DNA from: Leisingera aquaemixtae
GTDB lineage: Bacteria > Pseudomonadota > Alphaproteobacteria > Rhodobacterales > Rhodobacteraceae
NCBI RefSeq assembly: GCF_019801145.1
Contig: NZ_JAHVJQ010000003.1
Span: 124,001 to 188,000 of the forward strand
Length of the DNA: 64,000 nucleotides
Direction of reading: 5' to 3'
Made by a program: the position numbers and the translations under genes. Each line of letters starts with the position of its first letter. The stretch's first letter is position 1. The notes beneath the pieces were generated by a model. It did not search any database. It saw only the letters and a list, made by a program, of their open reading frames with translations, and was not told where the DNA came from. Shown piece after piece: positions 1 through 64,000 of the stretch.

Positions 1-128
1 CAATTCGGGATCTGTGGCTGGGCGTGTGGCAAAATAAATCCTTTCCCGCCGGTGGCTTCGACTGCAGCGGGTGTATGGCCCCGCACGCGGCCAGAGTTTG
101 ACGGCGGACAAATTCGCAGCCGGAAACT

Positions 129-1676
129 TTGCTAGGGATCGGCGGAAATCAGTACTGGAGCGGTCCAATTCGTACTTTTCCGCCATATCCCAGCCTCCGC
201 CATTTCCTCGATTGGTGCGCTTCAACCGGGCAGTTTCAGAAAGTCGGCGATGCGGTCTCCGTCCGCCATCAGATGACGGCGGTGCACCGGGCAGTGCTGG
301 AAGCCGGCGGCCCGGTGCTGCAATTCGACCACCCGGTGCTGGACAGCGGCCAGGTGTCGGGCATTCCGGTTTTGGTGAACCTGTTCGGGACGGCTGAGCG
401 CGTGGCGGCCGGCCTTGGGGTGCCGCAGGACGGCCTGGATGATCTGGGGAGTTTTCTGGCGGCCCTCAGGTCGCCTGCTCCGCCGGACGGCCTGCGCGAT
501 GCCTTGTCCCGCTGGCCCATGCTCAAGGCAGCGCTGGCGACCAGGCCGAAGATGGTGAAAACCGCTCCGGTTCAGGCCATCACCCGCGAGGGGCCTGATG
601 CCAGCCTTGATGGCCTTCCGGTGCAGACCCACTGGCCGGGGGATGCCGGGCCGCTGATTACCTGGCCGGTTGTGATAACCCGCCCGCACGGCAGCGCCGC
701 AGAAAACGTCAACAGTTACAATGCCGGGGTCTACCGGACCCAGGTTCTGGACCGCTCGCGGCTGATCATGCGATGGCTGCCTCACCGCGGCGGCGCTGCG
801 CATCACCGCAGCTGGGCCGGGCAGGGGGAGCCGATGCCGGTTGCCGTGGTTCTGGGGGCGGATCCCGCCACGCTGCTGTCTGCCGCGCTGCCCTTGCCGG
901 AAACCGTGTCAGAGCTGACCTTTGCCGGCGCCCTCAGCGGCGCCCGCCCGCGTCTGGTGCCCTGCAAGACCATCCCGCTGATGGTGCCCGCCGATGCAGA
1001 GATCGTTCTGGAGGGCTGGGTGTCCGCATCAGAGACCGCACCCGAAGGCCCCTTTGGCGACCATACGGGCTATTACAACCCGGCAGAGCCCTTTCCCGTC
1101 ATGCAGATAAGCGCGGTGACGCACCGCGAGGATCCGCTGTATCTCTCCACCTATACCGGCCGGCCGCCGGATGAGCCTGCCATCATCGGCGAGGTGTTCA
1201 ACCGGCTGGCCCTGCCAACGGTGCGGGCGCAGATCCCGGAGATCCGCGACCTGTGGCTGCCGCCCGCCGCATGCTCCTACCGCATTGCCATCGTCAGCAT
1301 TGACAAACGCTACCCTGGCCAGGCGCGCCGGGTGATGATGGCGCTGTGGGGGATGCTGCCGCAATTCAGCTACACCAAGATGATGATCGCTGTGGATGCC
1401 GATGTTGACCCGCGGAGCTGGGATGACATCGCTTGGGTATTGGCCACCCGCATGGACCCGTCCCGCGATATTATGATGCTCGAGAATACGCCGATGGACT
1501 ACCTTGATTTCGCGTCGCCGCAGCCGGGATTGGCAGGCAAGATCGGTGTCGATGCCACCACGAAAATTGGCAGCGAAACGGCCAGGGAATGGGGGCAGGT
1601 CATGCAGGGCGATGCCAAGGATCAGGCCTTTGCCGCCGACCTGGTGGCCCGGCTGATGCCGGAGCTGACCGCATGA
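129..1676 (+). CDS. UbiD family decarboxylase (prenylated-FMN dependent)
   Basis: Predicted reversible (de)carboxylase of an aromatic or unsaturated acid that uses prenylated FMN. About 515 residues, normal for the UbiD family. The sequence carries the family's central prFMN-site region with NSYNAG and, near residue 306, the EGPFGDHTGYYN motif that holds catalytic acidic residues. The only start in the open frame upstream of the conserved PYPSLRHFLDW segment is a TTG at 129, so the start is uncertain. The gene overlaps the following ubiX-like gene by four bases (ATGA), which fits cofactor maker and user being co-translated. The substrate cannot be read from sequence; it may be the ubiquinone precursor or another aromatic acid. 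Confidence 0.9.
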   Translation: MLGIGGNQYWSGPIRTFPPYPSLRHFLDWCASTGQFQKVGDAVSVRHQMTAVHRAVLEAGGPVLQFDHPVLDSGQVSGIPVLVNLFGTAERVAAGLGVPQDGLDDLGSFLAALRSPAPPDGLRDALSRWPMLKAALATRPKMVKTAPVQAITREGPDASLDGLPVQTHWPGDAGPLITWPVVITRPHGSAAENVNSYNAGVYRTQVLDRSRLIMRWLPHRGGAAHHRSWAGQGEPMPVAVVLGADPATLLSAALPLPETVSELTFAGALSGARPRLVPCKTIPLMVPADAEIVLEGWVSASETAPEGPFGDHTGYYNPAEPFPVMQISAVTHREDPLYLSTYTGRPPDEPAIIGEVFNRLALPTVRAQIPEIRDLWLPPAACSYRIAIVSIDKRYPGQARRVMMALWGMLPQFSYTKMMIAVDADVDPRSWDDIAWVLATRMDPSRDIMMLENTPMDYLDFASPQPGLAGKIGVDATTKIGSETAREWGQVMQGDAKDQAFAADLVARLMPELTA

Positions 1677-2251
1677 GTGCGCAGCGGGTTGTGCTGGGGG
1701 TTTCAGGCGCTTCCGGTGCCATGCTCAGCCTGGCAGTTGCCCGGCACCTGCAGAAGCTTGGCGTGGAGATTGACCTGGTGGCCAGTGCCGCGGCAGAGAG
1801 GACCCTGGCTCAGGAATGCGGACCGGACGCCGTGGAAATCCTCAGGGGCCTGGCTGCGCGCTGGCACCCGGTGCAGGACATCGGGGCGGCCATCGCATCC
1901 GGGTCAGTGCCGGCGGCAGGGATGATCGTTGCGCCGTGTTCGATGCGGTCACTGGCCGCAATCGCGCACGGGTTTGATGATAATCTGCTGACGCGGGCGG
2001 CCGGTGTTCAGCTCAAAGAGCGCAGGCGGCTGGTTCTGCTTGCGCGCGAGACTCCGCTGACCTTGGCCCACATCCGGAACATGGCGGCGGTGACGGAAAT
2101 GGGTGCCATTGTAATGCCGCCGGTTCCGGCATTCTATCTGGCGCATGACACCCTGGCCCAGGCGGCCAGCCAGGTTGCCGCCCGGGCGGTTGACATGCTG
2201 GCGCTGTCCGCCCCCTGCGCGCAGCGCTGGTCGCCGCAGCACAGCGGCTGA
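1673..2251 (+). CDS. ubiX: UbiX family flavin prenyltransferase
   Basis: Predicted to attach a dimethylallyl group to FMN, making the prenylated FMN cofactor needed by UbiD enzymes. The 192-residue product is the usual length. The N-terminal GVSGASGAM loop is the FMN-binding signature, and RETPLTLAHIRNM followed by GAIVMPPVPAFY is the typical C-terminal half. The ATG at 1673 lies inside the stop region of the upstream UbiD gene, indicating translational coupling. Because the partner may not be the ubiquinone UbiD, this could be a pathway-dedicated Pad1/UbiX paralogue. Confidence 0.92.
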   Translation: MSAQRVVLGVSGASGAMLSLAVARHLQKLGVEIDLVASAAAERTLAQECGPDAVEILRGLAARWHPVQDIGAAIASGSVPAAGMIVAPCSMRSLAAIAHGFDDNLLTRAAGVQLKERRRLVLLARETPLTLAHIRNMAAVTEMGAIVMPPVPAFYLAHDTLAQAASQVAARAVDMLALSAPCAQRWSPQHSG

Positions 2252-2529
2252 TCTCGCGGCCGGCGGCGGAAGCGCCTGAACAAATCGGTTATGGCGGTCG
2301 CCGGGATGGGAAGCTGTCGCCGCGGGTGGGCTAGATTTGAAGCAAAATACGTGAGCCCCAGGATCCGTGAGGCGAAGCGGGGTGGCCCAGGAAGGGAAGC
2401 AATTGGTTTCCCCAAGGTCAGCCTGCCCAGAAAGCCGCAATGGACGCCAGGATTGCTGATACGCTCTAGCCAAGCCCCAGAACCCCCCATAGACTGGCTT
2501 GAACAAAGACAGCTGGAGTTCCTCCCCCT

Positions 2530-3498
2530 ATGACACCTTTCGCAATTGCTGGTGTTCAAATGCACGTTGGCGCTTTGCACTCGAATGTTGAGGCAATGCG
2601 CCACCGGATTGAAATACTGATGGCCCGCTTCCCCTGGACGCAGATGGTTCTGTTTTCCGAACTGGCGCCCTACGGACCGCTTGACCGCTTTGCCCAGCCG
2701 TTTCCCAACGACGTGGTGCAACAGTTCCAGGAGGATGCCCGCCGGTTCGGCATCTGGCTGATTCCTGGATCGATGTTCGAAAAGACCGAGGACGGCCGGA
2801 TCTTCAACACCTCTGTGGTGATCAATCCGCAGGGGGAGATCGTCGCCAAATACTCCAAGATGTTCCCCTTCCGCCCGTATGAGGCAGGGATTTCGGCGGG
2901 CACCGAGTTTTGCGTGTTCGACGTGCCGGGGGTGGGCCGTTTCGGCCTGTCGATCTGTTATGACATCTGGTTCCCGGAAACCACCCGCCAGCTGACCAGC
3001 CAGGGCGTCGAAGTGCTGCTGCACCCGGTGCTGACCGGCACCACTGACCGGGATGCGGAGATTGCAATTGCCCGCGCGACTGCGGCGCAGTTCCAATGTT
3101 ATGTCTTTGACGTCAACGGGCTGGGCGCAGGCGGCGTCGGCCGGTCGCTGGTCGTGGATCCTTCGGCCACCGTGCTGCACCAGTCGGCAGGCCAGGAGGA
3201 CATGTTCCCGATCGAGATCGACCTCGACCAGGTCCGGCGGCAGCGTGAAACCGGCCTGAAAGGGCTGGGGCAGGTGCTGAAGAGCTTCCGCGACCGCGAG
3301 GCCGAGTTCACCGTTTACGACCGCGCCAGCGGCGCGGATGCTTATCTCAAGACACTGGGGCCGCTGGAAACGCCGGGGCAAGGGTCGCCGCGCGGTTTGC
3401 AAACCGCCGATCCCAGAAGCTCGCTGGAGAATTTGGAACAGACTTTCTATTCGCCGCATAATTTCTCTGTCTTCCCAGGGAAGACAGGCTCAGATTAA
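2530..3498 (+). CDS. Carbon-nitrogen hydrolase (nitrilase superfamily amidohydrolase)
   Basis: Predicted cytoplasmic amidase or carbamoylase with the Glu-Lys-Cys triad of the nitrilase superfamily: E44 in LFSEL, K110 in AKYSKMFPF and C143 in SICYDIWFPE. The 322 residues exceed the usual ~270-300; the extra C-terminal part after about residue 265 is polar and has no recognised motif. It is the first gene of a four-gene same-strand cassette with a PLP decarboxylase, an ATP-grasp protein and a C45-type hydrolase. One possible role is hydrolysis of an amide or N-carbamoyl group on an amine made by the neighbouring decarboxylase, as N-carbamoylputrescine amidohydrolase does in polyamine synthesis. 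That role is inference only. Confidence 0.88.
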   Translation: MTPFAIAGVQMHVGALHSNVEAMRHRIEILMARFPWTQMVLFSELAPYGPLDRFAQPFPNDVVQQFQEDARRFGIWLIPGSMFEKTEDGRIFNTSVVINPQGEIVAKYSKMFPFRPYEAGISAGTEFCVFDVPGVGRFGLSICYDIWFPETTRQLTSQGVEVLLHPVLTGTTDRDAEIAIARATAAQFQCYVFDVNGLGAGGVGRSLVVDPSATVLHQSAGQEDMFPIEIDLDQVRRQRETGLKGLGQVLKSFRDREAEFTVYDRASGADAYLKTLGPLETPGQGSPRGLQTADPRSSLENLEQTFYSPHNFSVFPGKTGSD

Positions 3499-3548
3499 CC
3501 GGACTGGAGGGCGGCACCGGTCCTGACGCGTCAGAAAGGAGGCAGGTT

Positions 3549-6293
3549 TTGAACTTGCACTCGCGTAAGAAGACGTTGCCGTCGATCCGGGACTACTACA
3601 GCGCGACACAGCTTCGCGCGGACAGGTGGAGCGCATTGCGGGAGGCCGCTGAAGGCCTCGCGCGGCACCGCAAGGAAGGCCGAAAGAGCGAGAAGCTCCT
3701 GAAAACGGCGGAGCATCTGTTCGAGGTGCTGGCCCCGATCGAGCAATACTGGGCGTTTCCGGGGATACATGCTTTTGAACATCTCCGCCGCCTTTTGCAG
3801 CATGGCAATGCCGACGATCTGTCGGTGTCCATCCGCCGCATTGCCAGGGCGCTGACCTCCGGCGCCTACCGGCGGCGGTCTATTCCGCTTTCGTCAGAGG
3901 AAATCGACAACGAGGACTATGAGGATGAGGCCTCGCTCGCGCCGGAAGCGCGGGCGCTGGGCCGTCCCTATTTCGAGGTTCTGATCGTTGACGACGTGAC
4001 TGAATCGCAGGAGCGCTTCCTGCGGCAGAACCTGCTGCGCATGCGCCGGGTCGAGGATCAGTTCATCTATGAGCCGGTGATCGTGCCCTCGCTGGAGGAC
4101 GCGCTGATCGGCATCCTGTTCAACTACAATGTGCAGGCCGTGGTGGTGCGCCCGGGCCTGTCGCTGAAGTCCAAGATCGACCTGCCGATCCTCAGCCAGT
4201 ATCTGACGCGGGTCAGCGAGGAGGAGGCCGTCGATGCGATCGAGCCTCATGAATACGGCCCCGAGGCCTGCCGCCTGATTGAGAAGATCCGCCCGGAGCT
4301 GGATGCCTATCTGGTCACTGACCGGTCAGCTGAGGACATTGCCGGGCTGGACTTGGGCCGCTGCCGCCGCGTGTTCTACAACCAGGAGGATTTTCAGGAA
4401 CTGCATCTGAACATCCTGCGCGGGGTGGATCGCCGTTACAAATCGCCGTTCTTCACCGCGCTCAAGGAATATTCAAAGCAGCCCACCGGCGTTTTCCATG
4501 CGATGCCGATCAGCCGCGGCAAGTCGATCAGCCGCTCGCATTGGATCCAGGACATGGGGGCGTTTTACGGCTCCAATATTTTTCTTGCGGAAACCTCCGC
4601 CACCTCGGGCGGCCTCGACAGCCTGCTGGAGCCGCGCGGCCCGATCAAGGAAGCCCAGGACATGGCGGCGCGGGCGTTCGGGGCCAAGCATACGTTCTTT
4701 GCCACCAACGGCACCTCGACCTGCAACAAGATCGTGGTGCAGTCGGTGGTGCGCCCCGGCGATATCGTGCTGGTGGACCGCGACTGCCACAAGTCGCACC
4801 ACTACGGGATGGTGCTGGCAGGCGCCAGCGTGGCCTACATGGACAGCTACCCGCTGCATGAGCATTCGATGTACGGGGCGGTTCCGCTCAGGGAAATCAA
4901 ACACACCCTGCTGCAGCTCAAGGCGGCGGGCAAGCTGGACCGGGTGAGGATGGTCTTGCTGACCAACTGCACCTTTGACGGCATCGTTTATAACGTGCGG
5001 CGGGTTATGGAAGAATGCCTGGCCATCAAGAAGGACCTGATTTTCCTGTGGGACGAAGCCTGGTTTGCCTTTGCGCGGTTTGACCCGACCTACCGTCAGC
5101 GCACTGCCATGGGCGTTGCCAACATGCTCAGGGACACGCTGCGCAGCGAGGAAACGGCAGAGGCCTGGAAAGCGCAGCAGGAAGCGCTCAAGGGTGCCGA
5201 TGAGGAGACTTGGCTGAACACCCGGCTGGTGCCGCCGCCGGATGCGCGGGTGCGGGCCTACGCAACCCAGTCCACCCACAAGACGCTGACATCGCTGCGT
5301 CAGGGCTCGATGATCCATGTGAACGATCAGGACTTCAAGGGCGAGGTCGAGCAGGCCTTTCACGAGGCCTATATGACCCATACCTCGACCTCCCCGAATT
5401 ACCAGATCATCGCCTCACTGGACGTCGGCCGCAGGCAGGTGGAACTGGAAGGGTTTGAATTTGTCCAGAAGCAGATCGAAACCGCGATGTCGATCCGCCG
5501 AGCCATTTCCGACAACCCCTTGCTTAACAAATATTTCCGGGTGCTGACCGCCGGCGACATGATCCCCGAAGCCTTCCGGGAAAGCGGGGTTGAGGCCTAT
5601 TATGATCCGGACCACGGCTGGGCCGACACCTGGAACATGTGGAGCCAGGATGAGTTTGTGCTGGATCCGACCCGCGTCACCCTGGCGGTGGGCGGCACCG
5701 GCTGGGACGGCGATACCTTCAAGACCAAGATCCTGATGGACAAGTACGGGATTCAGATCAACAAGACCTCCCGCAACACGGTGCTGTTCATGACCAATAT
5801 CGGCACCACGCGCTCTTCGGTCGCGTATCTGATCGAGGTGCTGGTGGAGATTGCCAACGATCTGGATGATCTGCTGGACGATGCCTCGAAGATGGAGCGC
5901 CGGTCGTTTGAGAACCGGGTCTCAGCATTGGTGGAGCACGTGCCACCCTTGCCGGACTTCAGCCGTTTCCACGATGCCTTCAGGGCTGGCAGCGACACAC
6001 CGGAGGGCGACATCCGCACCGCCTTCTTCCTCGCTTACAACGAGGACAACTGCGACTACATCCCAACCGATGACAGCCTGATGGAGCGCCTGGAAGCAGG
6101 CGAGGAGCTAGTGTCATCCAGTTTCATCATCCCCTATCCCCCAGGCTTTCCGATCCTGGTGCCTGGCCAGGTCATCAGCCCGGAGATCCTGTCGTTCATG
6201 CGGGCGCTCGACGTCCGCGAGATCCACGGCTACCGCGCCGACCTGGGCTTGCGCGTATTCACCAAGGAGGCCTTGAAGTCCGTCCAAAAGTAG
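3549..6293 (+). CDS. Orn/Lys/Arg-type PLP-dependent decarboxylase, long form
   Basis: Fold-type I basic amino acid decarboxylase family. The PLP lysine is K578 in the motif QSTHKTLTSL, and the Asp pairing with the cofactor ring is in WDEAWFAF (D502). A receiver-like wing domain begins near residue 142 (YFEVLIVDDV). At 914 residues it is about 150-200 longer than ordinary inducible Arg/Lys/Orn decarboxylases; the surplus is mainly an N-terminal charged helical segment (1-140) with no motif I recognise. The start is an in-frame TTG at 3549 with AGAAAGGAGG directly upstream. The product amine is unknown (agmatine, cadaverine, putrescine or another). A 39-bp gap separates it from the ATP-grasp gene, so an operon is likely. 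Confidence 0.9.
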   Translation: MNLHSRKKTLPSIRDYYSATQLRADRWSALREAAEGLARHRKEGRKSEKLLKTAEHLFEVLAPIEQYWAFPGIHAFEHLRRLLQHGNADDLSVSIRRIARALTSGAYRRRSIPLSSEEIDNEDYEDEASLAPEARALGRPYFEVLIVDDVTESQERFLRQNLLRMRRVEDQFIYEPVIVPSLEDALIGILFNYNVQAVVVRPGLSLKSKIDLPILSQYLTRVSEEEAVDAIEPHEYGPEACRLIEKIRPELDAYLVTDRSAEDIAGLDLGRCRRVFYNQEDFQELHLNILRGVDRRYKSPFFTALKEYSKQPTGVFHAMPISRGKSISRSHWIQDMGAFYGSNIFLAETSATSGGLDSLLEPRGPIKEAQDMAARAFGAKHTFFATNGTSTCNKIVVQSVVRPGDIVLVDRDCHKSHHYGMVLAGASVAYMDSYPLHEHSMYGAVPLREIKHTLLQLKAAGKLDRVRMVLLTNCTFDGIVYNVRRVMEECLAIKKDLIFLWDEAWFAFARFDPTYRQRTAMGVANMLRDTLRSEETAEAWKAQQEALKGADEETWLNTRLVPPPDARVRAYATQSTHKTLTSLRQGSMIHVNDQDFKGEVEQAFHEAYMTHTSTSPNYQIIASLDVGRRQVELEGFEFVQKQIETAMSIRRAISDNPLLNKYFRVLTAGDMIPEAFRESGVEAYYDPDHGWADTWNMWSQDEFVLDPTRVTLAVGGTGWDGDTFKTKILMDKYGIQINKTSRNTVLFMTNIGTTRSSVAYLIEVLVEIANDLDDLLDDASKMERRSFENRVSALVEHVPPLPDFSRFHDAFRAGSDTPEGDIRTAFFLAYNEDNCDYIPTDDSLMERLEAGEELVSSSFIIPYPPGFPILVPGQVISPEILSFMRALDVREIHGYRADLGLRVFTKEALKSVQK

Positions 6294-6332
6294 AAGTCCG
6301 AAGATCAATTAGAAAAATCAGGGAGACGTTAC

Positions 6333-7784
6333 ATGCCGAAGAAAGTTCTGAACAACATTTCGGAGATCCGCCGCTATTTCCACACCAATTCGGACCCGAT
6401 CTATTTTGTCTCAGCGACGAACTTCAATCTTCTCGGGCTTGATGAATGGGTGAAGAATTTCAAGTACATCTGCTATATGGACTGTTTCGACGGCCGCCAT
6501 CCGAATGTTTTGGTCCCGTCCGAGCTGCCGCACGATGAATTCCAGTCGATCGAAGACATCAACAACTACCTGCTGCAGCACAAGGAAGTCATCGATTACG
6601 TCAAGGCGCGCGGCGGCAAGCCGAAATTCGTGTTTCTGATGTTCGACGAAAAGACCGAAAAGCTGGTCAAGGAAATCGGCGGCGAGGTCTGGTTTCCCAA
6701 GGCAAAGCTGCGCACCAACATGGACAACAAGATCCAGACCGTACGCGTTGGCAACAAGGCAGGCGTGCCGTCGGTGCCCAATACCCTGTCCAAGGTGGAC
6801 AGCTACGACCATCTCAAAAAGATCTGCAAGAAGGCGGATCTGGGCGACGATCTGGTTCTGCAAAGCGCCTTCGGGGATTCCGGCCACACCACATTTTTCA
6901 TCAAGAACGAGGGCGATTTCCGCAAGCACGAGCATGAGATTGTCGGCCAGGGCGAGATCAAGATCATGAAGCGGATCGATTGCCGCGGTTCCGCGATCGA
7001 GGCCTGCTGCACCTCCGAGGGGACCATCGTCGGCCCCCTGATGACCGAGCTTGTCGGCTTCAAGGAGCTGACCCCCTACCGCGGCGGCTGGTGCGGCAAC
7101 GAGATCTTCGCGACCGCCTTCCCGCCGAAAACCCGCGAAAAGGCGCGGGAGCTGACTTTCAAGTTCGGCGAACAGCTGCGCAAGGAGGGCTACCGCGGTT
7201 ATTTCGAGCTGGATTTCCTGATCGACAAGAAAACCGGCGACATCTGGCTGGGCGAGCTCAACCCGCGGATCACCGGGGCGTCGTCGATGACCAACCACGC
7301 GGCTTTCGCCCATGCCGATGCGCCTTTGTTCCTGTTCCATCTGCTGGAGTTCTCGAAAAAGCCGTTCAAGCTGGACGTGGAGGAGCTGAACGCGCGCTGG
7401 GCCGACCCGGACATGATCGACTCCTGGTCGCAGATGGTGATCAAGCACACAGAGGACACCGTGGACATCGTCACCAAAGCCCCGGAATCCGGCATCTACA
7501 GGATGCTGCCGGACGGCCAGGTTGTGTTTGACCGCTTCGACTACCACCGCCGCGCAGTTGAAAGCGAGGACGAGGCATTCTTCCTGCGCATTTCCAACGC
7601 AGGCGATTACCGTTATGAAGGCGCCGATCTGGGCATTCTGGTCACCCGCGGCCGGTCGATGACCAAGGGGTTCCAGCTGACAGAGAAGTCGAAACGCTGG
7701 ATCGACGGCATCAAGAACGCCTATTCCGCGCGGCCGCTTCCGTCAGCACAGGCCTTTGAGGATCCGGCGTTCAAGATTATGTAG
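6333..7784 (+). CDS. ATP-grasp domain protein (biotin carboxylase-like ligase)
   Basis: An ATP-grasp fold enzyme of 483 residues, often labelled biotin carboxylase in annotations. The metal and ATP-binding core is visible as GYFELDFLIDKK (about 289-300) followed by WLGELNPRITGASS (about 305-318), where E308 and N310 are the expected Mg ligands. No biotinyl-lysine (AMKM-like) domain or carboxyltransferase partner is present nearby, so fatty acid synthesis is unlikely. ATP-grasp enzymes commonly join a carboxylate to an amine through an acyl-phosphate. Next to an amine-forming decarboxylase, an amide ligase role is attractive but unproven. The ATG is preceded by AGGGAGACGTTAC, a good ribosome binding site. 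Only five bases separate it from the next gene. Confidence 0.85.
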   Translation: MPKKVLNNISEIRRYFHTNSDPIYFVSATNFNLLGLDEWVKNFKYICYMDCFDGRHPNVLVPSELPHDEFQSIEDINNYLLQHKEVIDYVKARGGKPKFVFLMFDEKTEKLVKEIGGEVWFPKAKLRTNMDNKIQTVRVGNKAGVPSVPNTLSKVDSYDHLKKICKKADLGDDLVLQSAFGDSGHTTFFIKNEGDFRKHEHEIVGQGEIKIMKRIDCRGSAIEACCTSEGTIVGPLMTELVGFKELTPYRGGWCGNEIFATAFPPKTREKARELTFKFGEQLRKEGYRGYFELDFLIDKKTGDIWLGELNPRITGASSMTNHAAFAHADAPLFLFHLLEFSKKPFKLDVEELNARWADPDMIDSWSQMVIKHTEDTVDIVTKAPESGIYRMLPDGQVVFDRFDYHRRAVESEDEAFFLRISNAGDYRYEGADLGILVTRGRSMTKGFQLTEKSKRWIDGIKNAYSARPLPSAQAFEDPAFKIM

Positions 7785-7789
7785 GCTGC

Positions 7790-8782
7790 ATGAAACTGAC
7801 ATTCCGCGCCGTCGAAGAAGCGGAGCCTGGGCAGAAACTGTCCGGGCTCTTTTCCGAATACCGCACCGCCTATCTGAACTGGTGGGCGGGGGAGGGGCTG
7901 TCGGGCCGGCCGACCTATGCGGAATGCCGCCGGGCGCTGAGTGCCTACATGCCGGAGATCATGGGGGTCTATGACCAGCTGTGCGCTTCGGTCGGCGGCG
8001 GCGACCTTGAAGCGCGGTTCCTGAGTTTTTACTGCCCGCCGCGCTACCTGGCCGGGTGCAGCCAGGCGATCTGGCAGGGCCGGGAGCCGCTCCTGGTGCG
8101 CAACTACGACTACAACCCCTCGGCCTTTGACGCGGTATTCCTAAAAACCGGCTGGGGCGGCCGGCAGGTGATGGGCACCACGGACGGGCTGTTCGGGCTG
8201 CTCGACGGGATCAACGACGCCGGGCTTACGGTTTCGCTCACCTTTGGCGGGCGCCGCGCGATGGGCGACGGTTTTGGCGTGCCTCTGATCCTGCGGTACA
8301 TCCTGCAGACCTGTTCGGCGCTTGATGAGGCGGAAGATGTGCTGCGGCGGGTGCCCTGCCACATGAGCTACAACGTGACGGTGCTGGACCGTGCGCGGAA
8401 CTTCTTTACCGCTTACCTTGCACCCGACCGGCCAACCGTCATCACCCGGGCGGCAGTCGCCACCAACCACCAGGAACGCGTCGAGTGGACCAGCCACGCC
8501 CGGCTGACCGCCTCGGTGGAGCGGGAGCGCTTCCTGCTGCAGCGGCTGACGCTGCATCCGGAGACAAAGGAAAAATTCACTGGTTCCTTCCTGAAGCCGC
8601 CGCTTTATTCGCTGGCCTTCGACAGGGGGTTCGGAACGCTATACACGGCGGCCTATCACCCCTGCGATCTGTCGGTGGAGCTGCTCTGGCCTGACCGCGT
8701 GTGGCGTAATAAACTGGGCCAGTTTGAAACGGGCCACCTTGGCGTCGATTACCCCGATTTCCAGCGCCAGCCCTTGCCATAG
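7790..8782 (+). CDS. C45-type Ntn hydrolase / acyltransferase family protein
   Basis: 330 residues resembling the acyl-CoA:6-aminopenicillanate acyltransferase (C45) and choloylglycine hydrolase clan. The likely autoproteolytic nucleophile is C90 in the Gly-Cys pair of YLAGCSQAIW. The downstream RNYDYNP segment (104-110) and the GLLDGINDAGLTVSLTFGG stretch (about 137-155) are typical for the clan. If processed, cleavage before C90 would give subunits of about 89 and 241 residues. It starts five bases after the ATP-grasp stop, so it is almost certainly co-transcribed. It could hydrolyse or transfer an acyl group onto the amine made by the upstream decarboxylase. The substrate is unknown. Confidence 0.82.
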   Translation: MKLTFRAVEEAEPGQKLSGLFSEYRTAYLNWWAGEGLSGRPTYAECRRALSAYMPEIMGVYDQLCASVGGGDLEARFLSFYCPPRYLAGCSQAIWQGREPLLVRNYDYNPSAFDAVFLKTGWGGRQVMGTTDGLFGLLDGINDAGLTVSLTFGGRRAMGDGFGVPLILRYILQTCSALDEAEDVLRRVPCHMSYNVTVLDRARNFFTAYLAPDRPTVITRAAVATNHQERVEWTSHARLTASVERERFLLQRLTLHPETKEKFTGSFLKPPLYSLAFDRGFGTLYTAAYHPCDLSVELLWPDRVWRNKLGQFETGHLGVDYPDFQRQPLP

Positions 8783-8795
8783 CATCCGGTGCGGC

Positions 8796-8823
8796 AGCCG
8801 CCGGGAAGCCTTGCCAGGCGGCT
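8796..8823 (+). terminator. Hairpin after the four-gene cassette
   Basis: A 7-bp GC stem (AGCCGCC / GGCGGCT) around a 14-nt loop lies 14 bases after the C45-type gene. There is no T tract, so it is either a weak terminator or an mRNA-stabilising 3' hairpin. Confidence 0.35.
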
Positions 8824-8951
8824 GATCGGCTCCATATTCAGCTGAGGCGCGCGTGCAAAAATGCTGCAGGGCACTGGATTGAAAGTGCTGCGCCTCGTCT
8901 TCTTTCGATCCAGCTGTCTGGGAGCTGCCGCAGCAGTTCCGGAAGGGGGCG

Positions 8952-10526
8952 ATGATGACACCATTTTCAGAGGTTTATTACTTCGGCGACAGCCTGACGG
9001 ACGAGGGCAACGCCGTAGACATGCTGGCATCAGTCATCGAACCGGTCATCCTGCTGGACTTGATTGCCAGCTTTGGCGGGTTTCCTTCTTCGGATGACCT
9101 GGACCAGCTTCGGGCTGAAGCCAAAATTGTGGCCCGGCAGACAGTGATCGACAGTTTCGGCGAAGTCGGCCCGGAAGGTTCTGTGACCAATGCGCTGACC
9201 CATGCCAGCTACGCCGCCGCACTCGGCGGTTTCAAGGCCGTGAACTATGCAGTGGCGACGGCAACAGCCCTGGGCGATGGCCTGCTGGAGAACCTTATCG
9301 ACCTCGAAGCCCAGGTTGAAGATTTTCTGGAGGATGCCGCGGGCGGAGTGCCGCCGGGCTCGGCTGCGTTTTTCCTGATTGGGGGCAATGATTTCATTGA
9401 TCTGCTGAGGACAGTTAAGGAACAGAATATCACCAGCCAGGCTGAATTCCTGGCGCTTGCGTCGCCGCTGGTCGAGGCGCTGATCGCGCAGATCGTTTCC
9501 GCCGCCGAAACCACCAGCGCCGCCGGGGTTGGCACGGTTTTCCTGGCAACTCAGCCAGCCGATGGTTTCTATCCGGAGTTCGACACGCTCTCGCCTGAAC
9601 ATGCGGGATTCGCGGACCTGCTGGTCGGGATGTTCAACGCCAGTCTCGCTGACAGTATTGCGGATCTTCGCAGCGGCGGAATCGATGCCAGGGCCGTTGA
9701 CCTGTTTGCAGTTTCAGAGGCCCTTACCGAGGATCCGGCAGGATTTGGCATTCTCGCGGACCGGACGGACTACCTGATCGACGGAAGCGTATTCGACAGC
9801 GACCAGGTGCTGGCGTGGGACGCCATTCATCCGGCGGAAACAGCGCATCAGGTCTGGGGCGCCTATGCTGAATTTGTCATGGGCGGCGGCACGACGGCGC
9901 TTCTGGATGACGGCGCATCGGCTCTGAGCACCGGTTCTGCGGCAAATGCAGTGTTTGCGCTGGGCGGAGATGACACCGTAAGGGCCGGCGGCGGCAATGA
10001 TGTCGTAATCGGCGGCACGGGCAATGACGAACTCCATGGCGGCGGAGGCAGGGACATTGTGCTCGGCGGCAGCGGCAATGACATCGTGAAGGGCGCCAAG
10101 GGCAACGATATCATCAGCGGCGGCGACGGCGCGGACGAGCTTCGCGGCGCTGCAGGCAGGGATGTCATCGTGGACGGGCGCGGCGACGACACGGTCTTTG
10201 GCGGGGCGGGCAATGACACGTTCATTTTCACCGAAACGGCGCTCATCGGGGGAGGCGGGGAGTCCAAAGATGTGTTCCACGGCGGGAAAGGGAACGACAC
10301 GCTTTATCTTGTCCTGGACGAGGCCAGTTACCTTGCTTTCGAGGGCGGCGATGTTGACGGCGTTCTGAGCGAGCTTGGCATCACCGTTTTCGGTGTGGAG
10401 CTCATTCACGCCATCGCGGGCAGGGGCAGTATCGCAACTGAATTTGACAGCTTCGGCTGGTTCCCGGCTGCCGATTACTGGGGGGCGGTTTCTGCCCCGT
10501 CTTCCGGCGATGACCTGCTGACTTGA
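8952..10526 (+). CDS. GDSL/SGNH hydrolase fused to RTX calcium-binding repeats
   Basis: A predicted secreted esterase or lipase. The N-terminal half is an SGNH hydrolase: nucleophile S14 in FGDSLTDEGN, the GGND block at 145-148, and the D-x-x-H pair as D290/H293 in AWDAIHP. Residues about 337-425 contain roughly nine glycine/aspartate-rich nonapeptides (GGxGNDxx type) that bind calcium. The C-terminal ~100 residues are a plausible uncleaved type I secretion signal. There is no N-terminal signal peptide, as expected for RTX export. No ABC/HlyD secretion genes lie in the window, so export would depend on a distant system. ATG at 8952 follows GGAAGGGGG. Confidence 0.9.
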   Translation: MMTPFSEVYYFGDSLTDEGNAVDMLASVIEPVILLDLIASFGGFPSSDDLDQLRAEAKIVARQTVIDSFGEVGPEGSVTNALTHASYAAALGGFKAVNYAVATATALGDGLLENLIDLEAQVEDFLEDAAGGVPPGSAAFFLIGGNDFIDLLRTVKEQNITSQAEFLALASPLVEALIAQIVSAAETTSAAGVGTVFLATQPADGFYPEFDTLSPEHAGFADLLVGMFNASLADSIADLRSGGIDARAVDLFAVSEALTEDPAGFGILADRTDYLIDGSVFDSDQVLAWDAIHPAETAHQVWGAYAEFVMGGGTTALLDDGASALSTGSAANAVFALGGDDTVRAGGGNDVVIGGTGNDELHGGGGRDIVLGGSGNDIVKGAKGNDIISGGDGADELRGAAGRDVIVDGRGDDTVFGGAGNDTFIFTETALIGGGGESKDVFHGGKGNDTLYLVLDEASYLAFEGGDVDGVLSELGITVFGVELIHAIAGRGSIATEFDSFGWFPAADYWGAVSAPSSGDDLLT

Positions 10527-10696
10527 CGCAAGGGCAGGCTTTGGACATCGCAAAAGCTCGTGCACGATCCCAAGCACGGCAGGCGTACTGCCCGGCTGGT
10601 TTCATAGGTTCAGCCTATGATGTGATGTGTATAATCGATTTTTCTTGCTCTGCAATTCTGTCAAACTGCCAGTCACTAAAAAATCATAAGTCCAAA

Positions 10697-10715
10697 GCGC
10701 CTCGTCAGAAGGCGC
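10697..10715 (+). other. Small hairpin in leader of the phosphonate transporter operon
   Basis: GCGCCT (10697-10702) pairs with AGGCGC (10710-10715) around a 7-nt loop, about 30 bases before the start of the binding-protein gene. The surrounding stretch from about 10610 is AT-rich and probably holds the promoter, though no clear -35/-10 pair is seen. Its function is unknown. Confidence 0.3.
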
Positions 10716-10748
10716 GTGAAAACGACATCAAGCCAACAGAGGAAATCC

Positions 10749-11768
10749 ATGAAACAGAAAGCGTCATTTTTAACCGCACTGGCCTTCACCATGACGGCGG
10801 CCACCGCCGGGCTGGCCGAAACGGAGCTGACCGTTTACACGGCAGTGGAGGCGGAAGACCTTGCGCGGTATGCGGAGACCTTCAACCAGAGCCATCCGGA
10901 CATTAAGATCAATTGGGTGCGGGACTCCACCGGGATCATCACCGCCAAGCTTCTGGCGGAGCGCGACAACCCGCAGGCCGATGTGGTCTGGGGGCTGGCC
11001 GCAACCTCGCTGCTGCTGTTGAAGTCGGAAGGGATGCTGGAACCCTATGCGCCGGCCGGGGTTGAAGACCTCGATCCCAAATTCGTCGATGGCGACAACC
11101 CGCCCAGCTGGGTTGGCATGGACGCCTGGGTGGCTTCGGTTTGCTACAACACGGTTGAGGCAGAGAAACTGGGCCTGACACCGCCCGCGTCCTGGAAGGA
11201 TCTGACCGATCCGCAGTATGCCGGCCATGTGATCATGCCGAACCCCAATTCCTCCGGCACCGGCTTCCTGGATGTCTCCAGCTGGCTGCAGATGTTCGGC
11301 GAGGAGGAGGGCTGGAAGTTCATGGACGCGCTGCATGAAAACATTGCGCGCTACACCCATTCCGGTTCCAAACCCTGCAAGCTGGCGGCGGCTGGCGAGA
11401 TCCCGATCGGTATTTCCTTCGCCTTCCGCGGCGCCAAGTCCAAGGCCGCAGGCGCACCGCTGGAGATCATTGTTCCCTCCGAGGGCGTCGGCTGGGACAT
11501 GGAAGCAACTGCGATTGTGGCCGGCACCGCAAATCTGGAAGCGGCGCAGACACTGGTCGATTTCACCGTCACCAAGGAAGCCAACGAAATGTACAACACC
11601 GGCTATGCGGTTGTCGCTTTCCCGGGCGTCGCCAAGCCGGTTGAGCATTTCCCCGAAGGGCTGCTGGACGCGATGATCGACAATGATTTCGAGTTCGCGG
11701 CCAACAACCGCGCTGCGATCCTCAAGGAATGGCAAGCCCGCTACGACGGCAAGTCGGAAGCGAAATAA
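10749..11768 (+). CDS. ABC transporter periplasmic binding protein, 2-aminoethylphosphonate type
   Basis: Predicted periplasmic substrate-binding protein of a ferric/phosphonate-type (extracellular solute-binding family 1) importer. An N-terminal signal peptide (MKQKASFLTALAFTMTAATA, cleaved near GLAE) precedes a two-lobed binding fold beginning TELTVYTAVEAEDL. The overall sequence matches the class called putative 2-aminoethylphosphonate binding protein (PhnS2/AepX-like), as far as can be judged by eye. I chose the ATG at 10749 because GAGGAA precedes it at good spacing; an upstream in-frame ATG at 10716 would spoil the signal peptide. An ATPase and a double permease follow on the same strand. 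No phosphonate-degrading genes are in the window. Confidence 0.85.
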   Translation: MKQKASFLTALAFTMTAATAGLAETELTVYTAVEAEDLARYAETFNQSHPDIKINWVRDSTGIITAKLLAERDNPQADVVWGLAATSLLLLKSEGMLEPYAPAGVEDLDPKFVDGDNPPSWVGMDAWVASVCYNTVEAEKLGLTPPASWKDLTDPQYAGHVIMPNPNSSGTGFLDVSSWLQMFGEEEGWKFMDALHENIARYTHSGSKPCKLAAAGEIPIGISFAFRGAKSKAAGAPLEIIVPSEGVGWDMEATAIVAGTANLEAAQTLVDFTVTKEANEMYNTGYAVVAFPGVAKPVEHFPEGLLDAMIDNDFEFAANNRAAILKEWQARYDGKSEAK

Positions 11769-11774
11769 GCTTTC

Positions 11775-11802
11775 AGGGGCGGAGGGTTAGCCTTCCGCCC
11801 CT
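11775..11802 (+). other. Intercistronic hairpin between binding protein and ATPase genes
   Basis: AGGGGCGGA (11775-11783) pairs perfectly with TCCGCCCCT (11794-11802) around a 10-nt loop, six bases after the binding-protein stop and without a T tract. Such hairpins often stabilise the upstream mRNA so that the binding protein is made in excess over the membrane components. Confidence 0.55.
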
Positions 11803-11896
11803 CCGCCTTCCTGAACCTTACTGCCCCATGCCCTGAGCCATGCCGCCCGTTGACAACAGACAGGGTGCCGCGTTGGCATATGCAAGGACCAACGAC

Positions 11897-13012
11897 GTGC
11901 TTCAAATGACCCCGCCAAAAGAAACCTACCTGAGCATCCGCGACCTCTGGAAAGCCTTCGGCAGCTTCATCGCGCTGAAAGACATCTCGCTGGACGTAAA
12001 GGAGGGCGAATTCATCTGCTTCCTCGGCCCGTCCGGCTGCGGCAAGACCACCCTGCTGCGCGCAATTGCGGGTCTGGACCTGCAAACCAAGGGCTCCGTG
12101 ACCCAGGGCAGTCAGGATGTCTCCAACCTGCCGCCGTCAGAGCGCGACTTCGGTATTGTGTTCCAGTCCTATGCATTGTTCCCGAACCTTACGATCGAAA
12201 AGAACATCGCCTTCGGCTTGGAAAACGCGGGCCGCAGCAAGCAGGAAATCAATGCGCGCGTCGCTGAACTGCTGGAACTGGTCGGCCTGCCGGACCAGGG
12301 CCGCAAATACCCGGCCCAGCTGTCCGGCGGCCAGCAGCAGCGGATTGCCCTGGCGCGCGCCATTGCCACCAATCCCGGCCTTTTGCTGCTGGATGAACCG
12401 CTGTCTGCCTTGGATGCCAAGGTGCGTGTCCACTTGCGCCACGAGATCAAGGAGCTGCAGCGCAAGCTGGGTGTGACCACTATCATGGTGACACATGACC
12501 AAGAGGAGGCGCTGGCGATGGCCGACCGCATCGTGGTGATGAACCACGGGGTGATCGAGCAGGTCGGCTCTCCCACGGAAATCTACCGAGAGCCGGCCAA
12601 TCTGTTTGTGGCCGACTTTATCGGCGAGATGAACCAGATCAGTTCATCGGTCGCCAAGGGCGGCCGTCTGGCTGTGGGTGAAAAGACCTTTGCCTGCCTG
12701 CCGCATGAATTTGCTGACGGCACCCCGGTCATTGCCGCCATCCGGCCCGAGGATGTGATCCCGCATGAGGCCGGCTACCTGGAAAGCAGCGGCAACCGCA
12801 ACTGTATCGACGTCCAACTGGCCGAAATGGAATTCCTCGGCTCATTCTGGCGCTGCCGCCTCACCAATGAACGTTTCGGCGGTAAGGAACTGATTGCCGA
12901 CTTCTCCATCAACGCAGTGCGGCGCCTGGATCTGGAGGCCGGCTGCCAGATGGAAATCGAACTGCCCGACAACCGCCTGATGGCCTTTGCGAAAGCCGGG
13001 CAGGGGGCGTGA
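11897..13012 (+). CDS. ABC transporter ATP-binding protein, 2-aminoethylphosphonate type
   Basis: Import ATPase with Walker [10 protein letters not shown], signature [14 protein letters not shown], Walker [13 protein letters not shown] and a switch histidine in [10 protein letters not shown]. The last ~120 residues form a TOBE-like regulatory domain. Start choice is uncertain. GTG at 11897 has AAGGA eight bases upstream, ATG at 11906 is nine bases further, and ATG at 11840 is possible but lacks a ribosome site. It sits between the binding protein and the permease of the same transporter, and its stop overlaps the region where the permease begins. Confidence 0.88.
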
Positions 13013-13017
13013 CGCAG

Positions 13018-15033
13018 ATGACTGATACCACTCAATCCATCATGCCGGCAGGACCGGTGATCAAGGGCAAGCTCAGCCGCGACGACATCATTATGCGCGG
13101 CAGCATGATCATCATCGCGCTTTACCTGGTCGTGTCGCTGGTCTTTCCGCTTTATGCGATGCTGTCGAAATCCTTCTCCACCTACCGGGTGGAACTGTCA
13201 CAGTATGAATTCCAGGTCAGCGATGAGGCCGGGACGTTTGACGGCAGCATCATGACCGGCGCGGAATTGAACGCCCGCAGCGGCACGTTTGCCGATGCCG
13301 AACTGTCCACCGGCGCCGACGGGCGGCTGCCAGTCACCGGTTTCTTCCCGGACTTCAGCTTCCGCAGCCCGGTGATGTACCAGATCCGCAATACCACCGG
13401 CACAGGCCGCTTTCTGATCGGCTCCAACCTGCAAACCGGCACTGAATGGGTCACGCTCGACTCCAACACCTTCCGCCGGGTGCAGCTGCGCCCCGTGCAG
13501 GCGCGGGGGCTGGACAACTTCGTCTCCTATTTCTCTACGCCTGCGCTGTTCAACTCGATCAAGAACTCGTTGTGGATCGCGGTCCTCAGCACCGTTGTCA
13601 CCGTCTCGCTTGCCTTCTGGTTCGCCTACGCGCTGAACCGCAGCTGCATGAAATACAAGGGCGTGTTCCGCCTCATTGCCATGGCGCCGATCCTGGTGCC
13701 GTCGCTGCTGCCGGGTATCGCGCTGGTCTATCTGTTCGGCAACCAGGGCATGATCAAGGAGCTGTTGTTCGGCGCCAGTATCTACGGCCCCATAGGCATC
13801 GTGATCGGTTCTGTCTTCTTCACCTTCCCGCATGCCTTCATCATCATATCCACCGCGCTGGCAATTTCTGACGCCCGTCTTTACGAGGCCGCCGCCAGCC
13901 TGCGCTCCACCCCGTGGCGCACCTTCTGGACGGTAACAGTTCCGGGTGCGCGTTACGGCCTGATCTCGGCAGCCTTCGTGGTCTTCAACCTTGTGATCAC
14001 CGATTTTGGCCTGCCCAAGGTGATCGGCGGCCAGTTCAACGTGCTGGCGGTGGACATCTACAAGCAGGTGATCGGACAGCAGAATTTTGAAATGGGCGCG
14101 GTGGTCTCCGTGGTGCTGGTGATCCCCGCAATCCTCGCCTTTGCCATCGACCGCATGGTGCAGTCCAAGCAGGTGGCGCTGCTGTCGGCACGCTCGGTCC
14201 CGTATGAGCCGCAGCCGAATAAGAAGATGGACCGTATCTTCTTTGCCTATTGCACCTTGATTGGCATCTTCATCGCCGGGCTGCTGGCAGTCTGCCAGTT
14301 TGCGGCACTGATCAAGTTCTGGCCCTACGATCTAAGCCTCAGCCTGAACAACTACCAGTTCGATAAGATGGACGGCGGCGGCTGGGGCTCCTATGTGAAC
14401 TCCATCAAGCTGGCGCTGATGACAGCTGTGGCCGGCACTGCCGTGGTGTTCTTCGGCGCCTATCTGGTGGAAAAGTCCAAGGGCTTCCGCACGGGGCGCG
14501 CCATCTTCCAGATGTTTGCGATGCTGCCAATGGCCATCCCGGGCATGGTTCTGGGGCTGGCCTACATCTTTTTCTTCAACAACCCCGCCAACCCGCTCAA
14601 TGCGATCTACGGCACCATGGCGATCCTGGTGGTCTGCACCGTCACCCACTTCTACACGGTGTCGCATCTGACGGCGGTCACCGCCCTCAAGCAGATGGAC
14701 CGGGAGTTTGAATCCGTCGCCGCGTCGCTCAAGCAGCCGACCATGAAGCTGTTTGCCCGCGTCACGGTGCCGGTCTGCCTGCCCGCGGTGCTGGACATCT
14801 CGATCTATCTCTTCGTGAACGCGATGACGACGGTGTCGGCGGTGGTGTTCCTCTATTCACCCAAGACCACGCTGGCGTCGATTGCGGTGCTGAACATGGA
14901 TGATGCTGGCGACATCGCCCCTGCGGCAGCGATGGGGATGATGATCTTCTACACCAATGCGCTGGCGCGGATCATCCACCTGCTGGCCTCCCGCGGCATC
15001 CTGCGCCGCACCCAGGCCTGGCGCAGCCGCTAG
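13018..15033 (+). CDS. ABC transporter permease with two fused permease domains, 2-aminoethylphosphonate type
   Basis: A duplicated inner-membrane permease of 671 residues. Two EAA-type loops that dock with the ATPase are visible (EAAASLRSTPWRTFWTVTVP and ESVAASLKQPTMKLFARVTV), one per half. About twelve membrane segments can be counted. A hydrophilic stretch of about 110 residues (roughly 55-165, including GADGRLPVTGFFPDF) lies between the first and second membrane segments and should face the periplasm. It makes the protein longer than the usual ~550-residue FbpB/PhnU2-like permeases. ATG at 13018 is preferred over the GTG at 13009 because AGGGGG lies ten bases before it. Confidence 0.87.
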   Translation: MTDTTQSIMPAGPVIKGKLSRDDIIMRGSMIIIALYLVVSLVFPLYAMLSKSFSTYRVELSQYEFQVSDEAGTFDGSIMTGAELNARSGTFADAELSTGADGRLPVTGFFPDFSFRSPVMYQIRNTTGTGRFLIGSNLQTGTEWVTLDSNTFRRVQLRPVQARGLDNFVSYFSTPALFNSIKNSLWIAVLSTVVTVSLAFWFAYALNRSCMKYKGVFRLIAMAPILVPSLLPGIALVYLFGNQGMIKELLFGASIYGPIGIVIGSVFFTFPHAFIIISTALAISDARLYEAAASLRSTPWRTFWTVTVPGARYGLISAAFVVFNLVITDFGLPKVIGGQFNVLAVDIYKQVIGQQNFEMGAVVSVVLVIPAILAFAIDRMVQSKQVALLSARSVPYEPQPNKKMDRIFFAYCTLIGIFIAGLLAVCQFAALIKFWPYDLSLSLNNYQFDKMDGGGWGSYVNSIKLALMTAVAGTAVVFFGAYLVEKSKGFRTGRAIFQMFAMLPMAIPGMVLGLAYIFFFNNPANPLNAIYGTMAILVVCTVTHFYTVSHLTAVTALKQMDREFESVAASLKQPTMKLFARVTVPVCLPAVLDISIYLFVNAMTTVSAVVFLYSPKTTLASIAVLNMDDAGDIAPAAAMGMMIFYTNALARIIHLLASRGILRRTQAWRSR

Positions 15034-15157
15034 CCCGATCTCAAGCAGATGGCCGCCGCAGATGAGGCTCGGCCAGCTGCACCTGCTTTGCCTGCCAATA
15101 GAGCGCAACAAGACTGGTGCGGCACGCCCCGGCAGCCAGCGGTGCGTTGCCGCCATA

Positions 15158-15191
15158 TTGACAAAACCGGTTTTGTGGTTATTTTGGCCTG
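15158..15191 (+). promoter_or_regulatory. Probable promoter and autoregulatory operator of the ArsR gene
   Basis: TTGACA at 15158-15163 is a perfect -35 element. It overlaps the 14-bp perfect palindrome CAAAACCGGTTTTG (15162-15175), the kind of site an ArsR dimer binds. A -10-like TTATTT/ATTTTG lies around 15179-15186, only 6-13 bases before the ATG at 15192. Repressor binding would therefore block RNA polymerase directly, and the transcript would be leaderless or nearly so. Confidence 0.65.
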
Positions 15192-15509
15192 ATGACGACA
15201 TCAAGTTTCAACGCCCGCGCCCTTGCCGCCTTGGGGCACGACGCCCGACTGGCCATCTTCCGGCTGCTTGTCAAAGCAGGGGAGGACGGGCTGCGGGTCG
15301 GCGACATTGCCGAGCATCTGGGTCTCGCGGCCTCCACACTGGCGCACCACCTGTCGACGCTGGTTGATGCCAAACTGGTGGTGCAGGAAAAGCGCGGGCG
15401 TGAGGTGTTCAGCCGGGTCGACTATCCCGTCATGCTGTCCGTCGTGAACTTTCTGACATCGGAATGCTGCGCGGGCGTGGCCCTGACCGCAAAGGAGGAG
15501 ACCGCTTGA
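15192..15509 (+). CDS. ArsR/SmtB family transcriptional regulator
   Basis: A small 105-residue winged-helix repressor. The recognition helix region is GLAASTLAHHLSTLVDAKLV (about 44-63), followed by the wing EKRGREVFSRVD. The classic ELCVCDL arsenic site is absent. Instead there is a C-terminal vicinal pair C92-C93 in SECCAG, placed like the C95/C96 of the Acidithiobacillus-type ArsR but without a visible third cysteine. The effector may be arsenite, another thiophilic metal or a redox signal. No ribosome binding site precedes the ATG. The permease gene follows at once and is the likely target. Confidence 0.88.
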   Translation: MTTSSFNARALAALGHDARLAIFRLLVKAGEDGLRVGDIAEHLGLAASTLAHHLSTLVDAKLVVQEKRGREVFSRVDYPVMLSVVNFLTSECCAGVALTAKEETA

Positions 15510-15510
15510 G

Positions 15511-16614
15511 ATGCTGGCGGGCTTTTCTTTGACCTTAAATAACTACAAAACTGGTGATTTGGAAATGACAAGCACAACAGAAAACTCCCCAAGGCCCGGC
15601 GCTGCCGTCTGGCAGCTCTTCAAGGACCAGCGGGTCTGGGCGGCCTCCGCGGCCATCCTGCTGCTGCTGGCGCTGTTCGACCCGGTGCAATCCGCAGATA
15701 GCGCGGTCTTTGCTGGTGCGGCCTTGGCCCATACGGCGCCATACCTGCTGTTCTCCATTGCTGTCGCGGCCTGGGCCGGGGCAACCGGCGCGGACAACCT
15801 GGTGGCCAAGGCCTTCACCGGCTCGCCGCTCCTGATGATAGCGCTGGGGGCGCTGGCGGGCGGGCTGTCTCCGTTCTGCTCCTGCGGGGTGATCCCGCTG
15901 ATTGCGGCGCTTTTGTCGATGGGCGTGCCGCTGTCAGCCGTCATGGCCTTCTGGCTGGCCTCGCCGATCATGGACCCCTCGATGTTTTTCCTGACCGCAG
16001 GGGTGCTGGGTGTTGAGTTCGCCGTAGCCAAGACCCTTGCCGCTGTAGGTCTGGGGCTGTTCGGCGGCCTGACTGTCCACCTGCTGAGCCGCGGCGGCGC
16101 ATTGACCGACCCTTTGCGCGATGGTGTCGGTAACGGCGGCTGCGGCGGCTCGAAAATGCGCGCGCCGAAACCGGTGGTCTGGCGGTTCTGGCACGAGGCG
16201 GAGCGCCGCGCGAAGTTCGGCGCGACCGCCTGGACCACAACCTTGTTCCTCGCCAAGTGGCTGCTGCTGGCGTTCATTCTCGAAAGCCTGATGCTGGCCT
16301 GGATTCCGGCAGAGACCGTAACCGCCGCCCTGGGCGGCGAGGGCCTGCTGCCGATCGTCACCGCAACGCTAGTGGGTGTGCCTGCTTACCTGAACGGCTA
16401 TGCCGCGCTGCCGCTGGTCGGCGGGCTGATCGACCAGGGTATGGCACCCGGTGCGGGCCTTGCCTTCCTTGTGGCCGGCGGCGTCACCTCAATCCCAGCG
16501 GCGATGGCGGTCTGGGCGCTGGCCCGCCTGCAGGTTTTCGCTCTATACCTCGGGCTGTCACTTTCCGGCGCCTTTGCGGTTGGCCTGCTTTTCCAGCTCT
16601 GGCACGCAGTCTGA
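15511..16614 (+). CDS. DUF318/ArsP-type membrane permease
   Basis: A polytopic inner-membrane protein of 367 residues from ATG 15511, with about eight to ten hydrophobic segments. The signature SPFCSCGVIPL near residues 112-122 carries the conserved cysteine pair found in DUF318 (ArsP-like) permeases, several of which export organoarsenicals. A cysteine-containing cytoplasmic stretch GNGGCGGSKMRAP sits between the two halves. AAGGAGG at 15492-15498 lies 12 bases ahead of the start; an internal ATG at 15565 is an alternative. The immediately upstream ArsR regulator suggests metal or metalloid efflux, but the substrate is not provable here. Confidence 0.82.
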   Translation: MLAGFSLTLNNYKTGDLEMTSTTENSPRPGAAVWQLFKDQRVWAASAAILLLLALFDPVQSADSAVFAGAALAHTAPYLLFSIAVAAWAGATGADNLVAKAFTGSPLLMIALGALAGGLSPFCSCGVIPLIAALLSMGVPLSAVMAFWLASPIMDPSMFFLTAGVLGVEFAVAKTLAAVGLGLFGGLTVHLLSRGGALTDPLRDGVGNGGCGGSKMRAPKPVVWRFWHEAERRAKFGATAWTTTLFLAKWLLLAFILESLMLAWIPAETVTAALGGEGLLPIVTATLVGVPAYLNGYAALPLVGGLIDQGMAPGAGLAFLVAGGVTSIPAAMAVWALARLQVFALYLGLSLSGAFAVGLLFQLWHAV

Positions 16615-16624
16615 CCAAATACCG

Positions 16625-16656
16625 GCCCGGGCACTGTTCATTGCCCGGGCGATCGT
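16625..16656 (+). terminator. Terminator after the ArsR-permease unit
   Basis: A perfect 9-bp stem, GCCCGGGCA (16625-16633) with TGCCCGGGC (16642-16650), and an 8-nt loop lie ten bases after the permease stop. A short T run (GATCGTTT) follows. The rest of the 316-bp gap up to 16930 holds no convincing gene. Its last ~130 bases are AT-rich and probably carry the promoter of the chemosensory cluster. Confidence 0.6.
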
Positions 16657-16930
16657 TTCCCAGCGGCCTTGCCAAGCCAGGCACAGCATTCGGGTACGCG
16701 GCCGCCTTGACCGCCGGGGGCTGCGGCAACAGGCGGCAGGTTGCCAAGGCTGCAAACCGCCGTTGGGCCGCCTGTTGAGTTCGTGCCTGACCAGTGATTG
16801 CGTCCTTCGGTTGCTTTTTTACGAATAATTACCGCGGCCGAAACATGCATTCGGAGCATTGGTATGATGTTGTTAACAGCTCTCTCTCAGGTTGATCGAC
16901 AACCGTTATTTAAATGAGTGAGGCGAAAGC

Positions 16931-18463
16931 ATGGGTGCGAATGAACCGGCTGCAGTGTCTGTTTCCGATCACGGCAGCGCAGAACTTACGGGGGTTGTTG
17001 ACGCTATCAACCGGGTTCAGGCCGTCATAGAATTTGAGCTGGACGGCACGATTATTACGGCAAACGAGAATTTTCTGGCGACGGTCGGCTATTCCCTGGA
17101 GGAAATACAGGGACGGCATCACCGCATGTTCTGCGACCCGGCATATGCTGCCTCGGATGAGTACCGCGACTTTTGGCTGCAACTGGCGATGGGCGAATTC
17201 TCTGCCGGTGAATACAAGCGCTTCGGCAAAGGTGGCGCGGAAGTGTGGATCAACGCCTCTTACAACCCGATTTTGGATGCGGACGGCAAACCGTTCAAAG
17301 TTGTCAAATTCGCCACCAACATCACCGGGGAAAAACGGCGCACGGCAGAGCAGGACGGCAAGATGGCCGCAATCAGCCGGGCTCAGGCGGTAATCGAATT
17401 CGAGCTGGACGGCACCATTCTGACCGCCAATGAGAATTTTCTGGCCACTGTCGGCTACTCCCTGGAGGAAATCCGCGGCCAGCATCACCGGATGTTCTGC
17501 GACCCGGAATACACCAGCTCTCCAGAGTACCGGAAATTCTGGGCGGACCTGGCCGCGGGCGAGTTTTCAGCCGGGCAATATAAGCGCTTTGGCAAGGGCG
17601 GGGCAGAGGTCTGGATCAACGCCTCTTACAACCCGGTTTTCAATGCCGATGGCAAGCCGTTCAAGGTGGTCAAGTTCGCCACTGACATTACGGCCGAAAA
17701 AATGGTCGAGCAGGAAGTGACGCGGATCGCAACCCGGTTTTCCGAGCAGTCACAGGAGATCTCAGCGCAGGCACAGACGGTCGCCAGCGGCGCCCAGACG
17801 CTGGGGTGCACGACAGAGGAAATCAGCGCCTCCGTCGAAGAGCTGAGCGCCTCCATCGACTCGATTGCCCAAAACAGCAATCATTCCGACGAGATTGCTC
17901 AAAAGACCAAGGAAGAAGCTGACTTGGGCGCCAAGGCGATCGAACGCTCGATCGAAGCGATGGATCTCATCAATGCCTCCTCCGAGGAGATCAGCGAGAT
18001 CGTCAAGACCATCAGCGAGATTGCCAGCCAGACAAACCTGCTGGCCTTCAACGCCGCGATTGAGGCTGCGCGGGCCGGCGAACACGGATTGGGCTTTTCC
18101 GTGGTTGCAGACGAGGTGCGCAAGCTGGCTGAGCGCTCGTCGCAATCGGCCAAGGAAATCAGCAAGCTGATCAGTGAAACGGTGAAACGGGTGAGCCTGG
18201 GCAGCGAGGTCTCAAGAGAGGCTGGCGCGGCCTTCACCAAGATCCAGGCAGGCATCTCCGACACCACGGATTCCATCGCCCAGATTTCGGTGGCCGCGAA
18301 CGAGCAGCAGACCGCAGCGCGGGATGTCGCGGAGGCGATCCAAAGCATCGTTGACGCCTCCGAGGAGGCCGTCATCGCCTCCGATACCATCGCGGCGGCG
18401 ACAGAGGAGCTGAACACCGGGGCGCAGGAACTGAAGACGGAAGTCGGCAAACTGGGGTGCTGA
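16931..18463 (+). CDS. Soluble methyl-accepting chemotaxis protein with two PAS domains (BdlA-like)
   Basis: A cytoplasmic chemoreceptor of 510 residues with no membrane segment. Two nearly identical PAS domains (about 28-135 and 150-257) each contain HHRMFCDP and [18 protein letters not shown]. They are followed by a methyl-accepting signalling coiled coil whose hairpin tip is the conserved [19 protein letters not shown] near 360-380. The layout matches BdlA of Pseudomonas aeruginosa, a soluble tandem-PAS transducer involved in biofilm dispersal. The ligand or cofactor is unknown. A strong CheR/CheD/CheW set follows directly, which argues that it is the receptor of a local signalling cluster. 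Confidence 0.9.
17012..17701 (+). repeat. Internal tandem duplication encoding the two PAS domains
   Basis: Segments 17012-17335 and 17378-17701 (offset 366 bp) encode PAS domains that are mostly identical by eye, with long stretches of shared nucleotides such as the region encoding [16 protein letters not shown]. This indicates a fairly recent duplication within the gene, or continuing gene conversion between the copies. Confidence 0.85.
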
Positions 18464-18491
18464 ACCCTTGCACGGGCACAAGGAGGGGGGC

Positions 18492-19346
18492 ATGAGTAAG
18501 CCTGACACCGATGTCACCATGAGCGATGGGGAATTTTCCAAGCTCCGTGCCATCGTTTACCAGAATACCGGGATCACCATCGGGGAAACCCGGAAAACGA
18601 TGCTGGTCAGCCGCCTGCGCCGGCGCTTGCGCGAGATTGATGAGCCTAGCTTTGCCGACTACATTTCGCGGCTGTCTTCAGACCCGGAGGAGATGCAGGA
18701 ACTGACCAACCGGGTGACCACGAACGAGACCTATTTCTACCGCACCCCGCGGGTCTGGAATTACTTCCAGGAAGTGTACCTGCCAGAGTATCTGGCGAAC
18801 GGGCCGAATCGGCGGATACGGGTCTGGTCGGCGGCGGCTTCAACCGGGGAAGAGGCGCATACCATCGGTGCGATGCTGGAACAGAGGCGCCTTGCCAACC
18901 CGGGTTTCGACTATTCGGTGCTGGGCACGGATGTCTCCTCCCGGGTGCTGCAAGTGGCGCAAAAGGGGGTTTACAATGGCCGCTCGATTGCCCGGTTCCG
19001 CAAGGAGCAGCCCACGCTGTTCGCCAGCCAGATGGCCGGCAGTGATGCGGCGGGGTACAAGGCGGTACCGCAGATCCGGGCGCGCCTCAAGTTCAAGCTG
19101 CACAACCTGTTGGAACGGCTTGGCGGAACCAGTCCGTTTGATGCGGTTTTCCTGCGTAACGTGCTGATTTATTTCACCGATGAAGATCAGGAAAAGATTC
19201 TCCGCCATGTCCGGGATCTGATCAAGCCTGACGGTGTTCTGTTCATCGGTGAAAGCGAGACTTTGAACAACCTGCGCACCGGGTTCGAACAGGTGGCCCC
19301 GATAATTTACCGGCCGGCGGCCAGGGCGGGCAGCCCATGTGCGTGA
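18492..19346 (+). CDS. cheR: Chemotaxis protein methyltransferase CheR
   Basis: Transfers methyl groups from S-adenosylmethionine to receptor glutamates. The 284-residue product has the N-terminal helical CheR domain, the TNETYFYR motif, and the SAM-binding WSAAASTGEEAHTIGAM region, with FLRNVLIYF later. ATG at 18492 is chosen because AAGGAGGGGGG precedes it; a TTG further upstream at 18468 has no such site. It lies 28 bases after the transducer gene and overlaps cheD by ten bases, so the genes are co-expressed. It likely methylates the upstream soluble transducer. Confidence 0.92.
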   Translation: MSKPDTDVTMSDGEFSKLRAIVYQNTGITIGETRKTMLVSRLRRRLREIDEPSFADYISRLSSDPEEMQELTNRVTTNETYFYRTPRVWNYFQEVYLPEYLANGPNRRIRVWSAAASTGEEAHTIGAMLEQRRLANPGFDYSVLGTDVSSRVLQVAQKGVYNGRSIARFRKEQPTLFASQMAGSDAAGYKAVPQIRARLKFKLHNLLERLGGTSPFDAVFLRNVLIYFTDEDQEKILRHVRDLIKPDGVLFIGESETLNNLRTGFEQVAPIIYRPAARAGSPCA

Positions 19347-19828
19347 ATGAAGTGCAGAAAATCCATGTTCAGATCGGCCAGGTGAAAACCGGCCGGGCGG
19401 GGCAATCGCTGAATGCAATCCTCGGCTCCTGCATCGGCCTGGGCCTGCTGTATCCCGCCAGGGGCATTTGCGGGCTGGCCCATTGCCTGCTGTCCAAGTC
19501 GCCGGAAACAAGTGACGCGATCAGCGGCAGGCACGTGGATCAGGCACTCAGATCGCTGCAGTCCCTGATGGACATTTCCGGCAAGGACTTGCGTAAAATT
19601 CAGGCGATCGTTGTCGGCGGTGCCAACATGACAATGCCTGCGGACACGGATCCGGGACGGCTCGTCGGAAGCATCAATGCGCGCTCCGCCTACCGCGCCT
19701 TGCGGGATGCCGGCGTCCGCAACATTCACGAGGACGTCGGGGGCGTGCAGGGCAGGCAGGTGGCCATCGACTGCACCAGCGGCGAGTTCACAGTGAAATC
19801 CATCCCGCGCTTGGGGGCACGCACATGA
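19337..19828 (+). CDS. cheD: Chemoreceptor glutamine deamidase CheD
   Basis: 163 residues. Catalytic C32 in ILGSCIGLG and H49 in CGLAHCLL keep the same 17-residue spacing as C27/H44 of Thermotoga CheD. CheD deamidates glutamines on receptors to create methylation sites. Overlap with cheR upstream and with the triple-CheW gene downstream (ATGA at 19825) shows tight coupling. In Bacillus, CheD also interacts with CheC, which is not seen here. Confidence 0.92.
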   Translation: MCVNEVQKIHVQIGQVKTGRAGQSLNAILGSCIGLGLLYPARGICGLAHCLLSKSPETSDAISGRHVDQALRSLQSLMDISGKDLRKIQAIVVGGANMTMPADTDPGRLVGSINARSAYRALRDAGVRNIHEDVGGVQGRQVAIDCTSGEFTVKSIPRLGART

Positions 19829-21438
19829 AACCGGACATTTCAGACCCGCTGATCCCGGGGTCGCACGCTCTGACCGTTGACGGCGGGGATTGCGCCGGTT
19901 CCAGCGGCCAGGAGGGTGATGCTGTACGGCAGAGATCCGCAATGCGGCCCGGTGGCCGGACGGGGCAAGGCTTGGCCGAGAAATACGGCTCGTTCCTGAT
20001 CGGCGACAGCGAATTCGCCATCCCTGTTTCCGTGCTTCAGGAGGTCGTGAATGAACCGGGGGACATTTCACCGGTGCCGCTTGCGCCGCCTTACATGCTG
20101 GGCCTGTTCAACTTGCGGGGTATGATTGTCCCGGTTGTCGACCTGCGCAAGCTGCTGGATTTTCCGGCTGCCGAAAGCGGGCAATCCCGCAAGGTGGCCA
20201 TCATTGAACACGGCGAACACTGTATTGGCCTGCTGTTTGACCGGACCGGCGAAGTTTTGAACGCAAGGGGCGTGGCGCGGGTGGATTTCCGTCCCAATGG
20301 CAAAGGCGTCAGGGATGTTGTTATCAGCGGCGTGCTGAAGTTCGATAGCGGGGAAAGGCTGGTTCAGATACTCGATCCGCATGAATTGCTGAATCTGGAA
20401 AAGGTGCCGAGAGCTGACAATGGATCCGGGCAGGAAACCGTCAAATTCAGCAGAGGCAAGAAACTCGCCTGCGTGTCGTTTCAAACCGGCCATACGGTAT
20501 GCGCAATCGATCTGCGCTACGTGAAAGAGGTCAAAACCGTTCCAAAGCTGGAGCAATCCTTGCTGGCAGGAGGCAATGTGATCGGCACCGCAAACCTGCG
20601 GGGGATCATTTTGCCTGTGATAGATTTCCGCGGCTTCATGGGGGACGACGCCAAGTTCGTGCTTGGGGAAACCCTCCCCAAGGAACGCAGAATGCTGGTG
20701 ATCGATACCGCGGAAGGTCCGGTCGGCCTTATGGTTTTTTCCATCGACAGCATCCTGTCCTACTATGGGGATGAAGTGCTGCCGTTTGCCAAACTGGCGC
20801 TGCCGCGCGGTGATCTCGTGAACGGATGCCTGATCGGTAAGAACAACCAGATTGTCATGATGCTGGATCCAGAGAAGCTCATGCAAGAGCCGAGCTTTCT
20901 GGCGGCTGCAAAGTCCTGCCAGGAGATATTCCCGCCCGAAGCGCCTGACGGCGAGGCGGCGGAACTGGAAGCGCGAGCGGCGCGGCGCACCTTCATCAAG
21001 TTCACCTTCGAGAGAAGATTTGCCTTGGATACGTCGCATGTCAGCGAAGTGATCAATCGCCCCACGGATCTTCTGGAGCCGCCATTCTCGCTGAATTTTG
21101 TCGAAGGAATCCTCAATCTGAGAGGCGACTTGATTACCGTGTTCAATCCCCGCGTGCTTTACGGCTTGCCGGTGAAGCCCTGCCAGGATCAGAAGGTTCT
21201 GATATTCAGGCAAGGCGCGCAGAAGTTTGGAATTCTTGTGGATTCCGTCGACGAAATCATCATTACGACCGAAAGCCGCGTGGCCGAACTCAAGCCGCTG
21301 GATCAGCAAAACACCTCCAAAAGCATTGCTGAGGATGTGGCCGGTTGCCTGCAGCACACCTCGCCGGACGGCAAGTACGAGTCGATATTGATCCTGGATA
21401 CCAGCGCTCTCGTGGAACGCTGCTTCAAGGCTGCGTAA
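19825..21438 (+). CDS. Chemotaxis protein with three CheW domains
   Basis: A 537-residue coupling protein built of three successive CheW-like beta-barrel domains at about 52-190, 208-345 and 384-530. Each carries the usual hydrophobic core: LGLFNLRGMIVPVVDLRKLL, IGTANLRGIILPVIDFRG and EGILNLRGDLITVFNPRVL. No kinase, receiver or membrane region is present. Multi-CheW proteins can act as scaffolds that bridge several receptors and kinases. With no CheA, CheY or CheB in the window, this protein must dock onto a kinase encoded elsewhere or serve a non-classical output. Confidence 0.88.
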   Translation: MKPDISDPLIPGSHALTVDGGDCAGSSGQEGDAVRQRSAMRPGGRTGQGLAEKYGSFLIGDSEFAIPVSVLQEVVNEPGDISPVPLAPPYMLGLFNLRGMIVPVVDLRKLLDFPAAESGQSRKVAIIEHGEHCIGLLFDRTGEVLNARGVARVDFRPNGKGVRDVVISGVLKFDSGERLVQILDPHELLNLEKVPRADNGSGQETVKFSRGKKLACVSFQTGHTVCAIDLRYVKEVKTVPKLEQSLLAGGNVIGTANLRGIILPVIDFRGFMGDDAKFVLGETLPKERRMLVIDTAEGPVGLMVFSIDSILSYYGDEVLPFAKLALPRGDLVNGCLIGKNNQIVMMLDPEKLMQEPSFLAAAKSCQEIFPPEAPDGEAAELEARAARRTFIKFTFERRFALDTSHVSEVINRPTDLLEPPFSLNFVEGILNLRGDLITVFNPRVLYGLPVKPCQDQKVLIFRQGAQKFGILVDSVDEIIITTESRVAELKPLDQQNTSKSIAEDVAGCLQHTSPDGKYESILILDTSALVERCFKAA

Positions 21439-21717
21439 CAGGCGCTGGCAGGGCAGCACTCCCGGACGGGAAAGCGCCGGGCAGGCGCGGCCGGGCGAGT
21501 TCAAGACCATTGTGTGCCGGTGTGATTGCCCGCGGCCACCTGCGCAGGGGGGCGGGGCGGCGTGCAAACGGCCACCTGTTTCTGCCGCCGCTCTTGGGTG
21601 AAAAATCAACGCCGGCCCGAGCCGTTGCAGCCCGCCCTCCCGCGGCTGGCTGGCAAGAATTCAGCAATCCGGACGAACTTTTTCTTGCCGCACGGTAAGT
21701 GATGCGCTACCCGCGCT

Positions 21718-21890
21718 TCACCGGTCCCGTAAGGGCTAAGAGGGAATCCGCGGCGCCGTACGGTGCCAAACGGAACTGCCCCCGCAACTGTAGGCGGCGA
21801 GTGCTGTCCCATCGTGTCACTGGGCCTGACCGGCCCGGGAAGACGGGACAGACAGTGACCCGCCAGTCAGGAGACCTGCCGGTGCGAAAC
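21718..21890 (+). ncRNA. Adenosylcobalamin (B12) riboswitch
   Basis: The conserved cobalamin riboswitch core is visible. It runs from AAGAGGGAATCC, through AACTGCCCCCGCAACTGTA (21773-21791), to the B12 box GCCAGTCAGGAGACCTGCC at 21862-21880. A 6-bp hairpin CCGGAC/GTCCGG at 21900-21917 follows and may be part of the expression platform; no T tract is seen, so control of translation or Rho access is more likely than intrinsic termination. It leads into the importer genes from 22041. The stretch 21439-21717 upstream of it contains no convincing gene. Confidence 0.93.
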
Positions 21891-22040
21891 CGAAACACAC
21901 CGGACGGGGTTGTCCGGGGAGGTTGCCGATAAGATGCGCCGCCGCTGTCTGGTGCCGCATGAAGGGGGCCAGGCTCCCGCCTTAGCGGTCAATGCCCTTT
22001 CACCCGTTCTCCGGTCATTGACACATGGAGATCGAAGATC

Positions 22041-23051
22041 ATGTTTCTGCGTTCCGGCCTGATGGGCCTTTCCTTCGTTGCGGCAGCTCAGGCCGCAGCA
22101 GCCAGCGAGACCTTTCCGCTGACCATTCAAAACTGCGGCGAGGCCGTCACCTTCGAGGCGCCGGTTGCGTCCTCCGTGACCGTCGGCCAGGCCGCGACAG
22201 AGGTGCTCTATGCGCTGGGGCTGGGCGACAAGGTGCTGGGCACCTCGGTCTGGTTCAACGACGTGCTGCCCGAATTTGCCGAGCTGAACGGCAAGGTCGA
22301 GCGGCTGGCCGACAATGACCCGAGCTTTGAAAGCGTTGTGGCCAAGCGCCCGGGCCTGGTGGCTGCCCAGTATGAGTGGCATGTCGGCCCCGAAGGCGTA
22401 GTCGCCAAGCGCGAGCAGTTCCATGACCTCGGCATCCCGACCTATGTGATGCCCGCGGATTGCGTCGGCAAGGACAACACCACCGGCGGCGACGGCACCC
22501 GCACCCAGATGTTCACCACCGAAAGCCTCTATCAGGGCATCGAGGAACTGGCAGCGATCTTCGGCGAGTCCGAAAAAGGCGCAGAGCTGGTCGCAGACTA
22601 CAAGGCGCGCGAGGCTGCAGCTGTGGCCAAGGCACAGGAGGTCGCGCTGGACGACGCCTCCGCCGTGTTCTGGTTCTCTTCGCCGGAGATGGAAAGCGAC
22701 CCGTTCGTGGCCGGCCAGAAGGGCGCACCGGGCTACATGATGCAGCAGCTGGGCCTGCGCAATGTCATCGAGACCGACGAAGAATGGCCGACCGTCGGCT
22801 GGGAAACCATTGCCAAGGCCAACCCGACGGTGATCGTGATTGCCCGTATGGACCGCCGCCGCTTTGCCGCGGATGACTACGAGAAGAAGCTGGAGTTCCT
22901 GCGCAATGATCCGGTCGCCAGCCAGATGGAGGCGGTCAAGAATGATCGCATCGTGGTGATGGACGCCCAGGCCATGGATGCCACCATCCGCGCCATCCCG
23001 GCGCTGGAGGATCTTGCCGCTGAGCTCAGCGCGATCGGCAACGGCGAATGA
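22041..23051 (+). CDS. Cobalamin-type ABC transporter substrate-binding protein (BtuF-like)
   Basis: A 336-residue periplasmic binding protein of the BtuF/FhuD helical-backbone class. The N-terminal signal peptide ends near AAAASETFPL. The body has the expected VGQAATEVLYALGLGDKVLGTS segment and two lobes joined by a long helix. Placement directly under an adenosylcobalamin riboswitch argues for cobalamin or a cobalt complex as substrate rather than an iron siderophore. The downstream permease overlaps its stop by four bases. No TonB-dependent outer membrane receptor is in the window. Confidence 0.85.
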   Translation: MFLRSGLMGLSFVAAAQAAAASETFPLTIQNCGEAVTFEAPVASSVTVGQAATEVLYALGLGDKVLGTSVWFNDVLPEFAELNGKVERLADNDPSFESVVAKRPGLVAAQYEWHVGPEGVVAKREQFHDLGIPTYVMPADCVGKDNTTGGDGTRTQMFTTESLYQGIEELAAIFGESEKGAELVADYKAREAAAVAKAQEVALDDASAVFWFSSPEMESDPFVAGQKGAPGYMMQQLGLRNVIETDEEWPTVGWETIAKANPTVIVIARMDRRRFAADDYEKKLEFLRNDPVASQMEAVKNDRIVVMDAQAMDATIRAIPALEDLAAELSAIGNGE

Positions 23052-24097
23052 GCGCAGCCGCCGCACTGGCCTGGCAGGGCCTCCGGGGCGCATGCCTGGC
23101 CCTGCCGGTGCTGGCTGCGGCGGTACTGGCAGGCGCAATGATCGGGGAAACCTCGCTTGCGCCTGACCTTGTCCTGTCCGTTCTGGCCAACAAGCTGGCC
23201 GGGGCGGGCCTGCCGGTGGACCCGGTGGACCAGGGCATCATCTGGAGCTACCGGCTGCCGCGGGCGCTGGTGGCTGCGGCCTGCGGGGCGGCGCTGGCGG
23301 TGGCCGGCGTGGTGTTGCAGGCCTTGCTGCGCAATGCGCTGGCAGACCCCTATATCCTTGGTATTTCGGCCGGCGCCTCGACCGGGGCGGTGGCGGTCAC
23401 CATTGCGGGGCTGGGCGGCGGCGCCCTGTCGCTGTCCTTCGGCGCCTTCAACGGGGCGCTGCTGGCCTTTGGCTTTGTCGCCATTCTGGCCCGCGCGGCC
23501 GGGGCAGGGGGCAGCCGTGCAGCAGCGGCGCAGATCGTTCTGGCGGGCATCGCCGGCTCGCAGCTGTTCAACGCGCTGACAGCCTTCATCATCGCCAAGT
23601 CCGCCAATGCCGATCAGGCCCGCGGCATCATGTTCTGGCTGATGGGCAACCTCAGCGGCGTGCGCTGGCCGGATGTGTGGCTGGCGGTGCCGCTGGCGCT
23701 GGCGGGTTGGATGATCTGCCGGTTCCATGCCCGTGCGCTGGACGCCTTCACCTTTGGCAGCGACTCCGCAGCCTCGCTTGGCATCCCGGTCCGGCGGGTT
23801 CAGGTGGTGCTGATCTTCGCCACTGCGCTGACGACCGCGGTGATGGTGTCGATCGTCGGCTCCATCGGCTTTGTCGGCCTGGTGATCCCCCATGCCGCAC
23901 GCTTCCTGGTCGGCCCCGGCCACCGCAGGCTGATGCCTGCCGCGGCGCTGACCGGCGCCGTGTTCCTGGTCGCCGCCGACATCGTGTCCCGAATCATCAT
24001 CCCCGGCCAGGTGCTGCCCATCGGCGTTGTCACCGCCTTGATCGGGGCGCCGTCCTTTGCGGTGATCCTGGTGCGCGGGCAAAAGGCTGCGCGATGA
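23048..24097 (+). CDS. FecCD/BtuC family ABC transporter permease
   Basis: A 349-residue inner-membrane permease of the vitamin B12/siderophore class, with about nine to ten membrane segments. Recognisable features are YRLPRALVAAACGAALAVAG near the first third, the LADPYILGISAGAS block, and the C-terminal GSIGFVGLVIPHAARFLVG loop that contacts the ATPase. Both flanking genes overlap it by four bases. The riboswitch upstream suggests cobalamin uptake. Confidence 0.92.
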   Translation: MSAAAALAWQGLRGACLALPVLAAAVLAGAMIGETSLAPDLVLSVLANKLAGAGLPVDPVDQGIIWSYRLPRALVAAACGAALAVAGVVLQALLRNALADPYILGISAGASTGAVAVTIAGLGGGALSLSFGAFNGALLAFGFVAILARAAGAGGSRAAAAQIVLAGIAGSQLFNALTAFIIAKSANADQARGIMFWLMGNLSGVRWPDVWLAVPLALAGWMICRFHARALDAFTFGSDSAASLGIPVRRVQVVLIFATALTTAVMVSIVGSIGFVGLVIPHAARFLVGPGHRRLMPAAALTGAVFLVAADIVSRIIIPGQVLPIGVVTALIGAPSFAVILVRGQKAAR

Positions 24098-24855
24098 AGA
24101 TCGAAGCCCGCAACCTGTCGTTTGCCGTGCGCGGCAAGACCTTGCTGCAGGACGTGTCGCTGGCAGTGCAGCCCGGCGAAACGCTGGCGCTGGTCGGCCC
24201 GAACGGCTCCGGCAAGTCGACCCTGATGCGGCTGTTGTCAGGCTTGGCCAAACCCTCGCGTGGCGAAGTGCTGCTGGCAGGCAAGCCGCTGGCCAGCCTG
24301 ACCCGCCGGGAGATCGCCCAGCGGATCGCCATTGTCGAACAGCAGGCCGAAACCGCCGAGCGCATTACCGCGCGCTCCGTGGTGGAACTGGGGCGCACCC
24401 CCTGGCTGTCGGCGCTGAAACCCTGGAACGGGCAGGACACGCAACTGGTGGACAAGGCGCTGCGCACCGTTGAGATGGAAGGCTTCGCAAGCCGCGAGTG
24501 GGCCACTCTGTCCGGCGGTGAACGGCAGCGGCTGCACATTGCCCGTGCCCTCGCGCAGCGGCCGGGGCTCCTGCTGCTGGATGAGCCGACGAACCATCTG
24601 GACATCCACCATCAGCTGTCGATCCTGAACTGCATCCGGAACCTGAAAGTGACCACCGTGGTGGCCCTGCATGACCTGAACCAGGCGCTGACCTGCGATA
24701 AGGTGGCGGTGCTGTCACGTGGTCGCCTCGTGGCCTGCGGCGCGCCCAGCCAGGCATTGGCTCCGGAAACCGTATCTGAGATTTTCGGCATCCAGGCCCG
24801 CTGGGTTCGGGACGCCGAGGGCGCGGATCCCTTCCTGTCCTTCCAATTGGCCTGA
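24094..24855 (+). CDS. BtuD-like ABC transporter ATP-binding protein
   Basis: A 253-residue ATPase with Walker A GPNGSGKST, Q-loop region IVEQQAETAE, signature LSGGERQRLHIARA and Walker B LLLLDEPTNHLD. ATG at 24094 overlaps the permease stop (ATGA). It completes a three-gene importer under the cobalamin riboswitch. The next gene is on the opposite strand, so the operon ends here. Confidence 0.92.
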   Translation: MKIEARNLSFAVRGKTLLQDVSLAVQPGETLALVGPNGSGKSTLMRLLSGLAKPSRGEVLLAGKPLASLTRREIAQRIAIVEQQAETAERITARSVVELGRTPWLSALKPWNGQDTQLVDKALRTVEMEGFASREWATLSGGERQRLHIARALAQRPGLLLLDEPTNHLDIHHQLSILNCIRNLKVTTVVALHDLNQALTCDKVAVLSRGRLVACGAPSQALAPETVSEIFGIQARWVRDAEGADPFLSFQLA

Positions 24856-24874
24856 GACAGCCATGCCAGTTGTT

Positions 24875-25759
24875 TCAGCCTGGCTCGCCGGACAGATCGC
24901 AGGACTGAATAAAGGCGCAGCACTCCTCGGTCAGCGCGGCAAAACGGGACCGTTCGCGCTGGTAAAGGTAAACCGCCCGCTTGTCGGGCAAGTCGGCGAT
25001 CGGGCGAAAGGCCGTTGTCTCCGGCATGAAGCGGGCAACAGTCTGCGGCAGCACGGTAACCCACTTGCCGGTGCGGACCATGGTGATTAGCGAATGGGTG
25101 TTGTGGATCGTTACATCTGCCGTGCTGCTGGCCTCGACGAAGCGTTCATTGCGGATCAGATCGCACAGGGCATTGCGGACAAAACACGCGTTGATCACAT
25201 CAGCAATTGCGGGCGGCTGCTCCCGCGTGAACAGCGGGTGGTCGGTGGAGCAGACCAGGCCAAACCGGTCCTCGAACAGCGGCACCGCTTTCACGCCGTT
25301 CAACGGGTGGTGGCCGGAGGCGATGCCGATATCCGCCTTGCCCTCTGCCAGCGCGTCCAGCACCTGCTGGGTGTCGGTGTCGCGCAGCTCCACCTTCAGG
25401 CCCGGATGCCGCGCCGTCATGTGTTCCAGCACCGAAGGAAAGACCAGCGCCGCGACCGATGGGACCGAGACAATCCGCAGCAGCCCGTGCGCCGCCTCAG
25501 CGGCCATCTCGATGCTCTGCAATGTCTGATCAAACTGCCGCACCTGTTTCTGGGCCAGCTCGAATACCTGCTCGCCCAGCGGCGACAGCTGGTTCTTGCG
25601 CTCGCCCTCGAACAGCCGCTTGCCCAGATGATCTTCCATCTGCTTGAGCGTCATGGAAACGGCGGACTGGGTCCGGCCCAGCCGGTTGGCGGCTTCGGAC
25701 AGGTTCCCGGTCTGCGCCACAGTGCAGAAGGCGCGCAGCATTTCTATTTTCAAGGCCAT
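24875..25759 (-). CDS. LysR family transcriptional regulator
   Basis: 294 residues with an N-terminal winged helix (ALKIEMLRAFCTVAQTGNLS, then NRLGRTQSAVSMTLKQME as recognition helix) and a C-terminal periplasmic-binding-like effector domain. It is divergent from the aldehyde dehydrogenase gene, with about 100 bp between starts, so it most likely controls the catabolic operon 25864-33672. The inducer would be the transported substrate or a breakdown product. Confidence 0.92.
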   Translation of the reverse strand: MALKIEMLRAFCTVAQTGNLSEAANRLGRTQSAVSMTLKQMEDHLGKRLFEGERKNQLSPLGEQVFELAQKQVRQFDQTLQSIEMAAEAAHGLLRIVSVPSVAALVFPSVLEHMTARHPGLKVELRDTDTQQVLDALAEGKADIGIASGHHPLNGVKAVPLFEDRFGLVCSTDHPLFTREQPPAIADVINACFVRNALCDLIRNERFVEASSTADVTIHNTHSLITMVRTGKWVTVLPQTVARFMPETTAFRPIADLPDKRAVYLYQRERSRFAALTEECCAFIQSCDLSGEPG

Positions 25760-25863
25760 GCTTCAATTTTTCTGAAGTTGCTTACAGTTTATTGAGTTTG
25801 ACTGATGCGGGCTGCGGAGTCCATCCTGTTGCAAACCTGAAATTCAGCATCTGGGGCTTCTCC

Positions 25864-27309
25864 GTGACCAAACTGAACCTGATTGCCGGCGAATGGCTGG
25901 CGGGCGAAAGCGAAATCGAAAACCGCAACCCTTCGGACCTGAGCGATCTGGTCGGCATGTTTGCCCAGGCCAGCTCCGATCAGCTGGAGGCGACCCTTGA
26001 TCAGGCGCAAATCGCACACCGCGAATGGGCGGCATACGGGCTGGAGCGCAAGCAGGCGGTGCTGATGAACATCGGCAATGAGCTGATGGCCCGCGCCGAG
26101 GAGCTGGGCACGCTCTTGAGCCGCGAAGAAGGCAAGCCGCTGGCCGAAGGCAAGGGCGAGGTTTACCGCGCAGGCCAGTTCTTCACCTATTACGCCGCCG
26201 AATGCCTGCGCCAGATCGGTGAAAACGCCGACTCCGTGCGCCCCGACATCGAAGTGGACGTGCGCCGCGAGGCCGTGGGCGTGGTGGCGATCATCTCGCC
26301 CTGGAACTTCCCGACCGCGACCGCTTCCTGGAAGATCGCGCCGGCGCTTTGCTACGGCAATGCCGTGGTTTGGAAACCCGCCAACATCACCCCCGCCTCT
26401 GCCGTTGCCCTGACCGAGATCATCGCGCGCCAGGACATCCCCAAGGGCCTGTTCTCGCTGGTCATGGGGTCCGGCCGTTCGATTGGCCAGCGTCTGGTCG
26501 AAAGCCCCAAGGTGAACGCGATCTCCTTCACCGGCTCGGTGCCGGTGGGCAAGGGCATCGCGTCCGCCGCCATCCAGAATCTGACCAAGGTACAGATGGA
26601 GATGGGCTCCAAGAACGCGCTGGCGGTGATGGACGACGCCGATCTGGATCTGGCCGTCACGCTGGCGCTGGGCGGCGCCTTCGGCGGCACCGGCCAGAAA
26701 TGCACCGCTTCCTCCCGGCTCGTGGTCCACGCGGCTGTTCATGATGCCTTTGTCGACAAGCTTGTCGCCGGGGCTCAGGCCATGAAAGTGGGCCACGCGC
26801 TGGAAGAGGGCGTGCAGATGGGGCCGGTGGTCAGCGAGCAGCAGCTGAACGAGAACCTGGCCTATGCTGACCTTGGCAAATCCGAAGGTGCTGAGCTGGC
26901 CTGCGGCGGCCAGCGCCTGGAGATGCCGCACGAGGGGTTCTACATGTCCCCGGGCGTGTTCCTGAACACCACCAACGATATGCGCATCAACCGCGAGGAA
27001 ATGTTCGCGCCCCTGACCAGCGTGATCAAGGTCGGCAGCTATGACGAGGCTCTGTCCGTGGTGAACGACACCAACTTCGGCTTGACCTCCGGCATCGTGA
27101 CCCAGTCGCTGGCCCGCGCCACCCATTTCCGCCGCAACGCGCGCACCGGTGTAGTCACTGTCAACCTGCCGACTGCAGGCACTGACTATCACGTGCCGTT
27201 CGGCGGCCGCGGCGACAGCTCTTATGGCCCGCGCGAGCAGGGCAAGGCGGCGGCGGAATTCTACACCACCGTCAAGACCGCCTACATCAGCGCCGGCAAG
27301 CCGGTCTGA
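25864..27309 (+). CDS. NAD(P)-dependent aldehyde dehydrogenase (semialdehyde dehydrogenase type)
   Basis: A 481-residue aldehyde dehydrogenase with the SPWNFPTA cofactor region, the glutamate-bearing QMEMGSKN segment and the catalytic cysteine in GGTGQKCTASSR. By overall look it is closest to alpha-ketoglutaric semialdehyde dehydrogenases, though this needs a tree. GTG at 25864 gives the normal family length; a longer frame back to a TTG at 25792 would add 24 atypical residues. It is the first gene of a likely operon for degradation of a BCCT-imported compound. Confidence 0.88.
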   Translation: MTKLNLIAGEWLAGESEIENRNPSDLSDLVGMFAQASSDQLEATLDQAQIAHREWAAYGLERKQAVLMNIGNELMARAEELGTLLSREEGKPLAEGKGEVYRAGQFFTYYAAECLRQIGENADSVRPDIEVDVRREAVGVVAIISPWNFPTATASWKIAPALCYGNAVVWKPANITPASAVALTEIIARQDIPKGLFSLVMGSGRSIGQRLVESPKVNAISFTGSVPVGKGIASAAIQNLTKVQMEMGSKNALAVMDDADLDLAVTLALGGAFGGTGQKCTASSRLVVHAAVHDAFVDKLVAGAQAMKVGHALEEGVQMGPVVSEQQLNENLAYADLGKSEGAELACGGQRLEMPHEGFYMSPGVFLNTTNDMRINREEMFAPLTSVIKVGSYDEALSVVNDTNFGLTSGIVTQSLARATHFRRNARTGVVTVNLPTAGTDYHVPFGGRGDSSYGPREQGKAAAEFYTTVKTAYISAGKPV

Positions 27310-27446
27310 GACTGAAACCGTGGCAGCGCCGGACACCGGCCTGCCAGTTTGCGGAAGCGCCCGCCCTCCTAGTTTTCCCTGTGGCGGGCGCTTCCTGCCC
27401 GCCGCCAGAAGGCCGGGCGTGTGACATTGAAAACCGAGGTGCTTGA

Positions 27447-28430
27447 ATGACCGGATACCGTATCGACTGCCTGCAATATGCCAACTGGTCGGAAAAGATA
27501 TTCCGCCAGCTGCGCGAGGGCGGCGTGGACGCGATCCATGTCACCATTGCCTACCATGAGAACTTCCGCGAGACGGTTCTCAACTTCGAGAAATGGAACC
27601 GCTGGTTCGAGCAGTACCCGGACCTGATCATGAAGGGGCAGTGGGCCTCTGACATCGACAAGGCCCGCGAAACCGGCCGCACCGCGGTGTTCTTCGGCTT
27701 TCAGAACCCCTCGCCGATGGAGGACGACATCGGCCTGGTGGAGATCCTGCACACCCTGGGCGCCCGCTTCATGCAGCTCACCTACAACAACCAGTCGCTG
27801 CTGGCGACTGGCTGTTACGAGGCCGAGGATATGGGGATCACCCGCATGGGCAAGCAGGTCATCAAGGAGATGAACCGGGTGGGCCTGGTGGTGGACATGA
27901 GCCACTCCGCCGACCGCTCCACCATCGAGGCGGCGGAGATTTCCACACGCCCGATCGCCATCACCCATGCCAACCCGCATGAGTGGTCGCCCGCCCTGCG
28001 CAACAAGAAGGACGATGTGATCCGCGCAGTGACCGGCCACGGCGGCATGCTTGGCTTCTCGGTCTATCCGCACCATCTGAGGGACAAGTCCAACTGCACC
28101 CTGCAAAGCTTCTGCGAGATGATTGCACGCACCGCAGAAAAATACGGGGCAGAGCACCTCGGCATCGGCACCGACCTTTGCCAGGACCAGCCCGACAGCG
28201 TCGTTGAATGGATGCGCGTCGGCCGCTGGACCAAGGAAATCGACTACGGCGAAGGATCAGCCGCCGCGCCGGGCTTCCCGGCAATGCCCAGCTGGTTCAA
28301 CGACAACCGCGACTTTGGAAACATCGAAGAAGGCCTTCGCGCGACGGGCATGAACGATGACGAGGTCAGCGGCATCATGGGCGGGAACTGGTACCGGTTC
28401 TTTGCCGAAAACTTTGGCCCAAAGGGATAG
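27447..28430 (+). CDS. Membrane dipeptidase (renal dipeptidase) family protein, atypical metal site
   Basis: A 327-residue member of the M19/renal dipeptidase amidohydrolase fold. It keeps DMSHSADRS and ITHANPHEWS, which carry the two later histidine ligands. At the N-terminus, where canonical enzymes have His-x-Asp zinc ligands, it reads RIDCLQYANWS and so lacks the HxD pair. It may therefore be a one-metal enzyme or a non-peptidase. To my recollection a similar protein (PA5396) lies next to the glycine betaine catabolic genes dgcAB in Pseudomonas aeruginosa. A role in betaine-type metabolism would fit the BCCT transporter nearby. Confidence 0.85.
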   Translation: MTGYRIDCLQYANWSEKIFRQLREGGVDAIHVTIAYHENFRETVLNFEKWNRWFEQYPDLIMKGQWASDIDKARETGRTAVFFGFQNPSPMEDDIGLVEILHTLGARFMQLTYNNQSLLATGCYEAEDMGITRMGKQVIKEMNRVGLVVDMSHSADRSTIEAAEISTRPIAITHANPHEWSPALRNKKDDVIRAVTGHGGMLGFSVYPHHLRDKSNCTLQSFCEMIARTAEKYGAEHLGIGTDLCQDQPDSVVEWMRVGRWTKEIDYGEGSAAAPGFPAMPSWFNDNRDFGNIEEGLRATGMNDDEVSGIMGGNWYRFFAENFGPKG

Positions 28431-28433
28431 GTC

Positions 28434-30122
28434 ATGGAAACAACCGCGCAGACAACGATATCACGACGGGACCCGGCTCAGGTCATGCGCCTCAGCCGTC
28501 TGGGCTCCCTGCACCAGTGCCGCCTCAGCTTCATGCGGGTGCTGACACGCCGCATGGCCCGGGAAAACTGGAGCTTTGCACGCCCCAAGTTCGATATCGA
28601 CGGCAACGGCGTCGGTGTGGCGGTCTACACCGCCGCCGGCCCTGCGCGGACCTACTCGCTGATTGCCTTTGCCCACGACCTGCCGCCGGAAATGCGCTCA
28701 GACCGGGTGATCGCAACCGCCTGGGACGCGACTTTCACCCTGTTCGACGGGGTGCCGACGGATGCGGACATCGAACGCCTGTCGAAGAACGTTCCCTATC
28801 AGGAGGCGGGCCGGGTCAACGAGAAATCCCTGTCGGTCTCCCGCGCCAACCGCTCGGTGCGCCTCTGGGCGCATTTTGCCGACGCGCTGTCGCAGGGACA
28901 GCAGCCGGACCCCGCGCAGGTGGACGCTGTCGGCTACCTGATGCGCACCACCGCCGTCTACGGCTCCGGCAAGCTGGGCGCTGCGGACCGGGAGGCAATT
29001 GCAGACCGGCCCGAACTCAACGCGCCATTCCAGGCAGAGATGCTCTCGGTCTATCTGACCCGTGCCTTTGTCCGCGATCTGGTGGAGCATATGGCCCGTG
29101 CCAAGGGCGGCGAAAACGCCGTGCCGCTGGCGCCGGAGACCGCGCGGCGGCTGGGCATCGGCAACTCCACCGGTCTTGGCATGGCGCCCTACATCGTCAA
29201 CCACCCGGTGCTGTTCAACAACTGGATTGCGGCACGGGAAGAGGCGATTGCCCGAGTGCGCTCGGTCGAAACCGCCTCGGCTGAGGAAGCCGCCTGTTTC
29301 CGCCGTATGCTGCGGCGGAGCGAACTGTCGGCAGCGCGCTGGCATTCAGAACACCCGGCGCAGATCGAAAAGCTGGCAAGCCTTCACAAGGATCTTGAGG
29401 CCCTGGCCGCCTGGGCGGCAGCAGACGATCTGCTCAACGACCATCCTTGGGACCGCCTGATCCGCTGGAGCGAGACAGCTTTGGGCCTGGAGGGGCAGGA
29501 ACTGGCAGCTTCGCTGATCCTTGAACCCTATGCGGACCTTGTGGACGGGCTGTCTGACTGCATGGCCGATGCCAACAAGGACGCCTTCATTATCGACGGC
29601 GCAATGCCGGTGTCGCAGGTGCGGCAGCTGATTGAGGCCAGCTTTGCCTGGGCGCTGGATCTGGACTGGGCTGCCCGCGAAAACTGCGCCCGGGCCTGGT
29701 ATGTCTCGGAGGAGAAGCTGGAGCCGCGCATGGGCGAACGCTTCGATGAGCCGATTGCAGCTTATGAGCAGCCGCTGGCCCCGGCCCGCGACGCCGCTGC
29801 GGCCCATGCGGCGCTGGCAGACTGGGACGGGGATGAACCCGTCGCAGCCTTCCTGCTGCGCCACCCGGAACACCGCCACACCGTGCGCCGGGCGCAGATG
29901 AGCCAAGTGGCGCCCTATGGCGAGATCCGCAGCAATACCATCAGCGACCGGGTACTGCCGGTCGACATGCTGCGGGCCAAGCTTTCGTTCTTCGGGGCAA
30001 CGCATTTCGACCCGCGATCCGACCGCTGGGTGCGGATCTGCATGTATGCGGGCGCGCCGTATCCGGAGGACCTGACCGCCGCCAACGCCGACCTGTGGGT
30101 ATATCCGGAGGCAGACCAATGA
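28434..30122 (+). CDS. Conserved protein of unknown function in catabolic operon
   Basis: I do not recognise a family for this 562-residue protein. It has no signal peptide or membrane segment and is rich in charged helices. Conserved-looking patches are RLGSLHQCRLSFMRVLTRRM near the start, GLGMAPYIVNHPVLFNNWI mid-protein and PYGEIRSNTISDRVLPVDML late. It begins three bases after the dipeptidase-like gene and overlaps the DUF3726 gene by four bases, so these two unknowns are translated together and may form a complex. The neighbours (dehydrogenases, transporter) imply a metabolic role. Confidence 0.8.
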   Translation: METTAQTTISRRDPAQVMRLSRLGSLHQCRLSFMRVLTRRMARENWSFARPKFDIDGNGVGVAVYTAAGPARTYSLIAFAHDLPPEMRSDRVIATAWDATFTLFDGVPTDADIERLSKNVPYQEAGRVNEKSLSVSRANRSVRLWAHFADALSQGQQPDPAQVDAVGYLMRTTAVYGSGKLGAADREAIADRPELNAPFQAEMLSVYLTRAFVRDLVEHMARAKGGENAVPLAPETARRLGIGNSTGLGMAPYIVNHPVLFNNWIAAREEAIARVRSVETASAEEAACFRRMLRRSELSAARWHSEHPAQIEKLASLHKDLEALAAWAAADDLLNDHPWDRLIRWSETALGLEGQELAASLILEPYADLVDGLSDCMADANKDAFIIDGAMPVSQVRQLIEASFAWALDLDWAARENCARAWYVSEEKLEPRMGERFDEPIAAYEQPLAPARDAAAAHAALADWDGDEPVAAFLLRHPEHRHTVRRAQMSQVAPYGEIRSNTISDRVLPVDMLRAKLSFFGATHFDPRSDRWVRICMYAGAPYPEDLTAANADLWVYPEADQ

Positions 30123-30748
30123 GTTATGCGCTGAACGAAGTGGAAGCCACCGCCAAACGCGCCGCCCGCGGGGCTGGCTATGACTGGGGCCTGTCCGAGG
30201 AAGCTGCAAAAGCCACCCGCTGGCTCTGTGCGCAGGGGCTGGACGGGGCCGCGGTGCTGGCAGGCCTTCTGGAGGCTGGGTACGCCGCTGAGCTCTCCGC
30301 CCACGTGCCGCAATCGCTGGACGGCAGCTGGTCGGCTCAGGCGCCGCTTTGCCCGCTGGCCACCGGTGCGGCCATTTCCGATTGTGCGGCAGGGCTTCAG
30401 GACGCGCCGCTGTCGCTCGGACAGGTCTCACAGCCTGCAATGATCCTGCCCTTTGCGGCGATGGCCGCACGCCAGCTTGATGCCTGCGTCACTGTGGAGT
30501 GCGAGGGATTCCAGGCCGTCACCGATGGCGCCGCGCTGCATTGCGTGGGCGACCTGCCGGATGCGGCAGCCCGGCTGACCATCCGCGCGGCCGGCAGCCT
30601 GTCAAACCCATACCCGACCCACACCCGGGCCGAACCGGAGGAGGCGGCCTGGGCCGTCCTGAACCGCTTTGCCCATAAAACCTACGCTCCGGCCACCGAG
30701 GAGTCGCGCCTGCTGGGCGCCGGCGCCGGGCTGTCGGACAACGACTGA
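30119..30748 (+). CDS. DUF3726 family protein
   Basis: A 209-residue soluble protein starting SYALNEVEATAKRAARGAGY, which I recognise as the DUF3726 family; function unknown. It overlaps the upstream 562-residue gene (ATGA) and lies 12 bases before the Ldh-family oxidoreductase. Fixed adjacency to the unknown upstream protein suggests a two-subunit unit. No catalytic motif is obvious. The ATG at 30119 gives the best family-like N-terminus. Confidence 0.75.
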   Translation: MSYALNEVEATAKRAARGAGYDWGLSEEAAKATRWLCAQGLDGAAVLAGLLEAGYAAELSAHVPQSLDGSWSAQAPLCPLATGAAISDCAAGLQDAPLSLGQVSQPAMILPFAAMAARQLDACVTVECEGFQAVTDGAALHCVGDLPDAAARLTIRAAGSLSNPYPTHTRAEPEEAAWAVLNRFAHKTYAPATEESRLLGAGAGLSDND

Positions 30749-30760
30749 AGAGGCACCGAC

Positions 30761-31771
30761 ATGACCGAAACCAGAACCATGACCCTTGCCGAGATCGAGG
30801 ACCTGTCCTTCCGCGCCCTGGTGGCGGCTGGCACCTCCGAGGCCAACGCCCGCCCGCTGGCGGTTGCCACCGCCGCGACCGAGGCCGATGGCGTGGCCAG
30901 CCATGGCCTCGCCTATATCCCGATCTATGCCGAGCACGTGCAGTGCGGCAAGGTGGACGGGCAGGCGGCACCGGTTCTGACCCGCCCGCGCCCCGGCGTC
31001 GTGGCGGTGGATGCCGCCACCGGCTTTGCCCATTCCGCCATTGATCAGGGCTTTGAGGCCCTGATCCCGGCAGCACGGGAGCAGGGCATCGCGGTCCTTG
31101 CCATCCGCAACAGCTACAACTGCGGTGTTCTTGGCTACCACACCGCCCGCCTGGCCCGCGCCGGGCTGGTGGGGCTGGGCTTTACCAACGCGCCGGCCTC
31201 GATCGCGCCCTCGGGCGGCAACAAGCCGGTTGTCGGCACCAACCCGTTCTCCGTTGCAGTGCCGGGCGAGGATGGCGAGCCGGAACTGCTGATCGACCAG
31301 AGCGCCAGCACCATCGCCAAAAGCGAGGTGATGAAGCACGCCCGCGAAGGCAAGGAAATCCCCTTGGGCTGGGCGCTGGACGCTGACGGCAACCCGACCA
31401 CCGACCCGGACGCGGGCCTCAAGGGCTCGATGGCGCCGTCGGGCGGCTACAAGGGCGTCGGCGTGGCGCTGCTGACCGAAATCATGGCCGCCGCGCTGAC
31501 AGGTGCCACCCTCGGCATCAACGCATCGCCGTTTTCCGGCACCGCGGGCGGGCCGCCGAAAACCGGCCAGATGTTCATCGCAATCGACCCGGCTGCGACA
31601 GCAAATGACGCTTTTAGTGCTGGAATGGCCGGGATCGTGGAAGCGGTGCGCGGGCAAGCCGGCGCACATCTGCCCGGAGACGGGCGGCGGGCAAAACGCT
31701 TGCAGGCCCGCCAAGACGGCGTCGCTGTCAGCGTTGCAACGCTGGCAAGGATCGAAGCCCTGCTGGGCTGA
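30761..31771 (+). CDS. Ldh family NAD(P)-dependent oxidoreductase (malate/lactate/imine reductase type)
   Basis: A 336-residue member of the second malate/lactate dehydrogenase family (YlbC/YiaK/DpkA fold). Typical elements are TEADGVASHGLAYIP with the catalytic histidine, RNSYNCGVLGYH, and the nucleotide-binding NAPASIAPSGGNKPVVGTNP region. Members reduce 2-oxo acids or cyclic imines such as delta-1-piperideine/pyrroline-2-carboxylate. Next to a semialdehyde dehydrogenase, a cyclic-imine reductase role is plausible but not shown. It is part of the LysR-controlled operon. Confidence 0.88.
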   Translation: MTETRTMTLAEIEDLSFRALVAAGTSEANARPLAVATAATEADGVASHGLAYIPIYAEHVQCGKVDGQAAPVLTRPRPGVVAVDAATGFAHSAIDQGFEALIPAAREQGIAVLAIRNSYNCGVLGYHTARLARAGLVGLGFTNAPASIAPSGGNKPVVGTNPFSVAVPGEDGEPELLIDQSASTIAKSEVMKHAREGKEIPLGWALDADGNPTTDPDAGLKGSMAPSGGYKGVGVALLTEIMAAALTGATLGINASPFSGTAGGPPKTGQMFIAIDPAATANDAFSAGMAGIVEAVRGQAGAHLPGDGRRAKRLQARQDGVAVSVATLARIEALLG

Positions 31772-31848
31772 CGCCAGACTCCGGCGGTTGCGCGAACCGC
31801 CGGACAACCCGCACCCCGGTGCGGAACGTGCGAAACGGGAGGAAACGC

Positions 31849-33672
31849 ATGTCAATAAAGCAACCTTTTACGGATCTGGAGATCAAGACCTCCGACGAGG
31901 GCTTCTATAAGGGGCACAGCGTCGAGATCGCCTTGCTCAGCAAGGGGATCATGGTCGCCCTGGTTCTCTGGGCACTGGTCTGGCCGGCAAACGCCACGGG
32001 CGTTCTGGGCAGCCTCAACTGGCGTATCCTTGAGGATTTCAACGCCTTCTACATCATCATCGTCGGTTTCTTCGCCTTTTTCCTGTTTGTGGTCGCCGCA
32101 TTGCCGCAAACCGGTAAGCGGATCATGGGGGGACCGGAGCAGGGCAAGGAATTCTCGGACTTTTCCTGGTTCTCGATGATGTTCGGCGCCGGTCTGGGTG
32201 TTGGCCTGATGGTCTTCGCCACCGCCGAGCCGCTGGGTCTCTGGGGCTCCAACCCGGTAGTGCTGGCGCAGGAGGTGACACCGAACACCGAAGAAGCCAT
32301 CCAGTCCGGCTTCCGCTACACGTTCCTGCACTACGGCTTCCACGCCTGGGCGATCTATGTGGTGACCGGCCTGTCGCTGGCCTACTACGCCTATACCCGT
32401 GACATGCCGCTGACCATCCGCACCGCGCTGACGCCGCTGTTCGGCAAGCTGATGAACGGCTTCCTGGGCCACGTCGTTGACGTGCTGGGCGTTGTTGCCA
32501 CCATCCTGGGCGTCTCCGTGACCATCGGCTTCGGCGTCTCCCAGTTCGTGGACGGCGTTTATGCCATCACCGGCATGGAATGGATGATGGACATGAGCGG
32601 CGAGGCTCCGGCACCGGGCACCGTTGGCCTGCTGGCCGGCCTGTTCGCCATCATGGGCCTGTCGATCATCTCGGCGGTGTCCGGCGTTGGCCGCGGCGTG
32701 AAGTATCTGTCGAACCTGAACCTGGTTCTGTCGATCATCCTGCTGCTGACCTTCGTGGTCTTCGGCTCCTTCATGTTCGCCATGACCACCTATGCCTCGG
32801 CGTTCGTGGACTACATCCTGCACTTCACCTCGCTGAGCTTCGGTGCCTACGGCCCGCAGTCGGCGTCTGACTTCGCGGCGGCTCTGCCGGCCGAGGCTGC
32901 ACCCTACGCCGATGCTCTGCGCGGCGGTGCAACCAATGCCTGGGGCTCTTTCGATGGCTTCAAATCCGGCCTGGAAGGCGAAGCAGCCGCCCTGTCCGAC
33001 GATGTGCTGGCCGCAACCTACGCCGCTGGCGAGGCGCAGCGCCAGTTCGGCTGGCAGGCAGGCTGGACCACCTTCTACTGGGCCTGGTGGATCGCGTTCT
33101 CGCCCTTCGTCGGCCTGTTCCTGGCGCGCATTTCCCGCGGCCGCTCGGTGCGTGAGTTCATCGTTGGCTGCGTGTTCGCCCCGGCGCTGGTCTGCTTTGC
33201 CTGGATGACCATCCTGGGCGGCACCGCCATGGACCTGGAACTGTCCGGCGCGGCAGAGGGTGCAATCATCGGCGCTTCCAACACCGCCAAGCTGTTCGTG
33301 ACCCTGCAAAGCATGATCGACGGCGGCCTGCTGTCCGGCATCACCATCATGTGCGTGGTGCTGATCATGACCTTCCTGGTCACCTCGGCGGACTCCGGCA
33401 TCCTGGTGATGAACACCATCATGTCCGGCGGCGACCAGAACATCGGCAACAAGCACAAGATCGTCTGGGGCCTGATCCTGACAGCAGTTATCGGCACCCT
33501 GCTGTTCGCAGGCAAGCAGAATGGCGGTGCGGATCCGATGGAAGCGTTGAAAAGCGCGATGATCATCGGTGCGCTGCCGTTCACTATGGTGATGGGCCTG
33601 ATGTGCGTGTCGCTGGCCAAGGCGCTGTTCCGCGACGGGCAGCGTGAGAAGGCCGCGGCGCCCGCCGAATAA
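31849..33672 (+). CDS. BCCT family betaine/carnitine/choline-type transporter
   Basis: A 607-residue secondary transporter with about twelve membrane segments. The BCCT signature is clear in WTTFYWAWWIAFSPFVGLFL, the tryptophan-rich segment that lines the substrate cage, followed by ARISRGRSVREFI. The substrate is probably a quaternary ammonium or related zwitterion. The C-terminal tail is short, which fits a nutrient importer more than an osmosensor. ATG 31849 follows GGGAGG. It is the last gene of the operon and ends 69 bases before a strong terminator. Confidence 0.93.
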   Translation: MSIKQPFTDLEIKTSDEGFYKGHSVEIALLSKGIMVALVLWALVWPANATGVLGSLNWRILEDFNAFYIIIVGFFAFFLFVVAALPQTGKRIMGGPEQGKEFSDFSWFSMMFGAGLGVGLMVFATAEPLGLWGSNPVVLAQEVTPNTEEAIQSGFRYTFLHYGFHAWAIYVVTGLSLAYYAYTRDMPLTIRTALTPLFGKLMNGFLGHVVDVLGVVATILGVSVTIGFGVSQFVDGVYAITGMEWMMDMSGEAPAPGTVGLLAGLFAIMGLSIISAVSGVGRGVKYLSNLNLVLSIILLLTFVVFGSFMFAMTTYASAFVDYILHFTSLSFGAYGPQSASDFAAALPAEAAPYADALRGGATNAWGSFDGFKSGLEGEAAALSDDVLAATYAAGEAQRQFGWQAGWTTFYWAWWIAFSPFVGLFLARISRGRSVREFIVGCVFAPALVCFAWMTILGGTAMDLELSGAAEGAIIGASNTAKLFVTLQSMIDGGLLSGITIMCVVLIMTFLVTSADSGILVMNTIMSGGDQNIGNKHKIVWGLILTAVIGTLLFAGKQNGGADPMEALKSAMIIGALPFTMVMGLMCVSLAKALFRDGQREKAAAPAE

Positions 33673-33740
33673 TAAAAAAACACCGTGCAGCGCTGCCGCG
33701 TTTGCCCGGCCGTTTTCGAACCGCCCCTGATGGGGTTGAG

Positions 33741-33774
33741 AAGCCGGAGGAGAGATACTCCGGCTTCTTTTTTT
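33741..33774 (+). terminator. Rho-independent terminator after the BCCT gene
   Basis: A 9-bp stem AAGCCGGAG (33741-33749) with CTCCGGCTT (33758-33766) and an 8-nt loop is followed by CTTTTTTT. It closes the operon 25864-33672. Confidence 0.9.
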
Positions 33775-33804
33775 GCCGTGCAGCGGCGGGCTGGAAAACC
33801 GCGC

Positions 33805-33834
33805 ACAAAAAAGCGCCCCGGATATCCGGGGCGC
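33805..33834 (-). terminator. Rho-independent terminator of katG
   Basis: The perfect palindrome GCGCCCCGG-ATAT-CCGGGGCGC (33813-33834) is followed on the minus strand by a T run ending TTTTTTGTG (33812 down to about 33804). It lies 24 bases beyond the katG stop and faces the BCCT terminator. Confidence 0.88.
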
Positions 33835-33857
33835 CTCTATGTCTTGCTTGTGGCGGT

Positions 33858-36267
<2,410 letters not shown>

Positions 36268-37185
36268 ATGATAAACGTGACCATCCGCCAGATGCGCTAC
36301 TTCGAGGCGCTGGCCCAGCATCGCCATTTTGGCCGCGCGGCCGACGCCTGCGCCGTTTCGCAGCCGGCTTTGTCTGTTCAGATCAAGGAGTTGGAGGAGG
36401 CTCTGGGGGTGCAGCTGGTGGAACGCGGCGCCCGCCAGGTGCGGCTTACCAGCCTGGGCGAGGATCTGGCGGCGCGGGTGCGCGGCATCCTACGCTCGGT
36501 GGATGAGCTGGGAGAGCTGGCGCGGGCCTCGCGCGACGGGCTCGCCGGGCGGCTGCGCATCGGGGTGATTCCCACCATCGCGCCCTATCTGCTGCCCTCC
36601 ATCGTGGGCAACCTGACCCGCCAGTACCCTGACGCTGACATCCGCGTGCGAGAGACCGTCACACCAAAGCTGCTGGAGGAACTGGGGGAGGGGCGTCTAG
36701 ATACCGCAATCGTGGCGCTGCCGGTCTCCGAGCCTTCGTTTGAGGAGGTCGCGCTGTTTTCCGAGAACTTTGTTCTGGTGCGCCCCGGCGAAGACGGCGG
36801 AACACCCGTTCCAGGCCCCGAAGGGCTGCGCCAGATGCGGCTTCTTCTGCTGGAAGAGGGGCACTGCTTCCGCGATCAGGCGCTGTCGTTCTGCAAGATG
36901 CAGTCCGCTGCCCCGCGCGAGCTTTTGGATGGCAGTTCCTTGTCCACCCTGGTTCAGATGGTCAGCGCCGGGATCGGGGTGACGCTGATCCCCGAAATGG
37001 CGGTGCCGGTGGAGACCCGCTCGGCGGAGGTGTCGGTGGCCCGCTTCCGCGACCCGCAGCCTGCGCGCACCATCGGCATGATCTGGCGCCGCAGCAACCC
37101 GCTGGCGCGGCAGCTGATCCAGGTGGCTGAAGTGGTGCGGCAGGCGGCGGACGGGTTGCGCTCCAGCTACCGCCCGATGGGCTGA
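36268..37185 (+). CDS. oxyR: Hydrogen peroxide-sensing regulator OxyR
   Basis: A 305-residue LysR-type activator. It keeps the redox pair C200 and C209 (GHCFRDQALSFC), with the same nine-residue spacing as C199/C208 of Escherichia coli OxyR, which forms a disulfide on exposure to peroxide. The N-terminal winged helix is FGRAADACAVSQPALSVQIK. Divergent placement with katG supports regulation of that gene and of itself. Confidence 0.93.
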   Translation: MINVTIRQMRYFEALAQHRHFGRAADACAVSQPALSVQIKELEEALGVQLVERGARQVRLTSLGEDLAARVRGILRSVDELGELARASRDGLAGRLRIGVIPTIAPYLLPSIVGNLTRQYPDADIRVRETVTPKLLEELGEGRLDTAIVALPVSEPSFEEVALFSENFVLVRPGEDGGTPVPGPEGLRQMRLLLLEEGHCFRDQALSFCKMQSAAPRELLDGSSLSTLVQMVSAGIGVTLIPEMAVPVETRSAEVSVARFRDPQPARTIGMIWRRSNPLARQLIQVAEVVRQAADGLRSSYRPMG

Positions 37186-37383
37186 AGGGCCGTTGCGCAA
37201 AGGCGGCACTGGCGGCGCCTGCAATTGCGGTGCTGAATTGAGCACCCTTTGGTCGGCACAATCATGCGGAGATTGGTGCGCATTGGGCACGCTCACTGTT
37301 GTTTGGCCGGGCTGTTGTTTCCGGATCGGGGCTAATTTGTTAGCGTTCCGTAAATAATAAGATTGAAACAGGCATACAGGCAG

Positions 37384-38445
37384 ATGAAAACGGGCTTCCG
37401 TGGCACGTTTGTTGTTTCCTGGTCGCAGACCGAAATCGACGGCCTTCCTGCCGCGCCGGTAAACGCTTTGGATGTGGGGGCGTCGTGGTGCTGGCATGGC
37501 GATGCTGTGCGGGTGGATGGCCCGGCTGGGCTGTTGCGTCAGGATTTGGCAGGCGGTGCAGAAGACTTGCGGCGCAGGGCCGCGCGCTCGGTGCGCAGGC
37601 TGGTCGGGGCAGCCGTCCAGAACCGCACCGATGTGCATGCGGTTCACGTGGACGAGCCGCTGATGGACCGCAGCTTTGTGGTGACCAATGGCGTTCAAAG
37701 TTTCACAATCACCCTGATCGAGACCGGGCGGGGCCAATGCCCCCTCCTGATGTTCTTGGATGAGCTGCCGCCGCGCGGCACCGACCTGTGGGTGGTAAGC
37801 CATGCCCTTGGCGCGGACCGGTCCGGCCAGCCCCAGGGGGACAGCGGGGTGATCTGCTTTACACCCGGAACCCTGATCGCCACCCCGAGCGGCCCGAAAC
37901 CGGTGGAGCAGCTGCGCGAAGGCGAAAGGGTTCAGACCCGCGACAACGGCGCCCGGGAGATCCTTTGGATCGGCTCTCGCCGGATCAGCGGCGCGCGGCT
38001 TTACGTGATGCCGCGGCTGCGTCCGATCCGTATCCATGCCGGCGCCCTGGGCATCGACCGCCCGGAACAGGAGCTGCTGGTCTCCCCTGATCACCGGATG
38101 CTGCTGCGCGGCGCGCGGGTGCGGGAGCTGTTCAACACGCCGGAGGTTCTGGTCGCAGCCAGCGACCTGGTCAATGGCCGCACCATCCTGCCCGATACCT
38201 CTGTGCGCGAAGTTACCTATATCCACCTGATGCTGGCCAATCATCAGGTGCTCTGGGCCAACGGGGTGGAAACCGAAAGCTTCCACCCGTCGAACGCATC
38301 GCTCACCGCGCTCAGCGATGCGGACAGGGCGCGTCTGTTCCAGCTTGAGCCGGGGCTGGAGCGCGACCCGCTGTCCTATGGCCCCTATGCCCGCCGCAAC
38401 CTGAACACGTCCGAGGCCGCGATTCTCGGTCACGAGGCAGCCTGA
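37384..38445 (+). CDS. Hint-domain containing protein
   Basis: 353 residues. The C-terminal half is a Hint (hedgehog/intein-like) module: it opens with [20 protein letters not shown] at about residues 159-178, then shows [10 protein letters not shown] and [18 protein letters not shown]. In inteins such a fold splices or cleaves peptide bonds through the leading Cys. Here there is no flanking extein pair, and after the Hint block comes about 60 residues of ordinary sequence. Roseobacters often carry such Hint proteins, sometimes with RTX repeats, which are absent here. There is no signal peptide. ATG at 37384 is chosen over an upstream TTG. Function unknown. Confidence 0.85.
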
Positions 38446-38532
38446 CGTCTTTTCCCGGCGGGGGTCGGGTGCTATTTGGCGCCCATGGCCGGGGATTGCT
38501 GCAGATTTCCTGCCGAACAGGCATTCACCGTG

Positions 38533-38560
38533 TTGACTCTGCCCCATCCCCCTATATAAG
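38533..38560 (+). promoter_or_regulatory. Strong promoter upstream of rpsD
   Basis: TTGACT (38533-38538), a 16-bp spacer and TATAAG (38555-38560) make a near-consensus sigma-70 promoter. The transcript would have a leader of about 95 bases before the rpsD start. Confidence 0.7.
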
Positions 38561-38663
38561 CGCGGCTTCATTGGTGTTGGTGGCCCCCGCAAGGGGATGC
38601 CTGTCATGGGGGAAACCTCAAGAGGACAACGCCCTTCGAAACCATATACGAAGGAGATCAGCC

Positions 38664-39284
38664 GTGACCAAACGCACGTCTGCCAAGTACAAAATCGACC
38701 GCCGCATGGGCGAAAACATCTGGGGCCGCCCGAAGTCCCCGGTCAACCGCCGCGACTACGGCCCGGGCCAGCACGGCCAGCGCCGCAAGGGCAAACTGTC
38801 CGACTTCGGCATCCAGCTGCGCGCCAAGCAGAAGCTCAAGGGCTACTACGGCGACCTGACCGAAAAGCAGTTCCGCCGCATCTACGGCGAAGCCGTGCGT
38901 GTGACCGGCGACACCGGTGAAAACCTGATCGGCCTGCTGGAGCGCCGCCTGGACGCGGTCGTTTACCGCGCCAAGTTCGTGGCCACCGTCTTTGCAGCCC
39001 GTCAGTTCGTCAACCACGGCCACGTCCTGGTCAACGGCAAGCGCGTGAACATCCCCTCCTACCGCGTCAAAGAAGGCGACGTGATCGAGGTCCGCGACAA
39101 ATCCAAGCAGATGGTCGCGCTTCTGGAAGCCGTCCAGCTGGCTGAGCGCGATGTGCCGGATTACATCGAAGCCGACCACTCCAAGATGACCGCAACCTTC
39201 GTGCGCACCCCCGCTCTGGGCGACGTGCCGTACCCGGTTGTGATGGAACCGAACCTGGTCGTCGAATTCTACGCCAAGAACTAA
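38664..39284 (+). CDS. rpsD: 30S ribosomal protein S4
   Basis: A primary 16S rRNA-binding protein of the small subunit. The 206-residue product from the GTG at 38664 has the exact alphaproteobacterial length. It carries the N-terminal S4 region ([17 protein letters not shown]) and the S4 RNA-binding domain ([11 protein letters not shown] through [20 protein letters not shown]). AAGGAG at 38651-38656 supports the GTG start. It is monocistronic, between its own promoter and terminator, outside the classic alpha operon. Confidence 0.98.
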
Positions 39285-39311
39285 GCCTGCTGCCCCTGGG
39301 GCATCTGGCGG

Positions 39312-39340
39312 AAGGGCTGTCCTCGCGGGCAGCCCTTTTT
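39312..39340 (+). terminator. Rho-independent terminator after rpsD
   Basis: AAGGGCTG (39312-39319) pairs with CAGCCCTT (39330-39337) around a GC-rich loop, followed by a T run. Confidence 0.85.
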
Positions 39341-39448
39341 CGTTGCCGGCCTGCCTAGCCGGAACCGCATTGGCCGGGCAGTTCCAAAAGCGGTGGTCCG
39401 GCGGAGGTATTGGGTCTATCCTGTCTCTAAAACGACAGGGAGTGACCA

Positions 39449-40021
39449 ATGAAGTTCTTGATGAAAGCAACTGCCGTGGCCGCGCTCACGGTCCTCGCGG
39501 CGGCGGCTGGCGCCGCACCGCTGAAACTCACACCTGCGAATCCGCAGCCCTCCGGCGTCAAGCCCGGCCTCGCGGTGGTCTACGCCTACCCCCAGGATGT
39601 GAAGTCATTGGCCGAAGCCTCCTCCGCGCTGAAGATCAGCAGCGAGCGGGGCCGCCCGATTGCCGGGTTGGACAACCGCGACACCGAAGAAGGGCAGAAT
39701 ACGCTGACCTCCAAGCGGCCGATGCATGTGGCCGCACGCATCACCGGCTATGTGAAACTGGACACGCCGGGCGTCCACAACATCGACTTCCTGACCAATG
39801 ACGGGCTGCTGGCCAAAATCGGCGGCCAGGTGGTTGGCGAATTCGACGGCCGCCAGTCCTGCGACAGCACCATCCTCACCCAGGTCGAGGTGCCCTCGGC
39901 CGGCTGGTATCCCGTCGACATTCTCTACTTCCAGCGCCTTGGCACCGCCTGCCTGCACATGCGCATGGGGCCGGACGGCAAGCGCCCGAAGTGGATGAAA
40001 AACAGCGCCTTCGGGCACTGA
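39449..40021 (+). CDS. Exported PA14-like domain protein
   Basis: 190 residues with a clear signal peptide (MKFLMKATAVAALTVLAAAA, cleaved near GAAPLK). The mature part looks like a PA14/GLEYA beta-sandwich: ARITGYVKLDTPGVHNIDFL, NDGLLAKIGGQVVGEFD, and SAGWYPVDILYFQRLGTACL, the pattern of a carbohydrate- or surface-binding lectin-like fold. Two cysteines in the mature chain could form a disulfide. It stands alone between the rpsD terminator and a divergent lrp gene. Ligand unknown. Confidence 0.75.
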   Translation: MKFLMKATAVAALTVLAAAAGAAPLKLTPANPQPSGVKPGLAVVYAYPQDVKSLAEASSALKISSERGRPIAGLDNRDTEEGQNTLTSKRPMHVAARITGYVKLDTPGVHNIDFLTNDGLLAKIGGQVVGEFDGRQSCDSTILTQVEVPSAGWYPVDILYFQRLGTACLHMRMGPDGKRPKWMKNSAFGH

Positions 40022-40064
40022 CAGCCTTGGCCGCGGGGCAGGGGGCTAACCCCTGCCAGCATCC

Positions 40065-40526
40065 TCACAAGGGCAGCGGCCGGCCCTCCGCGATGGCCTC
40101 CATCGCGAAATAGGAGGTCACGCTGTCCAGTTCCACGCCTGAAATCAGCCGCTGATAGACCTTGTCATAGCTGGCCATGTCCTCGGTCACCACTTTCAGC
40201 TGATAGTCGTAATCGCCGCCGATGCGGTGGAAATCCACCACCTCTGGAATTGTCAGCACATGGCGGCGGAATTTCTGCAGCCAGTCCGCGGAATGATGCC
40301 GGGTGCGCAACAGCACGAACACCACCAGATCCAGCCCCAGCTGCTTGCGGTCCAGCCGCGCGGTGGAGCCCTTCAGCAGCCCGCTTTCATTCAGCGCTTT
40401 CAGCCGCCGCCAGCAGGCGTTCTGCGACAGTCCCACTTGGTCCGCCAGCTCCCGCTGCGACAGGCTGGCGTCCCGTTGCAGGGCGCGCAGAATGGCGCGG
40501 TCAATCTTGTCTGCATTCTTGCTCAT
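40065..40526 (-). CDS. Lrp/AsnC family transcriptional regulator
   Basis: 153 residues from ATG 40526. The N-terminal helix-turn-helix is LSQRELADQVGLSQNACWRR, and the C-terminal half is a RAM-type ligand-binding domain (VVDFHRIGGDYDYQLKVV). It is divergent from the class V aminotransferase gene, with about 100 bases between starts, so it likely regulates that gene in response to an amino acid. Confidence 0.9.
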   Translation of the reverse strand: MSKNADKIDRAILRALQRDASLSQRELADQVGLSQNACWRRLKALNESGLLKGSTARLDRKQLGLDLVVFVLLRTRHHSADWLQKFRRHVLTIPEVVDFHRIGGDYDYQLKVVTEDMASYDKVYQRLISGVELDSVTSYFAMEAIAEGRPLPL

Positions 40527-40630
40527 TGGGCGATCATATGACACAAAAATTCAGCAATCCACTCAGTAATTGATTAAGTTTCCGCGCCAAGAACCGTTCA
40601 TCATGCTTCCACAGAATTCGGAGGCGCGAC

Positions 40631-42055
40631 ATGACCCTGGCAGCATTCAAACAGACAATCCGGCAAGCCGCACAGGACGGATCCCTTGGCCGCAGCGTGA
40701 TCGGCGACGGGGTGATGATCCCCGGCCTCGATGGCGAGGTGCCGCTGGTCTATGCCGACTACGTCGCCTCCGGCCGGGCGCTGCGCCAGGTGGAGGACTT
40801 CGTGGCGGGCCAGGTGCTGCCCTTCTACGCCAACTCCCATACCGAGGCGTCCTATTGCGGCACCCAGATGACCCGCCTGCGCCGCGAGGCGCGCGCTGAG
40901 ATTGCCCGCATCACCGGCGCCACCGCAGAGGACGCGGTGATCTTCACGGGTTCAGGCGCCACCGCGGGGCTTAACCGCCTGGTCAGCCTGTTCGGCGTGA
41001 ACGAGGCCGCACGTCCGGTCGTCTTCATCGGCCCTTACGAGCATCACTCCAACATCCTGCCTTGGCGCGAGAGCAAGGCGGAGGTGGTGGAAATCCCCGA
41101 AGCAGCAGAGGGCGGGCCGGACCTGGCAGTGCTGGAGCTGGCGCTGAAACAGCACGCGGACAGCGACCTGAAGATCGGCAGCTTCTCAGCAGCGTCCAAT
41201 GTGACCGGTATCGTGACCGGTCCCGACGCCATCAGCCGCCTGCTGCATGCGCATGGCGCGCTGGCGGTCTGGGACTATGCCGGCGGCGGCCCCTACCTGC
41301 CCATCGACATGGGGCAGGGCGGCGCCGCGCGCAAAGATGCCGTCGTGGTCTCGCCGCATAAGTTCCCGGGCGGCCCCGGCGCCTCCGGCGTGCTGATCGT
41401 CAACCAGGCTGCTGTGCGCCGCCGCTGCCCGTCCTGGCCCGGCGGCGGCACCGTCAGCTTCGTCTCGCCCTGGCGGCACGAATACAGCCAGGACCTGGCC
41501 ACCCGCGAGGAGGCCGGAACCCCCAACGTGATCGGCGACATCCGCGCAGCGCTGGCATTTCTGGTCAAGGAGGCCGTGGGCCAGGAGAAGATCGAGGCCC
41601 GCGAAGCCAAATTCGCGCAAATGGCCTGGCAGGGCTGGTCCGCCAACCCGCGGCTGCGCATCCTCGGCCACCGCGACGCGCACCGGCTGCCGATCTTCTC
41701 CTTCCTGGTGACAGACGCGGCAGGCAAGCCGGTTCATCAGCAGCTGTTCACCCGTATGCTGAGCGACGTCTACGGCATCCAGGCCCGCGGCGGCTGCGCC
41801 TGTGCAGGCCCTTACGCGCACCGTCTGCTGGGCATCAATCAGCCGGAGTCGGAAACCCTGTTCGCCGACCTGCAGGCCGGTGAAGAGATGAAGAAACCCG
41901 GCTGGGTGCGGCTCAACTTCTCTTACCTGATGGAGGAGGAGACAGCCCAGTACATCATCGATTGCGTGAATGAGCTGACGATCAAGGCGGGGGAGATTGC
42001 AGCCCGATACGACGCCGACCCGCAGACTGCGCGGTTCAAGGCACAGGCCGCCTAG
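40631..42055 (+). CDS. Class V aminotransferase / cysteine desulfurase-like PLP enzyme
   Basis: 474 residues of fold-type I, class V. The PLP lysine is K244 in VVSPHKFPGGPG and the cofactor-binding acid is in VWDYAGGGPYLP. A Cys-x-Cys motif (C389, C391 in RGGCACAGPY) lies where cysteine desulfurases carry their active cysteine loop, so desulfurase, lyase or aminotransferase activity are all possible. No Fe-S assembly genes are nearby. The divergent Lrp regulator suggests amino acid metabolism. A strong hairpin follows. Confidence 0.85.
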   Translation: MTLAAFKQTIRQAAQDGSLGRSVIGDGVMIPGLDGEVPLVYADYVASGRALRQVEDFVAGQVLPFYANSHTEASYCGTQMTRLRREARAEIARITGATAEDAVIFTGSGATAGLNRLVSLFGVNEAARPVVFIGPYEHHSNILPWRESKAEVVEIPEAAEGGPDLAVLELALKQHADSDLKIGSFSAASNVTGIVTGPDAISRLLHAHGALAVWDYAGGGPYLPIDMGQGGAARKDAVVVSPHKFPGGPGASGVLIVNQAAVRRRCPSWPGGGTVSFVSPWRHEYSQDLATREEAGTPNVIGDIRAALAFLVKEAVGQEKIEAREAKFAQMAWQGWSANPRLRILGHRDAHRLPIFSFLVTDAAGKPVHQQLFTRMLSDVYGIQARGGCACAGPYAHRLLGINQPESETLFADLQAGEEMKKPGWVRLNFSYLMEEETAQYIIDCVNELTIKAGEIAARYDADPQTARFKAQAA

Positions 42056-42068
42056 GACAATCGCGCCG

Positions 42069-42095
42069 GGTGCTTTCCCGCAGCGGGAGAGCACC
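42069..42095 (+). terminator. Strong hairpin, probable terminator
   Basis: A 12-bp stem, GGTGCTTTCCCG (42069-42080) with CGGGAGAGCACC (42084-42095), includes one wobble pair and a 3-nt loop. It lies 14 bases after the aminotransferase stop. The downstream T content is weak (TTGCATGCTTGTGTT). Confidence 0.6.
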
Positions 42096-42225
42096 TTGCA
42101 TGCTTGTGTTATGTAGGCAGCCGCCCCCTGCATTTAAAGGGGGAATGTCTATTCCAAATCCCCCGCGACGGAACCGCTCGCACATGGCAGGCTGGAACCA
42201 GTAGTTAATTGGTTGGAGCAAAGTC

Positions 42226-43872
42226 ATGGCTCTCAAGCTTTCCGCACCCGTTGGTGACAAGAAACGTATCACCAAACCGGACCCCAAGACTGGCGAAAGC
42301 AAATTCAAACCGGTCAAGAACGCCCCGGCAGATGTCGAGCTGGTCCGCCTGATGCTCAAGGCGAACGGCTATTCCGTCGAGATAAGCACCAAATGCGATG
42401 CTGGGCTGATCAAGACCATCCGGGATTTCCAGAAAAAGAAACTGGGCTTCAAGAAGCCTGACGGCATTGTCGATCCTGGGATGCGGACCTGGAACGCGGG
42501 CCTGCCCAAACTGGCCGCCCAATATGCGGCGGACACCAAGATCGAACGGGTCGAGGTTGTCGAGAACGGCAAGACCAAGATGATCACCGTGGCGGAGTTT
42601 GAAGCCGGGCAGGAGGAGCTGCGCCGCAAGCTGCTGGCCAAGGCCAACATGATGTACGGCCAGGCGGAATCCTGGGTCGACTTTTGCAACGAGGTGGAGA
42701 ACACCCGCCAGGGCAACGAGACCTTCCTGAATGCGCTGACCGAATTTGCTGTCAGCATGGTCAACGACAAGACCGATCCGCCCTGGACGCCGATCCTGAA
42801 CGCGCGCTCCGAGTCGAGCTTGCTCAAGACACTGGTCAGCAAGAAAAAACCGGACTGGAAAAAGGTTTACAAGCAGGACGTCAAGGCGACCAAGGCCTAT
42901 AACAAGGGCGGCAAGGCGTTCAAGAAATTCATCGACCAGCGCATCAGCACCGCAGGCGCCATCGTCTGGAAGCTGGAGGTGGTGCGCGAGGTCTCCTTTG
43001 CCGTGGTCGAGACCTACATGACCGCGCGCCTGGTGGCGACCAAGGGAATGTCACCGGCCAAGGCCCACGCCATCGCCGCCGCCAGCACCGAGGCGCTGAA
43101 ATCCAGCGCCGGCCAGCTGGGCGAGCATCTGGCGGGCAACAACGTGACCTGGGACGGCGCTGCCAAGAAGGTTTTCATCGACAGCTTCATCGCGGGGCTT
43201 GCGGGTGCTGCCGGCGGCAAGCTGACTTCCAAGCTGTCAGCAGGGCTTGCCGACGACCTGGCCAAGGCCGCCGCCTCCAAGCTGTCGCGCGAGATGCCCA
43301 AGAAGGCGGTCAAGCTGTTCTTCGAGAAGTTCCTGAAATCCAAGGCCGGCGAAGCCATGGTGACAGAGGCTTTGAAGGAAACCATCGGCTTGGCCAAGCC
43401 CTTAATCGAAAAGGGCCGTCCGCCCAACACCAAGGAGATCAAGGAAAGCATCGCCAAAATCCTGACCGCGGGCATCATGTCCGCAGGCGCCGGCAAGGCG
43501 CTGGACAAATTCTCGTCCGGTTTCACTTCGGGCGCCGAGAAGTTCCTCAAGACCAAACTGGCGCCCGCCGCAATGGAGGGTGCGGTCAAGAAGGACCTGA
43601 TCGCCAAATACGGCACCAAGGCCACCGAGGACTTCATCAAGCTGCACGGCGACGCCATCTACGGCGAGATCGCCAAGCAGATCTCCGGCAAGACGCTCAG
43701 CAAATACGCGGGCGAGGCCCTGGCCGGCGCCGACGGCTCGCAGTCGGCTTCGACCATGCAGAAACAGGCCAATGAGGCGATGCGCAAGGATATGGAGCTG
43801 CGCAAGCAGATCCAGAAGATCATCATGGCCGAGGCCAAGCGCAAGATGCCCAAGGGCGCGGCCGCGCATTAA
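42226..43872 (+). CDS. Unknown Lys/Ala-rich protein with peptidoglycan-binding-like N-terminus
   Basis: I do not recognise a full-length family. Residues about 33-90 (VELVRLMLKANGYSVE ... TIRDFQKKKLG ... GIVDPGMRTWNAGL) resemble a small three-helix peptidoglycan-binding domain. The rest (about 100-548) is helical, very lysine- and alanine-rich, with Gly/Ala stretches such as FIAGLAGAAGGKLTSKLSAG that could insert into or pack along membranes. There is no signal peptide, so classical secretion is not indicated. The layout recalls effectors of contact-dependent or type VI secretion, but no such machinery or immunity gene is adjacent. ATG at 42226 follows TTGGAGC. Confidence 0.75.
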   Translation: MALKLSAPVGDKKRITKPDPKTGESKFKPVKNAPADVELVRLMLKANGYSVEISTKCDAGLIKTIRDFQKKKLGFKKPDGIVDPGMRTWNAGLPKLAAQYAADTKIERVEVVENGKTKMITVAEFEAGQEELRRKLLAKANMMYGQAESWVDFCNEVENTRQGNETFLNALTEFAVSMVNDKTDPPWTPILNARSESSLLKTLVSKKKPDWKKVYKQDVKATKAYNKGGKAFKKFIDQRISTAGAIVWKLEVVREVSFAVVETYMTARLVATKGMSPAKAHAIAAASTEALKSSAGQLGEHLAGNNVTWDGAAKKVFIDSFIAGLAGAAGGKLTSKLSAGLADDLAKAAASKLSREMPKKAVKLFFEKFLKSKAGEAMVTEALKETIGLAKPLIEKGRPPNTKEIKESIAKILTAGIMSAGAGKALDKFSSGFTSGAEKFLKTKLAPAAMEGAVKKDLIAKYGTKATEDFIKLHGDAIYGEIAKQISGKTLSKYAGEALAGADGSQSASTMQKQANEAMRKDMELRKQIQKIIMAEAKRKMPKGAAAH

Positions 43873-43895
43873 CGCGGGCACGCTTGCTGCGGCAG

Positions 43896-43917
43896 GCTGC
43901 CGCTGGGGGGCGGCAGC
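43896..43917 (+). other. First of two hairpins before hisC
   Basis: GCTGCCG (43896-43902) pairs with CGGCAGC (43911-43917), loop eight bases. It may terminate the 548-residue protein's mRNA; there is no T tract. Confidence 0.45.
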
Positions 43918-43920
43918 ACT

Positions 43921-43947
43921 GGGGAAGCGTCATCTTGGTGCTTCCCC
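43921..43947 (+). other. Second of two hairpins before hisC
   Basis: GGGGAAGC (43921-43928) pairs with GCTTCCCC (43940-43947) around an 11-nt loop, 48 bases before the hisC start. It is either a terminator remnant or part of the hisC leader. No histidine-rich leader peptide is visible. Confidence 0.45.
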
Positions 43948-43995
43948 GCCAGCGATTGGGCCGTTATGACGGGTTGGAATTAAGGAGCCCGTATT

Positions 43996-45081
43996 ATGAC
44001 CCAACTCACACCGCAGCCCGGTATCATGGACATCGCCCTCTATCAGGGCGGGGCTGCCCATGTGAAAGGGGTGAGCAATGTTGTGAAGCTCTCCTCGAAC
44101 GAGAACCCCTTTGGCCCCAGCCCGCGTGCCGTCCAGGCGATGCAGGACGCGGCGGCCAATATGCACCGCTATCCTAGCTCGGACCACGCGGCGCTGCGGC
44201 AGGCGATCGGCGAGGTTCACGGGCTGGAGCCGGAGCAGATCATCTGCGGCGCCGGCAGCGACGAGATCATCGCCTTCCTGTGCCAGGCCTATGCCGGGCC
44301 GGGGGATGAGGTGCTCTATACCGAACACGGCTTTGCCATGTACCGCATCAGCGCCCTGGCCGCCGGGGCCACCCCGGTGGAGGTGAAGGAGCGCGAGCGC
44401 GTCACCGACGTGGACGCGCTGCTGGCGGGCTGCACCGCCAGGACCAGGCTGGTGTTCATCGCCAACCCCAACAACCCCACCGGCACCATGATCAGCGAGG
44501 CCGAGGTGGCTCGGCTGGCAGATGGCCTGCCCGACGGCGCGCTGCTGGTGCTGGACGGTGCCTATGCCGAATATGTCGAAGGCTTTGACGCCGGCGCCGC
44601 GCTGATCGGCACCCGCAGCAACGTCTTCATGACCCGCACATTCTCCAAGATCTACGGCCTGGGCGGCGCCCGGATCGGCTGGGGCTACGGCCCCAGGGAG
44701 ATCATTGACGTGCTGAACCGGGTGCGCGGCCCGTTCAACGTCTCCAGCACCGCGCTGGCCGGGGCCGAGGCGTCGGTGCGCGACACGGATTACGTGGACC
44801 ACTGCCGAACCGAGAACGCCAAATGGCGCGCCTGGCTGGCCAATGCGCTGGCCGAACTTGGCGTTCCCTCGGATGTTTCCAGCACCAACTTCATCCTGGC
44901 CCGCTTTTCCAGCCAGGCTGAAGCAGAAGCCTGTGATCTGTACCTGCAGGCGCAAGGCCTGATCGTGCGCCGGGTGGCGGGCTACAACCTGCCAACCGCG
45001 CTGCGCATCACCATCGGCGACGAGGACTCCTGCCGCCGGATCGCGCAAGGGGTGAAAGCATTCAAAGAGGGGCAGGCATGA
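43996..45081 (+). CDS. hisC: Histidinol-phosphate aminotransferase
   Basis: A class I/II PLP aminotransferase of 361 residues that converts imidazole acetol phosphate to histidinol phosphate. Visible motifs are [13 protein letters not shown] at the start, NPNNPTGTM mid-protein, and the PLP lysine in [18 protein letters not shown]. In many alphaproteobacteria this gene also serves aromatic amino acid transamination, and here it overlaps the tyrA-like gene by four bases, which fits a joint role in tyrosine/phenylalanine synthesis. Confidence 0.93.
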
Positions 45082-45998
45082 GCGAACATGTTTATGGCCG
45101 CGTCGCGCTGATCGGCCTTGGCCTGATTGCATCCTCGATGTTCTGGGCGATGAAACGCGCAGGCCTTGCAGGCGAGGTCACCGGCTATGCCCGCAGCCTT
45201 GAGACCCGCGAAACCGCCCGCCGCATCGGCCTCTGCGACCGCGTCTGCGACAGCGCGCAGGAGGCGGTGCAGGACGCCGATCTGGTGGTGCTCTGCGTGC
45301 CGGTCGGCGCCATGGGGCCGGTGATGGAAGACATCGCGCCGGTGCTGAAGCCCGGTGCCACCGTGTCCGACGTCGGCTCGGTCAAACGCCATGTGATCGA
45401 GGCGGTGCAGCCGCATATCCCCGAGGGCGTGCATTTCGTGCCCGCCCACCCGCTGGCAGGCACCGAGCATTCCGGCCCCGAATCCGGTTTTGCCGAACTG
45501 TTCGACAACCGCTGGTCGCTGCTGGTGCCGGTCGAGGGCACCGATCCTGAAGCCGTAGACCGCCTGCGCAAGCTGTGGGAGGGCATGGGCGCGCATGTCG
45601 ATGTGATGGACGCCGACCACCACGACCTGGTGCTGGCCGTCACCTCGCACACGCCGCACCTGATTGCCTACACGATGGTGGGGGTCGCCGACGATCTGCG
45701 CCGGGTCACTGACAGCGAGGTGATCAAGTATTCCGCCGCGGGTTTCCGCGATTTCACCCGCATCGCGGCCTCCGATCCGACCATGTGGCGCGACGTGTTC
45801 CTGACCAACAAGGACGCCACGCTGGAAATTCTTGGCCGTTTCACCGAAGAACTGTTTGCCCTGCAGCGCGCGATCCGCACCGGCGACGGGCAGCACCTGC
45901 ACGACTATTTCACCCGTACCCGCGCCATCCGCCGCGGCATTATCGAAGCAGGCCAGGACACTGACGCGCCGGACTTCGGCCGGGGGCAGAAGAAATGA
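45078..45998 (+). CDS. Prephenate/arogenate dehydrogenase family protein
   Basis: 306 residues. The N-terminal Rossmann motif is [20 protein letters not shown]. The catalytic-region histidine is in [18 protein letters not shown], a hallmark of the TyrA family, and [16 protein letters not shown] follows. It oxidises prephenate or arogenate on the route to tyrosine. No ACT or chorismate mutase domain is fused. It is coupled by ATGA overlaps to hisC upstream and to the extensin-family gene downstream. Confidence 0.92.
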
Positions 45999-46813
45999 TC
46001 CGCCCGGGCGCCCTGCTGCTGGCGGCGGTGATCAGCGGTGCGGCCCTGGCCGCAACGCCGGATGCCTCGCTGGAGCCTCCCGTGCGCCCAGCGGCAGAGA
46101 CCGGGCTTGAGACCGGCTTGGCGCCCGTGCCTGGTATGCGCCCGGTGTCCCGCCCGCAATCTGAGCAGCGCCTGGCGGCGGCAGCCCGCCCCGCAAATCT
46201 GCCGCTGCTGGCCCCCGGTGCCTCGCTGATGCCTTCGGCCCGGCCCGACAGCCTGGCAGAGCAGGTTCTGTTCAAGCGCCGCAAGCTGCGTGAAGGCTCG
46301 GTCTGCGGCGACATTGAAATCCAGGGCGACAGCGTCGGCCACGTCTCCGGCACGCTGCCCGGCTGCGGCGCCAAGGACGCGGTGCGGGTGCGCGAGATTG
46401 CCGGCGTCCGCCTCAGCCAGTCCTCTTTGATGACCTGCAACACCGCCCGGGCGCTGAAAACTTGGATCAACCGCGAGGTCGAAACCGCCTTTGGCCGCCG
46501 CAACAAGGTGGTCGGCTTGCGCGTCGCTGCCCACTACGCCTGCCGCACCCGCAACAACCGCCCTGGCGCCAAGATATCTGAGCACGGCAAGGCGCGGGCG
46601 ATCGACATTTCCGGCTTCACCCTGGCCAGCGGCGAGACCGTGTCCGTCCTGCACGGCTGGCAGAACCGCAAGACCCGCAAGAAGCTGAAAAAGATCTGGC
46701 GCGCTGCCTGCGGCCCCTTCGGCACCGTTCTGGGCCCGGAGGCCGACCGCTATCACAAGGACCATATCCACCTGGACGTGGCGCGCCACCGCGGCGGCAC
46801 CTATTGCCGCTGA
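45995..46813 (+). CDS. Extensin family protein (exported)
   Basis: 272 residues with a signal peptide ([20 protein letters not shown]) and a proline-rich linker (about 25-75). The C-terminal extensin-like domain carries YACRTRNNRPGAKISEHGKA and a terminal HKDHIHLDVARH motif. The H/D/E pattern resembles D-Ala-D-Ala-type metallopeptidases, so a cell-wall role is possible. It overlaps the tyrA-like gene by four bases although the functions look unrelated. Confidence 0.87.
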   Translation: MIRPGALLLAAVISGAALAATPDASLEPPVRPAAETGLETGLAPVPGMRPVSRPQSEQRLAAAARPANLPLLAPGASLMPSARPDSLAEQVLFKRRKLREGSVCGDIEIQGDSVGHVSGTLPGCGAKDAVRVREIAGVRLSQSSLMTCNTARALKTWINREVETAFGRRNKVVGLRVAAHYACRTRNNRPGAKISEHGKARAIDISGFTLASGETVSVLHGWQNRKTRKKLKKIWRAACGPFGTVLGPEADRYHKDHIHLDVARHRGGTYCR

Positions 46814-46895
46814 CGGTGCAGAGGGCAATCCAGATCCCCCTGTTCATCTGGCCTCAAGTATCCCGGAGCGCGAAGGGCGTCCTGTGGAAAACACT

Positions 46896-47894
46896 TTAGC
46901 GGATGATCAGCCGCGGCGCGTGGCCCAGGGGCAGCGGGCCAAGCGAGACATACCCATCCGAAAATCCCAGCGTGATATCCAGATTGCGCGGGTTGCCGCT
47001 GGCTTCGGCCAGCAGCCCCAGCACCCGCTCCACCGTGCCGCGCAGCGCCGGGGCAAGGGCACCGCTGCGTTCGGCCATCAGCACCAGCCCGCGCCAGTTC
47101 TCCGCCTGCAGCGCAATCTCGCCCTCCGGCAGCCCCTGTTCATCGACCGTCAGCGCGCCGGTGGCCTTGAGGCGCAGATCGCCCCAGCGGGCATCGGCCA
47201 GCTTCAGATCGATCCGCCGCGGCTGCGGCCGTCTCTGCTCCAGCGCGGTCCGGTCCCAGGGCGTGTCAAAGGCAACCGTCATCTGCAGCGCCAGCGTGTC
47301 GAACCGCTCCGGCAGCGGCGCGCTGGCTGCCAGCAGCCGCCGCCAGGCGGCGCGCGGCGCGAATTCCCTGGCGTCTGCAGTGATCAGATAGGCCTCGGGT
47401 CGGTCCGTCTGCGCCATACGCAGGTCCAGCGCGGCGCCGCTCAGCACCGTTTCGCCGCCGCGGGCAATCTGCCAGCTGTCCGCCACGGCGGCCATTTGCT
47501 CCAGCTCCAGCGCCACGCCCGGCTTCAGGTGCAGGCTGGCCTGCAGCCCGTCCGCGGCAATCACCACGGTCTGGTCGAAATACGAGAGCCGCTGCGCCGT
47601 GGCGGGAAAGTGCAGCTCCAGCCGGCCGGGCCAGGCGGCGGGACTGTCCAGCTCCAGCCAGTCCGCCCGCCAGGCAGCACCGGTGCGGGGATCCGCCAGA
47701 GCCGGACGGCTGATCCGGGTCTGGTGCCGGAACGGGTAGCCTTGCGTTTCCAGCGCCGCGTACTCGGCCTGCCAGCCCCGGTTTTCCTGCACATCGAACC
47801 AGGCCGTGATGCCGTTCTTCAACCCCCAGGCCGCCGCCGCCCAGTAGAGGCTCCACACCAGCAAGGCGGCAATCATCAGTTTTGCCAGGCGCAT
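46896..47894 (-). CDS. DUF2125 family protein, membrane anchored
   Basis: 332 residues from ATG 47894, with one N-terminal membrane segment (LAKLMIAALLVWSLYWAAAA) and a long periplasmic beta-rich region. The start GWQAEYAALETQGYPFRHQT and the general pattern are typical of DUF2125, a family common in alphaproteobacteria. Its role is unknown; it is usually thought to be at the envelope. It is divergent from the ChaC-like gene. Confidence 0.85.
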   Translation of the reverse strand: MRLAKLMIAALLVWSLYWAAAAWGLKNGITAWFDVQENRGWQAEYAALETQGYPFRHQTRISRPALADPRTGAAWRADWLELDSPAAWPGRLELHFPATAQRLSYFDQTVVIAADGLQASLHLKPGVALELEQMAAVADSWQIARGGETVLSGAALDLRMAQTDRPEAYLITADAREFAPRAAWRRLLAASAPLPERFDTLALQMTVAFDTPWDRTALEQRRPQPRRIDLKLADARWGDLRLKATGALTVDEQGLPEGEIALQAENWRGLVLMAERSGALAPALRGTVERVLGLLAEASGNPRNLDITLGFSDGYVSLGPLPLGHAPRLIIR

Positions 47895-47961
47895 AGGATA
47901 GCCTCTTTTGTCCGGATCAGGATTGCTGTTTATAGGGGGAGAGCAGAAAGGACCAGAAGAC

Positions 47962-48492
47962 ATGACCATGTGGGTATTCGGATACGGATCACTGCTTTGG
48001 AACCCCGGCTTCCCGGTGGCCCGGCGCGAGGTGGCAGTGCTGCACGGCTATGCGCGCTCCTTCTGCATGTCCTCGATCCACCACCGCGGCAGCGAGGAAA
48101 AGCCCGGCCTGGTGCTGGCGCTGGACGCTGTCGAGGGCGCCCATTGCAAGGGCATCGCCCTGGCGGTTGAGGGGGGGCACGAGGAGCAGACCCTGGCAGA
48201 CCTGCGCGAGCGCGAGCTCATTTCGTCCGCCTATCTGGAGCGCGATCTGGAGGTGGAGCTGGGCGACGGTTCAATGGTGACGGCGGTCACCTATGTGATC
48301 GACCCGCACCACGTGCAGTATTGCGGCGGCCTCAGCCTCGAGGAGCAGGCCCAGATCATCGCCCATGCGGTGGGCGGCCGCGGCCCCAATACAGAATACC
48401 TCTACAACACCGCCGAGCATCTGGCCGAGATCGGTCTGCACGACAGCGATCTGGACTGGCTGGCGGGCCGGGTGCGGGAAATCACCGCATAA
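47962..48492 (+). CDS. Gamma-glutamylcyclotransferase (ChaC-like)
   Basis: 176 residues, starting MTMWVFGYGSLLWNPGF, the substrate-binding signature of the ChaC/GGCT fold. The expected catalytic glutamate lies in the LRERELISSAYLE segment. ChaC enzymes split glutathione into 5-oxoproline and Cys-Gly. AAAGGACCAGAAGAC before the ATG gives a usable ribosome site. It shares a 67-base divergent promoter region with the DUF2125 gene. Confidence 0.92.
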   Translation: MTMWVFGYGSLLWNPGFPVARREVAVLHGYARSFCMSSIHHRGSEEKPGLVLALDAVEGAHCKGIALAVEGGHEEQTLADLRERELISSAYLERDLEVELGDGSMVTAVTYVIDPHHVQYCGGLSLEEQAQIIAHAVGGRGPNTEYLYNTAEHLAEIGLHDSDLDWLAGRVREITA

Positions 48493-48570
48493 AGCCTTGG
48501 CGCTTTTGACACTTTGCTTATAGGCTGCGAACGCAATACGAGCAGTCAAAAGTGTCAGGAGCCACAAGAA

Positions 48571-49761
48571 ATGGCGCAGCCAGACCGCAAGACCCGGCCG
48601 CAGTTCTCCCAGCCGGTGCGGCAGATCATCATGATGCTGATCGCGCTGGGGCTATCGGGGTTCGGCGCCTTTGTGGCGCTGCCGCGGGTGCTGCCGGTGT
48701 TTCAGGCCAACCCTTGGCTAAACGGGTTCATCGTCTTTGTCTTCGTGATCGGGGTGCTGGCCTGTTTCTGGCAGGTGGTGCAGCTGATCGGCTCGGTGCG
48801 CTGGATCGAACGCTTCGCCGCCGGCGACAATCAGGACCACCGCCGCCCGCCGTCAATGCTGGCGCCGCTGGCCTCGCTCCTGGGCTCGCGCAGCGCCCGG
48901 ATGCAGCTGGGGTCGGCCTCGACCCGCTCCATCCTGGACTCTGTCGCCAGCCGCATCGACGAAGACCGCGAGATCACCCGCTACATCGTCAATCTGCTGA
49001 TCTTCCTCGGCCTTCTTGGCACTTTCTACGGGCTGGCCACCACCGTTCCCGCCGTTGTCGACACCATACGCAGCCTGGCACCGCAGGAGGGGGAGGAGGG
49101 GCTTTCTGTCTTTAACCGCCTGATGACCGGGCTGGAGGCGCAGCTGGGCGGCATGGGCGTCGCTTTTGCCTCGTCGCTGCTGGGCCTTGCAGGATCGCTG
49201 ATCGTCGGCCTGCTGGAGCTGTTTGCGGGCCACGGCCAGAACCGCTTCTACCGCGAGCTGGAGGAATGGCTGTCCACCATCACCCGGGTCAGCTTCTCTT
49301 CGGGCGAGGACGGCGCCGGCGACAGCGGCGTGGTTTCCCAAGTGCTTGACACCATGGCCGAGCAGATGGAGATGCTGCAGGAGATGTTCGCAGAAACTGC
49401 CGAAGGCCGCGCGGCGGTGGATCAGCGGCTTTCGGACCTGGTCGAAACCATTCAGGAGATGAACCGCCGCCAGGAGCAGACCGGCACCATCACTGCAGCG
49501 CTGGACCGGGTTGCAGTGGGGCAGGAGGCGCTGACCGAGATCCTGCGCGCCCAGGGCGAGCACGGCGGCATAGACGCCGAAAGCCGGATGCGGCTGCGCT
49601 CCATCGACGTTCAGATGCTGCGCATTCTCGAGGAAATTTCAGCGGGCCGCCAGGAAAGCCTGGCAGAGCTGCGCAAGGACATCGATCTGATGATCAAGGC
49701 CTTCGCGCGCCCGCGCGGCCTCTCGCGCGGCGGTCTGCCGGGCCGGGACGCGGGGGAATAA
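48571..49761 (+). CDS. MotA/TolQ/ExbB-like proton channel subunit
   Basis: 396 residues with about four membrane segments (roughly 18-38, 48-72, 135-160, 190-215). A MotA/TolQ-type core FLGLLGTFYGLATTVPAVVD is followed by GLEAQLGGMGVAFASSLLGL. The last ~170 residues form a cytoplasmic helical tail rich in Glu and Gln. The following gene encodes a MotB/OmpA-like partner three bases away, so together they should form a proton-driven stator-type complex. It is not the flagellar motor pair, judging from the long tail and the context. A TTGACA at about 48507 may be its -35. Confidence 0.88.
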   Translation: MAQPDRKTRPQFSQPVRQIIMMLIALGLSGFGAFVALPRVLPVFQANPWLNGFIVFVFVIGVLACFWQVVQLIGSVRWIERFAAGDNQDHRRPPSMLAPLASLLGSRSARMQLGSASTRSILDSVASRIDEDREITRYIVNLLIFLGLLGTFYGLATTVPAVVDTIRSLAPQEGEEGLSVFNRLMTGLEAQLGGMGVAFASSLLGLAGSLIVGLLELFAGHGQNRFYRELEEWLSTITRVSFSSGEDGAGDSGVVSQVLDTMAEQMEMLQEMFAETAEGRAAVDQRLSDLVETIQEMNRRQEQTGTITAALDRVAVGQEALTEILRAQGEHGGIDAESRMRLRSIDVQMLRILEEISAGRQESLAELRKDIDLMIKAFARPRGLSRGGLPGRDAGE

Positions 49762-49764
49762 CCG

Positions 49765-51606
49765 ATGGCCCTTTCCCAGCGCACAGGGCAGCGGTTCCAG
49801 GCCTCGATCTGGCCCGGCTTCGTCGATGCGATGACCGGGCTTTTGCTGGTTCTGATGTTTGTGCTGACCATCTTCATGGTGGTGCAGTTTGTGCTGCGCG
49901 AAACCATCACCGGCCAGGAAAGCCAGCTGGATGAGCTCTCGGCTGAAGTCAGCGCGCTGGCCTCTGCCCTGGGGCTGGAGGAACGCGAGAACCGGCGCCT
50001 GAACGCCCGGATGGGGGCGCTGACCTCGACCCTCAACACGGCTGAACAGGATCTGGCGCAAGCCCGCAGCCTGATCTCCTCGCTGACCGCGGAACGCGAC
50101 CGTCAGGCCGGCGAGCTGGAGGAAGCCGCCAGCCGCATTACCGGTTTCGAGGCCCAGGTGGCTGCCCTGATCGCCAGCCGCGACGCCGCCCAGGCGCGGG
50201 TCGCGGACCTGAGCGCTGAACGGGAAAACCTCGAAGCGGCCCGTGCCGCGCTGCTGAGCGAGCAGGAGGCTCTGAACCTGGCTTTGGCGCAGGCCCGCGG
50301 CGAGATCGACGCCCAGGCCGAGGCGGCCCGGCTGGCAGCAGCCGAGCGCGAAGCGATGGAGGCGCTGATCGACAGCCTTGAGACGGAAGAAGCCGCAAAG
50401 GCCGAAGAAATCGCCGGCCTGCAGGAGCAGCTGAGTGCCGAGGAAGCGGCCCGGATGGTGGAGGCCGCCGCCGCTGAAGCCCTGCGCGAAAGACTGCAGT
50501 CAGCAGATGCGGAGCTGACCGCCATGACACTGGCGCTGGAGGCGCAGAGGCAGCAGGCAGAGGACACCCTGACCCTGCTGGCGGCGGCAGAGGCGGCAAA
50601 GAAACAGCTGGACGCGCAGCTCTCGGTACTGGAAGCCGCCCGTGCAGGCTCAGACGCCGAGGCCGGGCGGCTGGCAGCTGAGCTGGCCGAGGCCAGGGCA
50701 GCTCTGGCCGCGGCGGAAACCCAGGCGGAGGATCTGGATGTCCTGCGCCAGCGGCTGCTGGCCGCCGTGGCTGCGCAAGAGACTGCTGAAGCCGGCGCCG
50801 CCGAGCAGCTCAGCCGGGCCGAGGAACGTGCCGCCCTGCTGGCGCAGGCGCGGGAGGCGCTCTCGCAGGAGCAGGCGGTGTCGGAGGAAGCCCGCCGCGA
50901 AACCGCGCTGCTCAATCAGCAGGTCGCAGCCCTGCGCGAGCAGCTTGGCGGCCTGCAGGCCATCCTGGACGACTACCAGGCCCGCGACGCGGCGCAGCAG
51001 GTGCAGTTGCAGAACCTCGGCCAGGACCTGAACGCAGCCCTGGCCCGCGCCGCCTCGGAAGAGCGCAAGCGGCGGATTCTGGAAGAACAGGAGCGCAAGA
51101 GGCTTGAGGCTGAGGCTGAGGCGCTCACTGCCAAGGCCCAGGACCTGGAGCGCTACCGCTCCGAATTCTTCGGGCGGCTGCGCGATTTGCTGGGCACGCA
51201 GGAGGGCGTGCGGATCCAGGGCGACCGCTTTGTCTTTGCCTCCGAGGTGCTGTTTACCCCGGGCAGCGCCACCCTGTCGCCGGAAGGCCGTGTGGAGATC
51301 GCCAAGGTGGTGTCGATCCTGCAAAGCGTGGTGGCGGCAATCCCGCCGGAGATCAACTGGATCATCCGGGTGGACGGGCATACCGACAACACGCCGTTGG
51401 GGGCGCACCCGAAATTTGCCGACAACTGGGAGCTCAGCCAGGGCCGGGCGCTGTCGGTGGTGCGCTACATGGTCGAGGCGCTGGGGGTGCCGCCCTCGCG
51501 GCTGGCGGCCAACGGTTTTGGGGAATACCAGCCGGTGAATCCGGCGGACACGCCTGAGGCGCGCGCCCAGAACCGGCGGATCGAGCTGAAGTTCACCGAG
51601 AAATGA
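49765..51606 (+). CDS. MotB/OmpA-like protein with long coiled coil
   Basis: 613 residues. One N-terminal membrane segment carries the proton-site aspartate D21 in FVDAMTGLLLVLMFVLTIFM, matching the MotB ADFMTAMM pattern. A very long Ala/Glu/Gln/Leu coiled coil spans about 45-465. The C-terminal OmpA domain binds peptidoglycan (LFTPGSATLSPEGRVEI, then RVDGHTDNTPLG). The coiled coil would let the wall-binding domain reach far from the membrane. It pairs with the channel subunit upstream. In Zorya defence ZorA/ZorB look similar, but no zorC/D partner is present. Confidence 0.9.
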   Translation: MALSQRTGQRFQASIWPGFVDAMTGLLLVLMFVLTIFMVVQFVLRETITGQESQLDELSAEVSALASALGLEERENRRLNARMGALTSTLNTAEQDLAQARSLISSLTAERDRQAGELEEAASRITGFEAQVAALIASRDAAQARVADLSAERENLEAARAALLSEQEALNLALAQARGEIDAQAEAARLAAAEREAMEALIDSLETEEAAKAEEIAGLQEQLSAEEAARMVEAAAAEALRERLQSADAELTAMTLALEAQRQQAEDTLTLLAAAEAAKKQLDAQLSVLEAARAGSDAEAGRLAAELAEARAALAAAETQAEDLDVLRQRLLAAVAAQETAEAGAAEQLSRAEERAALLAQAREALSQEQAVSEEARRETALLNQQVAALREQLGGLQAILDDYQARDAAQQVQLQNLGQDLNAALARAASEERKRRILEEQERKRLEAEAEALTAKAQDLERYRSEFFGRLRDLLGTQEGVRIQGDRFVFASEVLFTPGSATLSPEGRVEIAKVVSILQSVVAAIPPEINWIIRVDGHTDNTPLGAHPKFADNWELSQGRALSVVRYMVEALGVPPSRLAANGFGEYQPVNPADTPEARAQNRRIELKFTEK

Positions 51607-51915
51607 TCGGGGCAGCCGCCCTGTCAGGCCGCGCTTCAGCCTGAAACGGCCAGTCCGGCAGCCATCGCGGGGTGCAACCCGCTTCACTAATGGAGACAAG
51701 CTACTAGTTACACACGGGTTGCGGCCCCACCGGGCAGTAGGGCTAGCTTTAAACTATTGCAGATGCGGGTATAATCAAATCCGGCTGCCGGATTTCCGGC
51801 CGCGGCGCGGCTGGCCGCAGCGGGCGCGGCGGCTCCCGCCCGGCGCCAGGCCGCCCTGCCAGGGCGGCAGCGCCCGTTGGGCCGCGCAGCCGCGCAGCGG
51901 CTGCAGGGGCGTGGA
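51607..51915 (+). other. Gene-free stretch with an orphan TATAAT and a GC hairpin
   Basis: 309 bases between the OmpA-like gene and the M23 peptidase end. It holds no plausible protein gene. A perfect TATAAT lies at 51770-51775 without a good -35. The palindrome GCCGCCCTG-C-CAGGGCGGC lies at about 51850-51868 and may terminate the minus-strand peptidase transcript. A small RNA is conceivable but unsupported. Confidence 0.35.
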
Positions 51916-52905
51916 TCACTGGGTGTCCGGGGCCGCAGGCGCGGTGATTTCCATGCTGCGGACCAGGCGGCCGATCTCCTGCCCGTCCCTGAGCAGCCGG
52001 GCAATGCCGGTATAGCTGCCCGCGGGCCACTGGCCGCCGCGCAGGCGCCGCCCGGCGGCGCGGAAAAACTGCGCCTGGTTCTTGTTCAGCGCTTCGCTGT
52101 GGGAGACGAACTCGCCTCCGGGCCCGGTCACGGTCAGCTCCAGCGCGTCGCCGGCCTGGCCGCCAAAGGCATAGGCCCAGAACACGAAGGCAGGCGCGTC
52201 CGCGGCCAGCGGAGCCTCATCGGCGAGGCCGGACTTGACTGCGCCGTAGTCCGGCACGGCGGTGCTGAACCCCGCGCCCATCACCCCGCCGGGCTGGTAG
52301 GCCGGCAGATCCGCCCAGAGTGTCTCGCCCTCAGCCGTGCCGCAGGTCTCCAGCGCTTGCGGGGCAAAGGGGTCCACCACCGCGCCATCCTTGCGCACCG
52401 ACAAATGCAGATGCGGGAATTGGGTCTTGCCCGAGAGGCCAACCTCGCCCAGCACATCGCCGGCTTTCACCTTCTGGCCGCTTTCCACCCGGACCGAGCC
52501 GCGCTTCATGTGGCAGTACTGGGTTTCCCAGCCGCCGCCGTGGCGCAGCACCACCCCGTTGCCGCACTCCTTGCCATCGATGCTGTCTGCATTTTCCGCT
52601 GTGGCATACTGGTCCGCCATCGTGTTCCGGGTGCCCCGCACAACCCCGTCCGCCGCCGCGCGCACCTGGACGCCGGCATGCATGTCCGACAGGAAGGGCA
52701 GGGCGAAATCGGTGCCCTTGTGGCCGTCATAACTGAGCGTGCCGCAGGTGAAATCGCGTGCGCCGGGGCCGGGATCGCGGTCGACAAACTGCTGGATATG
52801 GCAGGTCTCGCCCAGGGTGCAGTCCAGCGGGAACTGCAAACGGAAATCGCCCGCCGCGGCAGGCGCGGCGAGCGGTATCAGGGCCAGTAGCGCTGCGAGG
52901 CGCAT
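51916..52905 (-). CDS. M23 family metallopeptidase (LytM-type)
   Basis: 329 residues with a signal peptide (MRLAALLALIPLAAPAAAG). The zinc site of LytM endopeptidases is present: H62 and D66 in YDGHKGTDFALP, and HLHLSVR later. It should cut peptide cross-links in peptidoglycan. A C-terminal beta-rich region of about 140 residues has no recognised motif. Its start overlaps the clpA stop (ATGA), so it is the distal gene of a clpA operon, an unusual pairing of a cytoplasmic unfoldase with an envelope hydrolase. Confidence 0.9.
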   Translation of the reverse strand: MRLAALLALIPLAAPAAAGDFRLQFPLDCTLGETCHIQQFVDRDPGPGARDFTCGTLSYDGHKGTDFALPFLSDMHAGVQVRAAADGVVRGTRNTMADQYATAENADSIDGKECGNGVVLRHGGGWETQYCHMKRGSVRVESGQKVKAGDVLGEVGLSGKTQFPHLHLSVRKDGAVVDPFAPQALETCGTAEGETLWADLPAYQPGGVMGAGFSTAVPDYGAVKSGLADEAPLAADAPAFVFWAYAFGGQAGDALELTVTGPGGEFVSHSEALNKNQAQFFRAAGRRLRGGQWPAGSYTGIARLLRDGQEIGRLVRSMEITAPAAPDTQ

Positions 52906-55229
52906 CAGTCCGCTGTCAAGAGCGGCGGCTTGTCCCCGGAAATCCGCGGCTTGCCCGGGCCTTCCAGGCGCAGGTCCAGCTTGCCGTCTTTGATGCCGAC
53001 CTTGACGACGCCGCCCTTGGTCAGCTTGCCGAACAGCAGCTCTTCTGCCAGCGGCTTCTTGATGTGCTCCTGGATGACACGGCCCAGCGGACGCGCGCCC
53101 ATGCGGTCGTCATAGCCCTTGTCGGCCAGCCATTCGGCCGCCTTGCGGGTGAGCTCGATCGAGACGTTGCGGTCCATCAGCTGCGCTTCCAGCTGCAGGA
53201 CGAACTTCTCGACCACCTGCAGGATCACCTCTTTGCCGAGCGGCGCGAAGGAGATCACCGCATCCAGGCGGTTGCGGAACTCCGGCGTGAAGGTGCGCTC
53301 GATGGCGGCAGTGTCCTCGCCCTCGCGGCGGTCGCGGCCAAAGCCGATGGCGGCCTTTGCCTGCTCCGAGGCGCCCGCGTTGGAGGTCATGATCAGGATC
53401 ACGTTGCGGAAATTCACGGTGCGGCCGTTGTGGTCGGTCAGCTGGCCGTTGTCCATCACCTGCAGAAGGATGTTGTAGACGTCCGGGTGCGCCTTCTCGA
53501 TCTCATCGAGCAGAAGCACGCAGTGCGGATGCTGGTCGACACCATCGGTCAACAGGCCGCCCTGGTCAAATCCGACATAGCCCGGAGGCGCGCCGATCAG
53601 GCGGGAAACCGCGTGTTTCTCCATGTATTCCGACATGTCGAAGCGCAGCAGTTCCACCCCCAGCTGGTCCGCCAGCTGCTTGGCCACTTCGGTCTTGCCG
53701 ACGCCGGTGGGGCCTGCAAACAGGTAGTTGCCGATCGGCTTTTCCGGCTCGCGCAGGCCGGCACGGGCCAGCTTGATGGCGCTCGACAGGGCGGTGATGG
53801 CATCGTCCTGGCCGAAGACCACGCGCTTCAGCGAACGTTCCAGGTCCTTCAGCACCTCGGCATCGTCCTTGGAGACGTTCTTTGGCGGGATGCGGGCGAT
53901 CTTCGCCACAACAGCCTCGATCTCCTTGACGCCGATGGTCTTGCGGCGCTTGCTCTCGATGATCAGATGCTGCGCGGCGCCGGCCTCGTCAATGACGTCG
54001 ATCGCCTTGTCCGGCAGCTTGCGGTCGTTGATGTAGCGTGCCGACAGCTCCACCGCGGTCTTGATGGCGTCGCCGGTGAACTTGATGCCGTGATGCTCCT
54101 CGAAATAGGGCTTCAATCCCTTCAGGATCTCGATGGAATCCTCCACCGAGGGCTCGTTCACGTCGATCTTCTGGAACCGGCGGCTCAGCGCGCGGTCCTT
54201 CTCGAAATGCTGGCGGAACTCCTTGTAGGTGGTGGAGCCCATGGTGCGCAGCTTGCCGCCCTGCAGCGCAGGTTTCAGCAGGTTGGATGCATCCATTGCG
54301 CCGCCGGAGGTGGCGCCGGCACCGATCACGGTGTGGATCTCGTCGATGAACAGCACCGCGTCCGGGTGGTCCTCCAGTTCGGAGACCACGGCCTTCAGCC
54401 GCTCCTCGAAATCGCCGCGGTAGCGGGTGCCCGCCAGCAGCGCGCCCATGTCGAGCGAGTAGATGGTGGTTTCCGACAGGATTTCCGGGGTTTCGCCGGA
54501 CACGATGCGGCGCGCCAGGCCTTCGGCGATGGCCGTCTTGCCGACACCGGGGTCGCCGACCAGCAGCGGGTTGTTCTTGCGGCGGCGGCACAGCACCTGG
54601 ATGCAGCGCTCCACCTCGTGGTCGCGGCCGATCAGCGGGTCGATGTCGCCGTCGCGGGATTTGGCGTTCAGGTCGACGCAGTATTTGGCCAGCGCCGACT
54701 CCTTCTTCTCGCCCTCGGGCGCGGTGGTCAGGTTGTCCTCTTCCTGCTCGGTCGCGCCGGACACCGGGCGGGATTCCCCGTAGGCCGGGTCCTTGGCAAC
54801 GCCGTGGGCGATGAAGTTCACCGCGTCATAGCGGGTCATCTCCTGGTCCTGCAGGAAATAGGCGGCGTCGCTCTCGCGCTCGGCAAAGATGGCGACCAGC
54901 ACATTCGCCCCCGTTACCTCAGTGCGGCCAGAGCTTTGGACGTGGATCGCGGCGCGCTGGATGACGCGCTGGAAGGCGGCGGTCGGCACCGCCTCCGATC
55001 CGTCGATGTCGGTCACAAGGTTGGCAAGATCCTCATCCACGAATTCCACCAGGGAGGATCGCAATTCGGTCAGGTCGACGCTGCAGGCACGCATCACGCG
55101 GGCCGCGTCGGGCTCGTCGATCAGGGCCAGAAGCAGGTGTTCCAGGGTTGCGAATTCATGACGGCGTTCATTCGCCAGCGCCAGCGCTGCGTGAATGGCC
55201 TGTTCCAGGGTGCTCGAGAATGAAGGCAC
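52905..55229 (-). CDS. clpA: ATP-dependent Clp protease ATP-binding subunit ClpA
   Basis: 774 residues from the GTG at 55229, preceded by GAGGAG. It has the N-terminal Clp repeat domain (HEFATLEHLLLALIDEP), AAA domain 1 with GDPGVGKTAIAEG, and AAA domain 2 with GPTGVGKTEVAKQ. The IGAPPGYVGF stretch comes before the second Walker B, and the ClpP-docking tripeptide loop is expected nearby. ClpA unfolds proteins for ClpP. The adaptor gene clpS, commonly upstream in proteobacteria, is not in the flanking sequence. Confidence 0.96.
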   Translation of the reverse strand: MPSFSSTLEQAIHAALALANERRHEFATLEHLLLALIDEPDAARVMRACSVDLTELRSSLVEFVDEDLANLVTDIDGSEAVPTAAFQRVIQRAAIHVQSSGRTEVTGANVLVAIFAERESDAAYFLQDQEMTRYDAVNFIAHGVAKDPAYGESRPVSGATEQEEDNLTTAPEGEKKESALAKYCVDLNAKSRDGDIDPLIGRDHEVERCIQVLCRRRKNNPLLVGDPGVGKTAIAEGLARRIVSGETPEILSETTIYSLDMGALLAGTRYRGDFEERLKAVVSELEDHPDAVLFIDEIHTVIGAGATSGGAMDASNLLKPALQGGKLRTMGSTTYKEFRQHFEKDRALSRRFQKIDVNEPSVEDSIEILKGLKPYFEEHHGIKFTGDAIKTAVELSARYINDRKLPDKAIDVIDEAGAAQHLIIESKRRKTIGVKEIEAVVAKIARIPPKNVSKDDAEVLKDLERSLKRVVFGQDDAITALSSAIKLARAGLREPEKPIGNYLFAGPTGVGKTEVAKQLADQLGVELLRFDMSEYMEKHAVSRLIGAPPGYVGFDQGGLLTDGVDQHPHCVLLLDEIEKAHPDVYNILLQVMDNGQLTDHNGRTVNFRNVILIMTSNAGASEQAKAAIGFGRDRREGEDTAAIERTFTPEFRNRLDAVISFAPLGKEVILQVVEKFVLQLEAQLMDRNVSIELTRKAAEWLADKGYDDRMGARPLGRVIQEHIKKPLAEELLFGKLTKGGVVKVGIKDGKLDLRLEGPGKPRISGDKPPLLTAD

Positions 55230-55405
55230 GGGCGTGCTCCTCTGATCTTGGGTTGGCCGGTGGGGCGGTATTAACCAACCCCTCAGTTCAACCATGTGCT
55301 TATAAGGTTAGAGTTTGGTTGATAGCGCGCCGGCTTCAAGGTCTTTTCTTCATTTTGGGGTCACAATTATTTTTCCCCTGTTGCACCCCGCTGCGCTTGA
55401 ATTGC

Positions 55406-56179
55406 TCAGAAATTGTCCTTCCGCTTGCGGATTTCGGCAAAAACCTCTGCATTTTCAGCACCTTCCATGCCAAGGTGCGCCCGGATGGCCGCGTCGCCCG
55501 CGCGCAGGAACGGGTTGGTGTCAAGTTCCAGCTGCAGGGACGACGGCACCGTCGGGATGCCGCTGTCCCGGGCCGATGCGATATCGGATATCCGCGCCTG
55601 CAACGCGGGGTTGCCGGCGTCTACCGTCACCGCAAAAGCACCGTTAGCCTGGGTGTATTCATGTCCAGAATAAACCATAGTTTGCGGCGGCAGCGCGGCA
55701 AGTTGCGACAGGCTGGCCCACATTTGCTGCGGCGTGCCCTCAAACAGCCGCCCGCAACCCAGCGCCATCAGGCTGTCGGCGGTAAAAACCGCCTCTGCGC
55801 CGGGCAGGTAATAGGCGATATGGCCGACCGTGTGGCCCGAAACATCCGTCACCTGCACCTCTTCGCCCATGAGGGTGAAGGCGCCGCCGTCCTCCACCGC
55901 CATGTCCAGCGGCGGCAGCCGGTGCGCATCCGCCTTGGCGCCGATCACCTTGGCGCCATAGGCCGCCTGCAGTTCGGCCACCCCATCCACATGGTCCCAG
56001 TGGTGGTGGGTCAGCAGGATCCAGTCCAGCCCCCAGCCGCGTTCCGACAGCGCCGCCTTGATGGCGCCGGCTTCGGGCGCATCCACCAGCGCGGTTTCCC
56101 CGGACGCCGGATTATGGATCAAAAAGGCATAGTTATCCGACAGGCAGGGCAGGGTGATGATCTCGACAGGCATGGTCAT
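55406..56179 (-). CDS. gloB: Hydroxyacylglutathione hydrolase (glyoxalase II)
   Basis: 257 residues of the metallo-beta-lactamase fold. The binuclear metal motif [10 protein letters not shown] is visible, as are [15 protein letters not shown] and [10 protein letters not shown]. It hydrolyses S-lactoylglutathione to lactate and glutathione in methylglyoxal detoxification. Two close in-frame ATGs exist (56179 and 56173); either fits. It is divergent from the methyltransferase gene. Confidence 0.95.
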
Positions 56180-56234
56180 TCGCCTTTACATTGCTAAACT
56201 GCGCCCAGATTGGCCGAAGCAGCAGGCGCCCGCA

Positions 56235-56981
56235 ATGCATCTTGATGTTCAGGATCTCAGGAACTTCTACTACCGCAGCACCCTGGGGCGCGCGGCGCAG
56301 GCCTCGATCCGCGGCCGCCTGCTGGAGCTGTGGCCGGAGGCCGCCGGGCTGACGGTGGCGGGCTTCGGCTTTGCCGCGCCGCTCCTGCGCCCCTACCTGC
56401 CGGAGGCGCGCCGGGTGATGGCGCTGATGCCCGGGCCGCAGGGGGTGATGCAATGGCCCGCGGGGATGCCCAACGTCTCAGTCCTGTGCGAGGAGACCAG
56501 CTGGCCAATCGACACCGGGCGGGCCGACCGGCTGGTGGTGATGCACGGGCTGGAGACCTCGGAGCGGCCCAGCAGGCTGCTGGAGGAATGCTGGCGGGCG
56601 CTGGGGCCGGGGGGGCGGGCGATTTTCATCGTGCCGAACCGGGCCGGCCTCTGGGCGCGCTCGGACCTGACGCCGTTCGGCTATGGCCGCCCCTACACGC
56701 TGCGCCAGCTGGAGGGCCAGCTGCGCGAGCACCAGTTCGCCATCGAGCAGCACACCGCCGCGCTTTACCGGCTGCCCAGCCACAAGCGGTTCTGGCTGAA
56801 ATCCGGCGCCATGCTGGAAAAGATGGGCCGCAAGCTGCCCGCGATGCTGGCCGGCGGGGTGTTCATGGTCGAGGTCAGCAAGCAGACCTATCCGCAGAAG
56901 GGCCACATGATCCGCACCAAGACGCCCAGCCGCATCCGGGTGCTGGAAGGCCTGTCCAACCCGATGCCGGAACCGGCCTGA
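56235..56981 (+). CDS. Class I SAM-dependent methyltransferase
   Basis: 248 residues from ATG 56235. It has a methyltransferase-11-like layout: [20 protein letters not shown] as the SAM-binding strand-turn (a degenerate G-x-G), [20 protein letters not shown] as motif II, and [19 protein letters not shown] as motif III. The substrate is unknown. It is a frequent neighbour of gloB in Rhodobacteraceae as far as I recall. The C-terminus ends in a positively charged tail. Confidence 0.85.
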
Positions 56982-57354
56982 CGCGGGGCCGCGCAAAGGC
57001 GGCGGATTTCGATTCCCGAAAATGACCGGAACTGCCCGTTCGGGTGGTTTTACACCCGAGTGTGACGTTTTTTGGCGCAAATGCCGCTTTCCGGAATCGC
57101 AAAATCCTGCAGTTCACCCGCACTTTTTTATTTATCGACTGTGGTCAAAGGGCCGCACTTGGGGCAAGTCATTGAAAACGCAGGAAACATGCTTTCTTCT
57201 GTTACCGTTATAGGCAGTTGATAGGTCGCATCCGCTCTGCTAGACCCACGCTGATTTCAACGCCCCGCTGCCAATGGGGGATGACTCACGCCCCCGGACG
57301 CCGCCTGAGGCCAGGTATGCCAACCGGGGCCAAAAACATATCGGAAGGGTGGAC
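56982..57354 (+). promoter_or_regulatory. Promoter region of the ATP synthase operon
   Basis: 373 bases without a credible gene. The centre (about 57120-57230) is AT-rich, with TTTTTTATTTATCGAC, TCATTGAAAAC and GTTATAGGCAGTTGATAGG, and probably holds the promoter. No single -35/-10 pair stands out. The last 100 bases form the leader. Confidence 0.5.
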
Positions 57355-57915
57355 GTGTCCGAACCAGCTTCGATTTCTGCAGGCATTGCTGCGCGCTATG
57401 CCACGGCGGTGTTCGACATCGCGGAAGAGAACAAGGCGCTCGACAGCCTTGAAACCAGCATCAATGACCTGGCAGCCGCCCTGGCTGACAGCGACGATCT
57501 CAACAGCCTGATCCAGTCGCCGCTGGTGTCGCGCGAAGAGCAAGGCGCCGCAATCACCGCGGTGGCAGACAAGATGGGCCTGGACCCCGTTCTGCGCAAC
57601 ACCCTGGCTCTGATGGCCGACAAGCGCCGCCTGTTCGTGGTGCCCGCGCTGATCAGCGCGCTGCGCGACCGCCTGGCCGAAGCCCGCGGCGAGGTCACCG
57701 CAGAGGTGGTGTCCGCCAAGGCGCTGACCAAGACCCAGAGCGAAAAGCTGGCCAAGACCCTGGCCGAGCGCGTGGGCAAGAAAGTTACCATCAATGCTTC
57801 CGTCGATGCCTCCATCATCGGCGGTCTTGTCGTTAAAGTGGGCTCGAAGATGATCGACAGCTCGATCCGCTCCAAGCTCAACTCCCTACAGAATGCAATG
57901 AAAGAGGTCGGATAA
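57355..57915 (+). CDS. atpH: ATP synthase F1 subunit delta
   Basis: 186 residues from the GTG at 57355 (VSEPASISAGIAARYATAVF), with GGAAGGG just upstream. Delta links the F1 head to the peripheral stalk. The conserved C-terminal segment IGGLVVKVGSKMIDSSIRSKL is present. An upstream in-frame ATG at 57274 would add a non-conserved extension. It is followed after a stop by the atpA ATG at 57916 with no gap. Confidence 0.96.
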   Translation: MSEPASISAGIAARYATAVFDIAEENKALDSLETSINDLAAALADSDDLNSLIQSPLVSREEQGAAITAVADKMGLDPVLRNTLALMADKRRLFVVPALISALRDRLAEARGEVTAEVVSAKALTKTQSEKLAKTLAERVGKKVTINASVDASIIGGLVVKVGSKMIDSSIRSKLNSLQNAMKEVG

Positions 57916-59454
<1,539 letters not shown>

Positions 59455-59469
59455 GGAGAGAGTCGGGAC

Positions 59470-60345
59470 ATGCCTTCTCTCAAGGACCTTAAAACCAGGA
59501 TCGAGTCGGTCAAATCGACCCGCAAGATCACCAAAGCCATGCAAATGGTGGCCGCGGCGAAACTTCGCCGCGCCCAGGAAGCTGCCGAGGACTCCCGTCC
59601 CTACGCCAAGCGGTTCAACGCCGTGATGGCGGGGCTGGCGGCCTCGGTCGGCGGCAGCGAGTCGGCTCCCAAGCTGCTTCGCGGCACCGGCAGCGACCAG
59701 ACCCACCTGCTCGTCGTGATGACCGCAGAGCGCGGCCTGTGCGGCGGCTTCAACTCGAACATTGCCAAGCTCGCCCGCCACAAGGCGGCCGAGCTGAAGG
59801 CCGCGGGCAAGACGGTCAAGGTTCTGACCGTCGGCAAGAAGGGCCGCGACGCCCTGAAGCGCGACCTCGGCAGTGATTTCGTCGGCCATGTGGACCTCAG
59901 CGAGTTCAAGCGGATCGGCTATGCCAATGCGCAGGAGATCGCCAAGGACATCCTGACCCGGTTCGATGCTGGTGAATTCGACGTCGCCACGATCTTCTAC
60001 TCGGAGTTCGTCAACGTCGTGACCCAGATCCCGACCGCGCAGCAGATCATCCCGGCTTCCTTCGAAGCCGAGGAAGGTGAAAGCTCTGGCGCCGTCTACG
60101 ACTACGAACCGGGCGAAGAGCAGATCCTGGCGGACCTGCTGCCGCGCGGCGTGGCGACCCAGATCTTCTCTGGCCTGCTGGAAAACGGCGCATCCGAGCA
60201 GGGTGCCCGGATGAGCGCAATGGACAACGCGACCCGCAACGCGGGCGAGATGATCGACAAGCTGACCATCGAGTTCAACCGCTCCCGCCAGGCCGTGATC
60301 ACCAACGAGCTGATTGAAATCATTTCGGGCGCTGAGGCGCTCTAA
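59470..60345 (+). CDS. atpG: ATP synthase F1 subunit gamma
   Basis: 291 residues, the rotor shaft inside the alpha/beta ring. The N-terminal helix [20 protein letters not shown] and the C-terminal helix [20 protein letters not shown] are highly conserved. A good ribosome site (AAGGAGAG) is in the 15-base gap after atpA. Confidence 0.98.
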
Positions 60346-61791
<1,446 letters not shown>

Positions 61792-61847
61792 GAACGGATT
61801 TTCCCCCGCGCCCTCGCGGTGCGGGGGGACCCTGAAAGGAGGCCCCA

Positions 61848-62261
61848 ATGGCACAAACGATGCAATTCGACCTCGTGAGCCCCGAGCGCGCCCTGGCGTC
61901 GCTTCAGGCCAGCGCGGTTCAGATCCCCGGGTCCGAGGGTGACATGACGGCGATGCCTCAGCACGCGCCGACCATCACCACCCTGCGCCCCGGCGTGCTG
62001 AAGGTCGAAAGCCCCGAAGGCAACTCGGAGTATCTGGTGACCGGCGGTTTTGCCGAAATCGCAGGCGACAGCCTGTCGGTTCTGGCCGAGCGCGCGATCC
62101 CGATGGCCGAGATGACCCGCGATCAGATGAACACCCTGATCGAGGAAGCCCGCGAGATGTACAAGACCGCGAAAGAGGAAGACCAGCCGCACGGCCTGGT
62201 CGAGGACGCAGCCAAGCTGCTCGCCGACATGGAAGCCCTGGGCACCCATATGTCCCTCTGA
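61848..62261 (+). CDS. atpC: ATP synthase F1 subunit epsilon
   Basis: 137 residues, the N-terminal beta-barrel and C-terminal helices of the epsilon subunit, which couples shaft rotation and inhibits hydrolysis. It begins [28 protein letters not shown] precedes the ATG. It is the last gene of the operon, 27 bases before the terminator. Confidence 0.97.
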
Positions 62262-62288
62262 TCCAAACGCGGATTGGACGAATTTGAG

Positions 62289-62317
62289 ACCGGCTCCCGT
62301 TGGGGGCCGGTTTTTTT
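62289..62317 (+). terminator. Rho-independent terminator of the atp operon
   Basis: ACCGGCTCCC pairs with GGGGCCGGT around a short loop, with one wobble pair, followed by TTTTTTT ending at 62317. Confidence 0.92.
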
Positions 62318-62479
62318 GTTGGGAGCAGGCGGGGCGCGAAGGAGGGCAGGGGCGCTGGTTGACCTGTGCAGGGGGCCTTGTTCAATTCCTTGTTATTAGA
62401 GCTGAGAACCTGGGGCAATTAGCGTGAGAAGGCCGTCGTTAACGACAGCAGGTGCTGAATGGATCAACTTCGCTCCCTC

Positions 62480-63517
62480 TCACTCGCTTAGGTGCTCTTC
62501 CAGAAAGCCGATGATCCGGTCGCTCAAGGCACTTCGCGTGCCGTCGTCGGCCAGCGATACTGCGCCATGCGGGTAAAAGTGGGCAAAACCCGGAACCCAG
62601 GCCAACTGGTAATCAACGCCCGCGTCTTGCATAAGGTTTATGATGCCCGGCAACTGCCCCAGCTGCGTATGCTCATCAAACTGTGAGTACACCAGCAGCG
62701 CAGGCGGCAGGTTGCCAAACTGAGCAACGGCATCATGCTCAAACAGAACGTCCGTTCCGGAAAGCGGAAACACTGCCGCCAATGGTGTCTGCAAACCGAA
62801 GGCGACATTCATGGTGATCCCGCCGCCGGCTGAATGACCGCCCATCGCAATCCGAGAAGGCTCAACTCCAAACCGATCAGCGTTCTTTACCACAAAGTCG
62901 AACGCCATCCGCACGTCTTCAGCGGCAGAAACACCGGCATCCCACAAAAACTGCCGGCCCTCTGGTGTATCTGGAAGAGGTGGCAGGCCCATGGCACCGC
63001 GCGCGCGAACTGTTGCTTCGAACACCTCAGGCGTGACGTAGGTGTCAATGTCCTCAAGGAGATTTGCTTCTCCAGGCAATAAAGTCGGTACAGGGTTTTC
63101 GGGCGCTAAACGGTACTCCACAACAAATACGACGTACCCCAGAGGAGCCAGCAGGCGTGCATAGTCTTCGGGACGGGAATGGACCGCTGCCTCCAACCGG
63201 AAGGGGGCCTGCCTGCGTCCGCCGCGATGGTGCGCACCTCCGTGGACATAGATGACCGCTGGACGGGCTGTGCTCGGCTTGTACGCATCGCTTGAGAAAT
63301 CCGCGTTCTCCTCATTCGGATAGTAAACGTCCATCCTTAGATCGCGTTCGACTTCTACACCGTCAGGCGCGATGACCGCCCGGCCGTAAACGACATCAAG
63401 TTCAGCGCGGTATCCAAGCGACGTTTCAGCAGATGCAGCACCTACCGATATTATGAGAAAGCCCAAGGTCGACAACAAAGCCAAAGTTATCCGACGCGTG
63501 CATTTTCCGATTTCCAT
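62480..63517 (-). CDS. Exported alpha/beta hydrolase (HSL-type esterase/lipase family)
   Basis: 345 residues from ATG 63517, preceded by AAAGGG. It has a signal peptide (ITLALLSTLGFLIISVGAAS, cleaved near ASAET). The oxyanion-hole motif HGGAHHRGG, the nucleophile elbow GGHSAGGG and the late FAHFYPHGA histidine form the usual triad. Substrate unknown. Base composition looks lower in GC than the flanking atp genes, and the gene is oriented opposite to them, which hints at later acquisition. It may be a carboxylesterase acting in the periplasm. Confidence 0.87.
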   Translation of the reverse strand: MEIGKCTRRITLALLSTLGFLIISVGAASAETSLGYRAELDVVYGRAVIAPDGVEVERDLRMDVYYPNEENADFSSDAYKPSTARPAVIYVHGGAHHRGGRRQAPFRLEAAVHSRPEDYARLLAPLGYVVFVVEYRLAPENPVPTLLPGEANLLEDIDTYVTPEVFEATVRARGAMGLPPLPDTPEGRQFLWDAGVSAAEDVRMAFDFVVKNADRFGVEPSRIAMGGHSAGGGITMNVAFGLQTPLAAVFPLSGTDVLFEHDAVAQFGNLPPALLVYSQFDEHTQLGQLPGIINLMQDAGVDYQLAWVPGFAHFYPHGAVSLADDGTRSALSDRIIGFLEEHLSE

Positions 63518-63891
63518 AACGATACCCTTTGACAATGCCGGTTAAATAACAATTCGACTATGGCATGGGGCGTTGTGCGCGCAAAGCGTCGTTTGGCCAA
63601 ATTCTGTTGCAGAAACCAATGGCTCCATTGGGCTCAATCCCGGCATTGGGCTGAGAAGACCCTGCTGAACTGAGGGGCATCCAGCCTTCCCTCACCAGAA
63701 CCGTCTCCGGAACTTGCAGCGCCAATTTCTCCGCCCTTAACCCAATTCTCACCAAACATACCGGAAACCGCCCTGCAGGACGATTCCCCAGCCTGCAGGG
63801 TTCCCCGTGACCGATTGGACCTCCGGCTGTGCCACCGGGATCGGCTTCAAATTCGGCTTCCACTGCCAGCCAATCCCGGCCTTGCCCGGCT
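63518..63891. other. Gene-free stretch
   Basis: 374 bases with no credible gene on either strand. The first ~40 bases are AT-rich and should hold the promoter of the minus-strand hydrolase. CCTGCAGG occurs twice around 63771-63800. An AAATTCTGTTGCAGAAACC stretch near 63600 faintly resembles insertion-sequence ends, too weak to call. Confidence 0.4.
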
Positions 63892-64000
63892 TTAAAGCCT
63901 GCGCTCAATTCCGCGCATCAGCGTGAACGTCCGCCGCCAGAGCTTTTCATACTCCGGCACCGACCGGGTCCGGTAGAACTCACTGGCCTGTTCGAAATTC
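63892..64000 (-). CDS. 3' end of an unidentified gene (partial)
   Basis: The last 35 codons of a minus-strand gene running off the window edge. They read NFEQASEFYRTRSVPEYEKL and then WRRTFTLMRGIERRL before a TAA at 63892-63894. The sequence looks coding (amphipathic, basic end), but it is too short for me to assign a family. Confidence 0.6.
   Translation of the reverse strand, partial: NFEQASEFYRTRSVPEYEKLWRRTFTLMRGIERRL

What the first reader, a model, noticed from the sequence alone, without database searches (positions are those of the whole stretch)
2530..8782. Four-gene cassette: nitrilase, long PLP decarboxylase, ATP-grasp and C45-type hydrolase
An amine-producing decarboxylase sits in one tight operon with three enzyme classes that make or break amide bonds (ATP-grasp, C45 Ntn acyltransferase, nitrilase). 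No known polyamine operon I can name has this set. A coherent reading is that an amino acid is decarboxylated, the amine is ligated to an acid, and the product is processed or recycled by the two hydrolases. That would be a small amide metabolite or modified polyamine pathway. The active-site residues of all four proteins are intact, so the cassette is not decayed.
Basis: partly seen in the sequence, partly recalled or inferred. Interest (0 to 1): 0.75.

Follow-up and report, generated by a model that had tools for sequence, protein, structure and literature searches.

The report
Conserved glutamate–GABA amide gene cassette
Four adjacent enzyme genes in a marine bacterium form a conserved set that travels together in many Proteobacteria, and their neighbours suggest that they handle glutamate and GABA through an amide-making and amide-breaking step, although no reaction has been tested.

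Summary
In detail: four co-directional ORFs (window 2530-8782) encode a nitrilase-superfamily amidase, a 914-aa OKR-type PLP decarboxylase, an ATP-grasp enzyme and a C45 Ntn enzyme, catalytic residues kept. They travel together: 87 of 109 ATP-grasp loci examined hold all four, and in 385 Alphaproteobacteria genomes each partner is tied to the ATP-grasp (p about 1e-14). My paper searches found no description.

The polyamine reading is not the best supported. The decarboxylase's full-length kin is M. tuberculosis Rv2531c, of unknown activity. A glutamate-type TAXI receptor gene lies upstream in 31 of 109 loci; GabT-like, SSADH and PuuR-like genes lie beside others; 6 of 8 copies without an adjacent ATP-grasp lie beside AspT-type antiporters. 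I favour glutamate (or a gamma-glutamyl compound) to GABA, with ATP-grasp, C45 and nitrilase making and breaking an amide (confidence 0.4). An arginine/putrescine version stays open: agmatinase-family genes lie in 5 of 109 loci. The ATP-grasp is probably not a biotin carboxylase, as it is named.

The parts
2530..3498 (+). nitrilase-superfamily amidase (NIT), 322 aa; triad E44, K110, C143
   Evidence: residues at least 97% conserved in 95 rows; best PDB hit 67.8 bits
3537..3542 (+). Shine-Dalgarno-like AGGAGG, six bases ahead of the TTG start of the decarboxylase
   Evidence: sequence printed
3549..6293 (+). long OKR-type PLP decarboxylase (ODC), 914 aa, TTG start; PLP lysine K578 (bases 5280-5282)
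   Evidence: full-length match to 9n0n (Rv2531c) E 5e-250; N738 105/105, R742 103/105 rows
6333..7784 (+). ATP-grasp enzyme (GRASP) of NCBIfam NF005096, there named 'biotin carboxylase', 483 aa
   Evidence: AF2 model pLDDT 88.6, ATP-grasp fold
7790..8782 (+). C45/AAT Ntn enzyme, 330 aa; predicted self-cleavage before Cys90 (bases 8057-8059)
   Evidence: AF2 model pLDDT 94.0, best fold match isopenicillin N acyltransferase precursor 2x1c

Best explanation
The cassette is one functional unit (co-inheritance is shown; joint function follows from it). Inferred mechanism: imported or endogenous L-glutamate (or a gamma-glutamyl compound) is decarboxylated by the long OKR-type enzyme to GABA (or a GABA amide). 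The ATP-grasp enzyme uses ATP to join the carboxyl group of GABA or glutamate to an amine. The C45 enzyme matures by cutting itself before Cys90 and, like isopenicillin N acyltransferase, cleaves or exchanges that amide; the nitrilase-type enzyme hydrolyses a small amide. Surplus GABA leaves through GabT/SSADH. Shown: the gene set, the enzyme classes and their co-inheritance. Supported by context only: the substrate of the decarboxylase. Unknown: the acid and the amine joined by the ATP-grasp, and what the two hydrolase-type enzymes cut.
For: Co-inheritance: 87 of 109 ATP-grasp loci hold all four genes; pairwise distances of the four proteins over 88 loci correlate at r 0.82-0.92. Glutamate: a TAXI receptor lies upstream in 31 and a fused TRAP permease in 32 of 109 loci, on the cassette's strand where drawn; the best PDB match of the one receptor searched is 8s4j (416 bits), which PMC12344293 names VcGluP, glutamate-specific (passages); residues equivalent to VcGluP Y45, S75, Q93 and E125 are kept in every row that covers them (determinants from PMC11574862, passages). 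GABA: GabT-like in 19, PuuR-like in 14, SSADH in 9 of 109 loci; of 15 cassette genomes searched 7 have a GABA transaminase over cut-off, and 3 of these 7 have it within about 7 kb of cassette genes. Of 8 examined decarboxylase copies without an adjacent ATP-grasp, 6 lie beside AspT-type antiporter genes and form one clade (99/98). At CadA E526 / SpeC E524 the family has Asn (105 of 105 rows), and at AdiA D575 an Arg (103 of 105). No canonical glutamate decarboxylase over cut-off in the 15 cassette genomes.
Against: [quoted passage not shown] TAXI genes flank only 31 of 109 loci, mostly Rhodobacterales, and not the window's own. The window genome has no GABA transaminase over the TIGR00700 cut-off, and 4 of the 7 genomes that have one keep it elsewhere. 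Agmatinase-family genes lie in 5 of 109 loci; the two scored by HMM both pass the TIGR01230 cut-off. E. coli AdiA itself has Thr, not Glu, at the E526 position, and Rv2531c keeps the Asn but not Arg742 or Arg755, so the residue argument is moderate. Two copies without an adjacent ATP-grasp (L150, L155) have no annotated aspT. Class III aminotransferases are common (19 matches in the window genome), so some GabT-like neighbours may be chance. Canonical glutamate decarboxylase is often absent from bacteria anyway (11 of the 14 control genomes have none over cut-off). Nothing identifies the amine or acid used by the ATP-grasp.
Confidence: 0.4

Rival explanations
1. Arginine/putrescine route: the decarboxylase makes agmatine (or putrescine), an agmatinase-family enzyme removes urea where present, the ATP-grasp acylates the amine as PuuA does with glutamate (recalled), and C45/nitrilase free GABA for GabT/SSADH.
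For: OKR family; agmatinase-family gene in 5 of 109 loci: on the cassette's strand upstream of NIT in L138/L139, and beside AruI, an aldehyde dehydrogenase, DadA and a racemase in L131, L144 and L148; both of the two scored pass the agmatinase cut-off; PuuR-like regulators in 14 of 109; arginase and LysE/ArgO-type genes near the separate decarboxylase of L150.
Against: No acidic residue at the turn where CadA, SpeC and AdiA have one; 6 of 8 examined copies without an adjacent ATP-grasp lie beside AspT-type antiporters; the linked TAXI receptor is of the glutamate type; the three PuuR-like proteins scored are below that model's cut-off; the cassette holds no oxidase.
Confidence: 0.3
2. Protected decarboxylation: the ATP-grasp first joins glutamate to an amine, the decarboxylase acts on the gamma-glutamyl amide, and C45 releases or transfers the resulting GABA unit, the logic of butirosin BtrJ/BtrK (recalled).
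For: Same gene set and context evidence as above; C45 model closest to isopenicillin N acyltransferase, which removes an aminoadipyl amide (recalled).
Against: AspT-linked orthologues have no ATP-grasp beside them, which suggests a free amino acid as substrate; no carrier protein gene in the cassette.
Confidence: 0.15
3. Ordinary acid-stress decarboxylase that happens to lie beside three unrelated hydrolase or ligase genes.
For: AspT-linked orthologues, one of them (L151) with an HdeA/HdeB-family chaperone gene nearby, look like acid-stress pairs.
Against: Co-occurrence over 385 genomes and 109 loci, with rearranged order but the same set; the AspT-linked enzymes form a clade of their own.
Confidence: 0.05

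Closest known systems
Rv2531c of Mycobacterium tuberculosis (PDB 9n0n/9n0o)
   Same: Full-length homology to the decarboxylase, N-terminal extension included (E 5e-250, query 19-911)
   Different: Activity not clarified (PMC12910592, passage); lacks Arg742 and Arg755; its gene neighbourhood was not examined here
LdcI/AdiA/OdcI (AAT-fold basic amino acid decarboxylases)
   Same: PLP-site residues and Pfam family
   Different: Acidic residue at CadA E526 / SpeC E524 / AdiA D575 absent; 159-203 residues longer than AdiA, CadA and SpeC; different gene partners
gamma-Glutamyl-putrescine (Puu) pathway
   Same: Would join amidation, amide hydrolysis and GABA catabolism (recalled)
   Different: Ligase and hydrolase folds differ (recalled); the cassette's own four genes include no PuuA/B/C/D
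Acyl-CoA:isopenicillin N acyltransferase (2x1c)
   Different: 14% identity; other gene partners
Biotin carboxylase / PurK / PylC ATP-grasp enzymes
   Different: 8-16% identity in the rows listed; the IQVEH stretch of pyruvate carboxylase reads ITGAS

Membership tests
AAT-fold basic amino acid decarboxylases (LAOdc) | PLP lysine, PLP-site Asp, His and Trp | tested here: met
   K578, D502, H577, W505 aligned with CadA K367, D330, H366, W333
AAT-fold basic amino acid decarboxylases (LAOdc) | Acidic residue at the substrate turn (CadA E526, SpeC E524, AdiA D575) | tested here: not met
   N738 in 105/105 and R742 in 103/105 rows; the role of E526 rests on docking (PMC5607190, passages), that of AdiA D575 on the alignment alone
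AAT-fold basic amino acid decarboxylases (LAOdc) | Activity on Lys, Arg or Orn | not testable with these tools
   needs an assay
Biotin carboxylase (name given by NF005096) | Score over the NF005096 cut-off | tested here: met
   759.7 bits against 684
Biotin carboxylase (name given by NF005096) | Gln-Val-Glu after the Asn-x-Arg motif (E. coli Q294, V295, E296; numbering and roles recalled) | tested here: not met
   NPRITGASS against NPRIQVEHT of pyruvate carboxylase 3tw6 in the profile alignment; G315 and S317 invariant in 25 rows
C45 / AAT autoproteolytic Ntn enzymes | Family score and Gly-Cys self-cleavage site | tested here: met
   NF040521 159.8 bits against 85; C90 invariant in 46 rows; fold. 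Self-cleavage itself not tested
Nitrilase superfamily | Glu-Lys-Cys triad | tested here: met
   E44, K110, C143 conserved; no NCBIfam equivalog cut-off reached, best 74.1 of 355 bits
Glutamate-specific TAXI receptor (neighbour, not in the window) | VcGluP binding residues Y45, S75, Q93, E125 | tested here: met
   kept in all rows that cover them: 9/9, 16/16, 29/29, 30/30 of 31 rows after dropping the duplicated query row; Y200 is Tyr in 24 and Phe in 7
Glutamate decarboxylase | Glutamate to GABA activity | not testable with these tools
   context only

The most novel reading that the evidence does not exclude
A branch of the Orn/Lys/Arg decarboxylase fold has switched to glutamate (or gamma-glutamyl compounds) and is used twice: with an AspT-type antiporter as an unrecognised glutamate/GABA exchange pair, and inside an ATP-grasp/C45/nitrilase cassette that makes and recycles a GABA amide.
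Probability: 0.3. Interest if true: 0.8.

Novelty: new variant of a known kind. Interest (0 to 1): 0.6.

Why it matters
It offers a testable identity for proteins now named 'biotin carboxylase' or 'Orn/Lys/Arg decarboxylase', and a candidate kind for the uncharacterised glutamate decarboxylase and missing antiporter that a 2026 study of Castellaniella left open (PMC12915299, passages; whether that strain has this family was not checked). If right, a metabolite at the glutamate-GABA node of marine and plant-associated bacteria remains to be found.

Tried and rejected
Flanking genes as part of the unit: rejected. With the window's own flank proteins as queries, ubiD and ubiX gave no hit in the 80 loci, and gdsl and phnS2-T2-U2 a strong hit only in L010; other phnT2/phnU2 hits are weak (25-50%) transporter homologues.

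True biotin carboxylase: judged unlikely on the motif, not on fold, which is tied between biotin carboxylase, PurK, PylC and GARS.

Glu526 as common to all basic decarboxylases: I assumed this from the first alignments, where Providencia AdiA and LdcI both have it, and corrected it after aligning E. coli AdiA, which has T571 there.

Named nitrilase subfamilies (deaminated glutathione amidase, N-carbamoylputrescine amidase, formamidase and others): all far below cut-off; PDB hits did not single out a substrate.

Papers: searches aimed at the cassette listed nothing that describes it, as far as the listings and passages show; some searches were on Rv2531c, lysine decarboxylase, TAXI and AspT/acid tolerance. 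Most subscription papers are not in that library. The Rv2531c cryo-EM paper is not held and is known only from a passage in PMC12910592.

Gene-order caveat: the script lists L065 as odc-first because ORFs were extended to the first start codon; one search shows it is canonical, hence 80 canonical and 4 odc-first. 22 of 109 loci lack one or more genes in the DNA held: L026, L066, L085, L087, L136, L137 and L141 are short or cut by contig ends; L041, L051, L125-L129, L131, L133, L142, L144-L148 are not explained that way.

Of the 39 plasmid records with the decarboxylase I opened six that lack an adjacent ATP-grasp.

Full report
What is there. The window lies in contig C3 of a 4.9-Mb genome; the nearest named ATP-grasp relatives are Leisingera. 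Four co-directional ORFs at 2530-3498, 3549-6293, 6333-7784 and 7790-8782, with gaps of 50, 39 and 5 bases, encode a CN_hydrolase, an OKR_DC_1 decarboxylase of 914 aa, an NF005096 ATP-grasp protein and a C45/AAT protein. The catalytic residues are present and conserved over 95-110 family rows.

It is a unit. A scan of genome contigs with the ATP-grasp found 358 relatives; the best 80 were fetched. With 42 further stretches, 122 loci were examined; 109 hold a matching ATP-grasp ORF, and of these 105 have the C45 gene, 99 the decarboxylase, 94 the nitrilase and 87 all four. The order is NIT-ODC-GRASP-C45 in 80 (one relabelled), ODC first in 4 Paracoccus loci, NIT-GRASP-C45-ODC in 2 and divergent in 1. 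In 299 Pseudomonadota genomes, the window's own included, 9 have a true orthologue (510 bits or more; 6 over cut-off; the next match has 51 bits), and the decarboxylase lies beside it or one gene away in all 9. In 385 Alphaproteobacteria genomes, own included, the ATP-grasp is in 11, the decarboxylase in 11 (9 shared), the nitrilase in 12 (9 shared) and the C45 in 16 (10 shared) (Fisher p). Pairwise distances of the four proteins over 88 loci correlate at 0.82-0.92. Relatedness inflates these figures; the rearranged but complete sets in other families are the stronger argument.

The decarboxylase. It matches Rv2531c of M. tuberculosis over almost its whole length; a review says that the structural study did not clarify its activity (PMC12910592, passage). 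Aligned with E. coli CadA, AdiA and SpeC, the PLP-site residues checked are kept, but CadA E526 / SpeC E524 becomes Asn738 (105 of 105 rows) and AdiA D575 becomes Arg742 (103 of 105). AdiA itself has Thr at the E526 position. E526 is a proposed substrate-binding residue, by docking (PMC5607190, passages). I examined 8 copies without an adjacent ATP-grasp: L151-L154 (plasmids) and L156, L157 (genomes) lie beside AspT-type antiporter genes and form one clade of 6 (99/98); of the two antiporters scored, one is over and one under the TIGR03802 cut-off. The other two (L150, L155) have no annotated aspT and fall among cassette enzymes; L150's plasmid has the ATP-grasp elsewhere.

The neighbours. In 31 of 109 loci a TAXI receptor and in 32 a fused TRAP permease lies upstream of the cassette, in 29 with a UspA-like gene. 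The receptor of L120 is closest to VcGluP (8s4j), a glutamate-specific TAXI (PMC12344293 and PMC11574862, passages), and the receptors keep its binding residues. In Cereibacter sphaeroides a TAXI-TRAP pair is needed for sodium-dependent growth on L-glutamate (PMC12632250, passages); whether it is orthologous was not tested. GabT-like genes lie near 19, PuuR-like near 14, SSADH near 9 and a glutamate-dehydrogenase family gene near 6 loci; the last six are rhizobial plasmids. In L048 (Paracoccus) gabT lies between ODC and NIT. In L131, L144 and L148 the nitrilase, ATP-grasp and C45 genes stand among an Lrp regulator, an amino acid permease, an agmatinase-family gene, AruI, an aldehyde dehydrogenase, DadA and a racemase, a set that would lead from arginine to 4-guanidinobutyrate and GABA (pathway recalled). 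GABA is the common node in both settings; that is an inference.

Judgement. That the four genes act together: very likely (about 0.95). Glutamate or a gamma-glutamyl compound as the decarboxylase substrate, with an amide made and broken at the GABA node: 0.4. The arginine/putrescine version: 0.3. No canonical glutamate decarboxylase passes its cut-off in the 15 cassette genomes searched (weak matches in 5), which fits but proves little, as 11 of 14 control genomes have none either. A recent study infers an uncharacterised glutamate decarboxylase in Castellaniella and leaves its antiporter open (PMC12915299, passages), the kind of gap that this family could fill.

Noticed in passing
window 10716-15033: PhnS2-T2-U2-type putative 2-aminoethylphosphonate ABC transporter genes, all three over their NCBIfam cut-offs; shared as a block only with L010 among the 80 loci.
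   Followed up: partly
window 8952-10526: GDSL-type hydrolase fused to RTX calcium-binding repeats.
   Followed up: no
window 129-2251: UbiD and UbiX family genes directly upstream, not conserved with the cassette.
   Followed up: partly
window 21705-21897: Cobalamin riboswitch, 107.8 bits, about 1.1 kb ahead of a FecCD-type permease gene at 23048.
   Followed up: no
L127, L128, L134, L145: Copies on rhizobial plasmids, near nifA in L127 and a Nif11-type RiPP locus in L128; some look split or truncated, with transposases nearby in L127 and L134, so the cassette seems to decay there.
   Followed up: no
G476 C1:4206097-4207715: Only the last part of the ATP-grasp (residues 298-483) and an intact C45 gene remain, with no decarboxylase or nitrilase match in that genome at the thresholds used: a decayed cassette.
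   Followed up: partly
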